Shown one piece after another: positions 1 through 64,000 of a DNA stretch of 64,000 nucleotides. How positions within the stretch are numbered: the first letter of the stretch is position 1; every line of letters starts with the position of its first letter. The DNA is from Saccharibacter floricola DSM 15669 (GTDB lineage: Bacteria; Pseudomonadota; Alphaproteobacteria; Acetobacterales; Acetobacteraceae): positions 310,001-374,000 of the forward strand of contig NZ_KB899333.1 in NCBI RefSeq assembly GCF_000378165.1, given 5' to 3'. The position numbers were made by a program, and so were the translations under genes. Below the pieces are notes generated by a model that saw only the letters and a program-made list of their open reading frames with translations, made no database searches and was not told where the DNA came from.

Positions 1-1562
<1,562 letters not shown>

Positions 1563-1668
1563 TCATACACTGAAGACCCCTTCAGAGGGAAGCAGCAACT
1601 GCATCAATTCTACAATGTTTTCACATAAAGTAGAGGAAGAGATGATGCAGCTAAGGCGAGGCGAGGCC

Positions 1669-2010
1669 TTATGGCTTGTGCTGAGCTGGTGCCGAAGGGG
1701 CATTTGCCTTGTGCGAAGACGCTGTATCCTGCGCAGCAGCAGGAGGTTGGGAGAGGATATCATGCCCCGTAGCGCCTGTTGATGCGCCGCGATTAAGGAC
1801 ATCTAGCGTAAGGCACAGAATCATAAACAGAGCAGCTAAAACGCCAGTTCCGCGGGTAAGCAGAGTAGCTGTGCCCCGTCCTGTCATAAAAGCGCCGACC
1901 CCTTGGCCGCTCCCTATACCTAATCCACCCCCTTCACTGCGCTGGATCAGGATAATGCCGATCAAGGCAAGAGCAACTAAGACAGTGACGACAAGCAAAA
2001 AAGTGGTCAT
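1669..2010 (-). CDS. secG: SecG preprotein translocase subunit
   Basis: Small inner-membrane subunit of the SecYEG channel that helps SecA-driven protein export. It has two hydrophobic helices (about residues 2-22 and 50-70) separated by the SecG hallmark loop with IILIQRSEGGGLG and a Gly-rich stretch. A low-complexity Ala/Pro/Gln tail of about 40 residues follows, longer than in E. coli but common in alphaproteobacteria. A TTG two codons earlier would also be open, but the ATG at 2010 gives the normal MTTFLL start. It sits between tpiA and pyrG on the same strand. Confidence 0.92.
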   Translation of the reverse strand: MTTFLLVVTVLVALALIGIILIQRSEGGGLGIGSGQGVGAFMTGRGTATLLTRGTGVLAALFMILCLTLDVLNRGASTGATGHDILSQPPAAAQDTASSHKANAPSAPAQHKP

Positions 2011-2031
2011 GAACAAAAGGGTCCAATAAGT

Positions 2032-2823
2032 TTATGAAGGCGAAGAGGAGGGAACCTCCGTTGCAGCCCGGATAATATCGAGGAAACTCTGAGCTTCCAA
2101 ACTGGCACTTCCAACGAGAACCCCATCTAACCCGTCAATAGAAAGAAGAGAAGGGGTTTGGACAGAAGTGACCGACCCGCCATACAGAACCGGCACACGA
2201 ATGTCATCCGTCATCAAGCGCATAGGCAATAAAGCACGGATCAAAGAAAGCTTTCTTTGAAGCTCTTCATGGGACGGTGTAATGCCGCTCCCAATGGCCC
2301 ATACAGGCTCATACGCGACGATTCCTCTAAATCCGCGCGTAAGAGAGCCTTCAATTTGACCGGCTAAAACACTTGCCGCGCGGCCTTCATTGCGTTCTGC
2401 AAGATGCTCACCAATACAGACGATCGGGATGAGCCCTGCAGCCGTAGCTGCCTTAACCTTTTGACGAATAACAGCATCTGTCTCGCCATGATTTTGACGG
2501 CGCTCTGAGTGGCCGAGAATAACGTAACGGGCGCCAAGCTCTGTAAGCATTTTTGCAGATATGTCACCAGTAAAGGGCCCGGAAGGAGCCGGATAACAAT
2601 CTTGCGCGCCAAGAGAGATACGCTCTGCTGGCAAGTCATGCTTGCGAAGAATGTGATTGACGCCTGAAAGCTGCGTATAAGGCGGGCAGATAACAGTTCG
2701 TATATGGGAGGGAGGAGGATTTTCCTCCAAGGCTTTTGTAACGTCCCCAGCGAGTGTCAGGCCGCGCTCGTGTTGGGCCTGCATTTTCCAGTTCCCAATC
2801 ACAAATTTGGGTGCTGTGCTCAT
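2032..2823 (-). CDS. tpiA: Triosephosphate isomerase
   Basis: Interconverts dihydroxyacetone phosphate and glyceraldehyde 3-phosphate in glycolysis and gluconeogenesis. Visible signatures are the start FVIGNWKM (substrate lysine), ILGHSERR (catalytic His), AYEPVWAIGSG (catalytic Glu) and VLYGGSV with GVLVGSASL (phosphate loops). The ATG at 2823 gives 263 residues, close to the usual 250. The frame is open 20 codons further upstream, but that part is not family-like and the GGGGGAAAG in front of 2823 can serve as ribosome binding site. First gene of the minus-strand tpiA-secG-pyrG run, divergent from the PpiD-like gene. Confidence 0.94.
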   Translation of the reverse strand: MSTAPKFVIGNWKMQAQHERGLTLAGDVTKALEENPPPSHIRTVICPPYTQLSGVNHILRKHDLPAERISLGAQDCYPAPSGPFTGDISAKMLTELGARYVILGHSERRQNHGETDAVIRQKVKAATAAGLIPIVCIGEHLAERNEGRAASVLAGQIEGSLTRGFRGIVAYEPVWAIGSGITPSHEELQRKLSLIRALLPMRLMTDDIRVPVLYGGSVTSVQTPSLLSIDGLDGVLVGSASLEAQSFLDIIRAATEVPSSSPS

Positions 2824-2973
2824 AGTGCTTTCCCCCCATCGACATCTCCCCCTCCACCTAGAAAGGGAGGTGGTGCTGGTCAATTTGTCTCAGCATCATT
2901 ATGCTGCCAAACACTCTAGCGGGGTTTGCCCGTTAATACCATCCTGCCTCCGGATTAAGTGATATTCGATTCT

Positions 2974-4911
2974 ATGATTACTGCTCTGCGTCATTTTGTT
3001 GTTGACACTTGGATAGGTCGGGTCATTGCCCTCGCTATCTTTGTTGCGTTTATTGGCCTTAGTGGCAGTTTTATGGGGCTTTCTGGTGGCCTAGGAGGAA
3101 TGTCATCTGGCGATATAACGCAAATTGGCCACTATAAGATTACACCACGTGACTTTGCTCGTAGCATTCAGCAGCGTTTGGGGTATTTGCAACAAAGTGG
3201 TGTGCCTCTTAGTGCCTTGCGCTCGCCAGCAGCCCAGCAGGAAGTCAGTTTTGAATCCTTACGTGACCTTCTTACGCTCAAAGGTGCACAGCTTGCCGGG
3301 GAGCGGAACGGGGTGACACCGAGCGATGAGCTAATCCGCCAAACGGTTTTTTCAATGCCGGAGTTCCGTGATGCTCAGGGGCATTTTAGTGCGGACAAAA
3401 TGAACCAGCTGCTCCAGAGTAATGGATTGCAGCATCAGGATTTAATTGAGCAGGTTCGCCAGTCAAAAACAGCTCAAGCAACGATGTTTGGGCTGGCTCA
3501 AAATGTCACAGTGCCTAAAGCGGAACTCGACCAAATGGTTCGCTTTTATACTGAGGCTCGCAAAGTTGATCTGATACAGCTTCCCTTTTCTGCAGGGAAA
3601 GTTTCCTCTCAACCAAGTGACGCACAGTTGAAGCGTTTTTATGACAATCATCCATGGTTGTTTAAGGAGCCAGAATACCGTCATGCACGTATTGTTGTGC
3701 TTTTGCCGAGTAAGGTAGCGGTCACGGATGATGTGGTACGCGCGATCTATAAGCAGCGTGCACGTGACTATAATCAGCCAGAAACGCGCAGCGTAGAGGT
3801 GCTGGGCTTCGATAATGAGGCTACAGCACAGCAGGCAGCGCATAGCTGGCAGGATGGAGCGACATGGGAGAGTATTCAAAAAACTTTCCCGCAGGCTATT
3901 CCGGCGACGCTTCCCAATGCTCGCCCAGAGGATCTGCCCGATGAAGCGTTGTCGAAAGCGGCTTTTTTGGCGCATTCGGGTCAAGTTATGGCGCCGGTTA
4001 AAACGGCTATGGGGTGGAGTGTTGTGCATGTCACAAGCATTACGGCACCTCATCAGGTTAGTTTTGAGCAGGCAGCACCGGAGATTCGTGCAGAGGTTCA
4101 GAAGGCTGAGCCTTCTGTTGTGCCGTCTCAGCATATGCAGGCGTTTCAGGAAGCTGTTGCTGGCTCAACAGAGCTTGATAAAATCCCAGCAGATATTGGC
4201 GCCGTTCCCGTCGAAGGCACGCTTGATGCGCAGGGGATGACGGCCGGGGGCTCCCCAGCTCCTCTCCCAGGGGATGAGGCAACGCGCAAGGCGATTGTGC
4301 AACAGGTTTTCTCACAGGCAAAGGGGGACTATCCGCACGTTGTCTCTCTTCCTAACGGAGGCGGCTTTGCTGTTGTGGTGGCAAATGTTCAGCCTGGACA
4401 GCAAAAAGCGTTTGATACGGTACGTGCGGATGTAACGACTGCATGGCAGGGAGAGCAGCAAAAGCGCGCGCAGGAAGCACGTGCGACTGCTTTATATCAG
4501 AGCGCAAAGAAAGACGGGCTACAGCACGCCTTATCTGGTCAGCCTGAAGAAGCAAGTCTTCGTAAGGACGAGCGTTTTTCTCGCTTGCAAAAGCGGAGCG
4601 ACATGCCTGAGCTCATCAATCGTGCGGCTCTAAACCAAAATGTTGGCCAGACGGCAATGCTCCAAGAGGGGAATAGTTTTTGGTTGGTTCAGGTGACGGG
4701 AAGTGCGGCTCCTGCCACGGGTGAGCAGGAGGCTGTGCGCCAACGTGTTGAACAACAGCTTCTCCAAGGGTTGCAAGGTGATCTTATCGAAAGCCTAGGT
4801 AGTAGCTATCAGCACGAAACGTCCCATCGCGCTTTGAATACAGAGCTTTTTCATCAAGTCAGTGAGCAAATTTTGGGCCGCCTTGTTGGCGGTGCAGGGC
4901 AAGGTCAGTAA
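2974..4911 (+). CDS. PpiD/SurA-like membrane-anchored peptidyl-prolyl isomerase
   Basis: Likely periplasmic chaperone that holds proteins leaving the Sec channel. After a short cytoplasmic MITALRHF segment there is one membrane helix (about residues 13-35), then a SurA-type N-terminal chaperone region (residues about 45-190), a central parvulin-like region (about 225-365) and a long, Gln-rich C-terminal part, total 645 residues, as in PpiD. A GTG at 2959 is in frame, but the ATG at 2974 gives the typical PpiD start. The parvulin domain is divergent, so isomerase activity is uncertain. Its stop overlaps the trpE start (TAATG), so it is co-transcribed with the trp genes, an order also known in other acetic acid bacteria. 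Confidence 0.85.
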   Translation: MITALRHFVVDTWIGRVIALAIFVAFIGLSGSFMGLSGGLGGMSSGDITQIGHYKITPRDFARSIQQRLGYLQQSGVPLSALRSPAAQQEVSFESLRDLLTLKGAQLAGERNGVTPSDELIRQTVFSMPEFRDAQGHFSADKMNQLLQSNGLQHQDLIEQVRQSKTAQATMFGLAQNVTVPKAELDQMVRFYTEARKVDLIQLPFSAGKVSSQPSDAQLKRFYDNHPWLFKEPEYRHARIVVLLPSKVAVTDDVVRAIYKQRARDYNQPETRSVEVLGFDNEATAQQAAHSWQDGATWESIQKTFPQAIPATLPNARPEDLPDEALSKAAFLAHSGQVMAPVKTAMGWSVVHVTSITAPHQVSFEQAAPEIRAEVQKAEPSVVPSQHMQAFQEAVAGSTELDKIPADIGAVPVEGTLDAQGMTAGGSPAPLPGDEATRKAIVQQVFSQAKGDYPHVVSLPNGGGFAVVVANVQPGQQKAFDTVRADVTTAWQGEQQKRAQEARATALYQSAKKDGLQHALSGQPEEASLRKDERFSRLQKRSDMPELINRAALNQNVGQTAMLQEGNSFWLVQVTGSAAPATGEQEAVRQRVEQQLLQGLQGDLIESLGSSYQHETSHRALNTELFHQVSEQILGRLVGGAGQGQ

Positions 4912-6380
4912 TGAACGATATTCTTTATAGTGTTGAGGCAGCAGACCTGCTGACGCCGTTATCCGTGTTTCTACGGTTGGCAGAATTGCCTGATGACCCT
5001 TATCGTCTGTTTTTTGAAAGCGTTGAGGGTGGAGAGGCGCGCGGTCGTTATTCTATCATCGCGTTGATGCCTGATACGGTTTGGGTCTGTCAGGATGGCC
5101 AGGCGAAGCGCGATGGCGTTGTGCAAGAAGAAGGGCCGCTTCCCTCGCTCAATAAGCTGATTACGGAAAGTCGTATGGAGCTTCCTGAAGAGCTCCCACC
5201 CATGATTGGTGGGGTCTTTGGGGTGTTGGGCTACGATATGGTGCGTCAGATGGAGGTTTTGCCTCATGCACCAGAAAATGACTTAGACCTTCCAGAAGGC
5301 GTGATGATTCGCCCACGTCTTTTTGCTGTTTTTGATACGGTGCGCGACGAGCTCATTCTGGCAGCTCCTGTGCGTCATAAGGATGGACGTGAAGCAGCTG
5401 CTGAGCTGTTGGAAAAAGCGCGTGAGGCACTGCGTCAGCCTCTCTCTTACGAGGCTGAGGGGCTGCCAGAGGGAACGCAGCTCCATGAACCGCAGTCCAA
5501 TGTAACGCCTGATCAGTTTCTATCGAATGTGTTGCGGGCGAAAGACTATATTGCTGCTGGGGATGCGTTCCAGGTTGTGCCTAGTCAGCGTTTTCAAACG
5601 GCTTTTCCGCTCTCACCTCTCGCTTTGTATCGCAGTTTGCGCCGCATTAACCCAGCGCCTTTCTTGTTTCTGATGGAGCTGGGGGCTTTTACGCTCGTGG
5701 GCTCATCACCGGAGATCTTGGTGCGTTTGCGGCGGGGACAGGTAACAGTACGTCCATTGGCCGGCACGAGGCCGCGCGGCAAGGATCGTGCACAGGATCA
5801 GGCTTTGGAGAAAGAACTGCTTTCTGATGCAAAAGAGCTTGCTGAGCATTTAATGCTGATTGATCTGGGACGGAACGATGTGGGGCGTGTCTCACAGCCT
5901 GGCTCTGTTGCGGTGCCTGACCAATTTGTGATTGAGCGCTATAGCCATGTGATGCATATTTCCTCCACGGTAACGGGGCAGATTAAGCCGGAGCTTGGGG
6001 CGTTAGACGCTCTTTCGGCCGCCTTCCCAGCAGGGACGTTAACGGGGGCTCCTAAAATCCGCACCATGGAAATTATCGACGAACTTGAGCCAACGCGCCG
6101 AGGGCCTTATGCGGGCTGTGTGGGGTATTTTGGCGCTGATGGTGAGATGGATACGTGCATTGGTCTGCGGATGGCGCTGTTAAAAGACGGCCAGATGTAT
6201 GTGCAGGCAGGCTGTGGCGTGGTGGCTGATTCTGAGCCAGAAGCGGAATATCAGGAGACGCGCGCGAAGGCACGGGCCCTTTTCTCCGCGGCTGAACATG
6301 CGGTGGAAATGGCTATACGGGTTGGAAAGCCGACGAACAATGCCCATCCTCAGTCAGTAACTGATGAGAAAAAGGGGTAG
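4911..6380 (+). CDS. trpE: Anthranilate synthase component I
   Basis: Makes anthranilate from chorismate with ammonia supplied by TrpG, the first committed step of tryptophan synthesis. The 489-residue protein has the N-terminal regulatory half (RGRYSIIAL), and the chorismate-binding half with FQVVPSQRF, PFLFLMELG, VGSSPEILVRL, PLAGTRPRG, LIDLGRNDVGRV and FPAGTLTGAPKIRTMEII. Start overlaps the upstream stop, and trpG follows 7 nt after the stop. I see no leader peptide or attenuator directly ahead, since the gene is fused transcriptionally to the PpiD-like gene. Confidence 0.96.
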   Translation: MNDILYSVEAADLLTPLSVFLRLAELPDDPYRLFFESVEGGEARGRYSIIALMPDTVWVCQDGQAKRDGVVQEEGPLPSLNKLITESRMELPEELPPMIGGVFGVLGYDMVRQMEVLPHAPENDLDLPEGVMIRPRLFAVFDTVRDELILAAPVRHKDGREAAAELLEKAREALRQPLSYEAEGLPEGTQLHEPQSNVTPDQFLSNVLRAKDYIAAGDAFQVVPSQRFQTAFPLSPLALYRSLRRINPAPFLFLMELGAFTLVGSSPEILVRLRRGQVTVRPLAGTRPRGKDRAQDQALEKELLSDAKELAEHLMLIDLGRNDVGRVSQPGSVAVPDQFVIERYSHVMHISSTVTGQIKPELGALDALSAAFPAGTLTGAPKIRTMEIIDELEPTRRGPYAGCVGYFGADGEMDTCIGLRMALLKDGQMYVQAGCGVVADSEPEAEYQETRAKARALFSAAEHAVEMAIRVGKPTNNAHPQSVTDEKKG

Positions 6381-6387
6381 AGGTCTG

Positions 6388-6975
6388 ATGATTCTTCTGA
6401 TTGATAATTACGATAGCTTTACCTTTAACCTCGTCCATCATTTTGGGGCGCTGGGCATTGAATGCCTCGTCAAACGTAACGACGCTCTCTCTGCGGAAGA
6501 GGCGATTGCTTTAAAGCCGGAAGCAATCGTGCTGTCTCCAGGGCCGTGCTCTCCTGATGAGGCTGGTATTTGTTGTGATGTGATCCGTTTGGCTGCGGGG
6601 AAGATCCCTGTCTTAGGCGTATGTTTAGGTCATCAGGCTATCGGACAGGTTTTCGGGGCTGATGTTGTGCGCGCTCCTGAGCCAATGCACGGCAAAATTA
6701 GCGCGATGCATCATGATGGAAGCGGTGTGTTTGAAGGGCTACCGGAGCCTGTGAATATGGTGCGCTATCACAGTCTTACGGTAAAACCGGAGAGCATTAC
6801 AGAACCTCTCATTGTTAATGCGCGCACAGAAGATGGAGTCGTTATGGGGCTTCGGCATCGTGATTACCCGATTCATGGTGTGCAGTTTCATCCAGAAAGC
6901 ATTGCGTCCGATTCTGGGCGTGCACTTCTCGCGAATTTCTTGCGTCTTGCCGGTGTCGTGAAGGAAAAAGCCTGA
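6388..6975 (+). CDS. trpG: Anthranilate synthase component II, glutamine amidotransferase
   Basis: Glutaminase subunit that hands ammonia to TrpE. Class I amidotransferase of 195 residues: MILLIDNYDSFTFNL start, oxyanion and nucleophile region VLGVCLGHQAIG (Cys), and HGVQFHPESIAS (His, Glu). The frame is open from an ATG at 6364, but that would overlap trpE and add a basic tail not seen in the family, whereas GGGGTAGAGG lies just before 6388. The stop TGA overlaps the trpD ATG at 6975. Confidence 0.95.
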   Translation: MILLIDNYDSFTFNLVHHFGALGIECLVKRNDALSAEEAIALKPEAIVLSPGPCSPDEAGICCDVIRLAAGKIPVLGVCLGHQAIGQVFGADVVRAPEPMHGKISAMHHDGSGVFEGLPEPVNMVRYHSLTVKPESITEPLIVNARTEDGVVMGLRHRDYPIHGVQFHPESIASDSGRALLANFLRLAGVVKEKA

Positions 6976-8288
6976 TGGGTGAGAAGGGGCAGATACCTTC
7001 TGTGAAAGCTTTGTTGAGAAAGGCGGTGTCAGCTGAGCCCTTTTCAGCAGAAGAGGCACGTTCGTTAGATGAAGGGGGTGTATGTGAACCCTCTTTATCT
7101 GATGCACAACGCGTAGCCTTTCTAACCGCTCTTTATGTACGTGGGGGAAGAGGTGAGGATTTTCGTTCGCTGTCTTGTTTCTCACGTATAGAGCTTATTC
7201 TAGCTGACTTGACGAGTGAGAAAGGCAGCGCATCTTCTTTCCCGAGCATGTTGAAAACGGTGCTATCGGGGGCTTCGTTGTCGGCCGAAAAGGCAGAAGA
7301 AGCTTTTGACGCGATTATGAGCGGCGCTGTATCTGAGGTTCAACTGGCGTCTTTTTTGACAGTTCTGCATATGCGGGGGGAAACGCCTGAAGAGCTTCTC
7401 GGGGCTGTCCGTACAGTACGGCGTCATATGGCGCCTCTTCGTCATGTTCCACCAAATGCGATTGATGTGTGCGGGACGGGAGGTGATGGTCTTGGCACGT
7501 TAAATGTCTCGACAGCGACAGCTTTCGTGCTGGCTGGGTTGGGGGTGGAGGTTGCCAAGCATGGTGGGCGTGCCTTGTCATCAAAGGCAGGGGCGACGGA
7601 CGTGCTGGAGGCTCTGGGTATTCCGGCAGACGGGGACGTAGCGCGTCAGGAACAACGCTTGCAACGCGATCATCTGGCTTTTCTAGCTGCGCCGTATCAT
7701 CATACAGCGATGAAAAAAGCGGCCTCCGTGCGCAAGGATCTGGGCTTTCGGACTTTATTTAATTTGCTAGGCCCTCTTTGTAACCCAGCAGGAGTAAAGC
7801 GGCAGCTTGTCGGTGTCTTTGACCAACGCTGGTGTGCTCCCGTAGCGGATGTGCTGGGGCAACTTGGCGGAGAATCGATTTGGGTTGTTCAAGGCGAGAC
7901 TGATGAAGGCCCGATTGATGAGCTGACCCTTGCTGGGCCAAGTCATATTTCTGTGTGGGAACAAGACCAGAGACGTGAGGTGACGATCACACCGGAAATG
8001 GCGGGTTTTTCTGTGCAACCTGTGCGTGAAGTTCGTGGAGGAGCGCCTCAAGAGAATGCACAGCGTATGGAAGCGTTATTTAAAGGCGAAAAAAGCTGTT
8101 ATCGCGATACTGTGTTGCTTAATGCAGCTGTGGCTCTCCACGTCGCTGGGCGTGGCTCTTTATGGGCCGGAGAGCAGGTTTCCTCGCGATCATTGCAGCA
8201 CCTTATTGCCCAAGCTGCGCGCTCATTAGACGATGGTTTTGCTTTGGAGGCTTTGACGCGCGCGCAAAGAGGTGTAAGGGCACAGTGA
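6975..8288 (+). CDS. trpD: Anthranilate phosphoribosyltransferase with duplicated N-terminal domain
   Basis: Joins anthranilate and PRPP to phosphoribosylanthranilate. The core from about residue 89 is a normal TrpD: helical N-domain, then DVCGTGGDGLGTLNVSTATA (PRPP loop, residues 164-183), KHGGRALSSKAGATDVLEALG and FNLLGPLCNPA. At 437 residues it is about 95 longer than usual. The extra N-terminal segment (residues about 11-66, with SAEEAR, AFLTALYVRGG) mirrors residues about 91-146 (SAEKAE, SFLTVLHMRGE), so the helical domain appears twice. The start is fixed by the ATGA-type overlap with trpG. Whether the extra copy dimerises, regulates or is idle is unknown. Confidence 0.92.
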   Translation: MGEKGQIPSVKALLRKAVSAEPFSAEEARSLDEGGVCEPSLSDAQRVAFLTALYVRGGRGEDFRSLSCFSRIELILADLTSEKGSASSFPSMLKTVLSGASLSAEKAEEAFDAIMSGAVSEVQLASFLTVLHMRGETPEELLGAVRTVRRHMAPLRHVPPNAIDVCGTGGDGLGTLNVSTATAFVLAGLGVEVAKHGGRALSSKAGATDVLEALGIPADGDVARQEQRLQRDHLAFLAAPYHHTAMKKAASVRKDLGFRTLFNLLGPLCNPAGVKRQLVGVFDQRWCAPVADVLGQLGGESIWVVQGETDEGPIDELTLAGPSHISVWEQDQRREVTITPEMAGFSVQPVREVRGGAPQENAQRMEALFKGEKSCYRDTVLLNAAVALHVAGRGSLWAGEQVSSRSLQHLIAQAARSLDDGFALEALTRAQRGVRAQ

Positions 8289-8336
8289 CGGCGGTATCCC
8301 GCTTACATGTTTTCAAGTTAGAGTTTCAGGACGATC

Positions 8337-9326
8337 ATGATTTTCTTGCCACAGCGGCCGATGACTGCCTTTGCTCCATCAGAGTCTGACGGACAGTCTG
8401 CGGTTTCTGATGCGGCTCCCGAGCAAAAACCGGAAGCCGAGAAAGCCGAAACGGTTGCAGCCGATCACGGCGAGGCCGGCTCCAATGAAGGAAACGCGCC
8501 TTCAAAGAATGCTGAAGGTGAGGGTGACAAAACCCCTGACGTGCTTAAGCGCATTTGTGCGCGGACGCTTCTTGATGTTGAGCAGCGCTTACAGGTGATG
8601 TCACTCAAAGAGATTGCCGCGAAAGCGCGCGAGGTTACGACCCCGACGCGTGGGTTTGGGCAGGCGCTTCAACATATCACTGCCGATCGGCGCGTGGGGT
8701 TGATTGCTGAGGTAAAGAAGGCGTCGCCTTCGGCCGGTGTTTTGCGGCCTGATTATGATCCTGCTGCAATTGCAAGATCCTACCAAGCTGCTGGCGCGAG
8801 CTGCATCTCTGTTCTAACTGAAGGGTCTTGCTTCCACGGGAGTACGGATGATCTAAAGGCCGTGCGTGAGGCGTGCAGCTTGCCGATTTTGCGGAAGGAT
8901 TTCATCCTTCATCCATGGCAAGTGCATGAGAGCCGCCTCATCGGGGCTGATTGCATTTTGCTCATTATGGCAGCTCTTGAGGAAAATCAGGCAGCTGAGC
9001 TTATTGCATTGGCACGTGGTCTGGATATGGATGTCCTGTTGGAAGTCCATAATGAAGACGAACTCACACGTGCGTTGGCTTATGATAGCTTCCTCATTGG
9101 CATTAATAACCGTGATCTCAAAACACTGAAAACGGACATTCAAACGACATTGGATCTCGCTCCTAATGTTCCGCCGGATCGTTTGGTTGTGTCAGAAAGC
9201 GGTATCCGTGTACAAGAAGACCTTGAGAAGGTAGGTGAGGCTGGATGCAGCGCCGTCTTGGTTGGAGAATCTTTGTTGAAAGATGTTGACCCAGGCGCAG
9301 CAGCACGACGTTTGCTTGGTTTTTAA
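8337..9326 (+). CDS. trpC: Indole-3-glycerol phosphate synthase with acidic N-terminal extension
   Basis: Closes the indole ring in tryptophan synthesis. From about residue 66 it is a complete TrpC barrel: TPDVLKRICA start, EVKKASPSAGVLR, SCISVLTEGSCFHGS, PILRKDFI, GADCILLI, LLEVHNEDEL, GINNRDLKTL and VSESGI. In front is a 60-65 residue stretch rich in Glu, Ala, Lys and Pro with no family match that I know. An ATG at 8361 would shorten it only slightly, and no start nearer the barrel has a good ribosome site. It is monofunctional (no TrpF part). trpF, trpB and trpA are not in the window. Confidence 0.92.
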   Translation: MIFLPQRPMTAFAPSESDGQSAVSDAAPEQKPEAEKAETVAADHGEAGSNEGNAPSKNAEGEGDKTPDVLKRICARTLLDVEQRLQVMSLKEIAAKAREVTTPTRGFGQALQHITADRRVGLIAEVKKASPSAGVLRPDYDPAAIARSYQAAGASCISVLTEGSCFHGSTDDLKAVREACSLPILRKDFILHPWQVHESRLIGADCILLIMAALEENQAAELIALARGLDMDVLLEVHNEDELTRALAYDSFLIGINNRDLKTLKTDIQTTLDLAPNVPPDRLVVSESGIRVQEDLEKVGEAGCSAVLVGESLLKDVDPGAAARRLLGF

Positions 9327-9373
9327 GCCACCGTTACTATTTTCATAAGCAGTGGTCTGCCCGTTTGGTCGTG

Positions 9374-9407
9374 GTCATGGGATATCGGTGCTCTAGTATT
9401 CCATGAC
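9374..9407. promoter_or_regulatory. Inverted repeat ahead of pdhA
   Basis: Arms GTCATGGGATA (9374-9384) and TATTCCATGAC (9397-9407) pair over 11 positions with one G-T, around a 12-nt centre, in the trpC-pdhA gap 54 nt before the pdhA ATG. No T-run follows, so it is a poor terminator. It could be an operator for the pdh operon or an RNA hairpin in its leader. The regulator is unknown. Confidence 0.4.
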
Positions 9408-9461
9408 CTCAGAAGGTAAGACTACATCATTATCAGAGTTTACTAACCCTAGGAGACTGCC

Positions 9462-10466
9462 ATGGGTGTCACGGCGGATGCGCCTATTCCGCAGAATGGA
9501 CCGGCGCTATCACAGGAAGAGATGGAGCGTGCCTACAGGGAGATGCTTCTTGTCCGTCGTTTTGAAGAAAGGGCTGGACAGCTTTACGGTATGGGGGAAA
9601 TTGGCGGTTTTTGCCATCTCTATATCGGACAGGAGGCTGTCGTTGTCGGTATTGGCTTAGCGATGAAAGAGGGTGACCCTTCCATCACGTCATATCGTGA
9701 CCACGGCCAAATGCTTGTTGCGGGCATGACAGCCCGTGGCGTCATGGCAGAGCTCACCGGACGATCAGGCGGCTATTCTCACGGTAAGGGTGGCTCCATG
9801 CATATGTTCTCCCGTGAGAAAGAATTCTATGGCGGTCACGGTATTGTGGGGGCGCAGGTTTCTTTGGGAACAGGGCTGGCCTTTGCAAGTGCGTATCGTA
9901 ATGAAGACCGCGTCTCGATCGTCTATATGGGTGAGGGGGCGAGTAGCCAAGGTCAGACTTTTGAAAGTTTTAACCTAGCTGCGTTGCACAAGCTTCCATG
10001 TCTGTATGTGATTGAAAATAATCGCTACGGAATGGGGACAGCGATTGAGCGTGCTTCAGCATCCAAAGACCTTTCCAAAAATGCGGCACCTTGGGGCATT
10101 CCGTCTCGCAAAGTAGATGGCATGGATGTTGCTGCTGTGTATCTGGCTGCCCAGGAAGCGCTTGAGCATTGTCGCTCTGGCAAGGGGCCGTTCTTGTTGG
10201 AGATGGAGACCTATCGTTATCGTGGGCACTCCATGTCGGATCCGGCTAAATATCGCCAGCGTTCCGAAGTGGACGAGATGCGCCGCACGCGTGATCCCAT
10301 TGAAACTTTGAAAGCGGAAATGACTAAGCACGGGATTGATGATGCCTTCTTTAAGGCCGTAGATGCCGATGTGAAGGCGGTTGTGAAAGATGCCGCTGAC
10401 TTTGCCGTAACGAGCCCAGAGCCAGATGAATCTGAGCTATGGACTGATGTGTTGGTGGGGGAATAA
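9462..10466 (+). CDS. pdhA: Pyruvate dehydrogenase E1 component, alpha subunit
   Basis: With PdhB forms the thiamine-diphosphate-dependent E1 that decarboxylates pyruvate and acetylates the lipoyl arm of E2. The 334-residue protein shows [36 protein letters not shown], the thiamine diphosphate and Mg motif from GEGASSQG to ENNRYGMGT, and [14 protein letters not shown] with the phosphorylatable-site-like loop of this family. AGGAGA lies 6 nt ahead of the ATG. It is the first gene of an operon with 3-6 nt spacings: pdhB follows after 5 nt. Confidence 0.96.
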
Positions 10467-10471
10467 TCATC

Positions 10472-11839
10472 ATGGCTTCTTCGATTTTAATGCCGGCTCT
10501 GTCCCCCACAATGACAGAAGGAACCCTCGCTCGCTGGATCAAAAAAGAAGGTGATCAGGTAAGCTCTGGTGACGTTCTTGCGGAGATCGAAACCGATAAA
10601 GCGACGATGGAATTAGAGGCGATTGAGGACGGTGTTCTTGGTCGTATCCTCGTGCATGATGGTGCTGAGCATGTCGCGGTGAATACGCCAATCGGCGTCT
10701 TGCTTGAAGAAGGTGAGGATGCGTCGGCGGCTGATACTGTGAACCTTGCTGAGGGCGGTGACGATAAAACCGCGCCCGCTTCAGAAACGTCCTCCTCTTC
10801 AGCGCCCACAGCGCCTGTTGCAGCGCCTTCTCCGGTTGCAGAACCAGAATGGGGTGAGACAGAAGAAATCACTGTGCGTGAAGCATTGCGTGATGCGATG
10901 GGTGCCGAGATGCGCCGTGATGGTGACGTCTTCCTGCTGGGGGAAGAGGTTGCTCAGTATCAGGGGGCTTATAAGGTCAGCCAAGGTTTGCTGGATGAAT
11001 TCGGCAGCAAACGCGTAATTGATATGCCCATTACTGAACATGGCTTTACAGGGATGGCGACCGGGGCGGCCCTAACGGGATTAAAGCCGATTGTCGAGTT
11101 CATGACCATGAACTTCTCTCTTCAGGCCGTGGATCACATTATCAATTCTGCTGCGAAGACGCGTTATATGTCAGGCGGTCAGATGGCTTGCCCAATCGTG
11201 TTCCGTGGCCCTAATGGGGCGGCAGCGCGCGTTGGGGCGCAACATTCACAATGTTTTGCAAGCTGGTACGCGCATATTCCGGGCTTGAAGGTTGTGGCAC
11301 CATGGTCTTCCGCTGACGCGAAGGGGCTTCTACGGGCCGCTATCCGTGACCCGAACCCAGTTGTTGTGTTGGAAAATGAGATTCTCTACGGGCAGAAATT
11401 CCCATGCCCGGTAGCAGATGATTTCGTTCTTCCGATTGGTAAAGCGCGTATTGAGCGTGAGGGAAGTGACGTAACGCTTGTGGCGTTCTCCATCATGGTT
11501 GGTGTGGCGCTAGAGGCAGCCGAGGAGCTTTCCAAGCAGGGGATTGAGGCAGAAGTCATCAATCTGCGCTCTCTGCGTCCGTTGGATACAGAAACCATTG
11601 TGAACAGTGTTAAGAAAACGAATCGCATTGTTTCTGTTGAGGAAGGCTGGCCAGCTGCGGGAATCGGTGCTGAAATTTGCACGGTTGCCGTTGAGCAAGC
11701 CTTTGATTGGCTTGATGCACCGCCGTCTCGCGTGTGCGGGCTTGATATTCCACTGCCTTATGCGGCTAATCTTGAAAAGCTGGCACTGCCCAAACCAGAA
11801 TGGGTGGTTGATGCTGTGCGCAAGCAATTAGGGGACTGA
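10472..11839 (+). CDS. pdhB: Pyruvate dehydrogenase E1 component, beta subunit with lipoyl domain
   Basis: Beta half of the heterotetrameric E1. Residues 1-80 are a biotinyl-lipoyl domain with the target lysine in EIETDKATM (Lys43), then an Ala/Pro/Ser linker, then from about residue 130 the transketolase-like beta subunit ([65 protein letters not shown]). A lipoyl domain on E1 beta is a known alphaproteobacterial trait and supports the host assignment. Total 455 residues. Confidence 0.96.
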
Positions 11840-11845
11840 TCTTTC

Positions 11846-13096
11846 ATGGCGACTGATATTTTGATGCCCGCTCTGTCCCCCACAATGAAGACGGGGACGC
11901 TGGCGCGTTGGTTGAAGAAAGAAGGCGAGACAGTTGCAGCTGGTGACCTGATCGCTGAGATTGAGACTGACAAAGCAACGATGGAAGTGGAAGCGGTTGA
12001 TGAGGGGATCATCGGTCGCTTGCTCGTTTCTGAGGGCACGCCTGATATTGCTGTAAACACGCCGATCGCCATTTTGGTTGAAGAGGGTGAGGCCGTGCCT
12101 GATAAGCCGGTGGGTGGAGGCGAGCCCTCAGCAGAGGCGTCTCCTGCTCCAAAAGCCTCGGCTCCTGAAACTCCGGCAGCACCAGCTCAAGAGAAGAGTA
12201 GCCCCGCCGCGCCGATGGTGGAGAAGGGGAAGCGGATCTTCATTTCCCCGCTTGCACGACGTCTGGCCAAAGAGCGCGGCCTTGATATTGCGACCTTGAA
12301 GGGGACGGGGCCCAATGGGCGTATTCTCCGTCGTGATATCGACAATGGAGCCGTCAAAGCACCGGCTCCTGCGCCGGCAGCGTTGGAAGAGCCGTCCGCC
12401 AAGAGTGGGGCCGTTCAGTCGGTGTCCCATTCAACCATGCGGAAGGTCATTGCGCGCCGCCTGACGGAATCGAAAACACACGTTCCGCATTTCTATGTCT
12501 CGGTTGATATTGAGCTGGATGCGCTGTTGGCGCTGCGAAGCAAGCTGAATGCGAGCCTAGAGGCTGAAGGCCTCAAGCTATCAGTGAACGATATGATGAT
12601 CCGTGCGGTTGCTTTAGCGCTTAAGAAGCAGCCGGGGCTTAATGTGCAGTTTACTGAGACGGAAATGCTGCATTTTGATGATGCAGATATTGCGATGGCC
12701 GTTTCTGTGCCAGACGGCTTAGTAACACCGATTATCCGGCAAGCGGATAAGAAGTCGTTGCGGCAAATTAGTGTGGAGGCACGCGATTTAGCAGGACGTG
12801 CGCGTGCAGGGAAGCTCGCTCCAGAAGAGTTCCAAGGCGGTACATTCTCTATCTCCAACATGGGCATGTTTGGCGTGAAGGATTTCGCAGCTATTCTCAA
12901 CCCACCTCAGGCAGCTATTTTAGCGATCGCTTCTGGTCAAAAACGCCCTGTCGTGCGTGATGGTGAGCTGGCGATTGCAACGGTCATGACCGTTACCTTG
13001 TCTGTCGATCATCGTGCTGTTGATGGGGCATTGGGTGCACAATGGCTCAACACGCTGCGCGACCTTGTTCAAAACCCTTATTCCCTGGTGATCTAA
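11846..13096 (+). CDS. pdhC: Dihydrolipoamide acetyltransferase (PDH E2)
   Basis: Core of the pyruvate dehydrogenase complex, transferring acetyl from lipoamide to CoA. Order: lipoyl domain (residues 1-80, Lys43 in ETDKATM, nearly the same as in PdhB), Pro/Ala linker, peripheral subunit-binding domain (ISPLARRLAKERGLD to GPNGRILRRDI, about 132-168), second Ala/Pro linker, and the acetyltransferase domain ending with SVDHRAVDGALGAQWL (catalytic His and Asp). 416 residues, one lipoyl domain. Confidence 0.96.
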   Translation: MATDILMPALSPTMKTGTLARWLKKEGETVAAGDLIAEIETDKATMEVEAVDEGIIGRLLVSEGTPDIAVNTPIAILVEEGEAVPDKPVGGGEPSAEASPAPKASAPETPAAPAQEKSSPAAPMVEKGKRIFISPLARRLAKERGLDIATLKGTGPNGRILRRDIDNGAVKAPAPAPAALEEPSAKSGAVQSVSHSTMRKVIARRLTESKTHVPHFYVSVDIELDALLALRSKLNASLEAEGLKLSVNDMMIRAVALALKKQPGLNVQFTETEMLHFDDADIAMAVSVPDGLVTPIIRQADKKSLRQISVEARDLAGRARAGKLAPEEFQGGTFSISNMGMFGVKDFAAILNPPQAAILAIASGQKRPVVRDGELAIATVMTVTLSVDHRAVDGALGAQWLNTLRDLVQNPYSLVI

Positions 13097-13099
13097 GCC

Positions 13100-14506
13100 A
13101 TGTCTGACCTATTTGATCTGATTGTGATTGGTGGTGGGCCGGGGGGCTATGTGGCCGCTCTGCGCGCCAGCCAGCTTGGTATGAATGTCGCTCTGGTTGA
13201 GAGCACGCATATGGGGGGGGTGTGCCTTAATTGGGGATGTATCCCGACCAAGGCACTGCTGCGTTCGGCTGACCTTTACCATACGCTGCATCATCTGAAG
13301 GACTATGGTCTTTCGGCTGAGAACCCATCATTTGATCTGCCAAGTGTCGTCAAGCGTTCCCGTGGTGTTGCGACCCGTATGGGCCGTGGTGTGGCGCACT
13401 TGCTCAAAAAAGCGAAAGTTAGCACTTTTGATGGTCGTGCTCAGCTCGCTGGCCGGCAGGGGGATGCTCATAAAGTTGCTGTCATGAAGGATGGCCAGAA
13501 AACGGCAGAGATTCAGGCCCCTCATGTTATTTTGGCAACGGGTGCGCGGGCGCGTCAGCTCCCAGGGCTGGAAACGGATGGTAAGCACATCTGGGGAGCG
13601 CGTGAGGCGATGACCCCTGATGTGCTGCCTAAAAAGCTTTTGGTTATTGGCTCGGGCGCTATTGGTGTTGAGTTCGCGTCTTTCTATCGTGATCTCGGAT
13701 GCGAGGTCACGATTGCCGAAGTGGCTGATCGCATCATGGTGGCAGAAGACCCGGAGATCAGTGCTCAAGCGCGCAAAGCCTTTGAAAAGCGTGGAATGAC
13801 GATCCATACCAACACGAAAGTTGGGCCGCTACAGAAGGGGGAGGACAGTGTCTCGACAACGCTCGAAACGCCTGATGGAACGGTTGATCTGACAGTGGAT
13901 CGCGTTATCTGTGCTGTGGGCATTGTTGGTAATGTGGAAGAGCTAGGCCTTGAGAAAACACGGGCCAAGGTTGACCGCACACATATCCTCACCGATGAGT
14001 TCTGTCGGACGGATGAACCGGGTCTTTATGCGATTGGTGATGTCGCAGGGGCGCCATGGTTGGCTCATAAAGCGAGCCATGAGGGGGTTATTTGCGTCGA
14101 AAAGATCAGTGGCCGCTCTCCAGAGCCTCTGCATGCGCTCAATATTCCAGGCTGCACTTATTCTCATCCACAAGTAGCGTCTGTTGGGCTGAGTGAAGAG
14201 AAGGCTCGTGCAGCAGGCTATCGCGTTAAGGTGGGACGCTTCCCATTCCTTGCAAACGGAAAAGCCGTTGCGATGGGTGAGCCTGACGGTATGACCAAAA
14301 CGGTGTTCGATGCGGAAACAGGCGAGCTGCTTGGTGCGCATATGATCGGCCCTGAGGTGACGGAAATGATCCAAGGCTATGTGATTGCTCGCACGGGGGA
14401 GTTGACCGAAGCCGAGTTGAGTGAGACCGTTTTTCCCCATCCGACGATCTCGGAAACGATGCATGAAGCGGTTCTTGCCGCCTATGAGGGTGCTTTGCAC
14501 ATCTAA
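13100..14506 (+). CDS. lpdA: Dihydrolipoamide dehydrogenase (E3)
   Basis: Flavoprotein that reoxidises the dihydrolipoyl arm with NAD. FAD site [18 protein letters not shown] (residues 10-27), redox disulfide in [19 protein letters not shown] site [21 protein letters not shown], second FAD strand [18 protein letters not shown], and the C-terminal active-site His/Glu in [15 protein letters not shown]. 468 residues, full length. It starts 3 nt after pdhC. Confidence 0.96.
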
Positions 14507-14511
14507 GTCTT

Positions 14512-15489
14512 ATGGCCCAACGTATTGTGATCAACCATCAGCGTGAGCGAGAAGCGGCGATGCGCCATCCTGAAAAGGCGCATCGTCCCGATAACCCTAT
14601 CCAGCGGAAGCCGGACTGGATACGCGTGAAGGCACCGGGGGGGAACCCCGCTTATCACGAAACGCGGGCGTTGATGCGCGAGCACAAATTGACGACAGTG
14701 TGTGAAGAGGCGGCTTGCCCTAATATTGGGGAATGCTGGTCTAAGCGTCATGCCACCATGATGATTATGGGGGAGATTTGCACGCGGGCCTGTGCGTTCT
14801 GCAATGTGACGACAGGGCGCCCTCATCCGCTTGATCATGATGAACCGCAGCGCGTTGCTGAAGCGGTTGCGACGTTGGGCTTAAAGCATGTTGTGCTGAC
14901 ATCTGTTGATCGTGATGATCTTCCTGATGGTGGGGCACAGCATTTTGCACGTGTGATTGAGGCGATTAGAGAGACCTCACCAGGAACGACGATTGAAATT
15001 CTAACCCCAGATTTTCTCCGTAAAGATGGGGCTCTTGAGGTTGTCGTTCAGGCGCGGCCGGACGTGTTTAATCATAACATCGAGACCGTGCCGCGGCTTT
15101 ATCCCGGTATTCGGCCTGGGGCACGTTATTATCAGTCTATTCGCTTATTGGATGAAGCAAAGCGGCTTGATCCGTCTTTATTTACCAAGTCAGGGCTTAT
15201 GCTAGGGCTGGGGGAAGAAAAGGCAGAAGTTGGACAGGTAATGGATGATTTCCGCATTGCGGATGTCGATTTTATTACCTTAGGGCAGTATTTGCAGCCT
15301 TCTGTGAAACATGCACCCGTACGTCATTTTGTGACGCCCAATGAATTTGCAGATTATGCAGCATGGGCACGGGTAAAGGGTTTTTTGCAGATTAGTGCAT
15401 CACCACTCACACGATCATCCTATCATGCTGACCGTGATTTTGCTGAATTGAGAGAGACACGGCTACGTCGCTTGAAAGGGCAGGATTAA
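14512..15489 (+). CDS. lipA: Lipoyl synthase
   Basis: Radical SAM enzyme inserting two sulfurs into octanoyl groups on lipoyl domains, so it activates the PdhB and PdhC arms encoded just upstream. Two cluster motifs are visible: Cys64, Cys69 and Cys75 (auxiliary 4Fe-4S) and C-x3-C-x2-C at 90, 94 and 97 (CTRACAFC). Further LipA signatures are [37 protein letters not shown] and LGQYLQPS, with the conserved C-terminal RSSYHAD. The ATG at 14512 is used; an ATG 16 codons later is possible. Placement in the PDH operon couples lipoylation with complex synthesis. Confidence 0.95.
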
Positions 15490-15938
15490 TGCCGTCACAT
15501 AACGAAAAGCGTGTTATTCCCTACACGCCAGAACAGCTTTTTGATCTTGTTGCTGACATTGAACGTTACCCAGAATTCCTGCCATGGTGCATTCGTGCGT
15601 CTGTCCGTTTACGCACAGAGCAGGAAATGCTGGCTGATTTAACCGTAGGTTTTGGCCCTTTTCGTGAGACGTATACAAGCCGCGTCACCTTAGAGCGGGC
15701 TCATCGCATCGTTGTGCGTGCTGAGAGAGGGCCGTTTAAATATCTGAGTAATCAATGGATATTTGAGCCCGATGAGGGCGGGTGCCGCGTTGGGCTTCAT
15801 GTTACTTTCGAGTTCCGCTCGCTCTTGCTTCGTAATGCGATTGGGATGGTTTTTGGTGAAGCCGTGAAACGTATGGTCAAAGCGTTTACTACACGCGCTC
15901 GTGCTATTTATGGGCCATCACCTTTTGAAAACAATTAG
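15489..15938 (+). CDS. RatA/Coq10-family START-like protein
   Basis: A 149-residue SRPBCC (START-like) fold protein, cytoplasmic, with the family pattern YTPEQLFDLVADIERYPEFLPWC near the start, then TYTSRVTLE and the F-x3-LL C-terminal helix region ending in FTTRARAIYG. Members are Coq10 (ubiquinone chaperone in respiration) and bacterial RatA/PasT, reported as ribosome-association toxin and persistence factor. In alphaproteobacteria the gene after lipA is commonly this one, which favours a housekeeping quinone role. The stop of lipA overlaps its ATG. Confidence 0.8.
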   Translation: MPSHNEKRVIPYTPEQLFDLVADIERYPEFLPWCIRASVRLRTEQEMLADLTVGFGPFRETYTSRVTLERAHRIVVRAERGPFKYLSNQWIFEPDEGGCRVGLHVTFEFRSLLLRNAIGMVFGEAVKRMVKAFTTRARAIYGPSPFENN

Positions 15939-16781
15939 GAAGGTAAGCAGTGCTCATAGTAGGCGTCAGGATAATTAGTTTTTAGCCGGCATTTTAAAGA
16001 ATCCAAACATGATGGTTCTATGCGGGTCAGTAAAATCATAGTTCATTCCTAGGTAGCGCTTGAAATTTTACCCAGAGAAGGTGACGTGTTTATTGCGTTA
16101 CGATAGATTGTCCGAGACGCAGAAGCGGACTCCAGAAATGAGGCAACTATTTCTATCCAACAACTATGATGGGAAATGGGCTCAAAGGCCGCGGGCATGG
16201 TGGTTGGTCGTGTAGTTGTTCATAGGTAGGCCGAAGCAGGGAATATAGAATATGCTTTGATCTCGCTTTAGAGAAGAAACACTCTTCCTGAAGCATGAGC
16301 TCTCTCGACGGGAAGCGCTAAGGAAATGGTAAGTATCCCTCAAAGAGGAAGGTGCGAGAGTTAAGAACTTGGCTCTTCGCGCGGAGAAGGGTTCATGGTT
16401 TTTTTCGGCTAGTCCAGACGTTATCACAGGTGCATCTTCTCCGATTCTTCATCTCACTAGATTATATTGGGCTCTGGAGATGATTGGGTTTATAGGGATG
16501 GGGAAGAGCTGTTTTATTCTTAGATTTTCCTGCTTTGGCCAAAAACAAGGGAGCTGGTTAGGTTGCGCTAGAAGTAGTAGGTCACACCGTGCTTATTAGT
16601 GAGACATAGAAAAGACCAGTAATCCTCTAAATTTTAACAGATCTGAGGGCAAATAAATGCAGATCTTAAAGTGAGCTGTCTTAAACATGTCTAGGATGTA
16701 ATGCTTTAGGTTATTGTTTTAATAAGGTTCTCGCTTTAAGGTGAAACTGTCTTGTTAGAAGAAGATGATTGAGGAGGATTT
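15939..16781. other. Gene-free 0.84 kb stretch
   Basis: No reading frame here looks coding: the longest (minus strand 16182-16427, plus strand 16369-16599) have no recognisable family, no ribosome site and mixed codon use. There is no tRNA-like fold that I can see. The last part holds the leader of the 98-residue gene: a strong GAGGAGGA ribosome site at 16771-16778. The rest may be a decayed gene or an untranslated regulatory region. Confidence 0.5.
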
Positions 16782-17078
16782 ATGAAAAAGCTATCTCTGT
16801 CCGCTATTGCGCTGATGGGTCTGACCGCTGCTGCTGCTCCAGCTCTTGCTGCTCACCATGGTCACCATCATCACAAAAAATGTGCGATGCATCATGGTAA
16901 GAAGGGTGCTGGTAAGGCTGCTCAGAACACTGCGGGTGACAACAAGTCTTCTGAAGATCTGAACGCTTCTTCTTTGCAGAAAGCTCAGACACCTTCAGCA
17001 CCACAGGCTCCTAGCGCGCCAGCAGCTCCTGCTGCACCACAGGCTCCTAGCATGCCAGCGGCGCCACAGGCGAACTAA
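16782..17078 (+). CDS. Small secreted His-rich, Ala-Pro-Gln-rich protein
   Basis: 98 residues with a clear Sec signal peptide (MKKLSLSAIALMG, cleavage after ALA about residue 23). The mature part begins with a histidine cluster (HHGHHHH, then CAMHH) that could bind Ni, Zn or Cu, then a Lys/Ala/Asn part, then a low-complexity tail built from APSAP and APQAPS repeats. No known family. Stand-alone gene with a very strong ribosome site (GAGGAGGA) and its own terminator, so it is probably highly expressed as a periplasmic or envelope protein; metal buffering is only a guess. Confidence 0.75.
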   Translation: MKKLSLSAIALMGLTAAAAPALAAHHGHHHHKKCAMHHGKKGAGKAAQNTAGDNKSSEDLNASSLQKAQTPSAPQAPSAPAAPAAPQAPSMPAAPQAN

Positions 17079-17109
17079 TCTTTACGATTTTCGTGAAGAG
17101 GAAGAGAAA

Positions 17110-17137
17110 GGGCGGTTCTTTGGAGCCGCCCTTTTTT
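17110..17137. terminator. Rho-independent terminator
   Basis: GGGCGGTTC, 4-nt loop TTTG, GAGCCGCCC, then TTTTTT. It ends the transcript of the small His-rich gene, between two convergent genes. Confidence 0.88.
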
Positions 17138-17155
17138 GATGAGTCCTTCGCTTAG

Positions 17156-19096
17156 TTAAGGACGAGAGGATAAGGCGTAGAGCGCCATATCTGTTTCAAT
17201 ATGCTCAATATAAAAACGTGTTTCTTGATAAGGCACTAACATGACCCAGTGTAGTAACTGGTCGTCATCTGTCTCAGTATGCTCGTGTTCGGGCAGGGGG
17301 ATGATAGGGTCATTATTCCACTGATGAACGCGACCCGGCCCAGCATTATAAGCGGCAAGGGCATAGGGAAGGATATTGTCGAAACGTTGGAGCAATTCCT
17401 GAAGATAAAATTGGCCCAATGTCATATTAAGTGACGGGTTCGTAAGGCTTTGTGCGGTTACTACTGAGGTGCTGATGTTATGACGGCGGGCTGTCAGCCG
17501 GGCGGTACCGGGAAGGAGTTGCATGAGGCCGACAGCTTGGCGTGGGCTCATGACGGTAGGGTTCGCACTACTTTCTTGCCGGATAAGTGCCGCTGTTAGC
17601 CCAGAAGGAAGTTGTATAAAGGGGAGTGATGTGAGCTGGGCGGGTGATGGATACCCTGTCGGGTACAGGGCTATCCCATGACGGGCTAAGGCACGCGTTG
17701 CTAAAATAGCAGGCTGAGGAAGTTGGAGAGCGTGAGCGAGGTCGGCAACAGCTTTTTGATCAGCGTCTTTTCGTGTTTGTCCTTGAAGAAAGCTTAAAAA
17801 CAGCGTGGATTGTGTATCATCGCCTTGGTCATGCAAGAGGCGAGCGGCTTCAGCGAGGTCGGGACGTATAATTTCCCCTGTCGAGACAGTCGGAAGGGCG
17901 TCTAGATGCTGTTGAAGAGCAATGAGAAAGGCATCGGAGCGTGTGGATTGGTTCAGAAAAGGGGAGTGCGTTAATCGTGCTAGGGCAATCTGGCCGTAAA
18001 AGGTCGTTGGGAATGCGCTTGCTTTTTCATAAAGCTTTTGGGCAGCTTGTCCGTGATGCAGAGCTTCCTCGCTCCGTGCGCTCCAATAAGCGCCGGCTGC
18101 ACGTGCTGTGAGTGTCGGAGCGCTAAGAAGTGGCTGCAAGAGTGTAGAGGCGCTCGCAGGTTCATTAAGCAGAACAAGGTGGATATAGGCTCCTAACAGA
18201 TGTTCTTCTTGCTCGGCGACTGTCGGAACAGAGCGTGTTTCTGCTGAGATAAGGAGCAAAGCTTGAGTGGGATTGTTTCCGCCTGATTGGCGCAGAAGGC
18301 ACCGGGCTAGGGCCAATCGCTCATTGATCCAGGCTGTGTGTTTTGCGAGTGCTTGCTGTTGCTCAATCAGTAAACCGACGCTTTGCCAGAGCTGAACAGC
18401 TTCATCATAGCGGTTCTGACGGCGAAGATATTTCAGCCGTAAGAGCAATAAGGTTGGTTCATAAGATTGTGTCGCTTGGGCGTATAAATCGTCTGCGTTG
18501 TCTTGATTAAAACGTAGGGCAAACCGTGCGCGTGCTTGCTTTTGTTCGGACGGTGTTAGACGGTCAATTTGCCGTTGGGCGCTGGTCTTTTGGCCGCTTG
18601 TTTCAAGGTGAACGTAGCGGTTCCATTGATCGGACGGGGTCAATAATGTGCCATACTGGTGGAGGAAAGCATGTTCATCATTACCATTGACAGAGGACAC
18701 CCATAAAGCGCGAGCGCGTGCTGTCACGTCTTTTAAAAAAGGAGCGCAAACGGTCAGCGTTTGCCATTGAGTGATGGGGAGAGAAGGGCAGAGAGCTGGG
18801 CGGTCTGCGGCTGCGTCATCACTGAGCAGAGCATTTTGATAGCGCCATGATAGACGGTTTTGAAGAGGCCAGATCTGAGGGTTTTGGAGAAAAGAGGCAT
18901 AACGTTTGGCTGGAAGGTTGGAGCCATCAGAACCTGTCAGAAGTTGCCATTCGTGCAGTCGTGTGGCGATAGTTTGGGTATCAACGGTATCTGCCGCTTG
19001 GGTCGTGGGGACGAGAGATAGAGATGCCCCTAAGAATAGGAGAGGTAAATGGCGCCTAGCAAAAGCGGCTATAGGGCCAGAGATCAAAATGGACAT
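17156..19096 (-). CDS. Soluble lytic murein transglycosylase (Slt70-like)
   Basis: Cleaves peptidoglycan glycan strands in the periplasm, making 1,6-anhydro ends. 646 residues: a hydrophobic signal segment near the start (LPLLFLGASLSLVP), a long helical superhelix (U/L domains) made of tetratricopeptide-like helices, and a C-terminal lysozyme-like domain with LIRQESSANPTVMSPRQAVGL (catalytic Glu), MQLLPGTA and ALAAYNAGPGRV. The ATG at 19096 is chosen over an upstream TTG. The two neighbouring genes are unrelated and on the other strand. Confidence 0.88.
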   Translation of the reverse strand: MSILISGPIAAFARRHLPLLFLGASLSLVPTTQAADTVDTQTIATRLHEWQLLTGSDGSNLPAKRYASFLQNPQIWPLQNRLSWRYQNALLSDDAAADRPALCPSLPITQWQTLTVCAPFLKDVTARARALWVSSVNGNDEHAFLHQYGTLLTPSDQWNRYVHLETSGQKTSAQRQIDRLTPSEQKQARARFALRFNQDNADDLYAQATQSYEPTLLLLRLKYLRRQNRYDEAVQLWQSVGLLIEQQQALAKHTAWINERLALARCLLRQSGGNNPTQALLLISAETRSVPTVAEQEEHLLGAYIHLVLLNEPASASTLLQPLLSAPTLTARAAGAYWSARSEEALHHGQAAQKLYEKASAFPTTFYGQIALARLTHSPFLNQSTRSDAFLIALQQHLDALPTVSTGEIIRPDLAEAARLLHDQGDDTQSTLFLSFLQGQTRKDADQKAVADLAHALQLPQPAILATRALARHGIALYPTGYPSPAQLTSLPFIQLPSGLTAALIRQESSANPTVMSPRQAVGLMQLLPGTARLTARRHNISTSVVTAQSLTNPSLNMTLGQFYLQELLQRFDNILPYALAAYNAGPGRVHQWNNDPIIPLPEHEHTETDDDQLLHWVMLVPYQETRFYIEHIETDMALYALSSRP

Positions 19097-19577
19097 AGAT
19101 GATGAGACCTCACTCTTAGCCTTCCCCAATACTCACTATTGAGAGATAGCATGAGATGTTTGTCAAAGCATAGAAGGTTAGACTGGGAGAGCTGGAGACT
19201 TTCGTAAGTTTTTGAAGATGTTTTAGCAAAGGCAGAAGCCTGTATGAGAGTTCTTCATCAGCTTGTGTGAGCGACTATTGGAGAGCTGGTGTCAGTCAGA
19301 CGGTTAGCTAGCTGTCCGCATTTATAGACAAGGCAAGATATTGTTGGTCAGAGATAGATCGCTCACTGTCTCTATTCCTGACTAATCGGCAGAAGGCATT
19401 TAGGAAGGAAGATAGGTACAAAACTGTCATAATAATGATATATAAAATGTGATTTCTTTAAATACTATCATTGTCATAAGTATGTCATGGAAGCTTCATT
19501 AGAAGTTCACACCCTTTTCCATTGATGAAGATTACGGTGCTGATCGTTGCGTTTCTTCATCTTTTGATAAGGTTATG
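19097..19577. promoter_or_regulatory. Intergenic region with possible iron-box-like element
   Basis: This 0.48 kb divergent gap has no plausible gene. Around 19425-19440 the bases TGTCATAATAATGATA and, inverted at about 19466-19480, ACTATCATTGTCATA resemble halves of Fur-type AT-rich operators (core ATAATGATA). As the next gene is a TonB-dependent receptor, iron control is reasonable but unproven. The AAGG at 19569-19572 supports an ATG at 19578. Confidence 0.3.
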
Positions 19578-21950
19578 ATGTCTATAAACGGTAAGATGGC
19601 CTTCACAACAGGCCTCGTTAGTGCGTGCTGCCTTCCTCTCTCAGCGTTGTCACAACCCGTTGTCGAGAAGCAGCATGCCTATGCTTCCGCGCACACCGCT
19701 CGTACAAAAACGCAGCGTCCAGCGAAACGCCCTAGGCATCCGCGCTCTATGCAAGCTCATCATAACGAAACGCTTCTCGTTTTGGGTGGGGGGCAAGCGC
19801 GTCAAACACAAACATTGTCGCGTTTAGCATTGACGGAAAACCCACCGGGTACAAATCCGATGAAGGCGCTTTCTAAGCTGCCAGGTGTGATGTTTACGAG
19901 TTCAGATCCCCTAGGATCATATGAGTGGTCTCAGCAGATTGTTATCCGCGGTTTTGACCAAAGTCGCCTTGGTTTCACGATGGATGGGATACCACTGGGG
20001 AACCAAGCTTATGGAAACACAAATGGGCTCTCCATTGGGCGGGCACTGCAAACAGAAAATAACGGCCCGTCAACGCTTGCTCAAGGGGCTGGGTCTGTAT
20101 CGGTTGCGGCTTCGAATGACCTTGGTGGGGCGTTGCAATTTACCTCTATTGATCCTTCCCATAAATTTGGTGTCGATGTTGCAGGTTCTGTTGGTTCGGC
20201 CTCCACATGGCGTTCTTTTATGCGGGTCAATAGTGGTGATTTACCTGGTGGAGGGCGGTTCTACGTTTCATATAATCATCAGGGTGCGAATAAATGGAAA
20301 GGGAATGGTCAGCAGATACAAGATCAGGTTAACGTTAAATATATTCAGCCTCTGGGTAATCACGTAAAGCTGACGCTTTTTGGGGATTGGTCTAAACGGA
20401 AAGAAAACGACTATCAGGATTTATCATTATCGTTGATCCAGAAGCATGGCTATCGGTGGGATAATATCACCAAGAATTATGCTCTCGCTCAGGATATCGC
20501 ACGTGCTTACCAAAATGGCACATCATTTCCGGTTGGGTTTGGGAGCCAAGACGATGCGTATTTTAATTCTGCTGGGTTGCGTCAAGATGCGTTGGGTTAT
20601 GGCAAGTTAGACATTGATTTTACCTCACGTTTAAAAGGCTCCATCACGGGTTATGGTCATATCAACTCTGGTGAGGGTGTATGGCCAACGCCCTATGTCG
20701 CAACGCCTGCAGATCTTGGTGGCTCGTCTATGTCAACGCGTACGACGGAATATGATATTCATCGCACAGGTTTTATTGGCTCGCTCCAGTATCATATCGC
20801 TAATCACCATATTGAAGGTGGTTTTTGGTTTGAAAATAACTCTTTTGAACAAGCGCGCCGTTTTTATCCGTTGTCAGAGCTGGGTGCACCATCTTCGTTG
20901 CATTGGTATAACGGTAATTCCTTTAAAACGCAGTGGGAAAGTAGTTTTAATACCAAAACATACCAAGTGCATTTGGGGGATGTGTGGACGATTATCAAAA
21001 AGCTTAACCTGACCTATGGGTTTAAGTCCCTCATTGTTGATAACCAAGCGAAGGCGATGAGCGGGAATGATCGTGGCACACCAACAGGCACAGTGTACCC
21101 ATCGGGATCATTGAGTGCTTCTAATGGCTTTTTACCGCAGATTGGCGTGCGGTATCGTTTAAATCGTCATCATGAAATTTTCGCTGATTATGCACGAAAT
21201 ATGGCTTCCTATGATAGTGCACAAACATCAGGGCCTTTTTCGACAACGGCAGCGGGGTTCGCATATTTAAAGAACCGTATCCATCCTGAAATGTCTCACA
21301 CGGAAGAGCTGGGGTATCGTTTTCAAAATAAAACAATACAAGCCTCTATTACAGGGTATTACGTGGAATTTCAGAACCGCCTTCTCTCTGTCACGCAAGG
21401 GGTTGGTATCCAGGGGAATGCTTCTGTGTTGACAAATGCGGGTGGTGTGACAACCCGTGGAGTTGAAGCGGCTTATAATTGGCGTTTTGCGGATAATTGG
21501 TCGCTCTTTATGTCCTATGCTTTTAATGATTCACGCTATGATAATAATGTTTATGCAAATGGGCAGATGAGCGCTGCTATCCGAGGGAAGAAGGTGGTGA
21601 ATACCCCGCGTAACCTTGCAAATGTGCAGCTTGGGTACGACGATGGAAGCATCTGGGGCAATGCGTTAATGCAGTTTCAAGATAAGCGCTATTATACCTA
21701 TACGAATGACCGTTCTGTCCCTGCTAATTACGTGTTTAACTTGAATATGGGGTATCGTTTCCACGGCAATGTCCCATGGATGCGTGGTTTAGAGCTGCAA
21801 GTGAATGTTACGAACTTGTTGAACAAGCGCTATGTGGCCACTGTTGGGAGCAATGGCTTTGTCAATAGTGACCCTCAAGGAACCTTTCAAACTCTCCAAG
21901 CGGCAGCACCACGCATGGTGTTCTTCACTATTCGGAAGCATTTTGGCTGA
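19578..21950 (+). CDS. TonB-dependent outer-membrane receptor
   Basis: Outer-membrane gated channel for a scarce ligand such as a siderophore, opened by TonB-ExbBD. 790 residues: signal peptide (MAFTTGLVSACCLPLSALS), a basic linker, a TonB-box-like ETLLVLGGG, a plug domain with ALSKLPGV, QIVIRGFDQSRLGFTMDGIPLG and GAGSVSVAASNDLGGAL, then a 22-strand barrel ending in an aromatic-rich strand (VFFTIRKHFG, less usual as the last residue is Gly rather than Phe). ATGs at 19575 and 19578 are both possible; the spacing to AAGG favours 19578. The ligand cannot be told from sequence. Confidence 0.88.
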   Translation: MSINGKMAFTTGLVSACCLPLSALSQPVVEKQHAYASAHTARTKTQRPAKRPRHPRSMQAHHNETLLVLGGGQARQTQTLSRLALTENPPGTNPMKALSKLPGVMFTSSDPLGSYEWSQQIVIRGFDQSRLGFTMDGIPLGNQAYGNTNGLSIGRALQTENNGPSTLAQGAGSVSVAASNDLGGALQFTSIDPSHKFGVDVAGSVGSASTWRSFMRVNSGDLPGGGRFYVSYNHQGANKWKGNGQQIQDQVNVKYIQPLGNHVKLTLFGDWSKRKENDYQDLSLSLIQKHGYRWDNITKNYALAQDIARAYQNGTSFPVGFGSQDDAYFNSAGLRQDALGYGKLDIDFTSRLKGSITGYGHINSGEGVWPTPYVATPADLGGSSMSTRTTEYDIHRTGFIGSLQYHIANHHIEGGFWFENNSFEQARRFYPLSELGAPSSLHWYNGNSFKTQWESSFNTKTYQVHLGDVWTIIKKLNLTYGFKSLIVDNQAKAMSGNDRGTPTGTVYPSGSLSASNGFLPQIGVRYRLNRHHEIFADYARNMASYDSAQTSGPFSTTAAGFAYLKNRIHPEMSHTEELGYRFQNKTIQASITGYYVEFQNRLLSVTQGVGIQGNASVLTNAGGVTTRGVEAAYNWRFADNWSLFMSYAFNDSRYDNNVYANGQMSAAIRGKKVVNTPRNLANVQLGYDDGSIWGNALMQFQDKRYYTYTNDRSVPANYVFNLNMGYRFHGNVPWMRGLELQVNVTNLLNKRYVATVGSNGFVNSDPQGTFQTLQAAAPRMVFFTIRKHFG

Positions 21951-21966
21951 GTGCTGAAGCCGTTTA

Positions 21967-21995
21967 GCGTTGCCGGTGTAGTCGGCAACGCTTTT
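21967..21995. terminator. Bidirectional terminator between receptor and TerC genes
   Basis: GCGTTGCCG (21967-21975), loop GTGTAGT, CGGCAACGC (21983-21991), then TTTT. It lies between two convergent genes; on the minus strand the stop of the TerC gene is within the T-run. Confidence 0.8.
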
Positions 21996-22593
21996 AGTGG
22001 GCAATATAAGGCCAAAGAGCATGGCAACCATGGACGATCAGTCTGATGCTAACGCAAAAAAGAACGGCTAATCCCATCCAGCTGAGCCAAGGGAAACGTC
22101 TGAGAAGACGGATCGCACTAATGGAAGCGATGATCATAATGAGAACAGACAGCGCAACTCCAAGGGAGAGTATCCACGGGTGCTCAATGGATACGCCTGC
22201 AATAGCGATGATGTTGTCGAAGCTTACAGCAAAGTCAGCAATGACAATGTTTAAAATAGCTTCGCCTAAGTAAGCCGAGCCTCTTACTCCTTCTAGGTAA
22301 TTGGGGTTTTGGAGGCGTCGTAGAATCTTCCAGCAAACCCATAAGAGCAGAATTCCCCCGAGGAGGGTCAGGCCGATTGTCGTGAGGAGGTGGCTCGCAA
22401 TCAGCGTAAGGCTTATTCGCATGATGGCGGCAAAGCCAATGCCGAACGCGATTGCCAAGGCTCGTTGTTGTTTAGAGGGTAAGTTTCGGGCGGCAAGAGC
22501 GATGACAATAACATTGTTGCCGGCAAGAGCGAGGTCGATGAGAATAGTCCCAGTGAGCCGGAGGCCCTCTTGTAAAAACATCGGAAGAGCCAC
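21994..22593 (-). CDS. TerC-family integral membrane protein (YjbE-like)
   Basis: 199 residues with about seven hydrophobic helices. Two repeated acidic-Asn membrane motifs of the TerC fold are visible: DLALAGNNVIVIALAARNL (near residue 19) and DFAVSFDNIIAIAGV (near 119). TerC proteins such as Alx and MeeF/YkoY export Mn or help load metals on secreted enzymes; the short YjbE type is less studied. The start is GTG with AAAGGA 7 nt upstream; an ATG four codons in is the alternative. Divergent from purB. Confidence 0.82.
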   Translation of the reverse strand: MALPMFLQEGLRLTGTILIDLALAGNNVIVIALAARNLPSKQQRALAIAFGIGFAAIMRISLTLIASHLLTTIGLTLLGGILLLWVCWKILRRLQNPNYLEGVRGSAYLGEAILNIVIADFAVSFDNIIAIAGVSIEHPWILSLGVALSVLIMIIASISAIRLLRRFPWLSWMGLAVLFCVSIRLIVHGCHALWPYIAH

Positions 22594-22861
22594 AACCTGT
22601 TCCTTTCATCGCGATTGCTCTCAGTAGAACCGTGCGCTGTCATTGCCCATCAAAGATGAGGTTCAGGAAAGACGAAAGAGCGCTTACGGGGCCGTATAAC
22701 ATAGATATATCGCTAAAATCCTACCGTAAAAACCTATGCGTTAAAAAGCGTAAAACTGTGGCAAAAAAAGCGAACAAAGCATGTGTTTTTTGATAAGCTC
22801 TGGGCAAAAGAGTGTAAGTTGGTTAAGCAGACGTTGATCGCTTTTTCTGCCGGAGTTACTC

Positions 22862-24196
22862 ATGGTTCCCCGCTATTCTCGCCCCCGGATGACGGCCATT
22901 TGGTCGCCTGTTAATCGCTATCGCATTTGGTTTGAGATTGAAGCTCTTGCCTGTGAAGCGATGGCCCGTCGGGGAGATATCCCCAAAGAAGCTGCGGAAA
23001 TTATCCGCACAAAAGGTGATGCTGCCCTTGCTGCCTTTTCCGATGCTGACCTTGCGCGCATTGACGAGATCGAAGCTGAAACACGTCATGATGTCATCGC
23101 GTTTTTGACATGGCTTGCTGAGAAAGTCGGGCCTGAAAGCCGCTTTGTTCATTTGGGCATGACGTCATCGGATGTGCTTGATAGCTGCCTTGCTGTTCAG
23201 TTGACGCAGGCTGCTGATATCCTCCTTGAGGATATGGACACGGTGTTGGCAGCGCTGAAGAAGCGGGCCTATGAGCATAAGCAGACGGTTACGATTGGCC
23301 GTAGTCACGCCATCCATGCAGAGCCTACGAGCTTTGGTTTGAAATTGGCAGGACATTACGCTGAATTTGCACGTAATCGCCGCCGCCTTGTTGCAGCGCG
23401 TGAAGAGATTGCCGTTTGTGCCATTTCTGGTGCGGTAGGCACATACGCTCATATTGATCCCGAAATTGAGCAGTATGTTGCTGAGCATTTGGGTGTGAAG
23501 GCGGAAACGATTTCATCGCAGGTCATCCCACGTGACCGTCATGCCGCCTTTTTCTGCACACTTGGTGTGATTGCAAGCAGCATTGAGCGTTTGGCTGTGG
23601 AAGTGCGCCATCTTCAGCGTTCAGAGGTGCGTGAAGCGGAAGAGTTCTTCCATGCTGGGCAAAAGGGAAGCTCAGCCATGCCGCATAAGCGGAACCCGGT
23701 TTTGTCTGAAAATCTGACCGGTTTGGCTCGTTTGATTCGCTCATATGTGACGCCAGCACTGGAGAACGTGGCTCTATGGCATGAGCGTGACATCAGCCAT
23801 TCTTCCGTTGAGCGTAATATCTGCCCAGATGGCACGGTCACGCTGGATTTTGCGTTGGGCCGCCTTGCTTCCATGATGGAAAAATTGGTGATCTATCCCG
23901 ACCAGATGCTCGCCAATGTAGAGAGCCTCGGTGGGGTTGTTCATTCAGGCGAGGTGCTGCTGGTGCTCGCACGTGCCGGTATCTCGCGTGAAGATGCGTA
24001 TAAGATCGTTCAGCGCACCGCGATGGCCACATGGACGAAGCTTGGGACAGAGGAAGGGAAGACCTTCCGTGAGAATCTGGAAGCTGATCCTGATATCGCT
24101 GGGCGAATTGATAAGAAAGTGCTGGATGATGCGCTTGACCCGGCACGGCACCTTCGCGCTGTTGATCAAATTTTCGATCGCGTTTTTGCTGAATAA
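22862..24196 (+). CDS. purB: Adenylosuccinate lyase
   Basis: Removes fumarate in two purine steps (SAICAR to AICAR and adenylosuccinate to AMP). 444 residues of the fumarase/aspartase fold: [20 protein letters not shown] start, [33 protein letters not shown] (catalytic His), and the signature [11 protein letters not shown] (mobile loop with catalytic Ser), then [11 protein letters not shown]. purC is 110 nt downstream, behind a weak hairpin. Confidence 0.96.
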
Positions 24197-24238
24197 GTTT
24201 GGGGTTGTTCGCCTCTCTTAAATTATCGCGTTGTTGCA

Positions 24239-24267
24239 CCTGCTCATTTTCTTTTAGAATGGGCAGG
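24239..24267 (+). terminator. Hairpin between purB and purC
   Basis: CCTGCTCATT pairs with AATGGGCAGG (10 bp, one G-T) over a 9-nt loop; the following TCATTTCT is only partly T-rich, so termination is probably partial. Confidence 0.4.
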
Positions 24268-24306
24268 TCATTTCTGACTGCATCTCAAGTAAGGATGGAA
24301 CCCATC

Positions 24307-25071
24307 ATGGCCCGCCGTCGTCAGATTTATGAGGGAAAAGCGAAGATTATCTTCGAAGGCCCCGAGCCCGGAACTGTCGTCCAGTATTTTAAGGATGACG
24401 CTACAGCTGGTAATGGTGCGAAGAGTGGCACAATTATTGGCAAAGGTGTGCTTAATAACCGGATTAGCGAGCATCTTATGCTGCGCTTGAAGGATGTTGG
24501 CATTCCAACGCACTTTATCCGCCGCCTCAATATGCGTGAGCAGTTGGTTAAAGAAGTTGAAATTGTGCCCTTGGAAGTTGTGGTTCGCAACGTCGTGGCA
24601 GGCTCCTTATCCAAACGTTTTGGTCTCCCAGAAGGGGAACGTCTTCCACGCACTTTGGTGGAATATTACTACAAGAATGATGAGCTTAATGATCCACTTG
24701 TCTCTGAGAATCATATTGAGACATTCCAGTGGGCTCATCCTCAGGAATTAGAGGATATGCAGGCTCTTGCTTTGCGCGTGAATGACTTTCTGTGTGGGTT
24801 GTTCGCTGCCGTGGGTATTACCTTGGTGGACTTTAAGCTGGAGTTTGGTCGTCAGTGGGAAGGCGATGAGATGCGGCTTGTGTTGGCAGATGAAATTTCT
24901 CCCGATAATTGCCGTCTGTGGGATGCACGGACGAATGAGAAGATGGATAAAGACCGTTTTCGCCGTGACATGGGACGCGTAGAAGAAGCCTATCAAGATG
25001 TGGCGCGTCGTTTGGGCATTTTGCCAGAAACGGGCAACGGAGAGAATGTGACAGTGGAGAGCATGCAATGA
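24307..25071 (+). CDS. purC: Phosphoribosylaminoimidazole-succinocarboxamide synthase
   Basis: ATP-dependent joining of aspartate to CAIR in purine synthesis. 254 residues from the ATG at 24307: [70 protein letters not shown] and [14 protein letters not shown], the standard SAICAR synthetase pattern. The frame opens 36 codons earlier but that part is not family-like; AAGGA stands 11 nt ahead of 24307. Its stop overlaps the purS ATG. Confidence 0.96.
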
Positions 25072-25310
25072 AGGTTCGGGTTTTTGTGTCCTTGAAGGAA
25101 GGCGTTCTGGACCCGCAGGGCAAAGCTGTTGGCCATGCATTGGCGTCGCTTGGCTTTAAGAATGTTGGTGATGTGCGTATTAGTCGCGTTGTTGATCTCG
25201 ACGTGGCAGCAGAAACAGCCGATGAAGCCCGTAAAGAAGGCGAAGCAATGGCCAAGGCTCTGCTGGCTAATGAGGTCATTGAGGACTTTAAGGTAGAGGT
25301 GGTCGCATGA
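25068..25310 (+). CDS. purS: Phosphoribosylformylglycinamidine synthase subunit PurS
   Basis: Small subunit that bridges PurQ and PurL and helps ammonia transfer in FGAM synthesis. 80 residues, [20 protein letters not shown] with the later [18 protein letters not shown], typical of PurS. Overlaps purC by 4 nt and the next gene by 4 nt (ATGA). Confidence 0.95.
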
Positions 25311-25720
25311 GTAAGATGACCCGTGCGGGCCTCTTTTTGGCGTCCGGTGTTGCGTTCTTCTCTTTAGGGCAGGCGGCACATGCACAGCGTGTCTCTACCG
25401 TGACGGGAAAAACGCTTGGGGCGATGTGCTCACAGAAGAAGGGCGTTGCCCTGTGTGATGCGTATCTTTCTGGCGTGATGGATAGTGAAGTGTGGTCTCA
25501 TGACTATGCTGCGCTCAACCATGACGGTGCACCAACAGCATTCTGCGTGCCTAAAGAGCAGAAGACCCCGCAGGTGCGGAATGTTGTTGTGGCGTGGTTG
25601 GGAGCGCATACAGATGCTCTGTCCCAGCCTGCGGGAAAAGGCGTTTATCGCGCCCTTCATGAGAATTATCCGTGTGGTTCTACTGTGAACACACCGGCGA
25701 CGTCAGGAGGGAAGAAATGA
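25307..25720 (+). CDS. Secreted Rap1a/Tai-like protein inside the pur operon
   Basis: 137 residues with a Sec signal peptide (cleavage after AHA, about residue 27). The mature part matches the Rap1a/Tai layout: [10 protein letters not shown], then C-x-AYLSGVMD, [19 protein letters not shown], and [16 protein letters not shown], with four cysteines positioned for two disulfides. Rap1a proteins are type VI secretion immunity proteins in Serratia; many bacteria carry related periplasmic proteins of unknown role. The ATGA overlaps with purS and purQ on both sides show it is a fixed operon member, an odd place for a secreted protein. Confidence 0.78.
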
Positions 25721-26418
25721 AAGCAGGTGTCGTTGTCTTCCCAGGGACAAACCGGGAACGCGACATGGCCCATGCCCTGACGCTGGCTTCTGGCCAAGCT
25801 CCTAAGATGCTGTGGCATCAGGAGGAGAGCGTTGATGGGTTGGATCTTGTCATCATTCCCGGTGGTTTCAGCTTTGGGGATTATCTACGCAGCGGTGCGA
25901 TGGCGGCTCATTCCCCCATTATGACCGCTGTTCGGCGTTTTGCTGAAAAAGGTGGGTATATTCTCGGAGTGTGTAACGGCTTTCAGATTTTGACGGAGGC
26001 GCAGCTTCTTCCCGGCGCTTTATTGCGTAATGCAGGGATGCGGTTCCTGTCCCAAGACTGTCATCTCAAGGTAGAAGGGCGCGATAGCATCTATACCAAA
26101 GGTTGGTCCGCTGGAGATGTGTTCCGCACGCCGATGGCTCATGGCGATGGTAATTATACGGCGAGTCCTGAGATGCTGGATCGCTTAGAAGGCGAGGGGC
26201 GCGTTGCGTTCCGTTATTGCCGTGAAGACGGCCATGTGCAGGCTGATGATCCGCACATTAACCTCAATGGTAGTGCACGGGCGATTGCGGGTGTGTTGAG
26301 CGAGAATCGCCGTATTTGCGGTATGATGCCTCATCCTGAAAATCTGACGGACCCGGCCATCGGGGGAACGGATGGTTTGCCCCTCTTTAAAGCGATTGTG
26401 GAGGCTTTTGGCGTATGA
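25717..26418 (+). CDS. purQ: Phosphoribosylformylglycinamidine synthase subunit PurQ
   Basis: Glutaminase supplying ammonia to PurL. 233 residues: [17 protein letters not shown] start, [37 protein letters not shown] (nucleophile Cys), and MMPHPENL (His, Glu). The start at 25717 overlaps the preceding stop by 4 nt; the longer open frame upstream belongs to the preceding gene in another frame. Confidence 0.96.
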
Positions 26419-28616
26419 GTCTGACCGTTGATGGTGAACTGGCGCGCTCCTTCGGGCTGACGGCAGAGGAATATGACAAGGTGCTGGCCATTATGGGGCG
26501 GACACCAAGTCTAACAGAACTCGGGATTTTCTCGGTGATGTGGTCGGAGCATTGCTCTTACAAATCATCACGGAAGCATCTTAAAACCCTCCCAACTAAG
26601 GCGCCTTGGGTTATTCATGGGCCCGGTGAAAATGCCGGTGTGATTGATATTGGTGATGGGTTGGCTGCCGTCTTTAAGATGGAAAGCCACAATCACCCAT
26701 CCTTTATTGAGCCGTACCAAGGGGCAGCCACAGGCGTGGGCGGCATCATGCGTGATGTCTTCACGATGGGGGCCCGTCCTGTTGCAAACCTTAATGCTTT
26801 GCGTTTTGGGGATGCGGAAAATGTCGATACACGGCGCGTTGTTGATGGCGTTGTGCGTGGTATTGGCGGTTATGGGAACTGCATGGGCGTGCCGACCGTT
26901 GGGGGAGAAACCAACTTCCACCGTGCGTATAACGGCAATCCGCTTGTTAATGCGATGACGGTGGGGATCGCTCAGAAAGACCGTATCTTCCTTTCAGCAG
27001 CGGCAGGGATTGGTAATCCTGTTGTCTATGTCGGGTCGAAGACCGGGCGAGACGGGATCCACGGTGCGACGATGTCTTCGGCTGAGTTTGATGATGAATC
27101 AAGCTCCAAACGGCCAACCGTCCAAGTAGGCGACCCGTTCACTGAAAAGCTGTTGGTGGAAGCATGCTTGGAGCTAATGGCGACAGATGCGGTGATCTCC
27201 ATCCAAGATATGGGGGCCGCTGGGCTGACTTCTTCGGCTGTGGAAATGGCCAGTAAGGGCGAGGTCGGGATTGATCTGGAGCTTGACGAAGTTCCGCAGC
27301 GTGAAGCGAATATGCTTGCCTATGAGATGATGCTGTCGGAAAGTCAGGAGCGGATGTTGATGGTCCTGCGTCCTGATCGGACAGAGCAGGCTCGCAAGAT
27401 TTTCGAGAAATGGGAGCTAGACTTCGCTGTTATCGGTCATCTGAGCGATACTGGGCGGATTACCGTGCGCCATAAGGGGAACGTTGAGGCTGATATTCCG
27501 CTTGGTCCGTTAGCCGACGAAGCGCCGATCTATGATCGTCCAGCGCTCAATAAAGAACCCCCCGCGTATCTGACACCGCCGGCAGACCCAGTTGGGATTG
27601 AAAAGGCGCTTGAAACACTGATTGCGTCGCCAGACCTCGCATCACGGTCATGGATCTGGAATCAGTATGACAGTACGGTTCTAGGGCAAACGGTGAAGCG
27701 GCCTGGGGCAGCTGATGCGGCGATTGTTCGCGTTGAAGGCACATCTCGCGGTCTTGCGATGACCACGGACTGCACTCCACGTTATGGGCAGGCTGACCCG
27801 TATGTGGGTGGTTTGCAGGCGGTTGTTGAAGCATGGCGCAATGTGACGGCAACCGGAGCACAGCCTCTAGCGATGACCGATAACCTGAATTTCGGTAGCC
27901 CTGAAAATCCTTATATCATGGGGCAGTTTGTCCAAGCGATTAAAGGGATGGGCGAAGGGGGCCGTGCGCTTGATTTCCCCATCGTGAGCGGCAACGTCTC
28001 GCTTTATAACGAGACACGCTCTGATACAGGGCTGACATCGGCTATTCTTCCCTCACCAGTGATCGGTGCTGTGGGTGTGCTGGATGATATCGCGCAGGCC
28101 GTTGGTTTAGCGATGCCTGAAGAGGGTGAGCTGCTTCTTGTCGGTGAGACATGGGGTGAGCTTGGTCAGTCTTTGTGGCTGCGTGAAATTTGCGGTCGCG
28201 AAGAAGGGGCGCCACCACGGATTAACCTCGTTGCCGAGCGCCGGAATGGGGACTTTGTCCGCCAGAAGATTCGTCAAGGGGCGATTAAAGCGTGCCATGA
28301 TGTGTCAGACGGTGGGTTGCTTGTGGCCATCGCTGAAATGGCTATGGCGAGTGGCGTTGGGTGTCACTTACAGTCGCATCCACGTGAGCTGTCACTGCAT
28401 GCTTACTGGTTCGGAGAAGACCAAGCACGGTATGTGATTGCGACGTCTCACGCCGAAAAACTGATGGAAGAGGCTGAAAAAGCAGGTGTGCCGATCCGCC
28501 GTTTGGGACATATTGGTGGTTCTGACCTTCGCTTTGCTTATGGTACCCGTCTTGACGTGAGTCATTTAAAAGCGCTTAACAACGCTTTCTTTTCACGTTT
28601 TATGGGAGAAGGCTGA
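26415..28616 (+). CDS. purL: Phosphoribosylformylglycinamidine synthase subunit PurL (small type)
   Basis: ATP-dependent amidation of FGAR to FGAM. 733 residues, the small PurL that needs PurS and PurQ (both encoded just upstream), unlike the 1300-residue gammaproteobacterial enzyme. Signatures: [70 protein letters not shown], and the second half with [10 protein letters not shown] and [16 protein letters not shown]. Overlaps purQ by 4 nt. Confidence 0.97.
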
Positions 28617-28618
28617 TC

Positions 28619-28852
28619 ATGCCCATGCCCGCAACTGAAATTGAGCGCACCATTCGCGACGCGTTTCCGGATGCGCAGATTACTGTGCAGGATCTAGCGG
28701 GTGATGGTGATCACTATGCCTGTGAGGTTGTTAGTGAGGCTTTCCGTGGTGTGCCACGTGTAAAGCAGCATCAGATGGTTTACGCGGCTTTTGGTGGACG
28801 TGTTGGCACAGAGCTACACGCGCTCGCTGTTAAAACGCGCACGCCTGAGTAA
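28619..28852 (+). CDS. bolA: BolA-family protein
   Basis: 77 residues, the BolA fold: IERTIRDAFPDAQITVQDLAGDGDHYACEVVSEAFRG and the helix with VKQHQMVYAAFGG carrying the conserved His used for shared Fe-S ligation. BolA proteins form heterodimers with monothiol glutaredoxins of the CGFS type, encoded next (grxD), and handle Fe-S cluster trafficking. Only 2 nt after purL. Confidence 0.92.
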   Translation: MPMPATEIERTIRDAFPDAQITVQDLAGDGDHYACEVVSEAFRGVPRVKQHQMVYAAFGGRVGTELHALAVKTRTPE

Positions 28853-28975
28853 CCTCCTATGATGACCAAGGGGTGGTTCTCTTGACATTGCAGATGGTGA
28901 GCCCATTTGTATGCGAGATATCTTCCCCTTTTTATACGTGCTTCTCTTTCATGAGGAGTCAGAAGGATCTGTCAA

Positions 28976-29311
28976 ATGAGTGACGAAATCTTCCAAACCA
29001 TTCAAAGCCTGATCGACACGCATCCTGTGATGCTGTTTATGAAGGGCGATAAACTCTTCCCACAATGCGGCTTTTCTGCGCGTGTTGTGCAGATTTTAAC
29101 CCATTTGGACGCACCGTTTGAAACGGCCAATGTGTTAGAAAGCCCCGAGCTGCGCCAAGGGATTAAAGACTTCTCACAATGGCCAACGGTTCCCCAATTG
29201 TATGTGAAGGGTGAATTTGTTGGTGGTTGTGACATTATCACCGATATGTATCAAAGCGGTGAGCTAGAGAGTCTTTTGGCCGAAAAAAATATTGTGAAAA
29301 ATACTGATTAA
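28976..29311 (+). CDS. grxD: Monothiol glutaredoxin, CGFS type
   Basis: Fe-S cluster carrier. 111 residues: HPVMLFMKGDKLFPQCGFSARVVQIL with the CGFS site at Cys31, then WPTVPQLYVKGEFVGGCDIITDMYQSGEL, the glutathione-binding TVP and GGCD motifs. It sits 123 nt after bolA, its known partner; a TTGACA lies in the gap (28882-28887), so it may also have its own promoter. AAGGA is just ahead of the ATG. Confidence 0.95.
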   Translation: MSDEIFQTIQSLIDTHPVMLFMKGDKLFPQCGFSARVVQILTHLDAPFETANVLESPELRQGIKDFSQWPTVPQLYVKGEFVGGCDIITDMYQSGELESLLAEKNIVKNTD

Positions 29312-29339
29312 CGACATTCGTTGCTTTTATCAGAAGCGA

Positions 29340-29379
29340 AGAGGGGATGCTCCTATGAAGGGGGAATCCCCTCTTTTTG
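29340..29379 (+). terminator. Rho-independent terminator after grxD
   Basis: AGAGGGGAT (29340-29348) pairs with ATCCCCTCT (29366-29374), followed by a T-run (TTTTTG TTTTTT). Confidence 0.85.
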
Positions 29380-29476
29380 TTTTTTAGGCTGTTTCCTCTG
29401 GTCATGGGAGGAAAATCCTGTTTTATAGAAGGGGCTATCCGAATAAAGCTGTCCCGTAGTGGCTGGAGGGGTGTAA

Positions 29477-29770
29477 ATGTCGCGTTACTGGAAAGGGGGG
29501 GTGTTCCTCGGTATGATGGGGATCGCCTGTGTTGTTGGTTCTTCAGCGCGTGCTGACCGTGTGCTGACGGATTATGAAGCCAGTAAATTGACATTTAGTG
29601 CTCTTATCGCTCCACCTTCGCATTATTATCACGCAACGCAAAAACGTAAGAAAACGACGACGACGCGTCTTGCACGTCTTCATCGTAAAGGAACTGCCAT
29701 TCGTACGGTGGCTTACCGTGGGCATGTTATTTCGCGCCATAAGCGCAATACCCACCATCGCCGGGGGTAA
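29477..29770 (+). CDS. Small basic secreted protein of unknown function
   Basis: 97 residues: N-terminal signal peptide (GGVFLGMMGIACVVGSSARA), then a short middle with YEASKLTFSAL and PPSHYY, then a very basic tail (KRKKTTTTRLARLHRK to KRNTHHRRG). No family recognised. The positive charge suggests binding to the envelope, DNA or polyanions, but that is only inference. Ribosome site is weak (GGAGGGG at about -13). Codon use resembles the host. Confidence 0.55.
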   Translation: MSRYWKGGVFLGMMGIACVVGSSARADRVLTDYEASKLTFSALIAPPSHYYHATQKRKKTTTTRLARLHRKGTAIRTVAYRGHVISRHKRNTHHRRG

Positions 29771-29822
29771 TTTCTGGGGGACACTCTAAGAGGAAATTTC
29801 AGAGAGACTAAGAGATTTTTAT

Positions 29823-30314
29823 ATGACAACAGACCAGAAATTTTTTACATATCGCATATTATCTTATCCTGATTTTAGGAATAATGTGTGTGAGATTGAA
29901 TTTAATGATACTGATTTAAATCATCATGTGATTGGATTCCTTTCTTGTGATGATGTTCTTTGTGTTCATCTCGAAGAAAATATATGTTTCCCCTATACTA
30001 CGTTCTTCGATGGTATGCAAAATGCGGTTCGTGCTCTTTATTCTGCACAGGGAGATGGGTTTGGCCGCCGATATATTGAAGCTCATCATGGAGAGGAAAT
30101 TCGAAAAGCTGGTTTTGACACAATTACCGATTTTATTTCTTATATTATTGAAAATACAGATCATCGTCTTGACCATGAAGATATCTCTTACCTTATTTCT
30201 TGTCCTAAAGAAGGACCTTTTATGGTCGTGAAATTGGTAATGGAAGAGGGATATTACAATGTTAAAGATGCTTTTTTTGCAGGACGTCATTATCTAGATC
30301 GTTTAGAAAAGTAG
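29823..30314 (+). CDS. Orphan protein with phage-type putative nuclease domain
   Basis: 163 residues, AT-rich against its neighbours. I do not know a name for the full-length family. The C-terminal two thirds aligns with the C-terminal domain of the prophage internal virion protein at 49711-52539: GRRYIEAHHGEEIRKAGF here against GRIHIAARHGKEIEQRGF there, then SYIIEN against KHIIKN, and GYYNV followed by YLDRLEK against GYYRV followed by YLEKRK. That domain resembles the PBECR group (phage Barnase-EndoU-ColicinE5/D-RelE-like nuclease) by layout, which would make this a small RNase or a defective relative. The first 60 residues have no match. It has a weak ribosome site, and no antitoxin-like partner is adjacent. 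Confidence 0.6.
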   Translation: MTTDQKFFTYRILSYPDFRNNVCEIEFNDTDLNHHVIGFLSCDDVLCVHLEENICFPYTTFFDGMQNAVRALYSAQGDGFGRRYIEAHHGEEIRKAGFDTITDFISYIIENTDHRLDHEDISYLISCPKEGPFMVVKLVMEEGYYNVKDAFFAGRHYLDRLEK

Positions 30315-30398
30315 CTTTCAGCGAAGTCGTAGGAAGAGCGTTCAAGTCAGGAGCTACTAGGGGAGCTTTTGGCTAGAGGCTGGAAGGCATCTAGTTTC

Positions 30399-30782
30399 TT
30401 ACATTAAGCGTAGAGCATCTTCTATATGCCGGATATGCTGAGCGTGATCAGTAAGGATCACATCAAAGCGTGTATTAGGCTTTTGCCAGTGAGGATAGCA
30501 CTCCAGTACATAAGAAAAAGCGGCGAGTAGGCGTTGGGATTGGCGCGTGGTCAGTGCATATGCACAGTCTGCCGAGCGTTGTCGGTATTTGACTTCTACA
30601 GCGATGAGCCAGTCGTCATTACCAACAATCAGATCAATCTCACCGTGAGGTGTTTTGAGGCGTTGGGCAAACGCGCTGAAGCCCTGCTCTGTTAGGAATG
30701 AAAGAGCCAGTTTTTCAGCGTGAAGGCCATCGCGATAAGCATGGCTTCCCCGTCTCCGACGAGACGGGGATGGGCGCGTCAT
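30399..30782 (-). CDS. YraN/UPF0102 family endonuclease-like protein
   Basis: 127 residues of the restriction-endonuclease-like YraN family: GLHAEKLALSFLTEQGF, KTPHGEIDLIVGNDDWLIAVEVKYRQ with the PD-(D/E)XK-like E, D and E-V-K residues in order. Cytoplasmic; YraN family roles remain unclear (homologues help DNA uptake or processing). Lies just after hemB, which is transcribed in the same direction. Confidence 0.88.
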   Translation of the reverse strand: MTRPSPSRRRRGSHAYRDGLHAEKLALSFLTEQGFSAFAQRLKTPHGEIDLIVGNDDWLIAVEVKYRQRSADCAYALTTRQSQRLLAAFSYVLECYPHWQKPNTRFDVILTDHAQHIRHIEDALRLM

Positions 30783-30791
30783 TTCTTACCC

Positions 30792-33276
<2,485 letters not shown>

Positions 33277-33385
33277 ATAAAAGGCTCCGCTAGCTGGAGG
33301 GAGTGTACAGTTCGACTATAAATGCGAAAACATCATGTCAGATATTACTTTTACGCATGGATAATGTTTTGTGAACTGTTTTTTT

Positions 33386-33411
33386 GTCCCTCCTAAGAAA
33401 GAAGGAGGGAC
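33386..33411. other. Perfect hairpin between permease genes 1 and 2
   Basis: GTCCCTCCT and AGGAGGGAC form a 9-bp stem with an 8-nt loop in the 157-nt gap. On the minus strand it is followed by A not T residues, so it is not a standard terminator for the permease transcript. It may be an RNA processing or regulatory structure. Confidence 0.5.
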
Positions 33412-33433
33412 AAAGCTAGCAGAGCAGAAGACT

Positions 33434-34882
33434 TTAAGAGCGGTTCTGCGTATTGAGGGTGCTCCGACGTGCACCATAAAACACATAGATCACCATACCG
33501 ATGATGAGCCAGCAAATCAGGCGGATCCATGTCATTCCGTCCATTGAAAGAATGACGGCACCACAGGAGAGAATACCGAGCAAAGGAACAGTCACCATAC
33601 CCCCGGGGGCACGGAAACGCCGAGGGGCATGAGGAGCCCGAATGCGCAGCACCATGACTCCAGCACAGACAAGAATGAAGGCAAGGAGAGTGCCGATAGA
33701 GGTCATTTTCCCGAGAATATCAATTGGTAAGCAGGCAGACAGTGCACTCCCAATGATGGCGGTAATAATATGGGAAATCCAAGGCGTCTTAGAGCGCGGG
33801 TTAAGGCGTTTGAAACAGGCGGGAATAAGACCATCCTGAGCCATTGCAAGAGAGACGCGGCTTTGCCCCATGAGCAGCCCATAAATGACCGACATATACC
33901 CCAAGGTGATGCCGAGTTTAATGAGGCTTGAAAACCAAGGAAGATGGATGCTGTCCATAACGGTAGCGACAGGATTGGCATCATGGGCCATCTGACGGTA
34001 ATCCACGACGCCAACAATAACGCATGAGAAAATAGCGTAGATCACAGCGCAAAGGGCCAAACTGCCAAGGATTCCAATCGGAATGTTGCGTTGTGGGTTT
34101 TGGCTATCTTGAGCGGCGGTTGAGACAATATCAAAGCCGATATAGGCAAAGAAAATCATCCCTGCAGCGCGCATAACACCACTTGGGCCGAAATGACCAA
34201 ATGTCCCGTTATTGGGGGGAATAAAGGGATGGAAATGGCTCATCTGAATATGGGGCAGGCATACAATCGTAACCCCAGCAATAATCAGAAGTTTGAGCAC
34301 CACGACAATGGCATTAATTTTGCTAGATTCACTCGTTCCACGCATCAGCAGAAAGGTGACGGCAAACATAATAAAAATACTTGGTGCATTAAGCCAAGCA
34401 GAGGCTGTGTGCCCATCGGGAAGGGTAACAGGGGTTCCTGTTGCGTAGAGGAGGCGTGGATCAAGGCTTATCCCACAGCCTTGTAAAAGAGAGGCAAAAT
34501 ATCCCGACCAGCTTGAGGCCACTGTTGATGCGTTAACGGTATATTCTAAGATCAAGTCCCAGCCGATGATCCAAGCAATGCCTTCGCCCATTGCGGTATA
34601 AGCGTAGGTATAGGCGGAACCAGCTGCAGGGATCATGCCCGCGAGTTCCGCATAGCAGAGCCCAGCAAAGGTACAGGCGAGGGCTGCAATGAGAAAAGAC
34701 AATGTTACGGCAGGGCCAGCATATTGCCCAGCCGCAACACCGGTTACGGAGAAGAGGCCAGCCCCGATTGTAACCCCGATCCCAAGAGCAATCAGTTGCC
34801 AAGGGCCCAGAACACGCCGCAAACCAGTTTGGTTTTTTTCTTCGGCTGCGATTGGCTTTGTGCGCCAGAAGGGCGTTGTCAT
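33434..34882 (-). CDS. APC-superfamily amino-acid permease, tandem copy 2
   Basis: 482 residues, same architecture as its three neighbours: RVLGPWQLIALGIGVTIGAG, FAGLCYAELAGMIP, GSAYTYAY, helix 6 with FFAYIGFDIVSTAAQDSQNP, and PVATVMDSIH. About 12 membrane segments. The C-terminal cytoplasmic tail is short. The gap to copy 3 is 43 nt, the gap to copy 1 is 157 nt with a hairpin, so copies 2-4 may form one transcript and copy 1 another. Confidence 0.9.
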   Translation of the reverse strand: MTTPFWRTKPIAAEEKNQTGLRRVLGPWQLIALGIGVTIGAGLFSVTGVAAGQYAGPAVTLSFLIAALACTFAGLCYAELAGMIPAAGSAYTYAYTAMGEGIAWIIGWDLILEYTVNASTVASSWSGYFASLLQGCGISLDPRLLYATGTPVTLPDGHTASAWLNAPSIFIMFAVTFLLMRGTSESSKINAIVVVLKLLIIAGVTIVCLPHIQMSHFHPFIPPNNGTFGHFGPSGVMRAAGMIFFAYIGFDIVSTAAQDSQNPQRNIPIGILGSLALCAVIYAIFSCVIVGVVDYRQMAHDANPVATVMDSIHLPWFSSLIKLGITLGYMSVIYGLLMGQSRVSLAMAQDGLIPACFKRLNPRSKTPWISHIITAIIGSALSACLPIDILGKMTSIGTLLAFILVCAGVMVLRIRAPHAPRRFRAPGGMVTVPLLGILSCGAVILSMDGMTWIRLICWLIIGMVIYVFYGARRSTLNTQNRS

Positions 34883-34925
34883 GAGACGGTCTCCACCATG
34901 GAAGGATTAATGAGGGTAAGGTTAA

Positions 34926-36374
34926 TCAGGAGTGATCGTGCGCTCTAAGGTGACTATGCTGCATGCTGTAGGTGACGTAAATGACAGCACCGATGGCGAG
35001 CCAGATGAAAAGACGTAGCCAAGTGAGCCCTCCCATGGAGAACATCACCCCACCACATGAGAGCACCCCAAGCGCTGGGATAACGTAGGGCCCACCAGGA
35101 ACACGGAAATAACGTGATGCTTCTGGGGCTTTGTGCCGCAGGGCTGTCACGCCAGCACATACAATGACAAATGCTGTAAGTGTACCAATAGACGCCATGT
35201 TTGCGAGAACCCCAATGGGCAGACAGCCGGCCATGAGAGCACCGACTAAGAAGGTCAGAAGGTGGGTCATGTTTGGTGTTTTGCTGCGTTTGGAGAGACG
35301 ACCAAAGCAAGACGGTAAGAGCCCATCATTGGACATGGCCATGACGATGCGGCTTTGCCCCATGAGGAGGCCGTAAACGACAGCGATGTAACCAAAGGTA
35401 ATACCGGCTTTAACGAGCGCTCCAAGCCACGGAATATGCACAGCATCCATCGCTGTTGCGACCGGACTGGGGTCATTAGCCATTGTGCGATAGTCCACCA
35501 CACCGATGAGAACAGCAGAAAAGATCACATAAATAACAGCGCAAATAGCTTGGCTGCTGAGGATGCAGATGGGCATAGTGCGTTGTGGGTTTTTGGTGTC
35601 TTGTGCAGCGGTCGAGACGATATCGAAACCGATATACGCCATAAAGGCCATACCAGCAGCGCGCATCACACCACTAAAACCAAAGCTTCCAAAAGTGCCA
35701 GTGTTCGCAGGAATAAAGGGGTGGAAATGCGATGATGAGACAAACGGCACACAGGCTATAATCATAGCAATAATAACAAAGGTCTTAATGGCAACGACGA
35801 TCGTATTAAGGCGTGATGATTCTGTCATGCCGCGCATGAGCATAAGGGTGACAAAAGCAAGAATAAGGACGCTTGGCACGTTAAACCAAGCGTGAGCATG
35901 GCGACCGTCCAGTAATGTAACGGGTGTCATTGGTGGTGCGAGAAGCCGGGGGTCAAGCATGATCCCCCAGCTTTTCAGCAAGGAGGCCCCATAGCCAGAC
36001 CAGCTTGATGCCACTGCGGCAACACCGACGGTATATTCTAAGATGAGATCCCATCCGATGACCCAAGCAATGCCTTCGCCAAGGCCGGTATAAGCATAGG
36101 AATAAGCTGATCCTCCTGAGGGAAGCATCCCCGCTAGTTCTGCGTAACATAGGCCAGCAAAACTCGCGGCAATGGCTGCAATGAGGAAGGAGAGCGTGAC
36201 GGCAGGGCCAGCATATTGGCCTGCAGCAACACCTGTAAGAGAAAACAGGCCAGCACCAATAGTCACACCGACTCCCATAGCAATAAGGCGCCAAGGGCCG
36301 AAGACACGCTTAAGGCCGGACGACTGTCCGACCTCAGAGGTAACAGATTTAGTGCGCCAGAATGGCGAGGTCAT
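34926..36374 (-). CDS. APC-superfamily amino-acid permease, tandem copy 3
   Basis: 482 residues with the shared GPWRLIAMGVGVTIGAG, FAGLCYAELAGMLP and YIGFDIVSTAAQDTKNPQR motifs. The N-terminal half is close to copy 4 (same GLKRVFGPWRLIAMGVGVT), suggesting these two arose by a recent duplication; the loop after helix 7 is distinct (RTMPICILSSQ). About 12 membrane helices. Substrate unknown. Confidence 0.9.
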   Translation of the reverse strand: MTSPFWRTKSVTSEVGQSSGLKRVFGPWRLIAMGVGVTIGAGLFSLTGVAAGQYAGPAVTLSFLIAAIAASFAGLCYAELAGMLPSGGSAYSYAYTGLGEGIAWVIGWDLILEYTVGVAAVASSWSGYGASLLKSWGIMLDPRLLAPPMTPVTLLDGRHAHAWFNVPSVLILAFVTLMLMRGMTESSRLNTIVVAIKTFVIIAMIIACVPFVSSSHFHPFIPANTGTFGSFGFSGVMRAAGMAFMAYIGFDIVSTAAQDTKNPQRTMPICILSSQAICAVIYVIFSAVLIGVVDYRTMANDPSPVATAMDAVHIPWLGALVKAGITFGYIAVVYGLLMGQSRIVMAMSNDGLLPSCFGRLSKRSKTPNMTHLLTFLVGALMAGCLPIGVLANMASIGTLTAFVIVCAGVTALRHKAPEASRYFRVPGGPYVIPALGVLSCGGVMFSMGGLTWLRLFIWLAIGAVIYVTYSMQHSHLRAHDHS

Positions 36375-36418
36375 GAATAACGTATCCGCATCGTGTGGAA
36401 CCGCATGAGGCCCTTCTA

Positions 36419-37876
36419 TTACGAAGGGTCATGAGGAGGGGTCTTATGAAGATGGCTGTGACGCATACCATAAATCACATAAATAAACACGCCGATGATT
36501 AACCAGACGACAAGACGTTCCCATGTGGCCGCATCAATGGATCCCATGACGATCCCGCAAGAGATGATCCCGAGAGCTGGAATAAGGAATGGCCCACCGG
36601 GGACACGGAAACGACGTGGGGTCTGAGGAGAGCGCAGACGCAGGGCGGTGACACCTGCACAGACGATGATAAAGGCAAGCAAAGTTCCGATAGCGGTCAT
36701 AGCCCCTAGCGCACCGATCGGCATTGTGGCTGCGAGCACACTACTGGCAATGGCGGTGAGGATATGCGCTGTCCAAGGCGTTTGGGTGCGTTTATTGAGC
36801 CGGCTAAACGCAGAAGGGATGAGGCCATCATAAGACATATTATGCATGATGCGGCTTTGTCCGATGAGCAGTCCGAATAGACCGGAAATATAACCCAGCG
36901 TTACGCCAACTTTTACGAGCACGGCGAGCCACGGCATGTGTACCTGGTCGATAGCCGTGGCGACAGGGCTCCCATCATTGGCGAGGCGGTGATAGTCCAC
37001 AATGCCTATCAACATTGTTGAAAAAACGATGTAGATGACGGCGCAGGCTGCCAAGCTACCGAGAATACCGATAGGCATATTGCGTTGTGGGTCTTTGGTA
37101 TCTTGTGCGGCAGTCGAGACGATGTCGATCCCGATATAAGCAAAGAACGCCATGCCAGCAGCACGCATCACACCGCTAAAACCAAAATGCCCGTATTCGC
37201 CGGTATTGGGAGGGATGAAGGGATGGTAATTTGCAAGGTGAATGAAGGGGATACAGGCGACAATCATGCCGGTGATGACGAGCACCTTAAAAATCACCAC
37301 AAGAGTGTTAAAGCGCACAGATTCGCTTGTGCCGCGCATAAGTAGGGCTGTAATGGCGCAAATAATGAAAATGCTGGGCGCATTCAACCAAGCATGAGCC
37401 GTACTGCCATCGGGCATCGTCACGGGTGTACCGGGGATGGCAAGGAGGCGAGGGTCGATGGCAATTCCCCAGCTTTTGAGCAGTGAGGCAAGATATCCCG
37501 ACCAGCTTGAGGCCACGGCCGCAGCGCCAACGGTATATTCTAAGATAAGATCCCACCCGATTATCCAAGCAGCGCCTTCGCCCAAACCTGTATAAGCATA
37601 GGCATAGGCAGAACCGCCTGCAGGGATCATGCCAGCAAGCTCGGCATAGCAAAGGCCAGCGAAGCTAGCGGCAACAGCGGCGATTAGGAAGGATAGGGTG
37701 ACGGCAGGGCCTGCATTTTGTCCAGCGACAACACCGGTGAGGGAAAATAGTCCTGCACCCACAGTCACACCAACGCCCATGGCGATCAGACGCCAAGGGC
37801 CGAAAACGCGCTTTAAGCCAGAATGTTGACTGGCAAGATGATCGATTGATTTTGTGCGCCAAATAGGCATGCTCAT
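36419..37876 (-). CDS. APC-superfamily amino-acid permease, tandem copy 4
   Basis: 485 residues, first of the four in transcription order. Shared core: GLKRVFGPWRLIAMGVGVT, GAGLFSLTGVVAG, FAGLCYAELAGMIPAGGSAYAYAY, FFAYIGIDIVSTAAQDTKDP. It has Ile in place of Phe in the helix-6 GFDIVST motif of the others, which may alter substrate choice. 117 nt separate it from the divergent glyA; promoters for both must lie there. Confidence 0.9.
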   Translation of the reverse strand: MSMPIWRTKSIDHLASQHSGLKRVFGPWRLIAMGVGVTVGAGLFSLTGVVAGQNAGPAVTLSFLIAAVAASFAGLCYAELAGMIPAGGSAYAYAYTGLGEGAAWIIGWDLILEYTVGAAAVASSWSGYLASLLKSWGIAIDPRLLAIPGTPVTMPDGSTAHAWLNAPSIFIICAITALLMRGTSESVRFNTLVVIFKVLVITGMIVACIPFIHLANYHPFIPPNTGEYGHFGFSGVMRAAGMAFFAYIGIDIVSTAAQDTKDPQRNMPIGILGSLAACAVIYIVFSTMLIGIVDYHRLANDGSPVATAIDQVHMPWLAVLVKVGVTLGYISGLFGLLIGQSRIMHNMSYDGLIPSAFSRLNKRTQTPWTAHILTAIASSVLAATMPIGALGAMTAIGTLLAFIIVCAGVTALRLRSPQTPRRFRVPGGPFLIPALGIISCGIVMGSIDAATWERLVVWLIIGVFIYVIYGMRHSHLHKTPPHDPS

Positions 37877-37993
37877 AAGGTGGCCCTTGCTACCGTTTTC
37901 AAAACATTATGACATCATTGGGGCGTAACGATAGACGGGCTTTGCTCGTGCGCCTATAGATGAAGAAAATAATTTCTGGAGAGATGGACCATC

Positions 37994-39289
37994 ATGTCTG
38001 AACATGCCAGCAAAGAAGCGCTTAAATCCTTCTTTCATGATTCCCTGCAAGAGCGGGACTCAGAAGTCGCGACCCTGCTTAACGGTGAGTTAAAACGTCA
38101 GCAGGACGGAATTGAGCTGATCGCCTCAGAAAACATGACCTCCTTTGCGGTGATGGAAGCGCAAGGGTCTGTCCTGACGAACAAATATGCGGAAGGGCGT
38201 CCGGGCCGTCGCTATTATGGTGGATGCGTTGAGGTTGATAAGGTTGAAAACCTTGCGATTGAGCGTGTGAAAAAGCTGTTCGGTGCAGAATACGCCAATG
38301 TGCAGCCACATTCTGGGGCCAATGCGAATCAGGCAGCCTTTATGGCGCTTGGTAAGCCAGGTGATACCATTTTGGGGATGAGCTTGGCTGCAGGTGGTCA
38401 TCTAACGCATGGTGCGGCACCGAACTATTCCGGTAAATGGTTCAATGCTGTGCAGTATGGCGTCCGGGGTGAGGACGGCGTGCTGGATTATGAAGAGATG
38501 GAAAAGCTCGCTCGCGAACATAAGCCGCGCATCATCGTTGCTGGCGGTTCTGCTTACCCACGTGAGATCGACTTCGCTCGTTTCCGTCGTATTGCCGATG
38601 AGGTCGGTGCATCTTTGATGGTGGACATGGCTCATTATGCTGGGTTGGTTGCCGCTGGGCTGTATCCGAATCCAGTGCCATATGCCGACATTACAACGTC
38701 CACGACGCACAAAACCCTCCAAGGACCACGCGGTGGGATCATTCTGACCAATGACCCAGAGCTGTTCAAAAAAATCAATTCAGCGGTATTCCCTGGGCTA
38801 CAAGGCGGCCCTCTGATGCATGTTATCGCAGGGAAGGCTGTTGCTTTTGGTGATGCGCTGAAAGATGAGTTCAAGACCTATCAGCAGCGTGTTCTGAACA
38901 ATGCGCGTGCGTTGGCGGATGAGCTTTCCAAGCGTGGTTTTGACATCATCACAGAAGGCACGGATAGCCACATTGTACTGGTGGATCTACGTCCTAAGAA
39001 AGTGACGGGGAAATTTGCCGAAGCTCTGATGGAACGCGCAGGAATCACAGCGAATAAGAATGCTGTTCCGTTTGATCCAGAAAAACCATTCGTGACGTCA
39101 GGTGTGCGTCTGGGCAGTCCTGCGGCAACGGCACGCGGCTTTGGTGAAGCAGAGTTTCGCGAGATTGCACGCATGATTGACGAAGTTCTGACGGCAGGAG
39201 AAGAGGACACAGCCACCATTGAGCGCGTTCGTAATGACGTGCTGGCGCTGTGCCATCGCTTCCCTATCTATGATCGTGCATCTGCTTAA
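37994..39289 (+). CDS. glyA: Serine hydroxymethyltransferase
   Basis: PLP enzyme that interconverts serine and glycine and feeds one-carbon units to folate, needed by the purine genes of this window. 431 residues: [67 protein letters not shown], and the PLP lysine in [15 protein letters not shown]. Full length. GGAGAG stands 6 nt before the ATG. A strong stem-loop follows. Confidence 0.96.
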
Positions 39290-39305
39290 TTAAGCTATTG
39301 CGTAT

Positions 39306-39345
39306 CACGCTTATGGACGAGGCAGTATTGTCGTCCATAAGCGTG
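39306..39345 (+). terminator. Long stem-loop after glyA
   Basis: CACGCTTATGGACGA (39306-39320) and its exact complement TCGTCCATAAGCGTG (39331-39345) form a 15-bp stem with a 10-nt loop, followed by a GT-rich tail. Probable terminator, though the T-run is broken by G. Confidence 0.7.
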
Positions 39346-39433
39346 TGTGTGTGTTGGCAGCTCCCTATAGAGAGAAATTTATTGTTAAGGGTGGCCGGGG
39401 ACCATGCGGTAATCCACTGAAATATACGGTCAT

Positions 39434-39769
39434 TTATGGCGTATATTTGGATAATAGGTGACGTTGTAATGAGATAATGAAAGGGCAGAAGAAGGCAGAT
39501 AATAGAATAAAGAGACAGAAAAACATGTTGAAATACGATGAGAACGTAGATTTGAGAAAACTTTTATAATTCCGCATTCCATATTTTCTTTTAATTTTCT
39601 TCGGACGTAAATGAAATAGGAAGTCCGAACAGTTTTCGGAAATAACTTTTTCATACAGAGCAATGTAGCTGGTGGATTGCCAGTGATAGAAAAGGCTCAT
39701 CCACACGAAAAGCCCCATTGGGATAAGATTTATGATTCTTTCAATGAAAGGATTGAAAGGAAGATTCAT
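39434..39769 (-). CDS. AT-rich orphan, two-helix membrane protein
   Basis: 111 residues, no family recognised. Two hydrophobic segments (residues about 12-25, NLIPMGLFVWMSLFY, and about 79-100, FNMFFCLFILLSAFFCPFII) flank a basic cytoplasmic-type loop. Base composition is far more AT-rich than glyA, as for the divergent neighbour at 39853. Both may be imported cargo. The start ATG at 39769 has a moderate AAGGAAG upstream-like stretch. Confidence 0.4.
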   Translation of the reverse strand: MNLPFNPFIERIINLIPMGLFVWMSLFYHWQSTSYIALYEKVISENCSDFLFHLRPKKIKRKYGMRNYKSFLKSTFSSYFNMFFCLFILLSAFFCPFIISLQRHLLSKYTP

Positions 39770-39852
39770 TTCTATCGTGGCGAGACCTATTAATGAAACG
39801 ACAGTCCAGTTTCTTACAGTCTTGCATTTTTTAAAGATAAGGATTCCTTCAT

Positions 39853-40434
39853 ATGTACGCTCGTTACCTTATAACTGAAGATACAGTGTATAGATTTAAG
39901 AGTATTCTGAAGAGTGAGTCGTCTTGTTCTCTGTCTTGGGTTGAGATGTTTCGTAGATTCGTGGGAATAGGATACATTAAATATCTTCATAAGGAAATAG
40001 ACAATAAGTATTGTCTAAAAAATAATGGATACTATAATTATGAATTAAGGAATACAACAACATATATATTAAATATATCTCTTATATCATCGGATAATAT
40101 TGAGTGTGCTATTTTCATAGAGACAGGGAATAGTTTTTTAAAAAATATCGGTAGAAGTCGTGAAACTCTATCTCCATGGATATATGCAGAAAATATAGCG
40201 ATGAATATGTTGCGGCCTCATCTTGATAGGGCGTCAAAAATTTCTCAAGAAAGCCATAAAATTGGAGACGGTGGTGTAGCGATGGATAGTTTGCCAGAGA
40301 TAAGATTTTCATTAGAAAACATACCCGAACTTTCTTCTGAGATTTTAGATCAGGTGATTCTTGATAAAAAGCGAGGAAAAGGGGTTTTGGATTTCTTTTA
40401 TGTATGTAATTCGAGCGGGAGTTCTTACAATTAG
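39853..40434 (+). CDS. AT-rich orphan protein of unknown function
   Basis: 193 residues, rich in Ile, Asn, Ser and Tyr, with no signal peptide or membrane helix and no motif that I recognise. AAGGATTCCTTCAT places a ribosome site (AAGGA) 9 nt ahead of the ATG. Composition points to horizontal transfer. Divergent from the membrane orphan at 39434, with only 83 nt between the two starts, so the pair could share regulation. Terminated by a strong hairpin at 40471. Confidence 0.55.
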   Translation: MYARYLITEDTVYRFKSILKSESSCSLSWVEMFRRFVGIGYIKYLHKEIDNKYCLKNNGYYNYELRNTTTYILNISLISSDNIECAIFIETGNSFLKNIGRSRETLSPWIYAENIAMNMLRPHLDRASKISQESHKIGDGGVAMDSLPEIRFSLENIPELSSEILDQVILDKKRGKGVLDFFYVCNSSGSSYN

Positions 40435-40470
40435 AATAGATTATTCTGTGTATTTCTATGTCAAAAACTT

Positions 40471-40510
40471 TCTCAAAACGGGCGATGTATAAGAATCGCC
40501 CGTTTTGAGA
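40471..40510. terminator. Bidirectional terminator between orphan and helicase
   Basis: Perfect 16-bp stem: TCTCAAAACGGGCGAT (40471-40486) with ATCGCCCGTTTTGAGA (40495-40510) and an 8-nt loop. It carries an A-run on one arm and a T-run on the other, so it can stop transcription from both convergent genes. Confidence 0.85.
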
Positions 40511-40523
40511 AATTCATCATTGC

Positions 40524-41711
40524 TTATCGGTCTAATGTTTCCGCTGTAACGATACGGATGCGATGGTTAATATGCTGTTCGATATCGCGTAGGATGGTGC
40601 GTTCATTGAGGGGAATGAAGGAAAGCGCGCGTCCTTTGCGTCCGGCACGGGCGGTTCGCCCAATGCGGTGCACGTAGGTATCCGGTTTGGGGGGGAGGTC
40701 CACATTGACGACCATCTGGATATCGTCAATGTCTAGTCCACGCGCTGCAATATCGGTTGTGACAAGCACGTTTCCGGTGTTGTTCTGAAAACGGGCAAGG
40801 GCTTTTTTACGCTCTCCCGGCGTTTGCCCACCATGAAGAGAGTGTGCGTTTGCTCCGCAGCGGCGCATAAAGCGGGCGATGGCGTCAGCGCGTTGTTTGG
40901 TTTTGACAAACAGGATGCAGCGCCCTTCTGGCAAATGATGGGCGGCGATCTGCTTTAAGAGTGTTTCTTTTTCATCCTCTTCAACAAAAATAGCCCGCTG
41001 AGTCAGACGGCGCGGCGTTAGATTGTCTTCTGCAATCTCAACGCGAACAGGATTGCGCGTGACTTTTTTGGCAAGAGCCATGACGGGCTCTGGTAATGTT
41101 GCCGAACAGAAAACCGTCTGGGGACGGTCTGCTAAATAGGGCACGAGGGCCGTCATGCTGGCTGAAAACTCTTCATCTAAGAGACGATCAGCTTCATCGA
41201 GCACGAGATATATAATCTCACTGAGGATCAGCTCACCTCGCTCCACAGTTTCGAGCAAACGTCCGTGCGTGGCTACGATAATATCAGCTCCGTCGGCAAG
41301 GGCACGCTCTTGTTGATCACGCGAGACGCCACCACAGACCACACGCGTACGAATTGGAAGCTGCCGCCCTAATTGGCGACAGACACCTGCGGTTTGCATG
41401 GCGAGATCGCGGGTTGGTTCCAGAATTAAGACGCGAGGGATAGAGGGCGTATCGTGCCCTTCATGCTCTTTAAGGGCGGCTAGTTTTTGTAAAGCAGGTA
41501 GGACAAAAGCAGCTGTTTTCCCTGTACCTGTCTGGCTGGGGAGGAGTACATCACGGCCTTCTAAAAGAGCGGGAATACCTGTCTTTTGGATCTCGGTGGG
41601 GCGGGCAAGACCGCCGCGTTGAGCAGCTTGACAGAGAGCGGGAAGAAGGCCAAGCGCATCGAACGTGTTGGGTGAGAGAGGCGTGGACGTGGAGGTAGCT
41701 GAGGGCGTCAT
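40524..41711 (-). CDS. DEAD-box RNA helicase
   Basis: ATP-dependent RNA unwinding, for example in ribosome assembly or mRNA decay. 395 residues with the complete core: GLARPTEIQKTGIP (Q motif), SQTGTGKTAAFVLP (motif I), LEPTRDLAMQTA, VATHGRLLE, LVLDEADRLLDEEF (DEAD), FCSATLP, then domain 2 with CILFVKTKQRADAIARF, VLVTTDIAARGLDIDDI and YVHRIGRTARAGRKG. The C-terminal tail is short, so substrate specificity (RhlE, SrmB or other type) cannot be assigned. Confidence 0.92.
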   Translation of the reverse strand: MTPSATSTSTPLSPNTFDALGLLPALCQAAQRGGLARPTEIQKTGIPALLEGRDVLLPSQTGTGKTAAFVLPALQKLAALKEHEGHDTPSIPRVLILEPTRDLAMQTAGVCRQLGRQLPIRTRVVCGGVSRDQQERALADGADIIVATHGRLLETVERGELILSEIIYLVLDEADRLLDEEFSASMTALVPYLADRPQTVFCSATLPEPVMALAKKVTRNPVRVEIAEDNLTPRRLTQRAIFVEEDEKETLLKQIAAHHLPEGRCILFVKTKQRADAIARFMRRCGANAHSLHGGQTPGERKKALARFQNNTGNVLVTTDIAARGLDIDDIQMVVNVDLPPKPDTYVHRIGRTARAGRKGRALSFIPLNERTILRDIEQHINHRIRIVTAETLDR

Positions 41712-41781
41712 AGGGACTGTTCTTGTCAGAAAAGGGTAAATCCGAGAGATTGGAAGCTGTTACCCCTGACGGAGTCAGCTC

Positions 41782-42720
41782 ATGCATGCAACACTTATCG
41801 CCGAAGATTTTGCCGGAATGTGGTCTCAGGGTCGAGGCCTTGCCGAGCGTGTTGGCTTTAGTTGGGAGAGGCAGCCGATTTTTATGCGCAAAGGTGACGT
41901 ATGGCAATGTCTTCCTGCGCGTTTATGGCCATCGCCTCTCAAACGAGTGGAACCGTTCGTGCTTTCACCTAAGACGGATGTCATTATCAGCTTAGGGGGA
42001 CGAGGTGGTATTATTGGTGCCGCTTTGGGAAAACATTACGGCCTCCCTGTCATTCAAGTTCAAAACCCACGCACGTCTCTGGAGCCTTATGCGGTCGTGA
42101 TCGCCCACCATCATGACCAATTAGAAGGGAAGAATGTTTTCCTCACACGCACGGCCTTGCATGGGGTCACAGAAGATGTGTTGAAACAGGCTTTTCCCCA
42201 GTGGAAGGCGATTATTCGGACAGATGAAAAGCCTGTGCTGGGCGTGTTGTTAGGGGGCTCAAATGGGCGGTTTCGTTTTGACGTATCGGAGGCCGCTCAT
42301 ATCGCTCAGCAGCTGGGTCATTTTATTCGGCAAAGAAACGTAAGCTGTGTCATTACTCCATCACGTCGAACGTCACCAGAAGCTTTGACGCTCTTGAAAA
42401 CGGAGCTAGAGCCTCTTGGAGGGCGTTTTTTAGAGGGAACGGGGCAAAATAACCCTTATATGGGCGTATTGGCGTGCTCTGATATGTTAGCGGTCACGAT
42501 GGATAGTGTGTCTATGATATCAGAGGCCGTGGCAACGTCTCTTCCTGTTGGTATTTTGCCACTATCGGGGCATTCAAAGCGGATTGCTCATTTTATTAAA
42601 ATGCTGGAAAAACAGGGACGTGTACATTCTTTCTCGGCTGATCTCCCTTTAGAGACGGCAGAAAGACTTGACGATACTTCGCTAGCAGCGGAAGAAATAC
42701 GACGTTACATGAAGCTCTGA
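41782..42720 (+). CDS. ELM1/GtrOC1-family putative nucleoside-diphosphate-sugar epimerase-like protein
   Basis: 312 residues of the mitochondrial fission ELM1 family (DUF1022). Bacterial members have a glycosyltransferase-like two-domain fold of unknown activity. Visible: VIISLGGRGGIIGAALGKHYGLPVIQVQNPR, GVLLGGSNGRFRFD, VITPSRRTSPEAL, NPYMGVLACSDMLAVTMDSVSMISEAVATSLPVGILPL, the last resembling a donor-binding region. GAGTCAGCTC precedes the ATG, weak. Next gene starts 18 nt downstream. Confidence 0.78.
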   Translation: MHATLIAEDFAGMWSQGRGLAERVGFSWERQPIFMRKGDVWQCLPARLWPSPLKRVEPFVLSPKTDVIISLGGRGGIIGAALGKHYGLPVIQVQNPRTSLEPYAVVIAHHHDQLEGKNVFLTRTALHGVTEDVLKQAFPQWKAIIRTDEKPVLGVLLGGSNGRFRFDVSEAAHIAQQLGHFIRQRNVSCVITPSRRTSPEALTLLKTELEPLGGRFLEGTGQNNPYMGVLACSDMLAVTMDSVSMISEAVATSLPVGILPLSGHSKRIAHFIKMLEKQGRVHSFSADLPLETAERLDDTSLAAEEIRRYMKL

Positions 42721-42738
42721 GAAAGAGAAGGCAGGTCT

Positions 42739-44625
42739 ATGCTGAATATCCGTACGTTCGGGCCGCAAGGCGGTAATGTGTTGTATAAAGCACTGTCGCA
42801 CCCATTGGTTGTGGACCGTATGCGGGCGTTAGAGCATGATCTAGCCGACAAAAAGATCGCGGTGTACGATCCCGATGGTTTTCTACCAACCGTCGTTGGG
42901 CTTTATCCTAGCTTAAAGCCTGCTCTTGTGGTGACGCATGACACAGAGCAGGTCGGGTGTGATGATGGTTTTGGTGGAACGTTCCAAGCTATCGTAGACT
43001 TACCGAGTGTGGCTGTTGATGGTGTTTTAGCGCTGTCATTTGAGCATGCTAAAATGGTCACACGTTTAGAGGAGATCTTGAAGGGGCGGCCTCTCTACAC
43101 ACTAGAGATAGCTCGTTTGCCGGCAACATTTCTGCCTTATCCACGGCCCTATCTCGATAAGTTAAATTTTGCGACCAATTTTTCTTTTTTCCGAGATGAT
43201 GACCATTTTTCGACCCGTCTTGTTACCGCAAACTATTGGTCACAATACGGGGTGCATAGCGTGACCTATTGGTTCCGCCTTTATGACCAAAAGGGGCATA
43301 TTTTAGCGGAATGGGAAAAGCACGTTGATGAGGACAATGCAGGTGTTGTGGTTGATAGTGCAGAGGTTCGCCAGCGTTTCGAACTTCCTGCTTTTACAGG
43401 TCAGCTCTTTGTTCATGTTATTGGAGCAAAGGGGCATGACGTTGTTAAATATGCACTTGATACGTTTGCACATGGTGATGATCCAAGCTTGTCCGTAACG
43501 CATGATGCCAATGCATGGCCTTCGATGCGTTACGCAACACTTCCAGCTCCTGAAAAAGATGAAACGCTCCGCGTATGGCTTCAAAATAGCCACGGAACAC
43601 CGATCCCTTCAGGCGAAGTGACCTTTAATGTGATGGGAGAGGATGACCATCGTGCGGTCTCACAAGAGGTAGGGCCTTACGAAACAGTTGCGGTTAATGT
43701 TGGTGCACTTTTCTCAGATGTTGCATGGCCGGCACAATTTGAGATGCGTGCTGGGCAGCATGTGGTGCGTCCGCGTTATGAGATTGTACAGCGCGGTCGA
43801 ACACGTATTGCTCACCTCAATGTTGAGCGGTCGGACATTGCCCCAGACCCAGCCATTCGTCAGATGTCACCATCGCTGGGCCGTGGTATTATTCTGCCAT
43901 TCCCTGTGTTGGATCCGAAAGAGTATGAGACGTTCGTGCAGCCTAATCCAATGTCCGAGGCATTGCAGACGTTGCCTGTCCGTATGGATATGTTTGATGA
44001 ACAAGGCCATAAACTAGGCTCCCATTTTTTTGGAAATTTACCGCGCAATCATCGTACGGTTGTTGCTGCCCACGAGCTCATGACATGTCCGGGGCATGCA
44101 GACCTTGTGTATGATTTTCGTGATGGTGGGGAAGCTGATGGATGGCTGCATTCTTTAGTGCGTTATCGTGACCGTCAAAGCGATCATGCTGCTGAAACGA
44201 GTTTTGGTGGTCATATTTTCAATACGTTGATGACGTGGCGGTCAGAGCCGCAATCCTATTCTGGCCCTCCACCAGGGCTAACGACGCGTCTTTTCCTTAA
44301 ACTTGGGCAAAAATTTGAGGGGGAAAACCTACGGAGCTTTTGCTGCCTCATTTACCCAAGCTCAGCAGAAGGTGGAAAAGCGTCTACAACAACATTGTAT
44401 CTTCATGCGGCTAATGGTGAGCAGCTAGCCCAAAAAACGATCACTATTAATCCTTCAGGCTCTTTCATGGTACGTCCTCATCAGCTCTTCTCAGAGAATG
44501 TACTGCAAAAAGCGGGAGAGGGAGGCTACGTTCTCATCCGTGATTTGACGTGCCGTTTATTTGGCTATCATGGGCTGGAAAATAGTGTCGGAGGTTTTTC
44601 TCTCGATCATATGTTTGGATTTTAG
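42739..44625 (+). CDS. Large soluble protein of unknown function
   Basis: 628 residues; no family I can name. No signal peptide, no membrane helix. The sequence is balanced with many aromatic and His residues; the N-terminal 130 residues (VYDPDGFLPTVVGLYPSLKPA, TLEIARLPATFLPYP) seem alpha-beta, the rest looks like beta-sandwich repeats (LPAFTGQLFVHVIG, GTPIPSGEVTFNVMG). GAAGGCAGG lies 8 nt ahead of ATG, and the 18-nt gap to the ELM1 gene suggests one operon. Could be a regulator or a surface-sugar related enzyme; I do not assign it. Confidence 0.75.
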   Translation: MLNIRTFGPQGGNVLYKALSHPLVVDRMRALEHDLADKKIAVYDPDGFLPTVVGLYPSLKPALVVTHDTEQVGCDDGFGGTFQAIVDLPSVAVDGVLALSFEHAKMVTRLEEILKGRPLYTLEIARLPATFLPYPRPYLDKLNFATNFSFFRDDDHFSTRLVTANYWSQYGVHSVTYWFRLYDQKGHILAEWEKHVDEDNAGVVVDSAEVRQRFELPAFTGQLFVHVIGAKGHDVVKYALDTFAHGDDPSLSVTHDANAWPSMRYATLPAPEKDETLRVWLQNSHGTPIPSGEVTFNVMGEDDHRAVSQEVGPYETVAVNVGALFSDVAWPAQFEMRAGQHVVRPRYEIVQRGRTRIAHLNVERSDIAPDPAIRQMSPSLGRGIILPFPVLDPKEYETFVQPNPMSEALQTLPVRMDMFDEQGHKLGSHFFGNLPRNHRTVVAAHELMTCPGHADLVYDFRDGGEADGWLHSLVRYRDRQSDHAAETSFGGHIFNTLMTWRSEPQSYSGPPPGLTTRLFLKLGQKFEGENLRSFCCLIYPSSAEGGKASTTTLYLHAANGEQLAQKTITINPSGSFMVRPHQLFSENVLQKAGEGGYVLIRDLTCRLFGYHGLENSVGGFSLDHMFGF

Positions 44626-44636
44626 GAAAATTTAAA

Positions 44637-44690
44637 TGAGCGCTAAAAACCCTCTTGCCAGCATAAGGGGTTGCTGATAGAAAGCGCTCA
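44637..44690 (+). terminator. Two-tier hairpin before tRNA-Val
   Basis: TGAGCGCT (44637-44644) pairs with AGCGCTCA (44683-44690), and inside them AACCCTCTT pairs with AAGGGGTT with one bulge. No T-run, so either a factor-dependent terminator of the 628-residue gene or a processing signal for the tRNA. Confidence 0.45.
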
Positions 44691-44699
44691 TCCCGATCG

Positions 44700-44774
44700 G
44701 GGTGCGTAGCTCAGCGGTAGAGCACTGCCTTCACACGGCAGGGGTCACAGGTTCAATCCCTGTCGTACCCACCA
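44700..44774 (+). tRNA. tRNA-Val (anticodon CAC)
   Basis: 75 nt cloverleaf: acceptor GGGTGCG with CGTACCC (one G-T), D arm GCTC/GAGC, anticodon stem CTGCC/GGCAG with loop TTCACAC (anticodon CAC, reads GTG), T arm ACAGG TTCAATC CCTGT, and an encoded CCA end. Discriminator A. The prophage begins right after the 3' end, the usual insertion point for tyrosine integrases. Confidence 0.95.
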
Positions 44775-44836
44775 CGGGATTCCCAGTTTTTGGCGGGTTG
44801 TAGCGGATATTGAGCCAGTAACACAGAAGTTACTTT

Positions 44837-44895
44837 GTTCATATCTGTTCATCAAAGTTCACGAGTCATCATAGAAATTGACACAGATTTGACAC
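44837..44895. promoter_or_regulatory. Periodic short repeats next to tRNA-Val, candidate integrase arm sites
   Basis: GTTCA occurs at 44837, 44847 and 44857 with an exact 10-bp period, and GACAC at 44880 and 44891, 11 bp apart. Helically phased direct repeats near a tRNA are typical of integrase and accessory-protein arm sites. No gene lies between the tRNA and 45017. Confidence 0.35.
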
Positions 44896-45016
44896 GGTCA
44901 CTTGCCCAAATCTTGCCCACTGAATTCTGTCGTTTCCGTAGGTGTTCGGCGGCTTGTAGGGAGGGGCGTGAAGATGGATCTGTGTACACTAACCACAGTG
45001 TCCCGAAATGCCCGCT

Positions 45017-45232
45017 TTAGCGTGTGCTAGTCCGCATCTCCCTCCGCTCATTCCCATAATCCCGCATCATAACGGGCAGCTCGTGCAGGTCGGGATGAGT
45101 GCGCAACTCGTCCGCTGCCTGCTTCTGTTCCTGCGTTGTGTAATGCACCAGCGGCGGGCAGAGCGGTTTGTATCGGGTTGGAGTACAGCCTACGAGCGAT
45201 AGAAGCGCCACACATAAAACAACGAGCTTCAT
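45017..45232 (-). CDS. Rz1-like outer-membrane spanin lipoprotein
   Basis: 71 residues: signal peptide ending in the lipobox LVGC (residues 13-16), then a short periplasmic chain with the common spanin pattern CPPLVHYTTQEQKQAADELR and ending RDYGNERREMR. Rz1-type subunits sit in the outer membrane and join an inner-membrane spanin to fuse the membranes at lysis. Its ATG overlaps the stop of the preceding gene by 1 nt (last genes of the lysis cassette in transcription order). Confidence 0.65.
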   Translation of the reverse strand: MKLVVLCVALLSLVGCTPTRYKPLCPPLVHYTTQEQKQAADELRTHPDLHELPVMMRDYGNERREMRTSTR

Positions 45233-45465
45233 CAGAACGTCCCCTTATCCAGAGAGCCTATGAGCATATTGTTAGAGCGTATGCCATTCGTTCGGGCATC
45301 CAGCATCCGTTGAGCGGCTTCTGCTGATTGCGTGGCGTCGCTGGCGTCTTGGCGTTCGGAACTTACGCGGGCGCTGTTGCGTCCGGCTCGGTTGCTGTAG
45401 ACGATCAGAGCCGTCAGGAAGCCGAGCACCGTGAGGATGAAGCCTCCTGCAACATAGGGGTTCAT
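45232..45465 (-). CDS. Small inner-membrane protein, candidate inner spanin (Rz-like)
   Basis: 77 residues: one N-terminal membrane helix (GGFILTVLGFLTALIVYS), then a charged, helical periplasmic part rich in Ala, Glu and Gln (residues about 30-60) that could form a coiled coil. Size and order (directly before the Rz1-like lipoprotein) fit an inner spanin, though it lacks the length of classical Rz. Confidence 0.5.
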   Translation of the reverse strand: MNPYVAGGFILTVLGFLTALIVYSNRAGRNSARVSSERQDASDATQSAEAAQRMLDARTNGIRSNNMLIGSLDKGTF

Positions 45466-45580
45466 TTAGTATTTCCTTACGAGTGATGCCCTTTAGGGGT
45501 TTTGGGAGGAGTTACCTTTTTTTTGACTAAATACCGACAAAAATAGAAGGGTAATCTCCCGTTTTGACCGTAGAAAGGCG

Positions 45581-45838
45581 TTAAATCTTACCAAATTTTA
45601 AGTGGCCATCATGTGTTTCAATGGGGCGGTAAGCCTCATCGAAAACGTATTTTGGTGACCATGACACATATCCTAGATAGCCTTTCACGTTGGCACTAGG
45701 ACTATCGGTATATTCTACGAGATAACCTTCATCACTTCCGTCTTCATCTTTGGGAAGTTGCCAGCCACGGAGCGTATTATAGTCACCACGCGTCATAGGT
45801 TTGGCTTTAATTAACTTGAGGACGATATAGGTTTTCAT
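45581..45838 (-). CDS. Phage protein of unknown function
   Basis: 85 residues from the ATG at 45838: KTYIVLKLIKAKPMTRGDYNTLRGWQLP, then DEGYLVEYTDS and GYLGYVSWSPKYVFDEAYRP. This pattern (R-G-W, D-E-G-Y-L-V-E-Y, S-W-S-P-K) is common in small proteins of many tailed phages, but I know no firm function. The 22 residues that the frame adds upstream are basic and not family-like. It is followed downstream by a gap of 115 nt before the spanin genes. Confidence 0.6.
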   Translation of the reverse strand: MKTYIVLKLIKAKPMTRGDYNTLRGWQLPKDEDGSDEGYLVEYTDSPSANVKGYLGYVSWSPKYVFDEAYRPIETHDGHLKFGKI

Positions 45839-45919
45839 TGTTCTTCTCCGATCCAGCCGTTTTTGACTGATTCTCTCTAGGCGTAGGGAGAGCCGAAGCC
45901 CTCCCATTATTGCCGTTTG

Positions 45920-46137
45920 TCAGGCGGCAGAGTTTACCTGAGCAGTTGCAGGCTTTTTCTCTTTTACCGCCGTGATGACATCTTCTATGCCGCCTTCTAC
46001 ATCTGCTAGGCCATTTTCGACGCGCAGAATGCCAGCGAGGAGGGCGTTTGTGTCGAACTTATCAGCTAGTAGGGTCGTGCCTTCTTCGGCCACGCCGCCG
46101 AAAATGGTGCCAACGAGGTGGAGGCGCGTTCAGTCAC
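45920..46137 (-). pseudogene. Small phage lysis-region gene with one-base deletion
   Basis: A GTG at 46137 overlaps the holin-like stop (GTGA) and opens MTERAST, but the frame ends after 24 codons. In the frame one base back the sequence continues naturally as VGTIFGGVAEEGTTLLADKF, DTNALLAGILRVENGLADVE and ends at 45920 (57 codons from an internal GTG at 46093). Restoring one base near 46115-46122 gives one 72-residue protein. Function unknown; its acidic helical body could be soluble. Alternatively, the internal GTG is used, without a ribosome site. Confidence 0.6.
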
Positions 46138-46391
46138 GTATGGGGTGGCTGCGTGTCCGCGCGTTTTTCAAGAGCGGCCACGGCTGGCGGAATAAGCGCA
46201 GAGGCGGTAGCGCGTGCTGTGCTGTTGTCCGGCAGTAACGATGGCAGCGATGACAGCAGAAGGGTGGTGGCCATATCGCCACTAAGGGCTCCAGTAGCTG
46301 CTCCCGCGATCCCGCCAATCACAAGAGAGAGGCCGATGAGCGTTGTTGGCTGTTGGATCCAATGGCGAAGACGAGCAAGACGCGACATCAT
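46134..46391 (-). CDS. Holin-like small membrane protein
   Basis: 85 residues with two possible membrane helices: TLIGLSLVIGGIAGAATGAL (about residues 17-36) and MATTLLLSSLPSLLP (about 40-55), then a soluble Ala-rich tail. A basic N-terminus (RLARLRHW) is in front. It overlaps the preceding muralytic gene by 4 nt (ATGA) and lies in a lysis cassette. Holin is inferred from size, topology and context; the family is not recognised. Confidence 0.5.
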   Translation of the reverse strand: MMSRLARLRHWIQQPTTLIGLSLVIGGIAGAATGALSGDMATTLLLSSLPSLLPDNSTARATASALIPPAVAALEKRADTQPPHT

Positions 46392-46801
46392 GTGATGTTC
46401 TCTTGAGCGGGCAGGCCAGCCACCTGATAGATCAATGATCCGTGAGGGTTCTTGCCATTTTCCATCATGATAATCGCCTGCATGAGGCCAGCCATCAGAT
46501 GGGGGGAGAAATTGCCGAGAGGGGTGTCAGGTGACACACCGAGGGCATGGGCAACGCCTTCAATATACTCATGGGTGTTATTCTCAGCAGGGGGTGCCCA
46601 TTTGCTGATAATGGCAGAAATTGAGTCCAAGCCGTCACGCTGATGGTAGCGTAGGAGCTGCCCCCGTAGCGCCATAAGACCGGCTTCTGCTGTGCTAAAG
46701 ACAGCAAAACGTCCATGATCGCCTTGCTCGTTATGGGCTCCTGCTTGGCCGACATAGTTCAGGTTGCCGGGGTTGTTGTTGCGGATACCGCGCGGCTCCA
46801 T
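46388..46801 (-). CDS. Phage muralytic or P5-like structural protein
   Basis: 137 residues from the ATG at 46801: MEPRGIRNNNPGNLNYVGQ, RFAVFSTAEAGLMALRGQLLRY, WAPPAENNTHEYIEGVAHALGV. The RGIRNNNPGN opening and the WAPP-x-ENNT motif mark the family known as phage structural protein P5, related to lysozyme-like enzymes and often found in lysis cassettes. It may act as endolysin or a virion-bound transglycosylase; no separate endolysin is evident. The upstream ATG in the same frame would overlap the XhlA-like gene and is rejected. Confidence 0.65.
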   Translation of the reverse strand: MEPRGIRNNNPGNLNYVGQAGAHNEQGDHGRFAVFSTAEAGLMALRGQLLRYHQRDGLDSISAIISKWAPPAENNTHEYIEGVAHALGVSPDTPLGNFSPHLMAGLMQAIIMMENGKNPHGSLIYQVAGLPAQENIT

Positions 46802-46802
46802 G

Positions 46803-47042
46803 TCATACTCCAATATGAAAGATTTTAAGAAGAACGGCGATGATGGCTTCAGCCCCAGCAATGCCCCCGGCAATAAACATGGAGCGCCATGAATTCCCGC
46901 GTTGCACTTGGGAAAGGATTTGTTCCAGCGTTTGTTGTTGGACGGCTTGGTGGGATTTAACAATGGCCATATCGGCTTCAACGGCTTTAATATCCGCCTT
47001 AATCTCGATGCCTTCAGCACGGGTGAGATACTGGTCATTCAT
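46803..47042 (-). CDS. XhlA-like membrane protein
   Basis: 79 residues: an N-terminal soluble helical part with heptad-like spacing (EIKADIKAVEADMAIVKSHQAV) and a C-terminal membrane helix (FIAGGIAGAEAIIAVLLKIF), the layout of hemolysin XhlA-like lysis proteins. ATG at 47042 overlaps the stop of a 29-codon open frame at 47039-47128 (ATGA), which could act as a translation leader. First firm gene downstream of the motif at 47168. Confidence 0.55.
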   Translation of the reverse strand: MNDQYLTRAEGIEIKADIKAVEADMAIVKSHQAVQQQTLEQILSQVQRGNSWRSMFIAGGIAGAEAIIAVLLKIFHIGV

Positions 47043-47167
47043 AAGGCGATGCCTTCTTCTTTGCGGACAAGAAGAGAGGCAACATGACCTAAAGAAAACC
47101 CGGGCCAAGAAAGAGAAGAAGCACGCATAGATCCGTTCCGTTGTTGCCAGAACGGATATGACAGGCG

Positions 47168-47180
47168 TTTCTAAGTTCTA
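47168..47180 (-). promoter_or_regulatory. Phage 13-bp motif copy 4 (before lysis genes)
   Basis: Reads TAGAACTTAGAAA on the minus strand, in the gap between the 838-residue protein gene and the lysis genes, 125 nt before the XhlA-like start. A hairpin ATCCGTTC/GAACGGAT lies between. See the copies at 52574, 60828 and 63091. Confidence 0.55.
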
Positions 47181-47197
47181 CTTAGGAATGGGAACAG

Positions 47198-49714
47198 TTA
47201 ATGTTCCCCGTAAGGGCTCCATGAAGGAGAGAGCCAGAATTCTTGGCCCTGATTGCGCTGCATGAGCTTTTCATAGCGCTGCGTATAGCCGGGGTTGATC
47301 ATGTCTTGGAGGCGATAGATCACGCCATATTTTAGGGCCATGTTAATAAAGGGAAGATTGCCACCCGGTATTTGTCCACTGGCGACCCGCACAAGGTTGG
47401 CCAGATAGCTGCGGGCTTTGGGAGCGTCGGGACTATCGGTGAGTTCATCACGCGTGGAAGTAACGACCCCAGCAAGCTTCGTCATATCGGAAATCGTTGG
47501 GCCTGCCGCTGTTTCAAGGAAGCTATTGCCCATGCGGCTTTGTTGACCAAAGAGGAAATCTCCATAGATCCCGGCCCCGCCGCCTTGTTGAAGAGCCGCC
47601 ATCCATGTGCGCACATCAGAAGGGTCGTGGGGTTCTTTCCCAGCGAGAAGCGCTTTGGTGTTCATCGCGACATAGCCGAGCAGAGTGGTTCCAGCGATCA
47701 TATGGACAATACCGGGCCAGTCTGTGCCAAAACGCTGCACTTCACGGGCATAAGCGCGGCGGATATGGGTGAGGGGGAAGCTTTTAAATTGCAGCATCAA
47801 ACGGGCCGCTTGGCCGAGGATCGGGTTGACTTCATCAAGACGGTTGCTGATCCCCCGGAAGGTCGCTTGCGTGCGGACATCTGGCTCGGTCATGCCTTCG
47901 CGCGTTTGGTCGGTGATATAGGTGTAAAGCTTATTGGTCAGGCTCTGTCGCACGTCATCGGCGCTTTGCCCGGGCTTTATCAGAGGGGCGATGGCGTCAT
48001 CGGAGAGCTTGGCGACCTCCGTGGGGAGGAGATACGCATTCCCGCCTGTTTCTTTGGTGGCGTGGCGGAGAACGTGCCATTCTGGCTCTTCTATCCCAAA
48101 GCGTCTTAGGCTGCGTTGTAAGTTGGGATGAAGGGCCGAAAACGCCTGATCAGCATCACGCCCGAGATTATGGGACAGCATCGTGCCCATGCCCTCAGAA
48201 AGGCTATCAGTCCAATATTCTAACCCATTAAGGCGGTAGAAGGTGTTGATGAGGTCACTGGCGCGTCCAAGGGGAGCATCATCGGTCGCAAAACGGTTCA
48301 TGACAGCCCCAAGATGGCCTTGGATACCCACACCGAGAAGCTGGGCGATCTCTTTACGTTCCGCCGCGTCTTGGCTGCCAAGGCTAGGGCAAATGGCCTT
48401 GAGGCTGTTCCAATAGCTTTCTAAAAGCGGCACACCATTATGACGAAGAACAGAGGCATTCACGGCAAGGTCAGGTAGGGAAGAGATCATCACGCCGCCG
48501 AGTTTGGTAAACTGGTTCCATGTTTTGGCGTAGGCCCCAACCTGCTCAATGGTTTTATTGGCAGGCAGCCGCGCCTTGCCGGTGACAATATCCATCATGG
48601 CGCCCTTTTGAAGGCGGTCGAGCTTGTCGTGCATCTTAAAGTCGCCACGCGCCCGGGTCGCTCCTTTAGCCTCGTCAATCAGGCTGCTAAACATGGCTTC
48701 TGGATTTGTGCCAAGATCGCTCATCACAGCGGCATTGCGTGCGCCTTTTTGCAATCCTTTGATGACGCTATCAATGACATGGCCCTGACCATAGGCTTTG
48801 TTATAAGAGAGCCAACGATCCGCATCTTTAAAAAGCAGGACACGGTTGTGACTGACACGTTTCGCCATGTTCCCCGGCCCTTTAAAGCCAGAGAGCCAGT
48901 CCTTGCCATTGGCGTTATCATGGTCGCCTGATGCGAGACTGAGCCATGTTTGATGCAAAAACTCTTCGCGTGATTGCCGTGCATCCATTGCGTCAAACGT
49001 GCGATCATCGAGCAAAGGCGCGATATGATCCCGCCATGCGTGGTAGTCTGCTTCTGTTCCATTGCCACGAATTTTCCACATGTCATGACTTTGCCGGGTG
49101 ACATAATGGTCGGTCTTGCCAATCCACGCCCCTTGCTTATTTTGCATGAGACGCACGGTTTCTTGATAGTCCGCGAGTATGCGGGCGGCTTTTTCAGCCT
49201 GCTTGTTGCCTGTGGCGTGGATCTCTTCAGGGGTATCTAATCGCCAGAGTTCACGGCCTACATCGCTGTCAAACTGTTCGTCACGCGCTAAAAGTGGCTT
49301 GAGCAACTCGGCTTGTTTAAGGTCATGCATGAGCGGGCCAAGCACTTGCTGCTCTTGCCCATGAGCATTGGCGGCAATGGAGAGGGCGGCGCCACGGCTC
49401 CCATCTTCACGACCGGCTAATAGTCCTTCTAATGAGGCATATTCATCACCTTCTACAATACGCTTTTGCAATTCGGCACGGGCAATGAGATTGCGCTTTT
49501 GGGCGTTGGCTTTGATGATGCCTGCAAGTCGTTCATCATCAGCCATCTTCATGCCTGCTTTTTGGAGGGCTTCTTGCGGAGAGAGCCCTTGGCGCATATA
49601 GCGCCCAGCCTCTTTATCAATGCGGCCAAACATCTCATCAAGTTCCGCTTTAGACATCTCCCGTCCAGCGGCTTTCTGGGCGTCATTATAGCAGGGGTGT
49701 TCATGGTTAGTCAT
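47198..49714 (-). CDS. Large internal virion (DNA ejection) protein
   Basis: 838 residues, long and helical, charged N-terminal third (SKAELDEMFGRIDKEAGRYMR, LSPQEALQKAGMKMADDERL) and a few hydrophobic stretches later, among them VHMIAGTTLLGYVAMNTKALL (about residues 665-685) that could cross membranes. No catalytic motif seen. The position after the other giant protein, whose stop overlaps its start by 4 nt, fits the T7-type internal core proteins that leave the capsid and line a channel. The family assignment is by size and order, not by a named domain. Confidence 0.65.
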   Translation of the reverse strand: MTNHEHPCYNDAQKAAGREMSKAELDEMFGRIDKEAGRYMRQGLSPQEALQKAGMKMADDERLAGIIKANAQKRNLIARAELQKRIVEGDEYASLEGLLAGREDGSRGAALSIAANAHGQEQQVLGPLMHDLKQAELLKPLLARDEQFDSDVGRELWRLDTPEEIHATGNKQAEKAARILADYQETVRLMQNKQGAWIGKTDHYVTRQSHDMWKIRGNGTEADYHAWRDHIAPLLDDRTFDAMDARQSREEFLHQTWLSLASGDHDNANGKDWLSGFKGPGNMAKRVSHNRVLLFKDADRWLSYNKAYGQGHVIDSVIKGLQKGARNAAVMSDLGTNPEAMFSSLIDEAKGATRARGDFKMHDKLDRLQKGAMMDIVTGKARLPANKTIEQVGAYAKTWNQFTKLGGVMISSLPDLAVNASVLRHNGVPLLESYWNSLKAICPSLGSQDAAERKEIAQLLGVGIQGHLGAVMNRFATDDAPLGRASDLINTFYRLNGLEYWTDSLSEGMGTMLSHNLGRDADQAFSALHPNLQRSLRRFGIEEPEWHVLRHATKETGGNAYLLPTEVAKLSDDAIAPLIKPGQSADDVRQSLTNKLYTYITDQTREGMTEPDVRTQATFRGISNRLDEVNPILGQAARLMLQFKSFPLTHIRRAYAREVQRFGTDWPGIVHMIAGTTLLGYVAMNTKALLAGKEPHDPSDVRTWMAALQQGGGAGIYGDFLFGQQSRMGNSFLETAAGPTISDMTKLAGVVTSTRDELTDSPDAPKARSYLANLVRVASGQIPGGNLPFINMALKYGVIYRLQDMINPGYTQRYEKLMQRNQGQEFWLSPSWSPYGEH

Positions 49715-52539
49715 GGTCGTGTCCGTATCAGGCAGGCAGTGGCAGAAAGAAGGGCGTTGCTATTGCCATCAGACAAAGCGTGCTCCTGCTTCACCGCGTC
49801 TAGCGCTTCAGGGGGAATGGCTTTCTCACCATAAAGGGCAATTTTCTGGTCTAATGTTGCCCCATAAGCTTGGGCTTCGTGGAGTGATTTGTCTTGACTT
49901 GGCTGGTGTTGTGCACCACCATCATTGAAACTGTTGTGGCGGCTACTGGTATACACGTCATCACTGCTGGACTTGTTAGGTGATGACGGGGGAAGGTCGG
50001 TGCTCTTTTCAGCAGGGCGCGATAGGTTGTGGCGGCTTCCATCCCATAGCAGTTTTCTTTTTTCTAAATACTTTGTATCGAATACGCTTGCGGTTCCGAC
50101 ACGGTAATATCCATCTTTTTTCATGAGGTGGAGTATCGCCGTATCTTGCTTGTCTTTCCCTCCTCTATCTTTTCCCATTTGGATAGAAAAATATGAACCA
50201 GAGTCGTGCCCACCTTTAGGCAAATCTTGCCTAATTTGGTTCATATTTTTGATAATGTGTTTGATGTAATCGTCAACACTTCTGAAGCCGCGTTGTTCTA
50301 TTTCTTTTCCGTGGCGTGCTGCGATATGAATACGACCGTGACCACCTCCAATATCTCTTCCATTCTTGGTGATCTTTGAAAGGTGCTCCCCATCACCTAT
50401 GACAACAGGCCAAGGGGGAACGCCTTCAATACCATCAGGCATATGCCCCATCAGAGCCGGATGCTCACCGACTTCTGAAAGATTGAGATGGTCAATGCCT
50501 GTCGTTGGTAGGGGAGAGACGGCATCGCCTGTTTCTGGTGTTGGGGCCGCTTCTCTGTGAGCTTTAAGGCCCGCGCGGCTTTGCGTAATCTCACGGCTTT
50601 CTGGGTTGGTGAGAGCGTGAAGGATGTCTGTCCCCACACCGTCTTGCAGGTCTGATAGTTTCTGAAGGGCCTGTTGGTAGATGGCATGAAGAGTGTCTTG
50701 CCAGCGTGGATCAAAGCCCTGCCCACGGTTGGCTTCAAGATGGTTGAGGGCCTGCTCAATCGCCTGTTCAGGATCGGGGCTTTTAAGCACGGTATCGGCG
50801 AGGATCGTGAGGTCTTCAGCATGAACTCCAGACTCTAAACGCTGTGCATAGCGGCCAAAATGATGTTCAGTGAGGGCGTGCAGGGCGTCTTTCTTGGCGG
50901 CGATACGCGCTTGATGGACAGAGCGGCTTTTATCAAACTGTGCCCGGTATTGATCCCAATCATGATGGGAGGAGGCTTTCAATGCGTCTTCTAACGCATC
51001 ATAGGGGTCTGCTCCTTGGAGGGTCGCTTCTGCTGCGTGAGCATGTACGTCCTCAGAAAGAGGCTTATCATGGTCATAGGCGGCAACCTCAACATCATCA
51101 TGGGCCGCCGCACGGGCATGGTCTTCATAGGCAGGGTCTACGATAGCAGCTTTTTGAGGCCCGACACCGTTCGCGTAACTTTTGCGCCCATGACTTTCTT
51201 CTGTCATGGCGTTCAGAAGGTCGTTAATGTCCGCGCCCGGCTTGAGATAGCCCGCTTCTTCAGACAGTTCTCGTGCTCGGTCAAACGACAGGCCGCCATT
51301 GCGACGGACTAAGCCGATACGCTGTTTATGAATGTCGTTTGCTCTCAGCTCGCCACCTTCATCACGAACTCCGCCATGTTTGGTGAGGAAGGTAAAGAGG
51401 GATGGTGATGAGGGCTCTGCTTTGGGACGGGAAGCCGATGGAGGAGGCGTTGCTTTCTCTGGGGAAGACTGAGGGTCAAAAGAAGCTTGTTCGTCCAGGA
51501 GGTCAGCATGTTTCTGGTGGAGATGGGCAAGGTCATTCTCTAACGTCCCGCGTCCTTGTTGGGGTGGAGCGCTCTTATGGGCGTCCATCCAGCGATCAAG
51601 ATCACGACGTGTCGTCTCTAGTTCGTGTAGATGGAGAAGGCTGTCTGCGTTGCTGGGACGGTCATTGTTGAGAGAGGTGAGGCTTTCTGCCAAGACTTGG
51701 CCGCGCCCATCTGGCCCAACCGTGCGGAGGCGGTCTTCTGTTGGGTTAGGAGGCGGCTGCTCTGGGGGCTCTTCCGACTCTGCTGGTGGAGAAGGTGGTT
51801 CTACCGATGGATCGGTCGCGCGTAATTCAGGCCGTGCGAGACTATGCAACGCCCCGCCCATCAGGCTGCCAAAGGCGATGTTGCTCAGGGCTTGGCCCAT
51901 CGTCCAATCATTATGCTCATCACGGTCAAGATAGAGGTTCAGCGGCTCCTTGGCTGGCGCCTTGCACGAAGCGGCCCGCTCTGGAGGCCCCAAGAACAGC
52001 GCCTGTGGACCGGTTCGCTGCTTCAGCACCAGTAGTCCATCAGCGGCGCGTTCCATCCCCCAGCCTTCAGCCCGAGCCGCTGCCATGCCGAGGCCCGCGG
52101 TGACGCGTTCTTCTCCAAGACCGGGAACCAGCATAGAGGCCGCATTAATGGGGTCGAGCAGAGACGGAAGCGCTCCAGCCCCCATGTTCAAGGTGCTACT
52201 GACAACACCGCTCGGGCCATTACGCATAGCCATATCGCGCAGCAGAGCATTTTGTTTTTCGCGATGGAGTGTATCGGCAAGTTTAGACGAAACAGGCTGG
52301 TCAAAGTTTAGAACGCCCTTAATGCCATATTGAGCATTGGCATCTTCAGGACTGAGCGTATCACCTTCTGTGCTTTTAATCGCATGAGAGAGGGCTTGGT
52401 TCACCCTGACGATCGGCATCGCCTGAACGCCGGATATGAAGGAGGCCTTCAGTGAATCCCCTAAAGAACTTTGCTGACCAGCCGCTCCTTGCTCTTGCAC
52501 CGAGCTAAGAACATCCGGCCCTCCTGTATAAAATGGCAT
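49711..52539 (-). CDS. Giant internal virion protein with C-terminal putative nuclease domain
   Basis: 942 residues. N-terminal part starts MPFYTGGPDVL and holds a hydrophobic-amphipathic zone (GAGALPSLLDPINAASMLVPG, residues about 115-140); residues about 240-400 are Pro, Ser and Glu-rich linkers; then a helical central part; a discrete domain at about 705-830 (bases 50047-50424) with GGHGRIHIAARHGKEIEQRGF, YIKHIIKN and GYYRVGTASVFDTKYLEKRK; and a low-complexity tail. The discrete domain resembles the PBECR nuclease-like domains of phage ejection proteins, which could act on host RNA or DNA after entry. A stand-alone relative is encoded at 29823 in the host. Confidence 0.68.
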   Translation of the reverse strand: MPFYTGGPDVLSSVQEQGAAGQQSSLGDSLKASFISGVQAMPIVRVNQALSHAIKSTEGDTLSPEDANAQYGIKGVLNFDQPVSSKLADTLHREKQNALLRDMAMRNGPSGVVSSTLNMGAGALPSLLDPINAASMLVPGLGEERVTAGLGMAAARAEGWGMERAADGLLVLKQRTGPQALFLGPPERAASCKAPAKEPLNLYLDRDEHNDWTMGQALSNIAFGSLMGGALHSLARPELRATDPSVEPPSPPAESEEPPEQPPPNPTEDRLRTVGPDGRGQVLAESLTSLNNDRPSNADSLLHLHELETTRRDLDRWMDAHKSAPPQQGRGTLENDLAHLHQKHADLLDEQASFDPQSSPEKATPPPSASRPKAEPSSPSLFTFLTKHGGVRDEGGELRANDIHKQRIGLVRRNGGLSFDRARELSEEAGYLKPGADINDLLNAMTEESHGRKSYANGVGPQKAAIVDPAYEDHARAAAHDDVEVAAYDHDKPLSEDVHAHAAEATLQGADPYDALEDALKASSHHDWDQYRAQFDKSRSVHQARIAAKKDALHALTEHHFGRYAQRLESGVHAEDLTILADTVLKSPDPEQAIEQALNHLEANRGQGFDPRWQDTLHAIYQQALQKLSDLQDGVGTDILHALTNPESREITQSRAGLKAHREAAPTPETGDAVSPLPTTGIDHLNLSEVGEHPALMGHMPDGIEGVPPWPVVIGDGEHLSKITKNGRDIGGGHGRIHIAARHGKEIEQRGFRSVDDYIKHIIKNMNQIRQDLPKGGHDSGSYFSIQMGKDRGGKDKQDTAILHLMKKDGYYRVGTASVFDTKYLEKRKLLWDGSRHNLSRPAEKSTDLPPSSPNKSSSDDVYTSSRHNSFNDGGAQHQPSQDKSLHEAQAYGATLDQKIALYGEKAIPPEALDAVKQEHALSDGNSNALLSATACLIRTRP

Positions 52540-52563
52540 GCTTCCCCCTGTTCTTGGGGGAGC
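52540..52563 (-). promoter_or_regulatory. Hairpin overlapping the ribosome site of the 942-residue gene
   Basis: On the minus strand GCTCCCCC and GGGGGAAGC pair (8 bp, one bulge) over a 7-nt loop AAGAACA, directly ahead of the ATG at 52539. The downstream arm contains the only Shine-Dalgarno-like bases, so folding could limit translation. Confidence 0.4.
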
Positions 52564-52573
52564 ATCTCAGGGC

Positions 52574-52586
52574 TTTCTAAGTTCTG
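52574..52586 (-). promoter_or_regulatory. Phage 13-bp motif copy 3 (before internal virion genes)
   Basis: Reads CAGAACTTAGAAA on the minus strand, 34 nt ahead of the 942-residue gene. It differs by one base from copy 4. Confidence 0.55.
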
Positions 52587-52723
52587 GATAAGAAGGGAGA
52601 TAATATTTTCTGAAAATATTGTTAAATATATGAACAATGGATTAAACAATAATAATTTTTGATGTATTGCCTTTTTTCTAAAATAATATTTCTTTATCTA
52701 ATAAACATTAAAGGAGAAATGAA

Positions 52724-53197
52724 ATGAACTATCGTAGATATTTTTTGTTTGGAATAATGCTTATTTTTCCATTGTTATTTTCAACTTGGTCGGCTCATGC
52801 CTCAGGAGGGGCTTGGGGAATGCTGAATAGTGGTGATGTGTATGATACTACGGGTATGAAGTTAGGTTCTATTGATCCGATTACTAATGAGGTATCTGAC
52901 CAATCAGGGAATAGAATAGGAACACTAGATATTAATACGAATAGACTAGAGGGTGTCGTTGGTAACGCAATCTTATCAATTGATACTAATTTGAATTATA
53001 TCTACGACGGGTCAGGAAATAGGGTTGGTTCTATCGACACAAACATAAACGAAATATATGGAACATCAATCAACCCTCTAGGATCACTTGATAGCACTGG
53101 TACAGTCAGTGTTCAGGGAGGCGGTTCTATAGGGTCTGTTCCCCCGGGAAATTATTTAGCAGCTTTTATGCTCTTAACTCATATGTTCCAGAATTAA
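52724..53197 (+). CDS. Moron: secreted 18-residue-repeat protein
   Basis: 157 residues on the strand opposite to all other prophage genes. Signal peptide (FGIMLIFPLLFSTWSAHA), then five tandem repeats of 18 residues (54 nt), e.g. EVSDQSGNRIGTLDINTN and YIYDGSGNRVGSIDTNIN; the last ends with SLDSTG. The consensus has IGS-I-D-TN-N and looks like beta-strand turns, so a small beta-solenoid is likely. AT-rich sequence with its own AAGGAG ribosome site 7 nt ahead, and a perfect palindrome AATATTTTC-T-GAAAATATT (52602-52620) upstream. Expected to be expressed in the lysogen and exported; function unknown. Confidence 0.7.
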   Translation: MNYRRYFLFGIMLIFPLLFSTWSAHASGGAWGMLNSGDVYDTTGMKLGSIDPITNEVSDQSGNRIGTLDINTNRLEGVVGNAILSIDTNLNYIYDGSGNRVGSIDTNINEIYGTSINPLGSLDSTGTVSVQGGGSIGSVPPGNYLAAFMLLTHMFQN

Positions 53198-53658
53198 TTC
53201 CCCACCTCCACATCCACACTCACCGTTGAGATTGTGACAGGGAGCGGGTTGGTTGTCTGGAACGTGATCTGCCCGCTTTGTGTCCAGTTGGGGGAGGGGA
53301 TACGCATGGTGAGGCCCGTGATGAGGTCTGACTTTTGCGGGCCTGTCTTGTTGTAGGGATTGGGGGCCGTGCGTCCAGCGGCTACGCCTTGATCGTCGAG
53401 GCTATGGAAGGTCTTTCCATCATTAGTGGAGACGCCGAGACCTGCGCTGTTATAGAGGGTAGCATAGACCTTGCTGACGCGTTTGCGGCGGGCGAATTGT
53501 GGGGGCTGCCCGAGATCAAGCGGGAGGGTTTTAGCCGTGGCCGTGATGGGCAAGCCCACTGTGATCACACGCCCAGATTGGGGCAAGGTCAGTGACCCAT
53601 CCGCGCCAACGGTCAGGCCCGTATAAGCGTTCCCATCCACACAAGCAGAGACGCTCAC
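53194..53658 (-). pseudogene. C-terminal part of tail tubular protein B-like gene (frameshifted)
   Basis: A 154-codon frame beginning SVSACVDGNAYTGLTV and ending in beta-rich sequence (TFQTTNPLPVTISTVSVDVEVGN). Reading upstream in this frame gives GLTHLAGVSVSACVDGN without a break until about 53684, the pattern that normally continues the tail tubular sequence (L-T-H-L-A-G). The GTG at 53658 overlaps the stop of the preceding frame, so it could be re-initiated, but loss of one base near 53681-53687 is the simpler reading. Restored protein: about 748 residues. Confidence 0.72.
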
Positions 53659-55439
53659 GCCTGCGAGATGGGTGAGGCCAGGAGGGTTGAGACGGGCTCG
53701 CCTTCATAGCGCAGGCCACAATCGACAAACCATGAGCGCGTAATGTCATCATTTTCTGCACCAAGCTGGCGGGTTTCCAGCCGTTCGATGGTGTAGCGTT
53801 CTGTGCCGTTAAGGCGGCGTTTGACAACAACATAGGTCGTGTCTTCAATGGCTCCATAACCGTTCTCTTCTGGCACAACAGCGACGGATTGGAACGCTCC
53901 ATCTTGTGTTTTATGCTGGTGCCAAGCGGTGATATTTTGCTCTTTGAGATAGGTCATCCCCAGCAGAGTGCCATCGGAGCGCACGGCCCAGAGCACATTG
54001 AAGGGGAATTGGGCAAAAGACCAATCGGCAAGCGTGTAGCCATAAAAAAGATGGTCAGACAGCACGGAAAGATCATTGCCCTGATAAATCTGGGCATACC
54101 AATCATATTGCAGATCGCGGATATGGCTGCCTTTATTTTCGATAAACAGCACGTCGGTATTAATGGGAAGGGGCTGCACATCGGAACAACCTACAAACAT
54201 TTGCGGAATAGCGGTGAAGTTGGACGGTGTGATGGCCGTTCCAGTTTGGCCGCCGCTGATCTTCCAAATCCCTGTGCCGGTAAAGGCAAGTAAGTCCGCC
54301 ATTGGCACAAGATGCTTGATCGTGTTGACCTGCTGGCTGGTAATGGTGGCGGTGATGGCATCGTCAGAGACCACAGGGGTGTGGATGTCGAAGTTGGTGT
54401 AGTTGGCAGACCGGCTCATCCAAACCGTTTGCGGGTAGGAGACAGCCCCTGCGAAGACGCGGCGTTGCTGGAAATAGGTGACAGAGACTGGGTTGTTGCC
54501 ATTGTCGAACGGATTACGGTGTGCAGGCGGCCCATTCTCAGTATCAGGGGCGTAATTGACATCATCAAAGCTGAGAGAGGCCGTATTGCCGATTAGTCCC
54601 CATTGGCCTGCAAAACGGCGATAGACATTGTAATAATCAGCGCCCTCAACGCTTGGCCATGTGAGCGTATTATAGTTCTCGACGAAATGCCCAACCTCCA
54701 CAGCTGTCTCTTGCTGAACGGTTGAGGTCTTTCCCGTATTGGGGTCAGTGACCGTCTGGGCTGTGGTGGTCATTTCGGTTTGAGAGGGCGCTAAGGTCGC
54801 ATTGCTTTCGGTGTTCTTGTCATTAGAGACCGACGTCACCGCATATTCGTATGTTGCTTTAGAAACCCCCGGTGTGGTGCCGGTATTGGCCGCGGTTCCT
54901 TCGACGGCTGAGGCAATAAGTGAGGAGGGGGCGGCAATGCCAGCATCATACGCAATAACGTCTAATGTCCAGTCCAGTTCTCCACGGCGTGAGAGGTTCA
55001 TGGCCGGATAGCGGGCATGGGTGAGGGTGAGCACATCGGCGGATTGGGCGTGGCGAAGCCAGAAGGCGTCCTCAATCCGGTAAGGCGTTGTCAGCTCATA
55101 AAGTGTGCCATCATCCCGTGCGAGATAAGCGCCATTGCTGATAAAGCGGACATACTGGTCCCCAAATTCCAGCACATAAGATTGCGTGTTGTTGTAAATA
55201 AACGCGATGAGCTTTGGGGGAGTGCTGCTGGCTTCTGTGCGAGAGGTGCCAATATAGCGTGTGCCGGGCCGGTTACTGATCCCACCTTGGACATGGACAA
55301 AGAAATTGGTGAGATCAGCCGCCCCGGACTGCCATTTTTCCATATCGGCCCGGTAGCCCAGCAGGGGCGACATCATGCCGCCGCCAAAGGAGCTCCGCCA
55401 TGTCAGTCCAATATGGGGGCCGGTGGGAGACTGAGCCAT
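53655..55439 (-). CDS. Tail tubular protein B-like, N-terminal part of a frameshifted gene
   Basis: 594 residues: starts MAQSPTGPHIGLTWRSSFGGGMMSPLLGYRADMEKW and FFVHVQGGISNRPGTRYIG, the opening of tail tubular/nozzle-like proteins, then large beta regions (DVLTLTHARYPAM, TSNGNNPVSVTYFQQRRVFAG-like area). Ends prematurely at STLLASPISQA instead of continuing to the T-H-L-A-G motif, which sits in the -1 frame. Forms the tail nozzle or tube with tubular A. ATG at 55439 lies 1 nt after the tailspike stop. Confidence 0.75.
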   Translation of the reverse strand: MAQSPTGPHIGLTWRSSFGGGMMSPLLGYRADMEKWQSGAADLTNFFVHVQGGISNRPGTRYIGTSRTEASSTPPKLIAFIYNNTQSYVLEFGDQYVRFISNGAYLARDDGTLYELTTPYRIEDAFWLRHAQSADVLTLTHARYPAMNLSRRGELDWTLDVIAYDAGIAAPSSLIASAVEGTAANTGTTPGVSKATYEYAVTSVSNDKNTESNATLAPSQTEMTTTAQTVTDPNTGKTSTVQQETAVEVGHFVENYNTLTWPSVEGADYYNVYRRFAGQWGLIGNTASLSFDDVNYAPDTENGPPAHRNPFDNGNNPVSVTYFQQRRVFAGAVSYPQTVWMSRSANYTNFDIHTPVVSDDAITATITSQQVNTIKHLVPMADLLAFTGTGIWKISGGQTGTAITPSNFTAIPQMFVGCSDVQPLPINTDVLFIENKGSHIRDLQYDWYAQIYQGNDLSVLSDHLFYGYTLADWSFAQFPFNVLWAVRSDGTLLGMTYLKEQNITAWHQHKTQDGAFQSVAVVPEENGYGAIEDTTYVVVKRRLNGTERYTIERLETRQLGAENDDITRSWFVDCGLRYEGEPVSTLLASPISQA

Positions 55440-55440
55440 G

Positions 55441-57216
55441 TTAGGGGGTTCCATTCCCAATGAGCTGCCCTTTTAAGGTCATGTTGCCATTATCATCAAT
55501 GGACGCGACATTACCCCCCTTGGCCGTGCCAATATAGATTTTGTTCTGTGCCTCGTAGACATAGCGGTTGCATGAAGGGTCCAAGCAGAGTTTTGTGACA
55601 GTTGCTGATGACGTGTTGACCCCATCAGGCATCGTGACAACGCCATTATGACGAGAAATGGACAGCGGCTCATCAAGGGATGTTCCAGTGTCACTTCTTC
55701 TTGAGATATAATAGTCTGACCCTGTGTTCGATCCTGTTTCTGGAGTAGCGTCACTGCCTGTTTCCCAGCGTTCTGCACCGTTCGTGTCATAATGGGTATA
55801 ACGCCACGTATTTGGTGACCCATTGATTTGAAGGGATCCGTTTATAGAGGCCCATGACGAGGAGGTTATTGAGCCCGCCGAAAAAATATTCCCTTGTTTA
55901 TCGATATTGAAAAGAGGGGTTCCTGTCGCATCAAGGCCTTCAAAGAAAGAGCCGCTTTCTCCTGCGATGGAACTTGCGGCAACGAAGTCGTTGAGAGATC
56001 CGCTCGCTGAAAAGCCGCGCGTCCATCGCGGATACACGGTGTATGTTGTTAATCCGTTGGATGTGTTTGTGGTATAAATGGTCTCCCCATGCCCGTTTAT
56101 GTGTGGGGCTGGTTTTGTGGTCGCTGTAAAAGGGGTGGCATTGACTTCGTATCCTTCTCCCCATTCTGATGTTTTCCCCCAAGGCGAATAGCCCGATAGA
56201 ACACTGCTTCTCCCATTAAAGGCAGCAGAAGAGAGCATGAACTGCCCCCGGGTAATCCCGCCATCGACGACCGGGTTGATAACATTGATGTCAAACTCTT
56301 CTCCAACGCCCGTATTGGTATTGATATTGAGAGCCCAGTTAACCAGCTCTGAATGGATGGATGATCCAAAACCAGCTCCGGATGAATTTGCTTGGCCATC
56401 AGACCCTGTATCTCCTCCAAAATACATACAGGCCACCCAGTTGCGTGGGTAACCGTTTAATGTATTGGAAGGATTGCTGGAGCTATGGTTAGGAAGGCAC
56501 TCAATATCAAGGCCAACATTGGTTGTTTGTGGCCCCGCCCAAACAGAAGCCGGATCCATAATGAGGCGCTTATTGGTAATGGCCAGGCAGGGCTGTGTGT
56601 AAGGAGAGTTGATGCTTCCCGTGCAGGCAGAGGGGTCTCCAGCGGAGGTTCCTTTTACCAGTGAGTTGTTAAAGTTGATCTCTCCAGCTTGGGGATAGAC
56701 TGATGGATGTGTGTTCCAAGAATAGCGGTAATCAGGGTAGGTACCTCCGGCGAATTTCCCTGTATTGAGGAGATAGCCAAAGGCTGAATGAGGGAACAAG
56801 ACGCGCTCACCTGCCGAAAGAGCAGCTTGGATAGAGGGGCCGTCATCGGTCGAACCATCGCCTTTCGCGCCGTAATCCTGCACATTAATGGTATCAAGAA
56901 AATGCGAGGCAAGGCTTCGGCTTGAGGTCGCGACATTAATGGTTTGTGCTCCATCAAGGAACCCGCCCATAATGGTAGGACTCGTTAGGTTTTGATGGGT
57001 GGAAGCGCCATTGATACCCTCTACTTTTGTAGAGAGAGAAGATAATAAGCTTTCCATGGACTGGCTAACACTATGGTTCTTCCATAGAAGAGCGGCCCGC
57101 CAATCTGTCAGTGTCGGGGCGTAGTTCTGCGTCCATTTCTGCGGAGGAACTTGGCTATGGGCACAGCCTACCATTGAAAAAATCACGATAGCGGAGAGGA
57201 CTTTTAGAGGGTTCAT
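55441..57216 (-). CDS. Tailspike-like beta-helix protein with lipoprotein signal
   Basis: 591 residues. The start MNPLKVLSAIVIFSMVGCAHSQ is a lipoprotein signal with lipobox MVGC (Cys18), unusual for a tail protein. After about 80 residues comes INVQDYGAKGDGSTDDGPSIQAALSAG, the standard opening of the pectate-lyase-like right-handed beta-helix of tailspikes, then many beta turns (GGDTGSDGQANSSGAGFG) and a repetitive C-terminus (GNIFSAGSITSSSW) ending NMTLKGQLIGNG. It may degrade or bind a host surface glycan; no catalytic residues assigned. The upstream frame is coupled by an ATGA overlap. Confidence 0.75.
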   Translation of the reverse strand: MNPLKVLSAIVIFSMVGCAHSQVPPQKWTQNYAPTLTDWRAALLWKNHSVSQSMESLLSSLSTKVEGINGASTHQNLTSPTIMGGFLDGAQTINVATSSRSLASHFLDTINVQDYGAKGDGSTDDGPSIQAALSAGERVLFPHSAFGYLLNTGKFAGGTYPDYRYSWNTHPSVYPQAGEINFNNSLVKGTSAGDPSACTGSINSPYTQPCLAITNKRLIMDPASVWAGPQTTNVGLDIECLPNHSSSNPSNTLNGYPRNWVACMYFGGDTGSDGQANSSGAGFGSSIHSELVNWALNINTNTGVGEEFDINVINPVVDGGITRGQFMLSSAAFNGRSSVLSGYSPWGKTSEWGEGYEVNATPFTATTKPAPHINGHGETIYTTNTSNGLTTYTVYPRWTRGFSASGSLNDFVAASSIAGESGSFFEGLDATGTPLFNIDKQGNIFSAGSITSSSWASINGSLQINGSPNTWRYTHYDTNGAERWETGSDATPETGSNTGSDYYISRRSDTGTSLDEPLSISRHNGVVTMPDGVNTSSATVTKLCLDPSCNRYVYEAQNKIYIGTAKGGNVASIDDNGNMTLKGQLIGNGTP

Positions 57217-57455
57217 GGGTCTATTTCGCTTGTTCCATCTTGTAGGCCATCAGAGATAACGCCGTGATAGGGTCTGCGCCACCCGGCAGGGCTTTGGCCG
57301 ATTGTGAGCATGCCAATACGTCCATCGGGAGTATCTGCGGGGATGTAGAGGCAGGAGCCATCGGCAATATCGCGTGTTTCTAGTCCCGTTGGAATAACCC
57401 CATTGGGGCCGATAGATGGACTGTAGGGGTCAGGAGCGGGTGAGAGTTGCCTGCA
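57213..57455 (-). pseudogene. C-terminal part of tail tubular protein A-like gene (frameshifted)
   Basis: 80 codons open from 57455 to a TGA at 57213 that overlaps the tailspike ATG (ATGA), with sensible sequence (PYSPSIGPNGVIPTGLETRD, GSCLYIPADTPDGRIGMLTI, GVISDGLQDGTSEIDP) but no ATG, GTG or TTG before residue 49. It is in the -1 frame of the tubular A-like gene; one added base near 57440-57452 joins the two as SAGN-LSPAPDPYSPSIG, a 318-residue protein. Coupling to the tailspike shows it is coding. Confidence 0.68.
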
Positions 57456-58168
57456 CTAAAGCCGCTATCGAGAGTGTTCGTGGTTTGGTGAATAGGACGC
57501 TGTTTGTCGCCATATCCCAAACGAACAGAGAGCCAGTCGGGCACGGTTTCTGTGCTGACGACCTCTACGCGTTGATCGGCGAGGCACGCACGGGCGACTT
57601 CACGCTCGGCTTCTTGGGCGACAGCAGCGCTTGTGCTGCCATCAATGCCAAGTGTTGTCGCAATGGCGGCGGCTAAAGAGAGCCAAAAGGCACGTTTAAA
57701 AGCGGGCGGCCAGTGGTCGATGTCAACGGTTTTTGTGATGTAGGTGACACTCACCTGCTGATAATCGGTAAATAGGACAGGAACCAGTGTAGGGCCGCCT
57801 GCTTTGCCCATTCCTTCGCCAAAACTCTCAGGGCGGTCAAAGAGGGCTTTACGTCGATCATTGGGCTTTTCAGCAAGAAGGTTATCAACCCGCAAGACAC
57901 GAACAGCATCAGAGGGGAGAGCGATCTCGTAGCGCCAGCGTGGGTTGCTGCTGGGTGCGGGGAGTCCCGTTCCCACACAGCGGGGCCATTGCCATGTATA
58001 AACCGGGCCACCCATACTGGCAGGATGGGCGAGCAATGCGTGCAAGACATCGTCGTAAAAGGCTGCGCACACACTGGCCTCTACAGACCCATCATCAAAG
58101 GATGTCAGGGCACTCTGTGTACCAAGGCGCATGAGCGCACGATTGCAGAGGTCAATGTGTGTCGTCAT
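57380..58168 (-). CDS. Tail tubular protein A-like, N-terminal part of a frameshifted gene
   Basis: 262 residues: HIDLCNRALMRLGTQSALTSFDDGS, VCAAFYDDVLHALLAHPA and WQWPRC are typical of the gp11-like tail tubular A family that links the portal to the tail. The helical end (AFWLSLAAAIATTLGIDGSTSAAVAQEAEREVARA) is also typical. The last 21 residues (SHPLLTPTV onwards) read out of the original frame, see the fragment at 57213. Confidence 0.75.
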   Translation of the reverse strand: MTTHIDLCNRALMRLGTQSALTSFDDGSVEASVCAAFYDDVLHALLAHPASMGGPVYTWQWPRCVGTGLPAPSSNPRWRYEIALPSDAVRVLRVDNLLAEKPNDRRKALFDRPESFGEGMGKAGGPTLVPVLFTDYQQVSVTYITKTVDIDHWPPAFKRAFWLSLAAAIATTLGIDGSTSAAVAQEAEREVARACLADQRVEVVSTETVPDWLSVRLGYGDKQRPIHQTTNTLDSGFSAGNSHPLLTPTVHLSAPMGLFQRD

Positions 58169-58171
58169 GCC

Positions 58172-58558
58172 TTAGCTCTTTTTCGCTGATTTAGACGGCG
58201 TGCGTGCAGATTCCTGCGGTTCTTCTTTTGAAGACGCCTCCGTTTGTTTAGGGGCTTCTTTGGGCAGGAGCTCGGCTTGGTCAGGCTCGTGCTGTTCGTC
58301 TAATGTGCCCTGATCCTTAACCGCTTCTGTGCTGTTCAAAGAAGAGGGCGCACCATCGGAGCGGGTGAGGTCTTCCTGAAAGGCGCGTCCATTGACGTTC
58401 CTTTCTCCAGCCTGTCCAGCGGCTTCCTTGGCATGGTGAGCCTCATCATCAAGAGGCTCAAGATTGAAGCCGGGGATTCCCTCATACTCAATGACGGTTC
58501 CAACATCGACGGTGCGACCATTGATAAAGCTTGCGGTTGTGACGCGATAACGGGCCAT
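58172..58558 (-). CDS. Phage protein of unknown function between capsid and tail genes
   Basis: 128 residues. The first 45 form an SH3-like or beta start (RYRVTTASFINGRTVDVGTVIEYEGIPG), then a long charged tail rich in Glu, Lys, Ser and Pro (AELLPKEAPKQTEASSKEEP). Its place between the Bbp16-like gene and tubular A (3-9 nt gaps) is that of a small head-completion or decoration protein, but I cannot assign it. Confidence 0.6.
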   Translation of the reverse strand: MARYRVTTASFINGRTVDVGTVIEYEGIPGFNLEPLDDEAHHAKEAAGQAGERNVNGRAFQEDLTRSDGAPSSLNSTEAVKDQGTLDEQHEPDQAELLPKEAPKQTEASSKEEPQESARTPSKSAKKS

Positions 58559-58567
58559 GATCGTTCC

Positions 58568-59008
58568 TTACGCCACGTAGTTTTTCGGATAAGCTTGCTG
58601 ACTAGGCACATCGAGATTAATCCCAGCCATAACAATCCCGGAACTAAGCGTCTGACTAGGGGTATAGGTCAGGCGCATATAGCGGTAGATCATGTTGGAA
58701 AAAGCCGGTTTAGCGCGGACGGCAAAAGGCTGAGAATTCGTGAGCGTTGTGATATCAATGGACGGGAAGTCTTCCAGCGTTGTCCAGTTTTGGTTGTCTA
58801 TTGAGATCTGAACAGCGATAGAAAGCGTGGTTCCTGCTGCCCCAATGGGGAGTGAGGAGAATTCCACAAAGACTTTAAAGCCTTCTGTTGGGCCAAAATC
58901 TCGCGCTTGAGAGAAATCAACCGTATTGACGGATGGCGTTGGAGAGCCAGCTTGGGCTTGGGTGAGGTCTTGCTTATTCGAAAAGAGAAGCAGTTTATCG
59001 ACGATCAT
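58568..59008 (-). CDS. Bbp16-like capsid-associated protein
   Basis: 146 residues: IVDKLLLFSNKQDLTQAQ, TVDFSQARDFGPTEGFKVFVEF, and a beta-rich body ending in RYMRLTYTPSQTLSSGIVMAGINLD. This matches the layout of phage BPP-1 Bbp16 relatives, which act as head decoration or cement proteins after the coat gene. 29 nt from the coat gene stop. Confidence 0.65.
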   Translation of the reverse strand: MIVDKLLLFSNKQDLTQAQAGSPTPSVNTVDFSQARDFGPTEGFKVFVEFSSLPIGAAGTTLSIAVQISIDNQNWTTLEDFPSIDITTLTNSQPFAVRAKPAFSNMIYRYMRLTYTPSQTLSSGIVMAGINLDVPSQQAYPKNYVA

Positions 59009-59037
59009 AGGGCGTTCCTTGTCAAGGCGAGACGGAG

Positions 59038-60090
59038 TTACTGAACGGTGGCTTCAGTATTCATGATGGCATCAACGACCCGGATCGGAATGCCACGGAA
59101 ACGCAAGATGGGCTTCCCGTCGAACTCATCTTGGGTGAGGAGAACATTGGTCTTGTTCATCGCCTGAATAGAGAGCGCTGATGCAATAGTGCGATTGACG
59201 TAGAAGACAGGACGACCAAAGGAGAGCGGCGTTCCGCCGGTGGCGCGTGTCGCACTTTGCACATTGGACGCTGTGGAGGGCATGGTTGGGGGCTTAAAGC
59301 ACGCCGCTGACATCAGAGCGAGGAGGTTAGGGGCGTTGTCTCCTGTCAGTGCATTGACATCAATATTGGCAATGCGGACAAAATAGCGCCAATCACGGAT
59401 CGTCAGGCCACAATCCCACTTATAATGCATCTGGTAGGCTTGGTAGGGGTTGCCTTGGTCATCCAAGATCGGGGCGTCTGTTGTGACATCCTTTTGTTGG
59501 AGACCCGCAACAGAGCCTTTGGGGAAAATACCAAAGCCGGATGTTGGCCCCCAGCAGCACAGCCAGATAGAGGTATTGGTGCTGCCGCGCCCTTTTCCAT
59601 CCATCACATTTGCCGCAGACGCTGCTTTAGCCGTGTCTAATGTATTATAGCGCGGGGAAAGCCCCGTAAAAGCACCGACATCGCTCTGATCATTACCATA
59701 AATGAAGGTGCGGGCCATTTGCTGGTTCATACCTTCAAGGAAGGCCATATCCTCAGAGAGACGAAAGGCCCCGACATCCCCTTCAAGATTGGCGAGGTCT
59801 TTATCCGTAGTGGAATAGGTTTCTAACATTCCACAGGTATCTGTGACCTGTGCCGTGGTGGATTTTCCCCGTGGCACGCCATAATTGAGCAAGCGCCATG
59901 TTGCGGCGGGGAGGCCCGTGCGGACGGTCGTTTTGTTCCCAGTTGCGAGGTTCCCTTCTTTCCAGACAACATCATCCAAAATTTCGTTGGTTTGGGAGAG
60001 CAGGTTGACCGTGTCAGCAACACCGCCATCAGGATCACGACGGGTTGCCCAATCGGCAAGGGTGAGGAAGGTACTGTTATTAAGAGCCAT
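59038..60090 (-). CDS. Major capsid protein
   Basis: 350 residues: ALNNSTFLTLADWATRRDPDGGVADTVNLLSQTNEILDDVVWKEGNLATG, TTVRTGLPAATWRLLNYGVPRGKST, TDKDLANLEGDVGAFRLSEDMAFLEGMNQQMARTFIYG, the opening of a large family of podovirus coat proteins with HK97-like fold. LLALMSAACFKPP and RTIASALSIQAMNKTNVLLTQDEF follow. Full length, no frame problem. The gene lies between the scaffold and the Bbp16-like gene. Confidence 0.85.
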   Translation of the reverse strand: MALNNSTFLTLADWATRRDPDGGVADTVNLLSQTNEILDDVVWKEGNLATGNKTTVRTGLPAATWRLLNYGVPRGKSTTAQVTDTCGMLETYSTTDKDLANLEGDVGAFRLSEDMAFLEGMNQQMARTFIYGNDQSDVGAFTGLSPRYNTLDTAKAASAANVMDGKGRGSTNTSIWLCCWGPTSGFGIFPKGSVAGLQQKDVTTDAPILDDQGNPYQAYQMHYKWDCGLTIRDWRYFVRIANIDVNALTGDNAPNLLALMSAACFKPPTMPSTASNVQSATRATGGTPLSFGRPVFYVNRTIASALSIQAMNKTNVLLTQDEFDGKPILRFRGIPIRVVDAIMNTEATVQ

Positions 60091-60101
60091 GAGAGGGAAC
60101 C

Positions 60102-60329
60102 TTAGCTGTTAGAGCCATAACGGCGGCGGGCGATATCCTCAAAGCTGTTGCCTTTGAGTTCGCTTGCGGGTTTGCCTTTGTCGGGTGTTTGGGCCGCTCC
60201 TAATGCCTTTCCAATGGCGTTAAAGGCGCGGATGATCTGTGGATGGTTGCCAGCCCCGGTTTCAGCGAGGGCAAGGCGGAGGTCTTTGCCGCCAAACTGA
60301 TCGAACACATGACCAACATTGGTCATCAC
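60102..60329 (-). pseudogene. C-terminal part of scaffolding protein gene (frameshifted)
   Basis: 75 codons: MTNVGHVFDQFGGKDLRLALAETGAGNHPQIIRAFNAIGKALG is the normal C-terminal part of phage capsid assembly scaffolds (E-T-G-x-G-N-H-P). Upstream in this frame the sequence reads KTISDGQALKPEV without a stop, and one base removed from the AAA at 60364-60366 joins it to the N-terminal part as DALSDK-TISDGQ. Joined length 225 residues. Confidence 0.7.
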
Positions 60330-60780
60330 CTCGGGTTTGAGAGCCTGCCCATCTGAGATGGTCTTTGTCGCTCAGAGCATCCTTGCGCCAGCCTTGTTCA
60401 CGGGCGCTGTGAGCTTCAGACAACTTGCCAAGCTCTTTCTGGAAATAATCAAGACCATGTTGGGTAATGGCGCTAAATTGTTCTTGGGAGAGGCCGTTAT
60501 CACGCGCCAGTTTCTCATAAGAGCTGAGAGCATCTGAATCGACCTCCATCCCTTCGGGAGCCGTGAATTCATAGCTTTCAGGAGGGCCTTCTTTTTCAGG
60601 CGCTTCTTCTTTGCTTTTATCGTTTTGGGCATCAGCTTCTTCTAGAGGCCGTTCTTTAGCCTCCTCGCCCAGGGGCGTAGACGGGGTATCAACGAGAGTA
60701 TTGGGGCTCTCATTTGTTTGTTCCGGTGTCGCCTCTTCCGTTGGGGCTGTCGCATTATTCTGTGTTGGGACATCACTCAT
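60262..60780 (-). CDS. Capsid scaffolding protein, N-terminal part of a frameshifted gene
   Basis: 172 residues: an acidic low-complexity start (TEEATPEQTNESPN, EEAKERPLEEADAQ), then YEFTAPEGMEVDSDALSSYEKLARDNGLSQEQFSAITQHGL, the scaffold core. The end (RWAGSQTRGDDQCWSCVRSVWRQRPPPCPR) reads out of frame from about residue 140. Scaffolds guide coat assembly and are lost from mature heads; the true C-terminal coat-binding part is in the frame at 60102. Confidence 0.7.
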   Translation of the reverse strand: MSDVPTQNNATAPTEEATPEQTNESPNTLVDTPSTPLGEEAKERPLEEADAQNDKSKEEAPEKEGPPESYEFTAPEGMEVDSDALSSYEKLARDNGLSQEQFSAITQHGLDYFQKELGKLSEAHSAREQGWRKDALSDKDHLRWAGSQTRGDDQCWSCVRSVWRQRPPPCPR

Positions 60781-60827
60781 GCCTGAAAGCTCTCCTATCC
60801 ATCAGATAAGGGAGAGCATGACGGGCA

Positions 60828-60840
60828 TTTATAAGTTCTA
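60828..60840 (-). promoter_or_regulatory. Phage 13-bp motif copy 2 (before scaffold and capsid genes)
   Basis: Reads TAGAACTTATAAA on the minus strand, 47 nt ahead of the scaffold ATG at 60780, in the gap after the Bbp19-like gene. Identical over all 13 bases to copy 1 at 63091. Confidence 0.6.
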
Positions 60841-60850
60841 TGGGGTGATC

Positions 60851-61114
60851 TTATATTTTTTTCAGAGCGTCATTAAGCCATGAGGTCAGGCTAATCCCAA
60901 TACTGCGCTGCCCTTCACGGTAGGCGGTCGCCAAGGCATCATTGGGCACAAAAGAGGCGGCATCTCGTCCTGTTAAAGTGATCAGGCGCTGTAAGACGCG
61001 GTTTCCCTCTGGCATCGCGGCGATAATCTGTAGATCGTGCTGCTCTTGTGTTGCACGCGCTTTTCGGCGTTTGCGATGGTCGTTGATCTGTTGAGCATCA
61101 TGAGGGTCTTGCAT
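60851..61114 (-). CDS. Bbp19-like phage protein
   Basis: 87 residues: basic start (NDHRKRRKARATQEQHDL), then QIIAAMPEGNRVLQRLITLTGRDAASFVPNDALATAYREGQRSIGISLTSWL, which fits the Bbp19-like family pattern (F/Y-x3-G-x-R, G-R-R/Q-S-x-G) found beside the portal in BPP-1-like phages. Role unknown, probably a head component. 2 nt from the portal gene stop. Confidence 0.65.
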   Translation of the reverse strand: MQDPHDAQQINDHRKRRKARATQEQHDLQIIAAMPEGNRVLQRLITLTGRDAASFVPNDALATAYREGQRSIGISLTSWLNDALKKI

Positions 61115-61116
61115 GA

Positions 61117-62862
61117 TTACTGTCCTTGTTGCGCGTTCAGGCCGCTCATAATGGCTTGCAGGGCGTTAGAACCACCGCCCACATCGGCTTGAGAGAGGTT
61201 CTTGGCCCCGGCGGCCATCTGCTGTGCTTGTTCGGCCATTTGTTGCTGTTGTTGCTGATAGGCGCGTTGTTGGCGTAACTGAGCGACCGATTGTGGGTTT
61301 TTGAGCATGGATGGATCAACACCAAGGAGATCACCATACCGATCAAGAGCGGCATCAAGGTCGAGATTGTCCATAATAGACGGATCAGCACCCGCGACAC
61401 TACCAGCGAAGCGCACAAGCTGCTCAATGCCCGTGGTTTCTGTGGCACGTTGTGCCTGAGCCAAGATAGAGCTGTACGCAATCTTGAGGGCATGACCATG
61501 TAGACCGGGAGGGCGCGGTTGGAGCAACCCGCCACGTTCCATAATCTCCAGCGTCGTTGTGATGATCGGATCAAGGGCTTCATTATGGAACCGTTCTAAA
61601 ACGGGGCCAAGTGTGAGCATCTTCTCTTGTTGGCGGACATTGATCTCCGCTGCGGTTACAGGTTGGGTGCTTCCCATCTCTTGAGAAACCATCAAGATGA
61701 GATCGTTGCGGAGTGTTTTACGCACCTGATCTTGAAACTCCGCAATACGTTCTTGCAGAGGGGAGATATTGGGATTGACCTGATAGACGGGCCGAATACC
61801 CGCGCCATTGCCCGCCGCTGCCAGCCCCGGAATGAAGTTCAACCCGCCCGGAAGCAAGTTCACCATACTTTCTTGAAGGGACGCATCCGCCATTGTTGGA
61901 GGGCGTGCGTATTTATCAACGGCTTCTGCAAGGCGGAGTTGAGCGACCTGAAGGGACTTAATATCGGGCAGCGCATCTTCACCGGGGCCATGACCATAGG
62001 CATCATTACTCACGGTAGCCCATCGCGGCGCAATAAAGGGCTTACGTGGATAGGATTCAACTAAGAGCGCTGGTTCGGTATCGTTCCCATATTCGTAGTA
62101 AATGCCAATATAAGGGGCACTTTTCCAGCCAAACGCCCCAGCTATACGGGAGCTATTGGGCATAATCGCATGGACGATCGGAAGCTCTTGGGTAAGTTGG
62201 CGGCTCTCCCAAAGGGAACGCACGGTCGGAGAGACATTCTCAAGGCCGAAACGCTGCACGATTTGCGCGACATTCTGCACATATTCCCGAAAGAGCGTAT
62301 CGACTTCACCGCGTGCATTTTGGGCAAGATAATATTCCCCAGCCGTCAGCGGATAGAAGCGGACAACATCCTCATAATCTTGCAAGATGATACAGGCCGC
62401 CGTGCCAAAGCCTGCCAGCTCTTCGTAGGTTTGGCTCATAGACGCGTAGAAATTGCCAGTTGCAAAGACGCGTTGGAGGCGGCTTTTCGTGTCTGACAGC
62501 CAGAGCTTGACTTGTGGATCATCGTTGAGCTGGTCATTATTGGTTTCCAGTCGGAACCAGTCGCGTGCTGGTGAAGTGATCCCTGCCATCAGGAAAGCTG
62601 ACAGATTCCCCAAGGCAATAGAACCGGTTTTATCGACAATCTGCGGGCCTTTCACACGGCCCCGGCTGCCTTGATTGGGCACATGAAAATAACGCCCGCG
62701 CGTGGGCAAGATATAATGGCTAATCTCACGCCATGTATCACGCCATGACAGCCGGTCAGACCGCATCATGACAAGCCGGCGGTCTGCTTCATCGCGTAAT
62801 GACTGCTGGCTGCTCCGATTGTCCATGTCGAACGTGGGAGACGCTTTACGCTGTTTTGCCAT
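61117..62862 (-). CDS. Portal (head-to-tail connecting) protein
   Basis: 581 residues of the head-tail connector family: DRLSWRDTWREISHYILPTRGRY, DKTGSIALGNLSAFLMAGITSPARDWFRLE, GNFYASMSQTYEELAGFGTAACIILQDYEDVVRFYPLTAGEYYLAQ, GEDALPDIKSLQVAQLRLAEAVDKYARPP and RNDLILMVSQ. Ends in a Gln-rich tail (QQQQQMAEQAQQMA). Forms the dodecameric ring at one capsid vertex. Full length, intact. Confidence 0.88.
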   Translation of the reverse strand: MAKQRKASPTFDMDNRSSQQSLRDEADRRLVMMRSDRLSWRDTWREISHYILPTRGRYFHVPNQGSRGRVKGPQIVDKTGSIALGNLSAFLMAGITSPARDWFRLETNNDQLNDDPQVKLWLSDTKSRLQRVFATGNFYASMSQTYEELAGFGTAACIILQDYEDVVRFYPLTAGEYYLAQNARGEVDTLFREYVQNVAQIVQRFGLENVSPTVRSLWESRQLTQELPIVHAIMPNSSRIAGAFGWKSAPYIGIYYEYGNDTEPALLVESYPRKPFIAPRWATVSNDAYGHGPGEDALPDIKSLQVAQLRLAEAVDKYARPPTMADASLQESMVNLLPGGLNFIPGLAAAGNGAGIRPVYQVNPNISPLQERIAEFQDQVRKTLRNDLILMVSQEMGSTQPVTAAEINVRQQEKMLTLGPVLERFHNEALDPIITTTLEIMERGGLLQPRPPGLHGHALKIAYSSILAQAQRATETTGIEQLVRFAGSVAGADPSIMDNLDLDAALDRYGDLLGVDPSMLKNPQSVAQLRQQRAYQQQQQQMAEQAQQMAAGAKNLSQADVGGGSNALQAIMSGLNAQQGQ

Positions 62863-62865
62863 AGA

Positions 62866-63069
62866 TCATCCCCCAAGAAGCGTTTTGGGGGCGGTGTTGG
62901 CTGTTTGAGAGAGACCTTGCGGCCCTGTCAGAAGGGTAGAGCCAAAGCCACCAGCCAATTTAGCGGCATTAGTGGCTGATTGCGCCTGTGTCTTCCCGGC
63001 ATTGGTCACAGGAGTAGCCGGGGAAGGCGTAGGAAGCGGATTAGCGAGATGAGGAGTCGATGTGCACAT
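62866..63069 (-). CDS. Small portal-adjacent phage protein
   Basis: 67 residues: MCTSTPHLANPLPTPSP start, a flexible Pro/Thr/Ala part, and the end GGFGSTLLTGPQGLSQTANTAPKTLLGG. Short proteins of the form MC-x-Pro-rich plus TLLTGPQG and TLLGG are commonly encoded just before phage portal genes; their role is not known. Starts 21 nt after the 13-bp motif copy 1 and is 3 nt from the portal ATG. Confidence 0.65.
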   Translation of the reverse strand: MCTSTPHLANPLPTPSPATPVTNAGKTQAQSATNAAKLAGGFGSTLLTGPQGLSQTANTAPKTLLGG

Positions 63070-63090
63070 AATGGCCGATGATGCACAACG

Positions 63091-63103
63091 TTTATAAGTT
63101 CTA
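63091..63103 (-). promoter_or_regulatory. Phage 13-bp motif copy 1 (before portal module)
   Basis: Reads TAGAACTTATAAA on the minus strand, 21 nt ahead of the small portal-adjacent gene and 15 nt downstream of the mazF stop. Confidence 0.6.
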
Positions 63104-63117
63104 GTGGGGGATGTGTC

Positions 63118-63441
63118 TTAAGCAATTCCCATAAAGACGGCTAACAGACGTGAAACTTTCATCATTTGCACGTCAGACAGTCTCCCAAAACTCGGCCCTA
63201 TCTTGTTTCTGGACACGGTAGAGGGTTTATCAATCATAATATCTGATGGCTTATGAAGGCCATTTTCTTGATTGGGCTGCACGATAAGGCGCAGCAACGG
63301 GGCATTACTCAACGTGCTTGTGACGGGAAGAATGACGACACTGGTTGTATCGCAGTAATAATCGGCTTGAACAATGAGGGCGGGGCGTGGCTTTCCAAGG
63401 TCTCCTTGCAGAGCAACAGTGACGAGATCACCTCGCTTCAT
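63118..63441 (-). CDS. mazF: MazF/PemK-type mRNA interferase toxin
   Basis: Sequence-specific RNase of a type II toxin-antitoxin pair. 107 residues from the ATG at 63441 (MKRGDLVTVALQGDLGKPRPALIVQADYY, then TTSVVILPVT, RLIVQPNQENGL, SDIMIDKPSTVSRNKIG), the standard MazF core with the catalytic Arg and Thr region. GAGGGA lies 5 nt ahead. The ATG overlaps the antitoxin stop as ATGA; an ATG two codons earlier is possible. Confidence 0.85.
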   Translation of the reverse strand: MKRGDLVTVALQGDLGKPRPALIVQADYYCDTTSVVILPVTSTLSNAPLLRLIVQPNQENGLHKPSDIMIDKPSTVSRNKIGPSFGRLSDVQMMKVSRLLAVFMGIA

Positions 63442-63665
63442 TCCCATCCCTCAATTTCGGCAGTAGCTTGTTCTAAAAAGGCTATGTCATCGGGTTCTTG
63501 CGCGTCATGTTTGCTCACAAGACGGGACTGGCGAGCCGCTTCTTGGGAAAAATGCTCATTTCTTGTATCGGGCACCCAGAGCTGAACAGGGCGTAGCCCT
63601 GCTTTGCGCATGGCCGCGCGATGTTTCCGCACTCGGGTTTGGCTCTCTGATTGTAAGGACGACAT
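63438..63665 (-). CDS. Antitoxin of MazE/DUF3018 family
   Basis: 75 residues: TRVRKHRAAMRKAGLRPVQLWVPDTRNEHFSQEAARQSRLVS, then an acidic tail ending DIAFLEQATAEIEGWE, the layout of DUF3018 antitoxins that pair with MazF. The basic N-terminal part probably binds DNA for autorepression and the tail masks the toxin. GAAGGAG ribosome site 7 nt ahead of the ATG. The palindrome just upstream is the likely operator. Confidence 0.82.
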   Translation of the reverse strand: MSSLQSESQTRVRKHRAAMRKAGLRPVQLWVPDTRNEHFSQEAARQSRLVSKHDAQEPDDIAFLEQATAEIEGWE

Positions 63666-63678
63666 CGTAAAGCTCCTT

Positions 63679-63692
63679 CGTTACATGTAACG
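63679..63692. promoter_or_regulatory. Perfect 14-bp palindrome, candidate antitoxin operator
   Basis: CGTTACATGTAACG is fully self-complementary and lies 14 nt upstream of the antitoxin ATG, directly before its ribosome site. Autoregulatory sites of this type are the rule for MazEF pairs. Confidence 0.6.
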
Positions 63693-63727
63693 GTAAGGGA
63701 TATGGATGACTATTGTCTAGATTATTT

Positions 63728-64000
63728 TTACCAATCCCCGCCCAGATGGCGTGTTTTACCCTCATGAGCCAAACGAGCGTCACGTTGGGCCGTAGCATCG
63801 TAAGAGCTGAACCATTTGCCAGAATGGATGTCATCACGTTTTAGGGTGATGGGCTTCCCATCCTTACTTTGAAGCATCTGATAATCCCCCGGTGTCGTGC
63901 TGCTTGGAATGAGAAGATTATAGCCGTCTTCGCTGTCGTTCATGACCCATTGGCCGTTGTTGCGGGCGTTGGTCAGGGTTACACTATTGGAATTCGCATT
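63728..64000 (-). CDS. C-terminal end of an unidentified prophage protein, cut by window edge
   Basis: 90 codons open at the right edge: NSVTLTNARNNNGQWVMNDSEDGYNLLIPS, then GDYQMLQSKDGKPITLKRDDI and SYDATAQRDARLAHEGKTRHLGGDW, ending at a stop 62 nt before the antitoxin gene. Hydrophilic, turn-rich, no domain recognised. It may be the tail of a larger head or ejection protein. The ATG at 63943 is internal to the open frame. Confidence 0.55.
   Translation of the reverse strand, partial: NANSNSVTLTNARNNGQWVMNDSEDGYNLLIPSSTTPGDYQMLQSKDGKPITLKRDDIHSGKWFSSYDATAQRDARLAHEGKTRHLGGDW

Follow-up and report, generated by a model that had tools for sequence, protein, structure and literature searches.

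TrpD is a type III PRT built from a helical N-terminal domain (PF02885) and a catalytic alpha/beta domain (PF00591), and structures have been solved for the enzymes of M. tuberculosis (5c1r, 1zvw) and S. solfataricus (1gxb). One account gives the usual length of TrpD as 330 to 380 residues and describes the solved proteins as homodimers that associate via helices 1 and 3 of the N-terminal bundle together with helix 8, an arrangement important to stability but without a direct part in catalysis (PMC9835598). The same account places the TrpD2/YbiB proteins in the same two-domain fold family and describes them as lacking the PRPP motif. A second paper implicates residues Ile36 and Met47 in dimerization of the Sulfolobus enzyme and assigns the DE motif to metal binding and the KHGN motif to anthranilate and PRPP (PMC5537072). 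The view that the N-terminal domain normally forms the dimer interface, from which the earlier note on this DNA set out, is thus in print.

Here we analyze the trpD gene in a 64,000-nucleotide stretch of the Saccharibacter floricola DSM 15669 genome (the window). By sequence comparison, HMM searches, and structure modeling, the N-terminal four-helix bundle of this TrpD is duplicated in tandem and in frame. The 437-residue protein shares its trp operon position with ordinary TrpD but adds about 85 N-terminal residues, which make up a second Glycos_trans_3N (3N) bundle. No description of such a form was known to the earlier note, and we likewise found no literature on a TrpD with two N-terminal bundles in a search by title and start of abstract, with most subscription journals outside its scope; domain databases may already list the doubled architecture.

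RESULTS

The trp operon and the start of trpD

The genes are arranged in the order trpE-trpG-trpD-trpC (Table 1), where the first two ORFs are named from their sequence and are presumably trpE and trpG. The TrpF and TrpA families are present elsewhere in the genome, and a genome search found no second TrpD, the window protein being the only match. The TrpC protein has, counted from its annotated start, about 70 extra residues, acidic and alanine-rich, ahead of its Pfam domain; the sister species (G002) has a nearly identical stretch, and the other Saccharibacter genome (G001) has a differing one.

At several other loci, trpG and trpD form one stop-free frame encoding a TrpG-TrpD fusion (L004 in genome G063, L020 in G042, and L063, L065, L066, and L070, the last four judged on the part before the trpD core). 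These frames span several Acetobacteraceae and other Alphaproteobacteria. The fusions and the window protein both have an N-terminal module added to TrpD, but the module in the window is a second 3N bundle and not an amidotransferase, and trpG is a separate gene.

The earlier note took the trpD frame to be intact and its start to be fixed by the overlap with trpG, and both points hold. The frame is uninterrupted and is retained, together with both bundle copies, in the sister species (94% identical). The ATG overlaps the trpG stop codon (TGATG) and lies 9 nt downstream of a Shine-Dalgarno-like AAGGA, and the bases before the start are the same in the sister species. Agreement with AGGAGG is 4 of 6 bases before this ATG, compared with 1 of 6 before Met92 and 2 of 6 before TTG79. 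Translation from one of these internal codons, which would leave the upstream stretch untranslated, could draw on the presence of Met92, also kept in the sister species. However, neither codon is preceded by a Shine-Dalgarno-like site, Met92 is part of helix 1 of the canonical bundle in the AlphaFold2 model, and the upstream stretch shows both homology to PF02885 and purifying selection, so that we regard a start at either codon, of which the earlier note had named the one near residue 92 as a possible objection, as scarcely credible. Judged on these features, the annotated start is sound.

Table 1. Features of the trpD region, with positions in the window
Feature	Positions	Strand	Basis
trpE, operon neighbor	4911..6380	+	ORF listing; name from sequence
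trpG, stop overlapping trpD start	6364..6975	+	ORF listing; name from sequence
Shine-Dalgarno-like AAGGA, 9 nt 5' of trpD ATG	6961..6965	+	Sequence; identical bases in sister species G002
trpD, 437 aa, doubled N-terminal domain	6975..8288	+	ORF listing, translation, Pfam scan
First helical bundle copy, residues 12-79	7008..7211	+	Pfam, copy-copy alignment, AlphaFold2
Pfam-matched part of first copy, residues 12-57	7008-7145	+	
Linker between copies, residues 80-88	7212..7238	+	AlphaFold2 secondary structure
Second, canonical N-terminal bundle, residues 89-152	7239..7430	+	Pfam, alignment, AlphaFold2
Catalytic alpha/beta domain PF00591, residues 161-397, CGTGGD and DE motifs	7455..8165	+	Pfam, alignment
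trpC (IGPS, PF00218)	8337..9326	+	ORF listing, Pfam

Two N-terminal helical bundles

Each N-terminal segment matches PF02885 when scanned alone. Residues 1 to 82 match over profile positions 2 to 46 of 63 (23.8 bits, E = 3.9e-5), slightly below the curated cutoff of 26 bits, and residues 83 to 152 match over positions 2 to 63 (77.5 bits, E = 6.7e-22; best stretch, residues 92 to 152). A six-frame search of the genome returns two PF02885 matches at E <= 0.01. Local alignment of the copies with each other (BLOSUM62) scores 63, a value reached by 0 of 2,000 shuffles (best, 48; mean, 25.7). As sole query, the first segment matches seven other genomes of the family (E = 8e-4 to 6e-3), and in five of them (G063, G050, G320, G343, and G364) the match falls on TrpD's canonical N domain; the other two matches are in G120 and G369, the latter in a frame of 133 aa that contains a stop. 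Because the Pfam, shuffle, and single-query results agree, the homology of the first copy to the TrpD N domain is real, though diverged. The second copy proposed by the earlier note is thereby confirmed, and the concern that the first segment might be unrelated falls away.

A profile of first copies gives weak matches to the N domains of solved TrpDs (E = 9e-4 and worse). Weak PDB matches of first-copy profile A3 to an internalin, with the score spread over several poor pieces, and to phage proteins were set aside as chance. A viral_contigs search with residues 1 to 152 returned six stretches that fit a pattern, none of them a relative.

AlphaFold2 modeling, proposed earlier as a check on the doubling, yields four helices in each copy: residues 10-18, 25-32, 43-58, and 67-79 in the first and 89-97, 104-115, 121-134, and 138-151 in the second. 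Similarly, the model of Komagataeibacter melomenusus TrpD, a doubled relative described below, has helices at 11-23, 30-41, 47-59, and 67-75 and then at 83-96, 103-114, 120-133, and 137-150. Mean pLDDT and pTM are 94.1 and 0.92 for the window monomer (75 to 92 per ten-residue block over residues 1 to 80) and 93.0 and 0.91 for the K. melomenusus monomer, from alignments in which the extra copy is present in only four rows each. A pTM this high hints at a definite position for the extra copy in the model. From the modeled helices it follows that the whole bundle is doubled, with the fourth helix of the first copy (residues 67 to 79) diverged past the reach of Pfam. The copies were therefore correctly located at residues 11-66 and 91-146 in the earlier note, with limits slightly short of the modeled helices, which end at 79 and 151.

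Residues 86 to 437 of the model superpose on solved TrpD 5c1r_B with a Z score of 50.0 (rmsd 1.7 over 341 residues, 34% identity), and superpositions on solved TrpDs have Z scores of 44 to 50 among the 50 matches listed. Whole-protein alignments to solved TrpDs begin at residue 79 or later among the matches listed. By itself, the first copy was matched by nothing among Foldseek's best 50 or in the VIA list, a result that says nothing on its fold.

An ordinary catalytic core

Both sequence and model identify the catalytic fold and main motifs as those of an ordinary TrpD. PF00591 (Glycos_transf_3) matches the core with an E value of 8.4e-72, and C166-D171 (CGTGGD) and D315-E316 (DE) are invariant across 60 aligned proteins; solved TrpDs share both motifs. 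We take CGTGGD to be the PRPP motif. Its retention separates the window protein from TrpD2/YbiB, which lack the PRPP motif. At the KHGN position, K195, H196, and G197 are followed by G198 in place of Asn. The resulting KHGG looks like a lineage trait, since two single-domain relatives, L003 and L005, share it.

Distribution of doubled TrpD

An earlier treatment of the doubling as a singleton does not stand. Alignment with other Acetobacteraceae TrpDs, another check proposed in the earlier note, relates the first segment to the TrpD N domain and finds the doubling again in the sister species and in Komagataeibacter. Two of the three Saccharibacter genomes (the window's, G000, and G002) have the doubled form, and G001 has a single domain; in Komagataeibacter, a genus assigned by identity with named loci (genus g61), the doubled form is present in 16 of 19 genomes and a single domain in the other 3. 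Extra copies occur in K. oboediens (L053), K. xylinus (L064), and K. melomenusus (L092), and these first copies alone match PF02885 with E values of 1.7e-6, 2.9e-5, and 0.011, respectively. The layout is that of the window protein (extra 3N copy, linker, canonical copy, and core), but the extra copies are 25 to 28% identical to the window's and the core falls in another clade. Among the loci returned, the nearest named relative of the window TrpD is from Bombella (66%). An apparent doubled TrpD in Asticcacaulis (L108) was rejected, as its alignment ran through a stop and lay in a frame other than that of the local trpG.

All distribution surveys were made within Pseudomonadota. Across 397 genomes of the family, profile A3 identifies at least 12 doubled TrpDs (G000, G002, and 10 of the 13 listed g61 genomes) at E = 1e-5, a threshold that may let an extra copy of much greater divergence go unseen. 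With the window first copy as sole query, strong matches in the same genomes are confined to G000 and G002; the Komagataeibacter copy was missed because it is too diverged, and was found with the profile. Over the class, a doubled-TrpD profile (A4) matches 104 of 142 genomes, some of the matches being partial and four starting at position 108 or later. Only the window's match starts before model position 60 (the next starts at 62), and none of those in the 103 other Alphaproteobacteria genomes extends into the first copy.

We also ran a canonical-domain HMM over the DNA preceding the canonical domain (at most 450 bases) at 157 loci, with several genes represented repeatedly (L024 and L028 were dropped for want of the motif, and L031-L039, L169, and L170 were left out). 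The extra copy is recovered in all 33 doubled loci at 14 to 30 bits, and no upstream remnant is detected in three frames in the other 124, where the next best score is 1.1 bits. To judge from these upstream bases, the single-domain relatives examined, including those of the same genera, are without a decayed remnant.

One origin or two

Trees of the TrpD core built without the N domains (76 rows and 40 rows) separate the two doubled groups widely, and both groups have single-domain neighbors. Forcing all doubled rows of the 40-row tree into one clade costs 165.6 log-likelihood units and is rejected (p-AU 1.85e-5), and the starred branches of the core tree force at least two changes of the doubled label. 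The Komagataeibacter doubled rows may or may not form one clade (p-AU 0.286). Because the core tree rejects a single doubled clade and single-domain relatives carry no remnant, two doublings are the simplest reading, if not a proven one, and the Komagataeibacter doubling is probably an independent event.

A single doubling in an ancestor of these acetic acid bacteria followed by many losses would be compatible with any reading of function and bears on origin only. The tree of the short copies (55 columns) is unresolved and leaves a clade uniting every first copy statistically acceptable (p-AU 0.46), and the 3N profile match ends alike in both lineages, at position 46-47 of 63. However, counted on the 40-row core tree, this history asks for about ten losses, as against two gains and one loss, and the three-frame scan showed no remnant before single-domain trpD at the loci covered. 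Further, a Komagataeibacter first-copy profile gives the first copies of the window and its sister only 11 to 12 bits (ranks 115 and 106), and the sequences closest to the window first copy are canonical domains, of which several, but not all, belong to relatives of the window. We consider one ancestral doubling improbable.

Constraint on the extra copy

Between the window and the sister species, dN/dS (NG86) is 0.33 for residues 1 to 88, 0.09 for residues 89 to 155, and 0.05 for residues 156 to 437, and identity is 86% in the first copy and 93% in the second. As these substitution ratios indicate, constraint on the window first copy is weaker than on the second, yet selection on it is purifying. 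In Komagataeibacter, dN/dS is 0.08 to 0.40 for the first copy and 0.10 to 0.23 for the rest of the protein over six pairs (a seventh, of unequal length, was dropped), and the first copy has the lower value in three of the six. Mean pairwise identity among 16 distinct Komagataeibacter proteins (19 fetched) is 61% in the first copy, 72% in the second, and 83% in the core, and the first copy contains a DPVELE stretch that is unchanged in all 16. Linker length varies in this genus by up to about 20 residues; in L163, L165, and L166 the linker between the bundles is 14 to 20 residues longer and rich in Ala, Pro, Gly, and Thr.

DISCUSSION

We propose that the canonical copy (residues 89 to 152) would take the usual place of the N-terminal domain, next to the active site, and that the extra copy (residues 12 to 79) would be a tethered bundle, evolving faster and still held by selection. 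Since TrpD dimers use helices 1, 3, and 8 and the dimer serves stability, we infer that the extra bundle acts via the self-association face of the N domain and may tune oligomeric state or stability, not chemistry. As read from alignments, Sulfolobus Ile36 and Met47 correspond to Val122 and Met133 of the canonical copy, and their counterparts in the first copy are Ala44 and Val55. Taken as a whole, the account of a sole TrpD with an ordinary core and a tandem-doubled bundle, a Komagataeibacter doubling that is most simply independent, and an extra bundle that tunes self-association or stability stands at about an even chance of being right.

Counting against this account are the lower constraint on the first copy, the variable linker, and the absence of the doubling from 3 of 19 Komagataeibacter and 1 of 3 Saccharibacter genomes, all of which also fit a dispensable decoration. 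A tandem duplication that is neither helpful nor harmful, with weak selection against misfolding only, would likewise leave a first copy that evolves faster and is patchily present in both genera. However, dN/dS is well under 1 in both lineages and in half of the Komagataeibacter pairs is lower in the first copy than elsewhere, DPVELE is unchanged in every distinct Komagataeibacter protein, and most genomes of that genus keep the doubling; near neutrality seems to us possible but doubtful. The extra bundle could instead be a docking piece for TrpG or TrpE that holds anthranilate synthase near TrpD, by analogy with the TrpG-TrpD fusions. The position of trpG directly upstream, with its stop overlapping the trpD start, and the in-frame TrpG-TrpD of a relative without the doubling (L004) are consistent with such docking, which we nonetheless think distinctly unlikely.

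Tuning of self-association by the extra bundle might also take a bolder form. Twice independently, in Saccharibacter-like bacteria and in Komagataeibacter, TrpD could have gained a copy of its own dimerization domain that acts as a pseudo-partner by sitting on the dimer face, so that the protein would be either a self-capped monomer or a higher oligomer of a new kind. We think this unlikely as it stands; if true, it would be a convergent rewiring of quaternary structure through domain duplication. The doubled TrpD changes no view of TrpD chemistry. Having apparently arisen twice, with close single-domain forms in both genera, it lends itself to comparisons that ask why TrpD dimerizes and whether an extra copy of the interface domain alters assembly.
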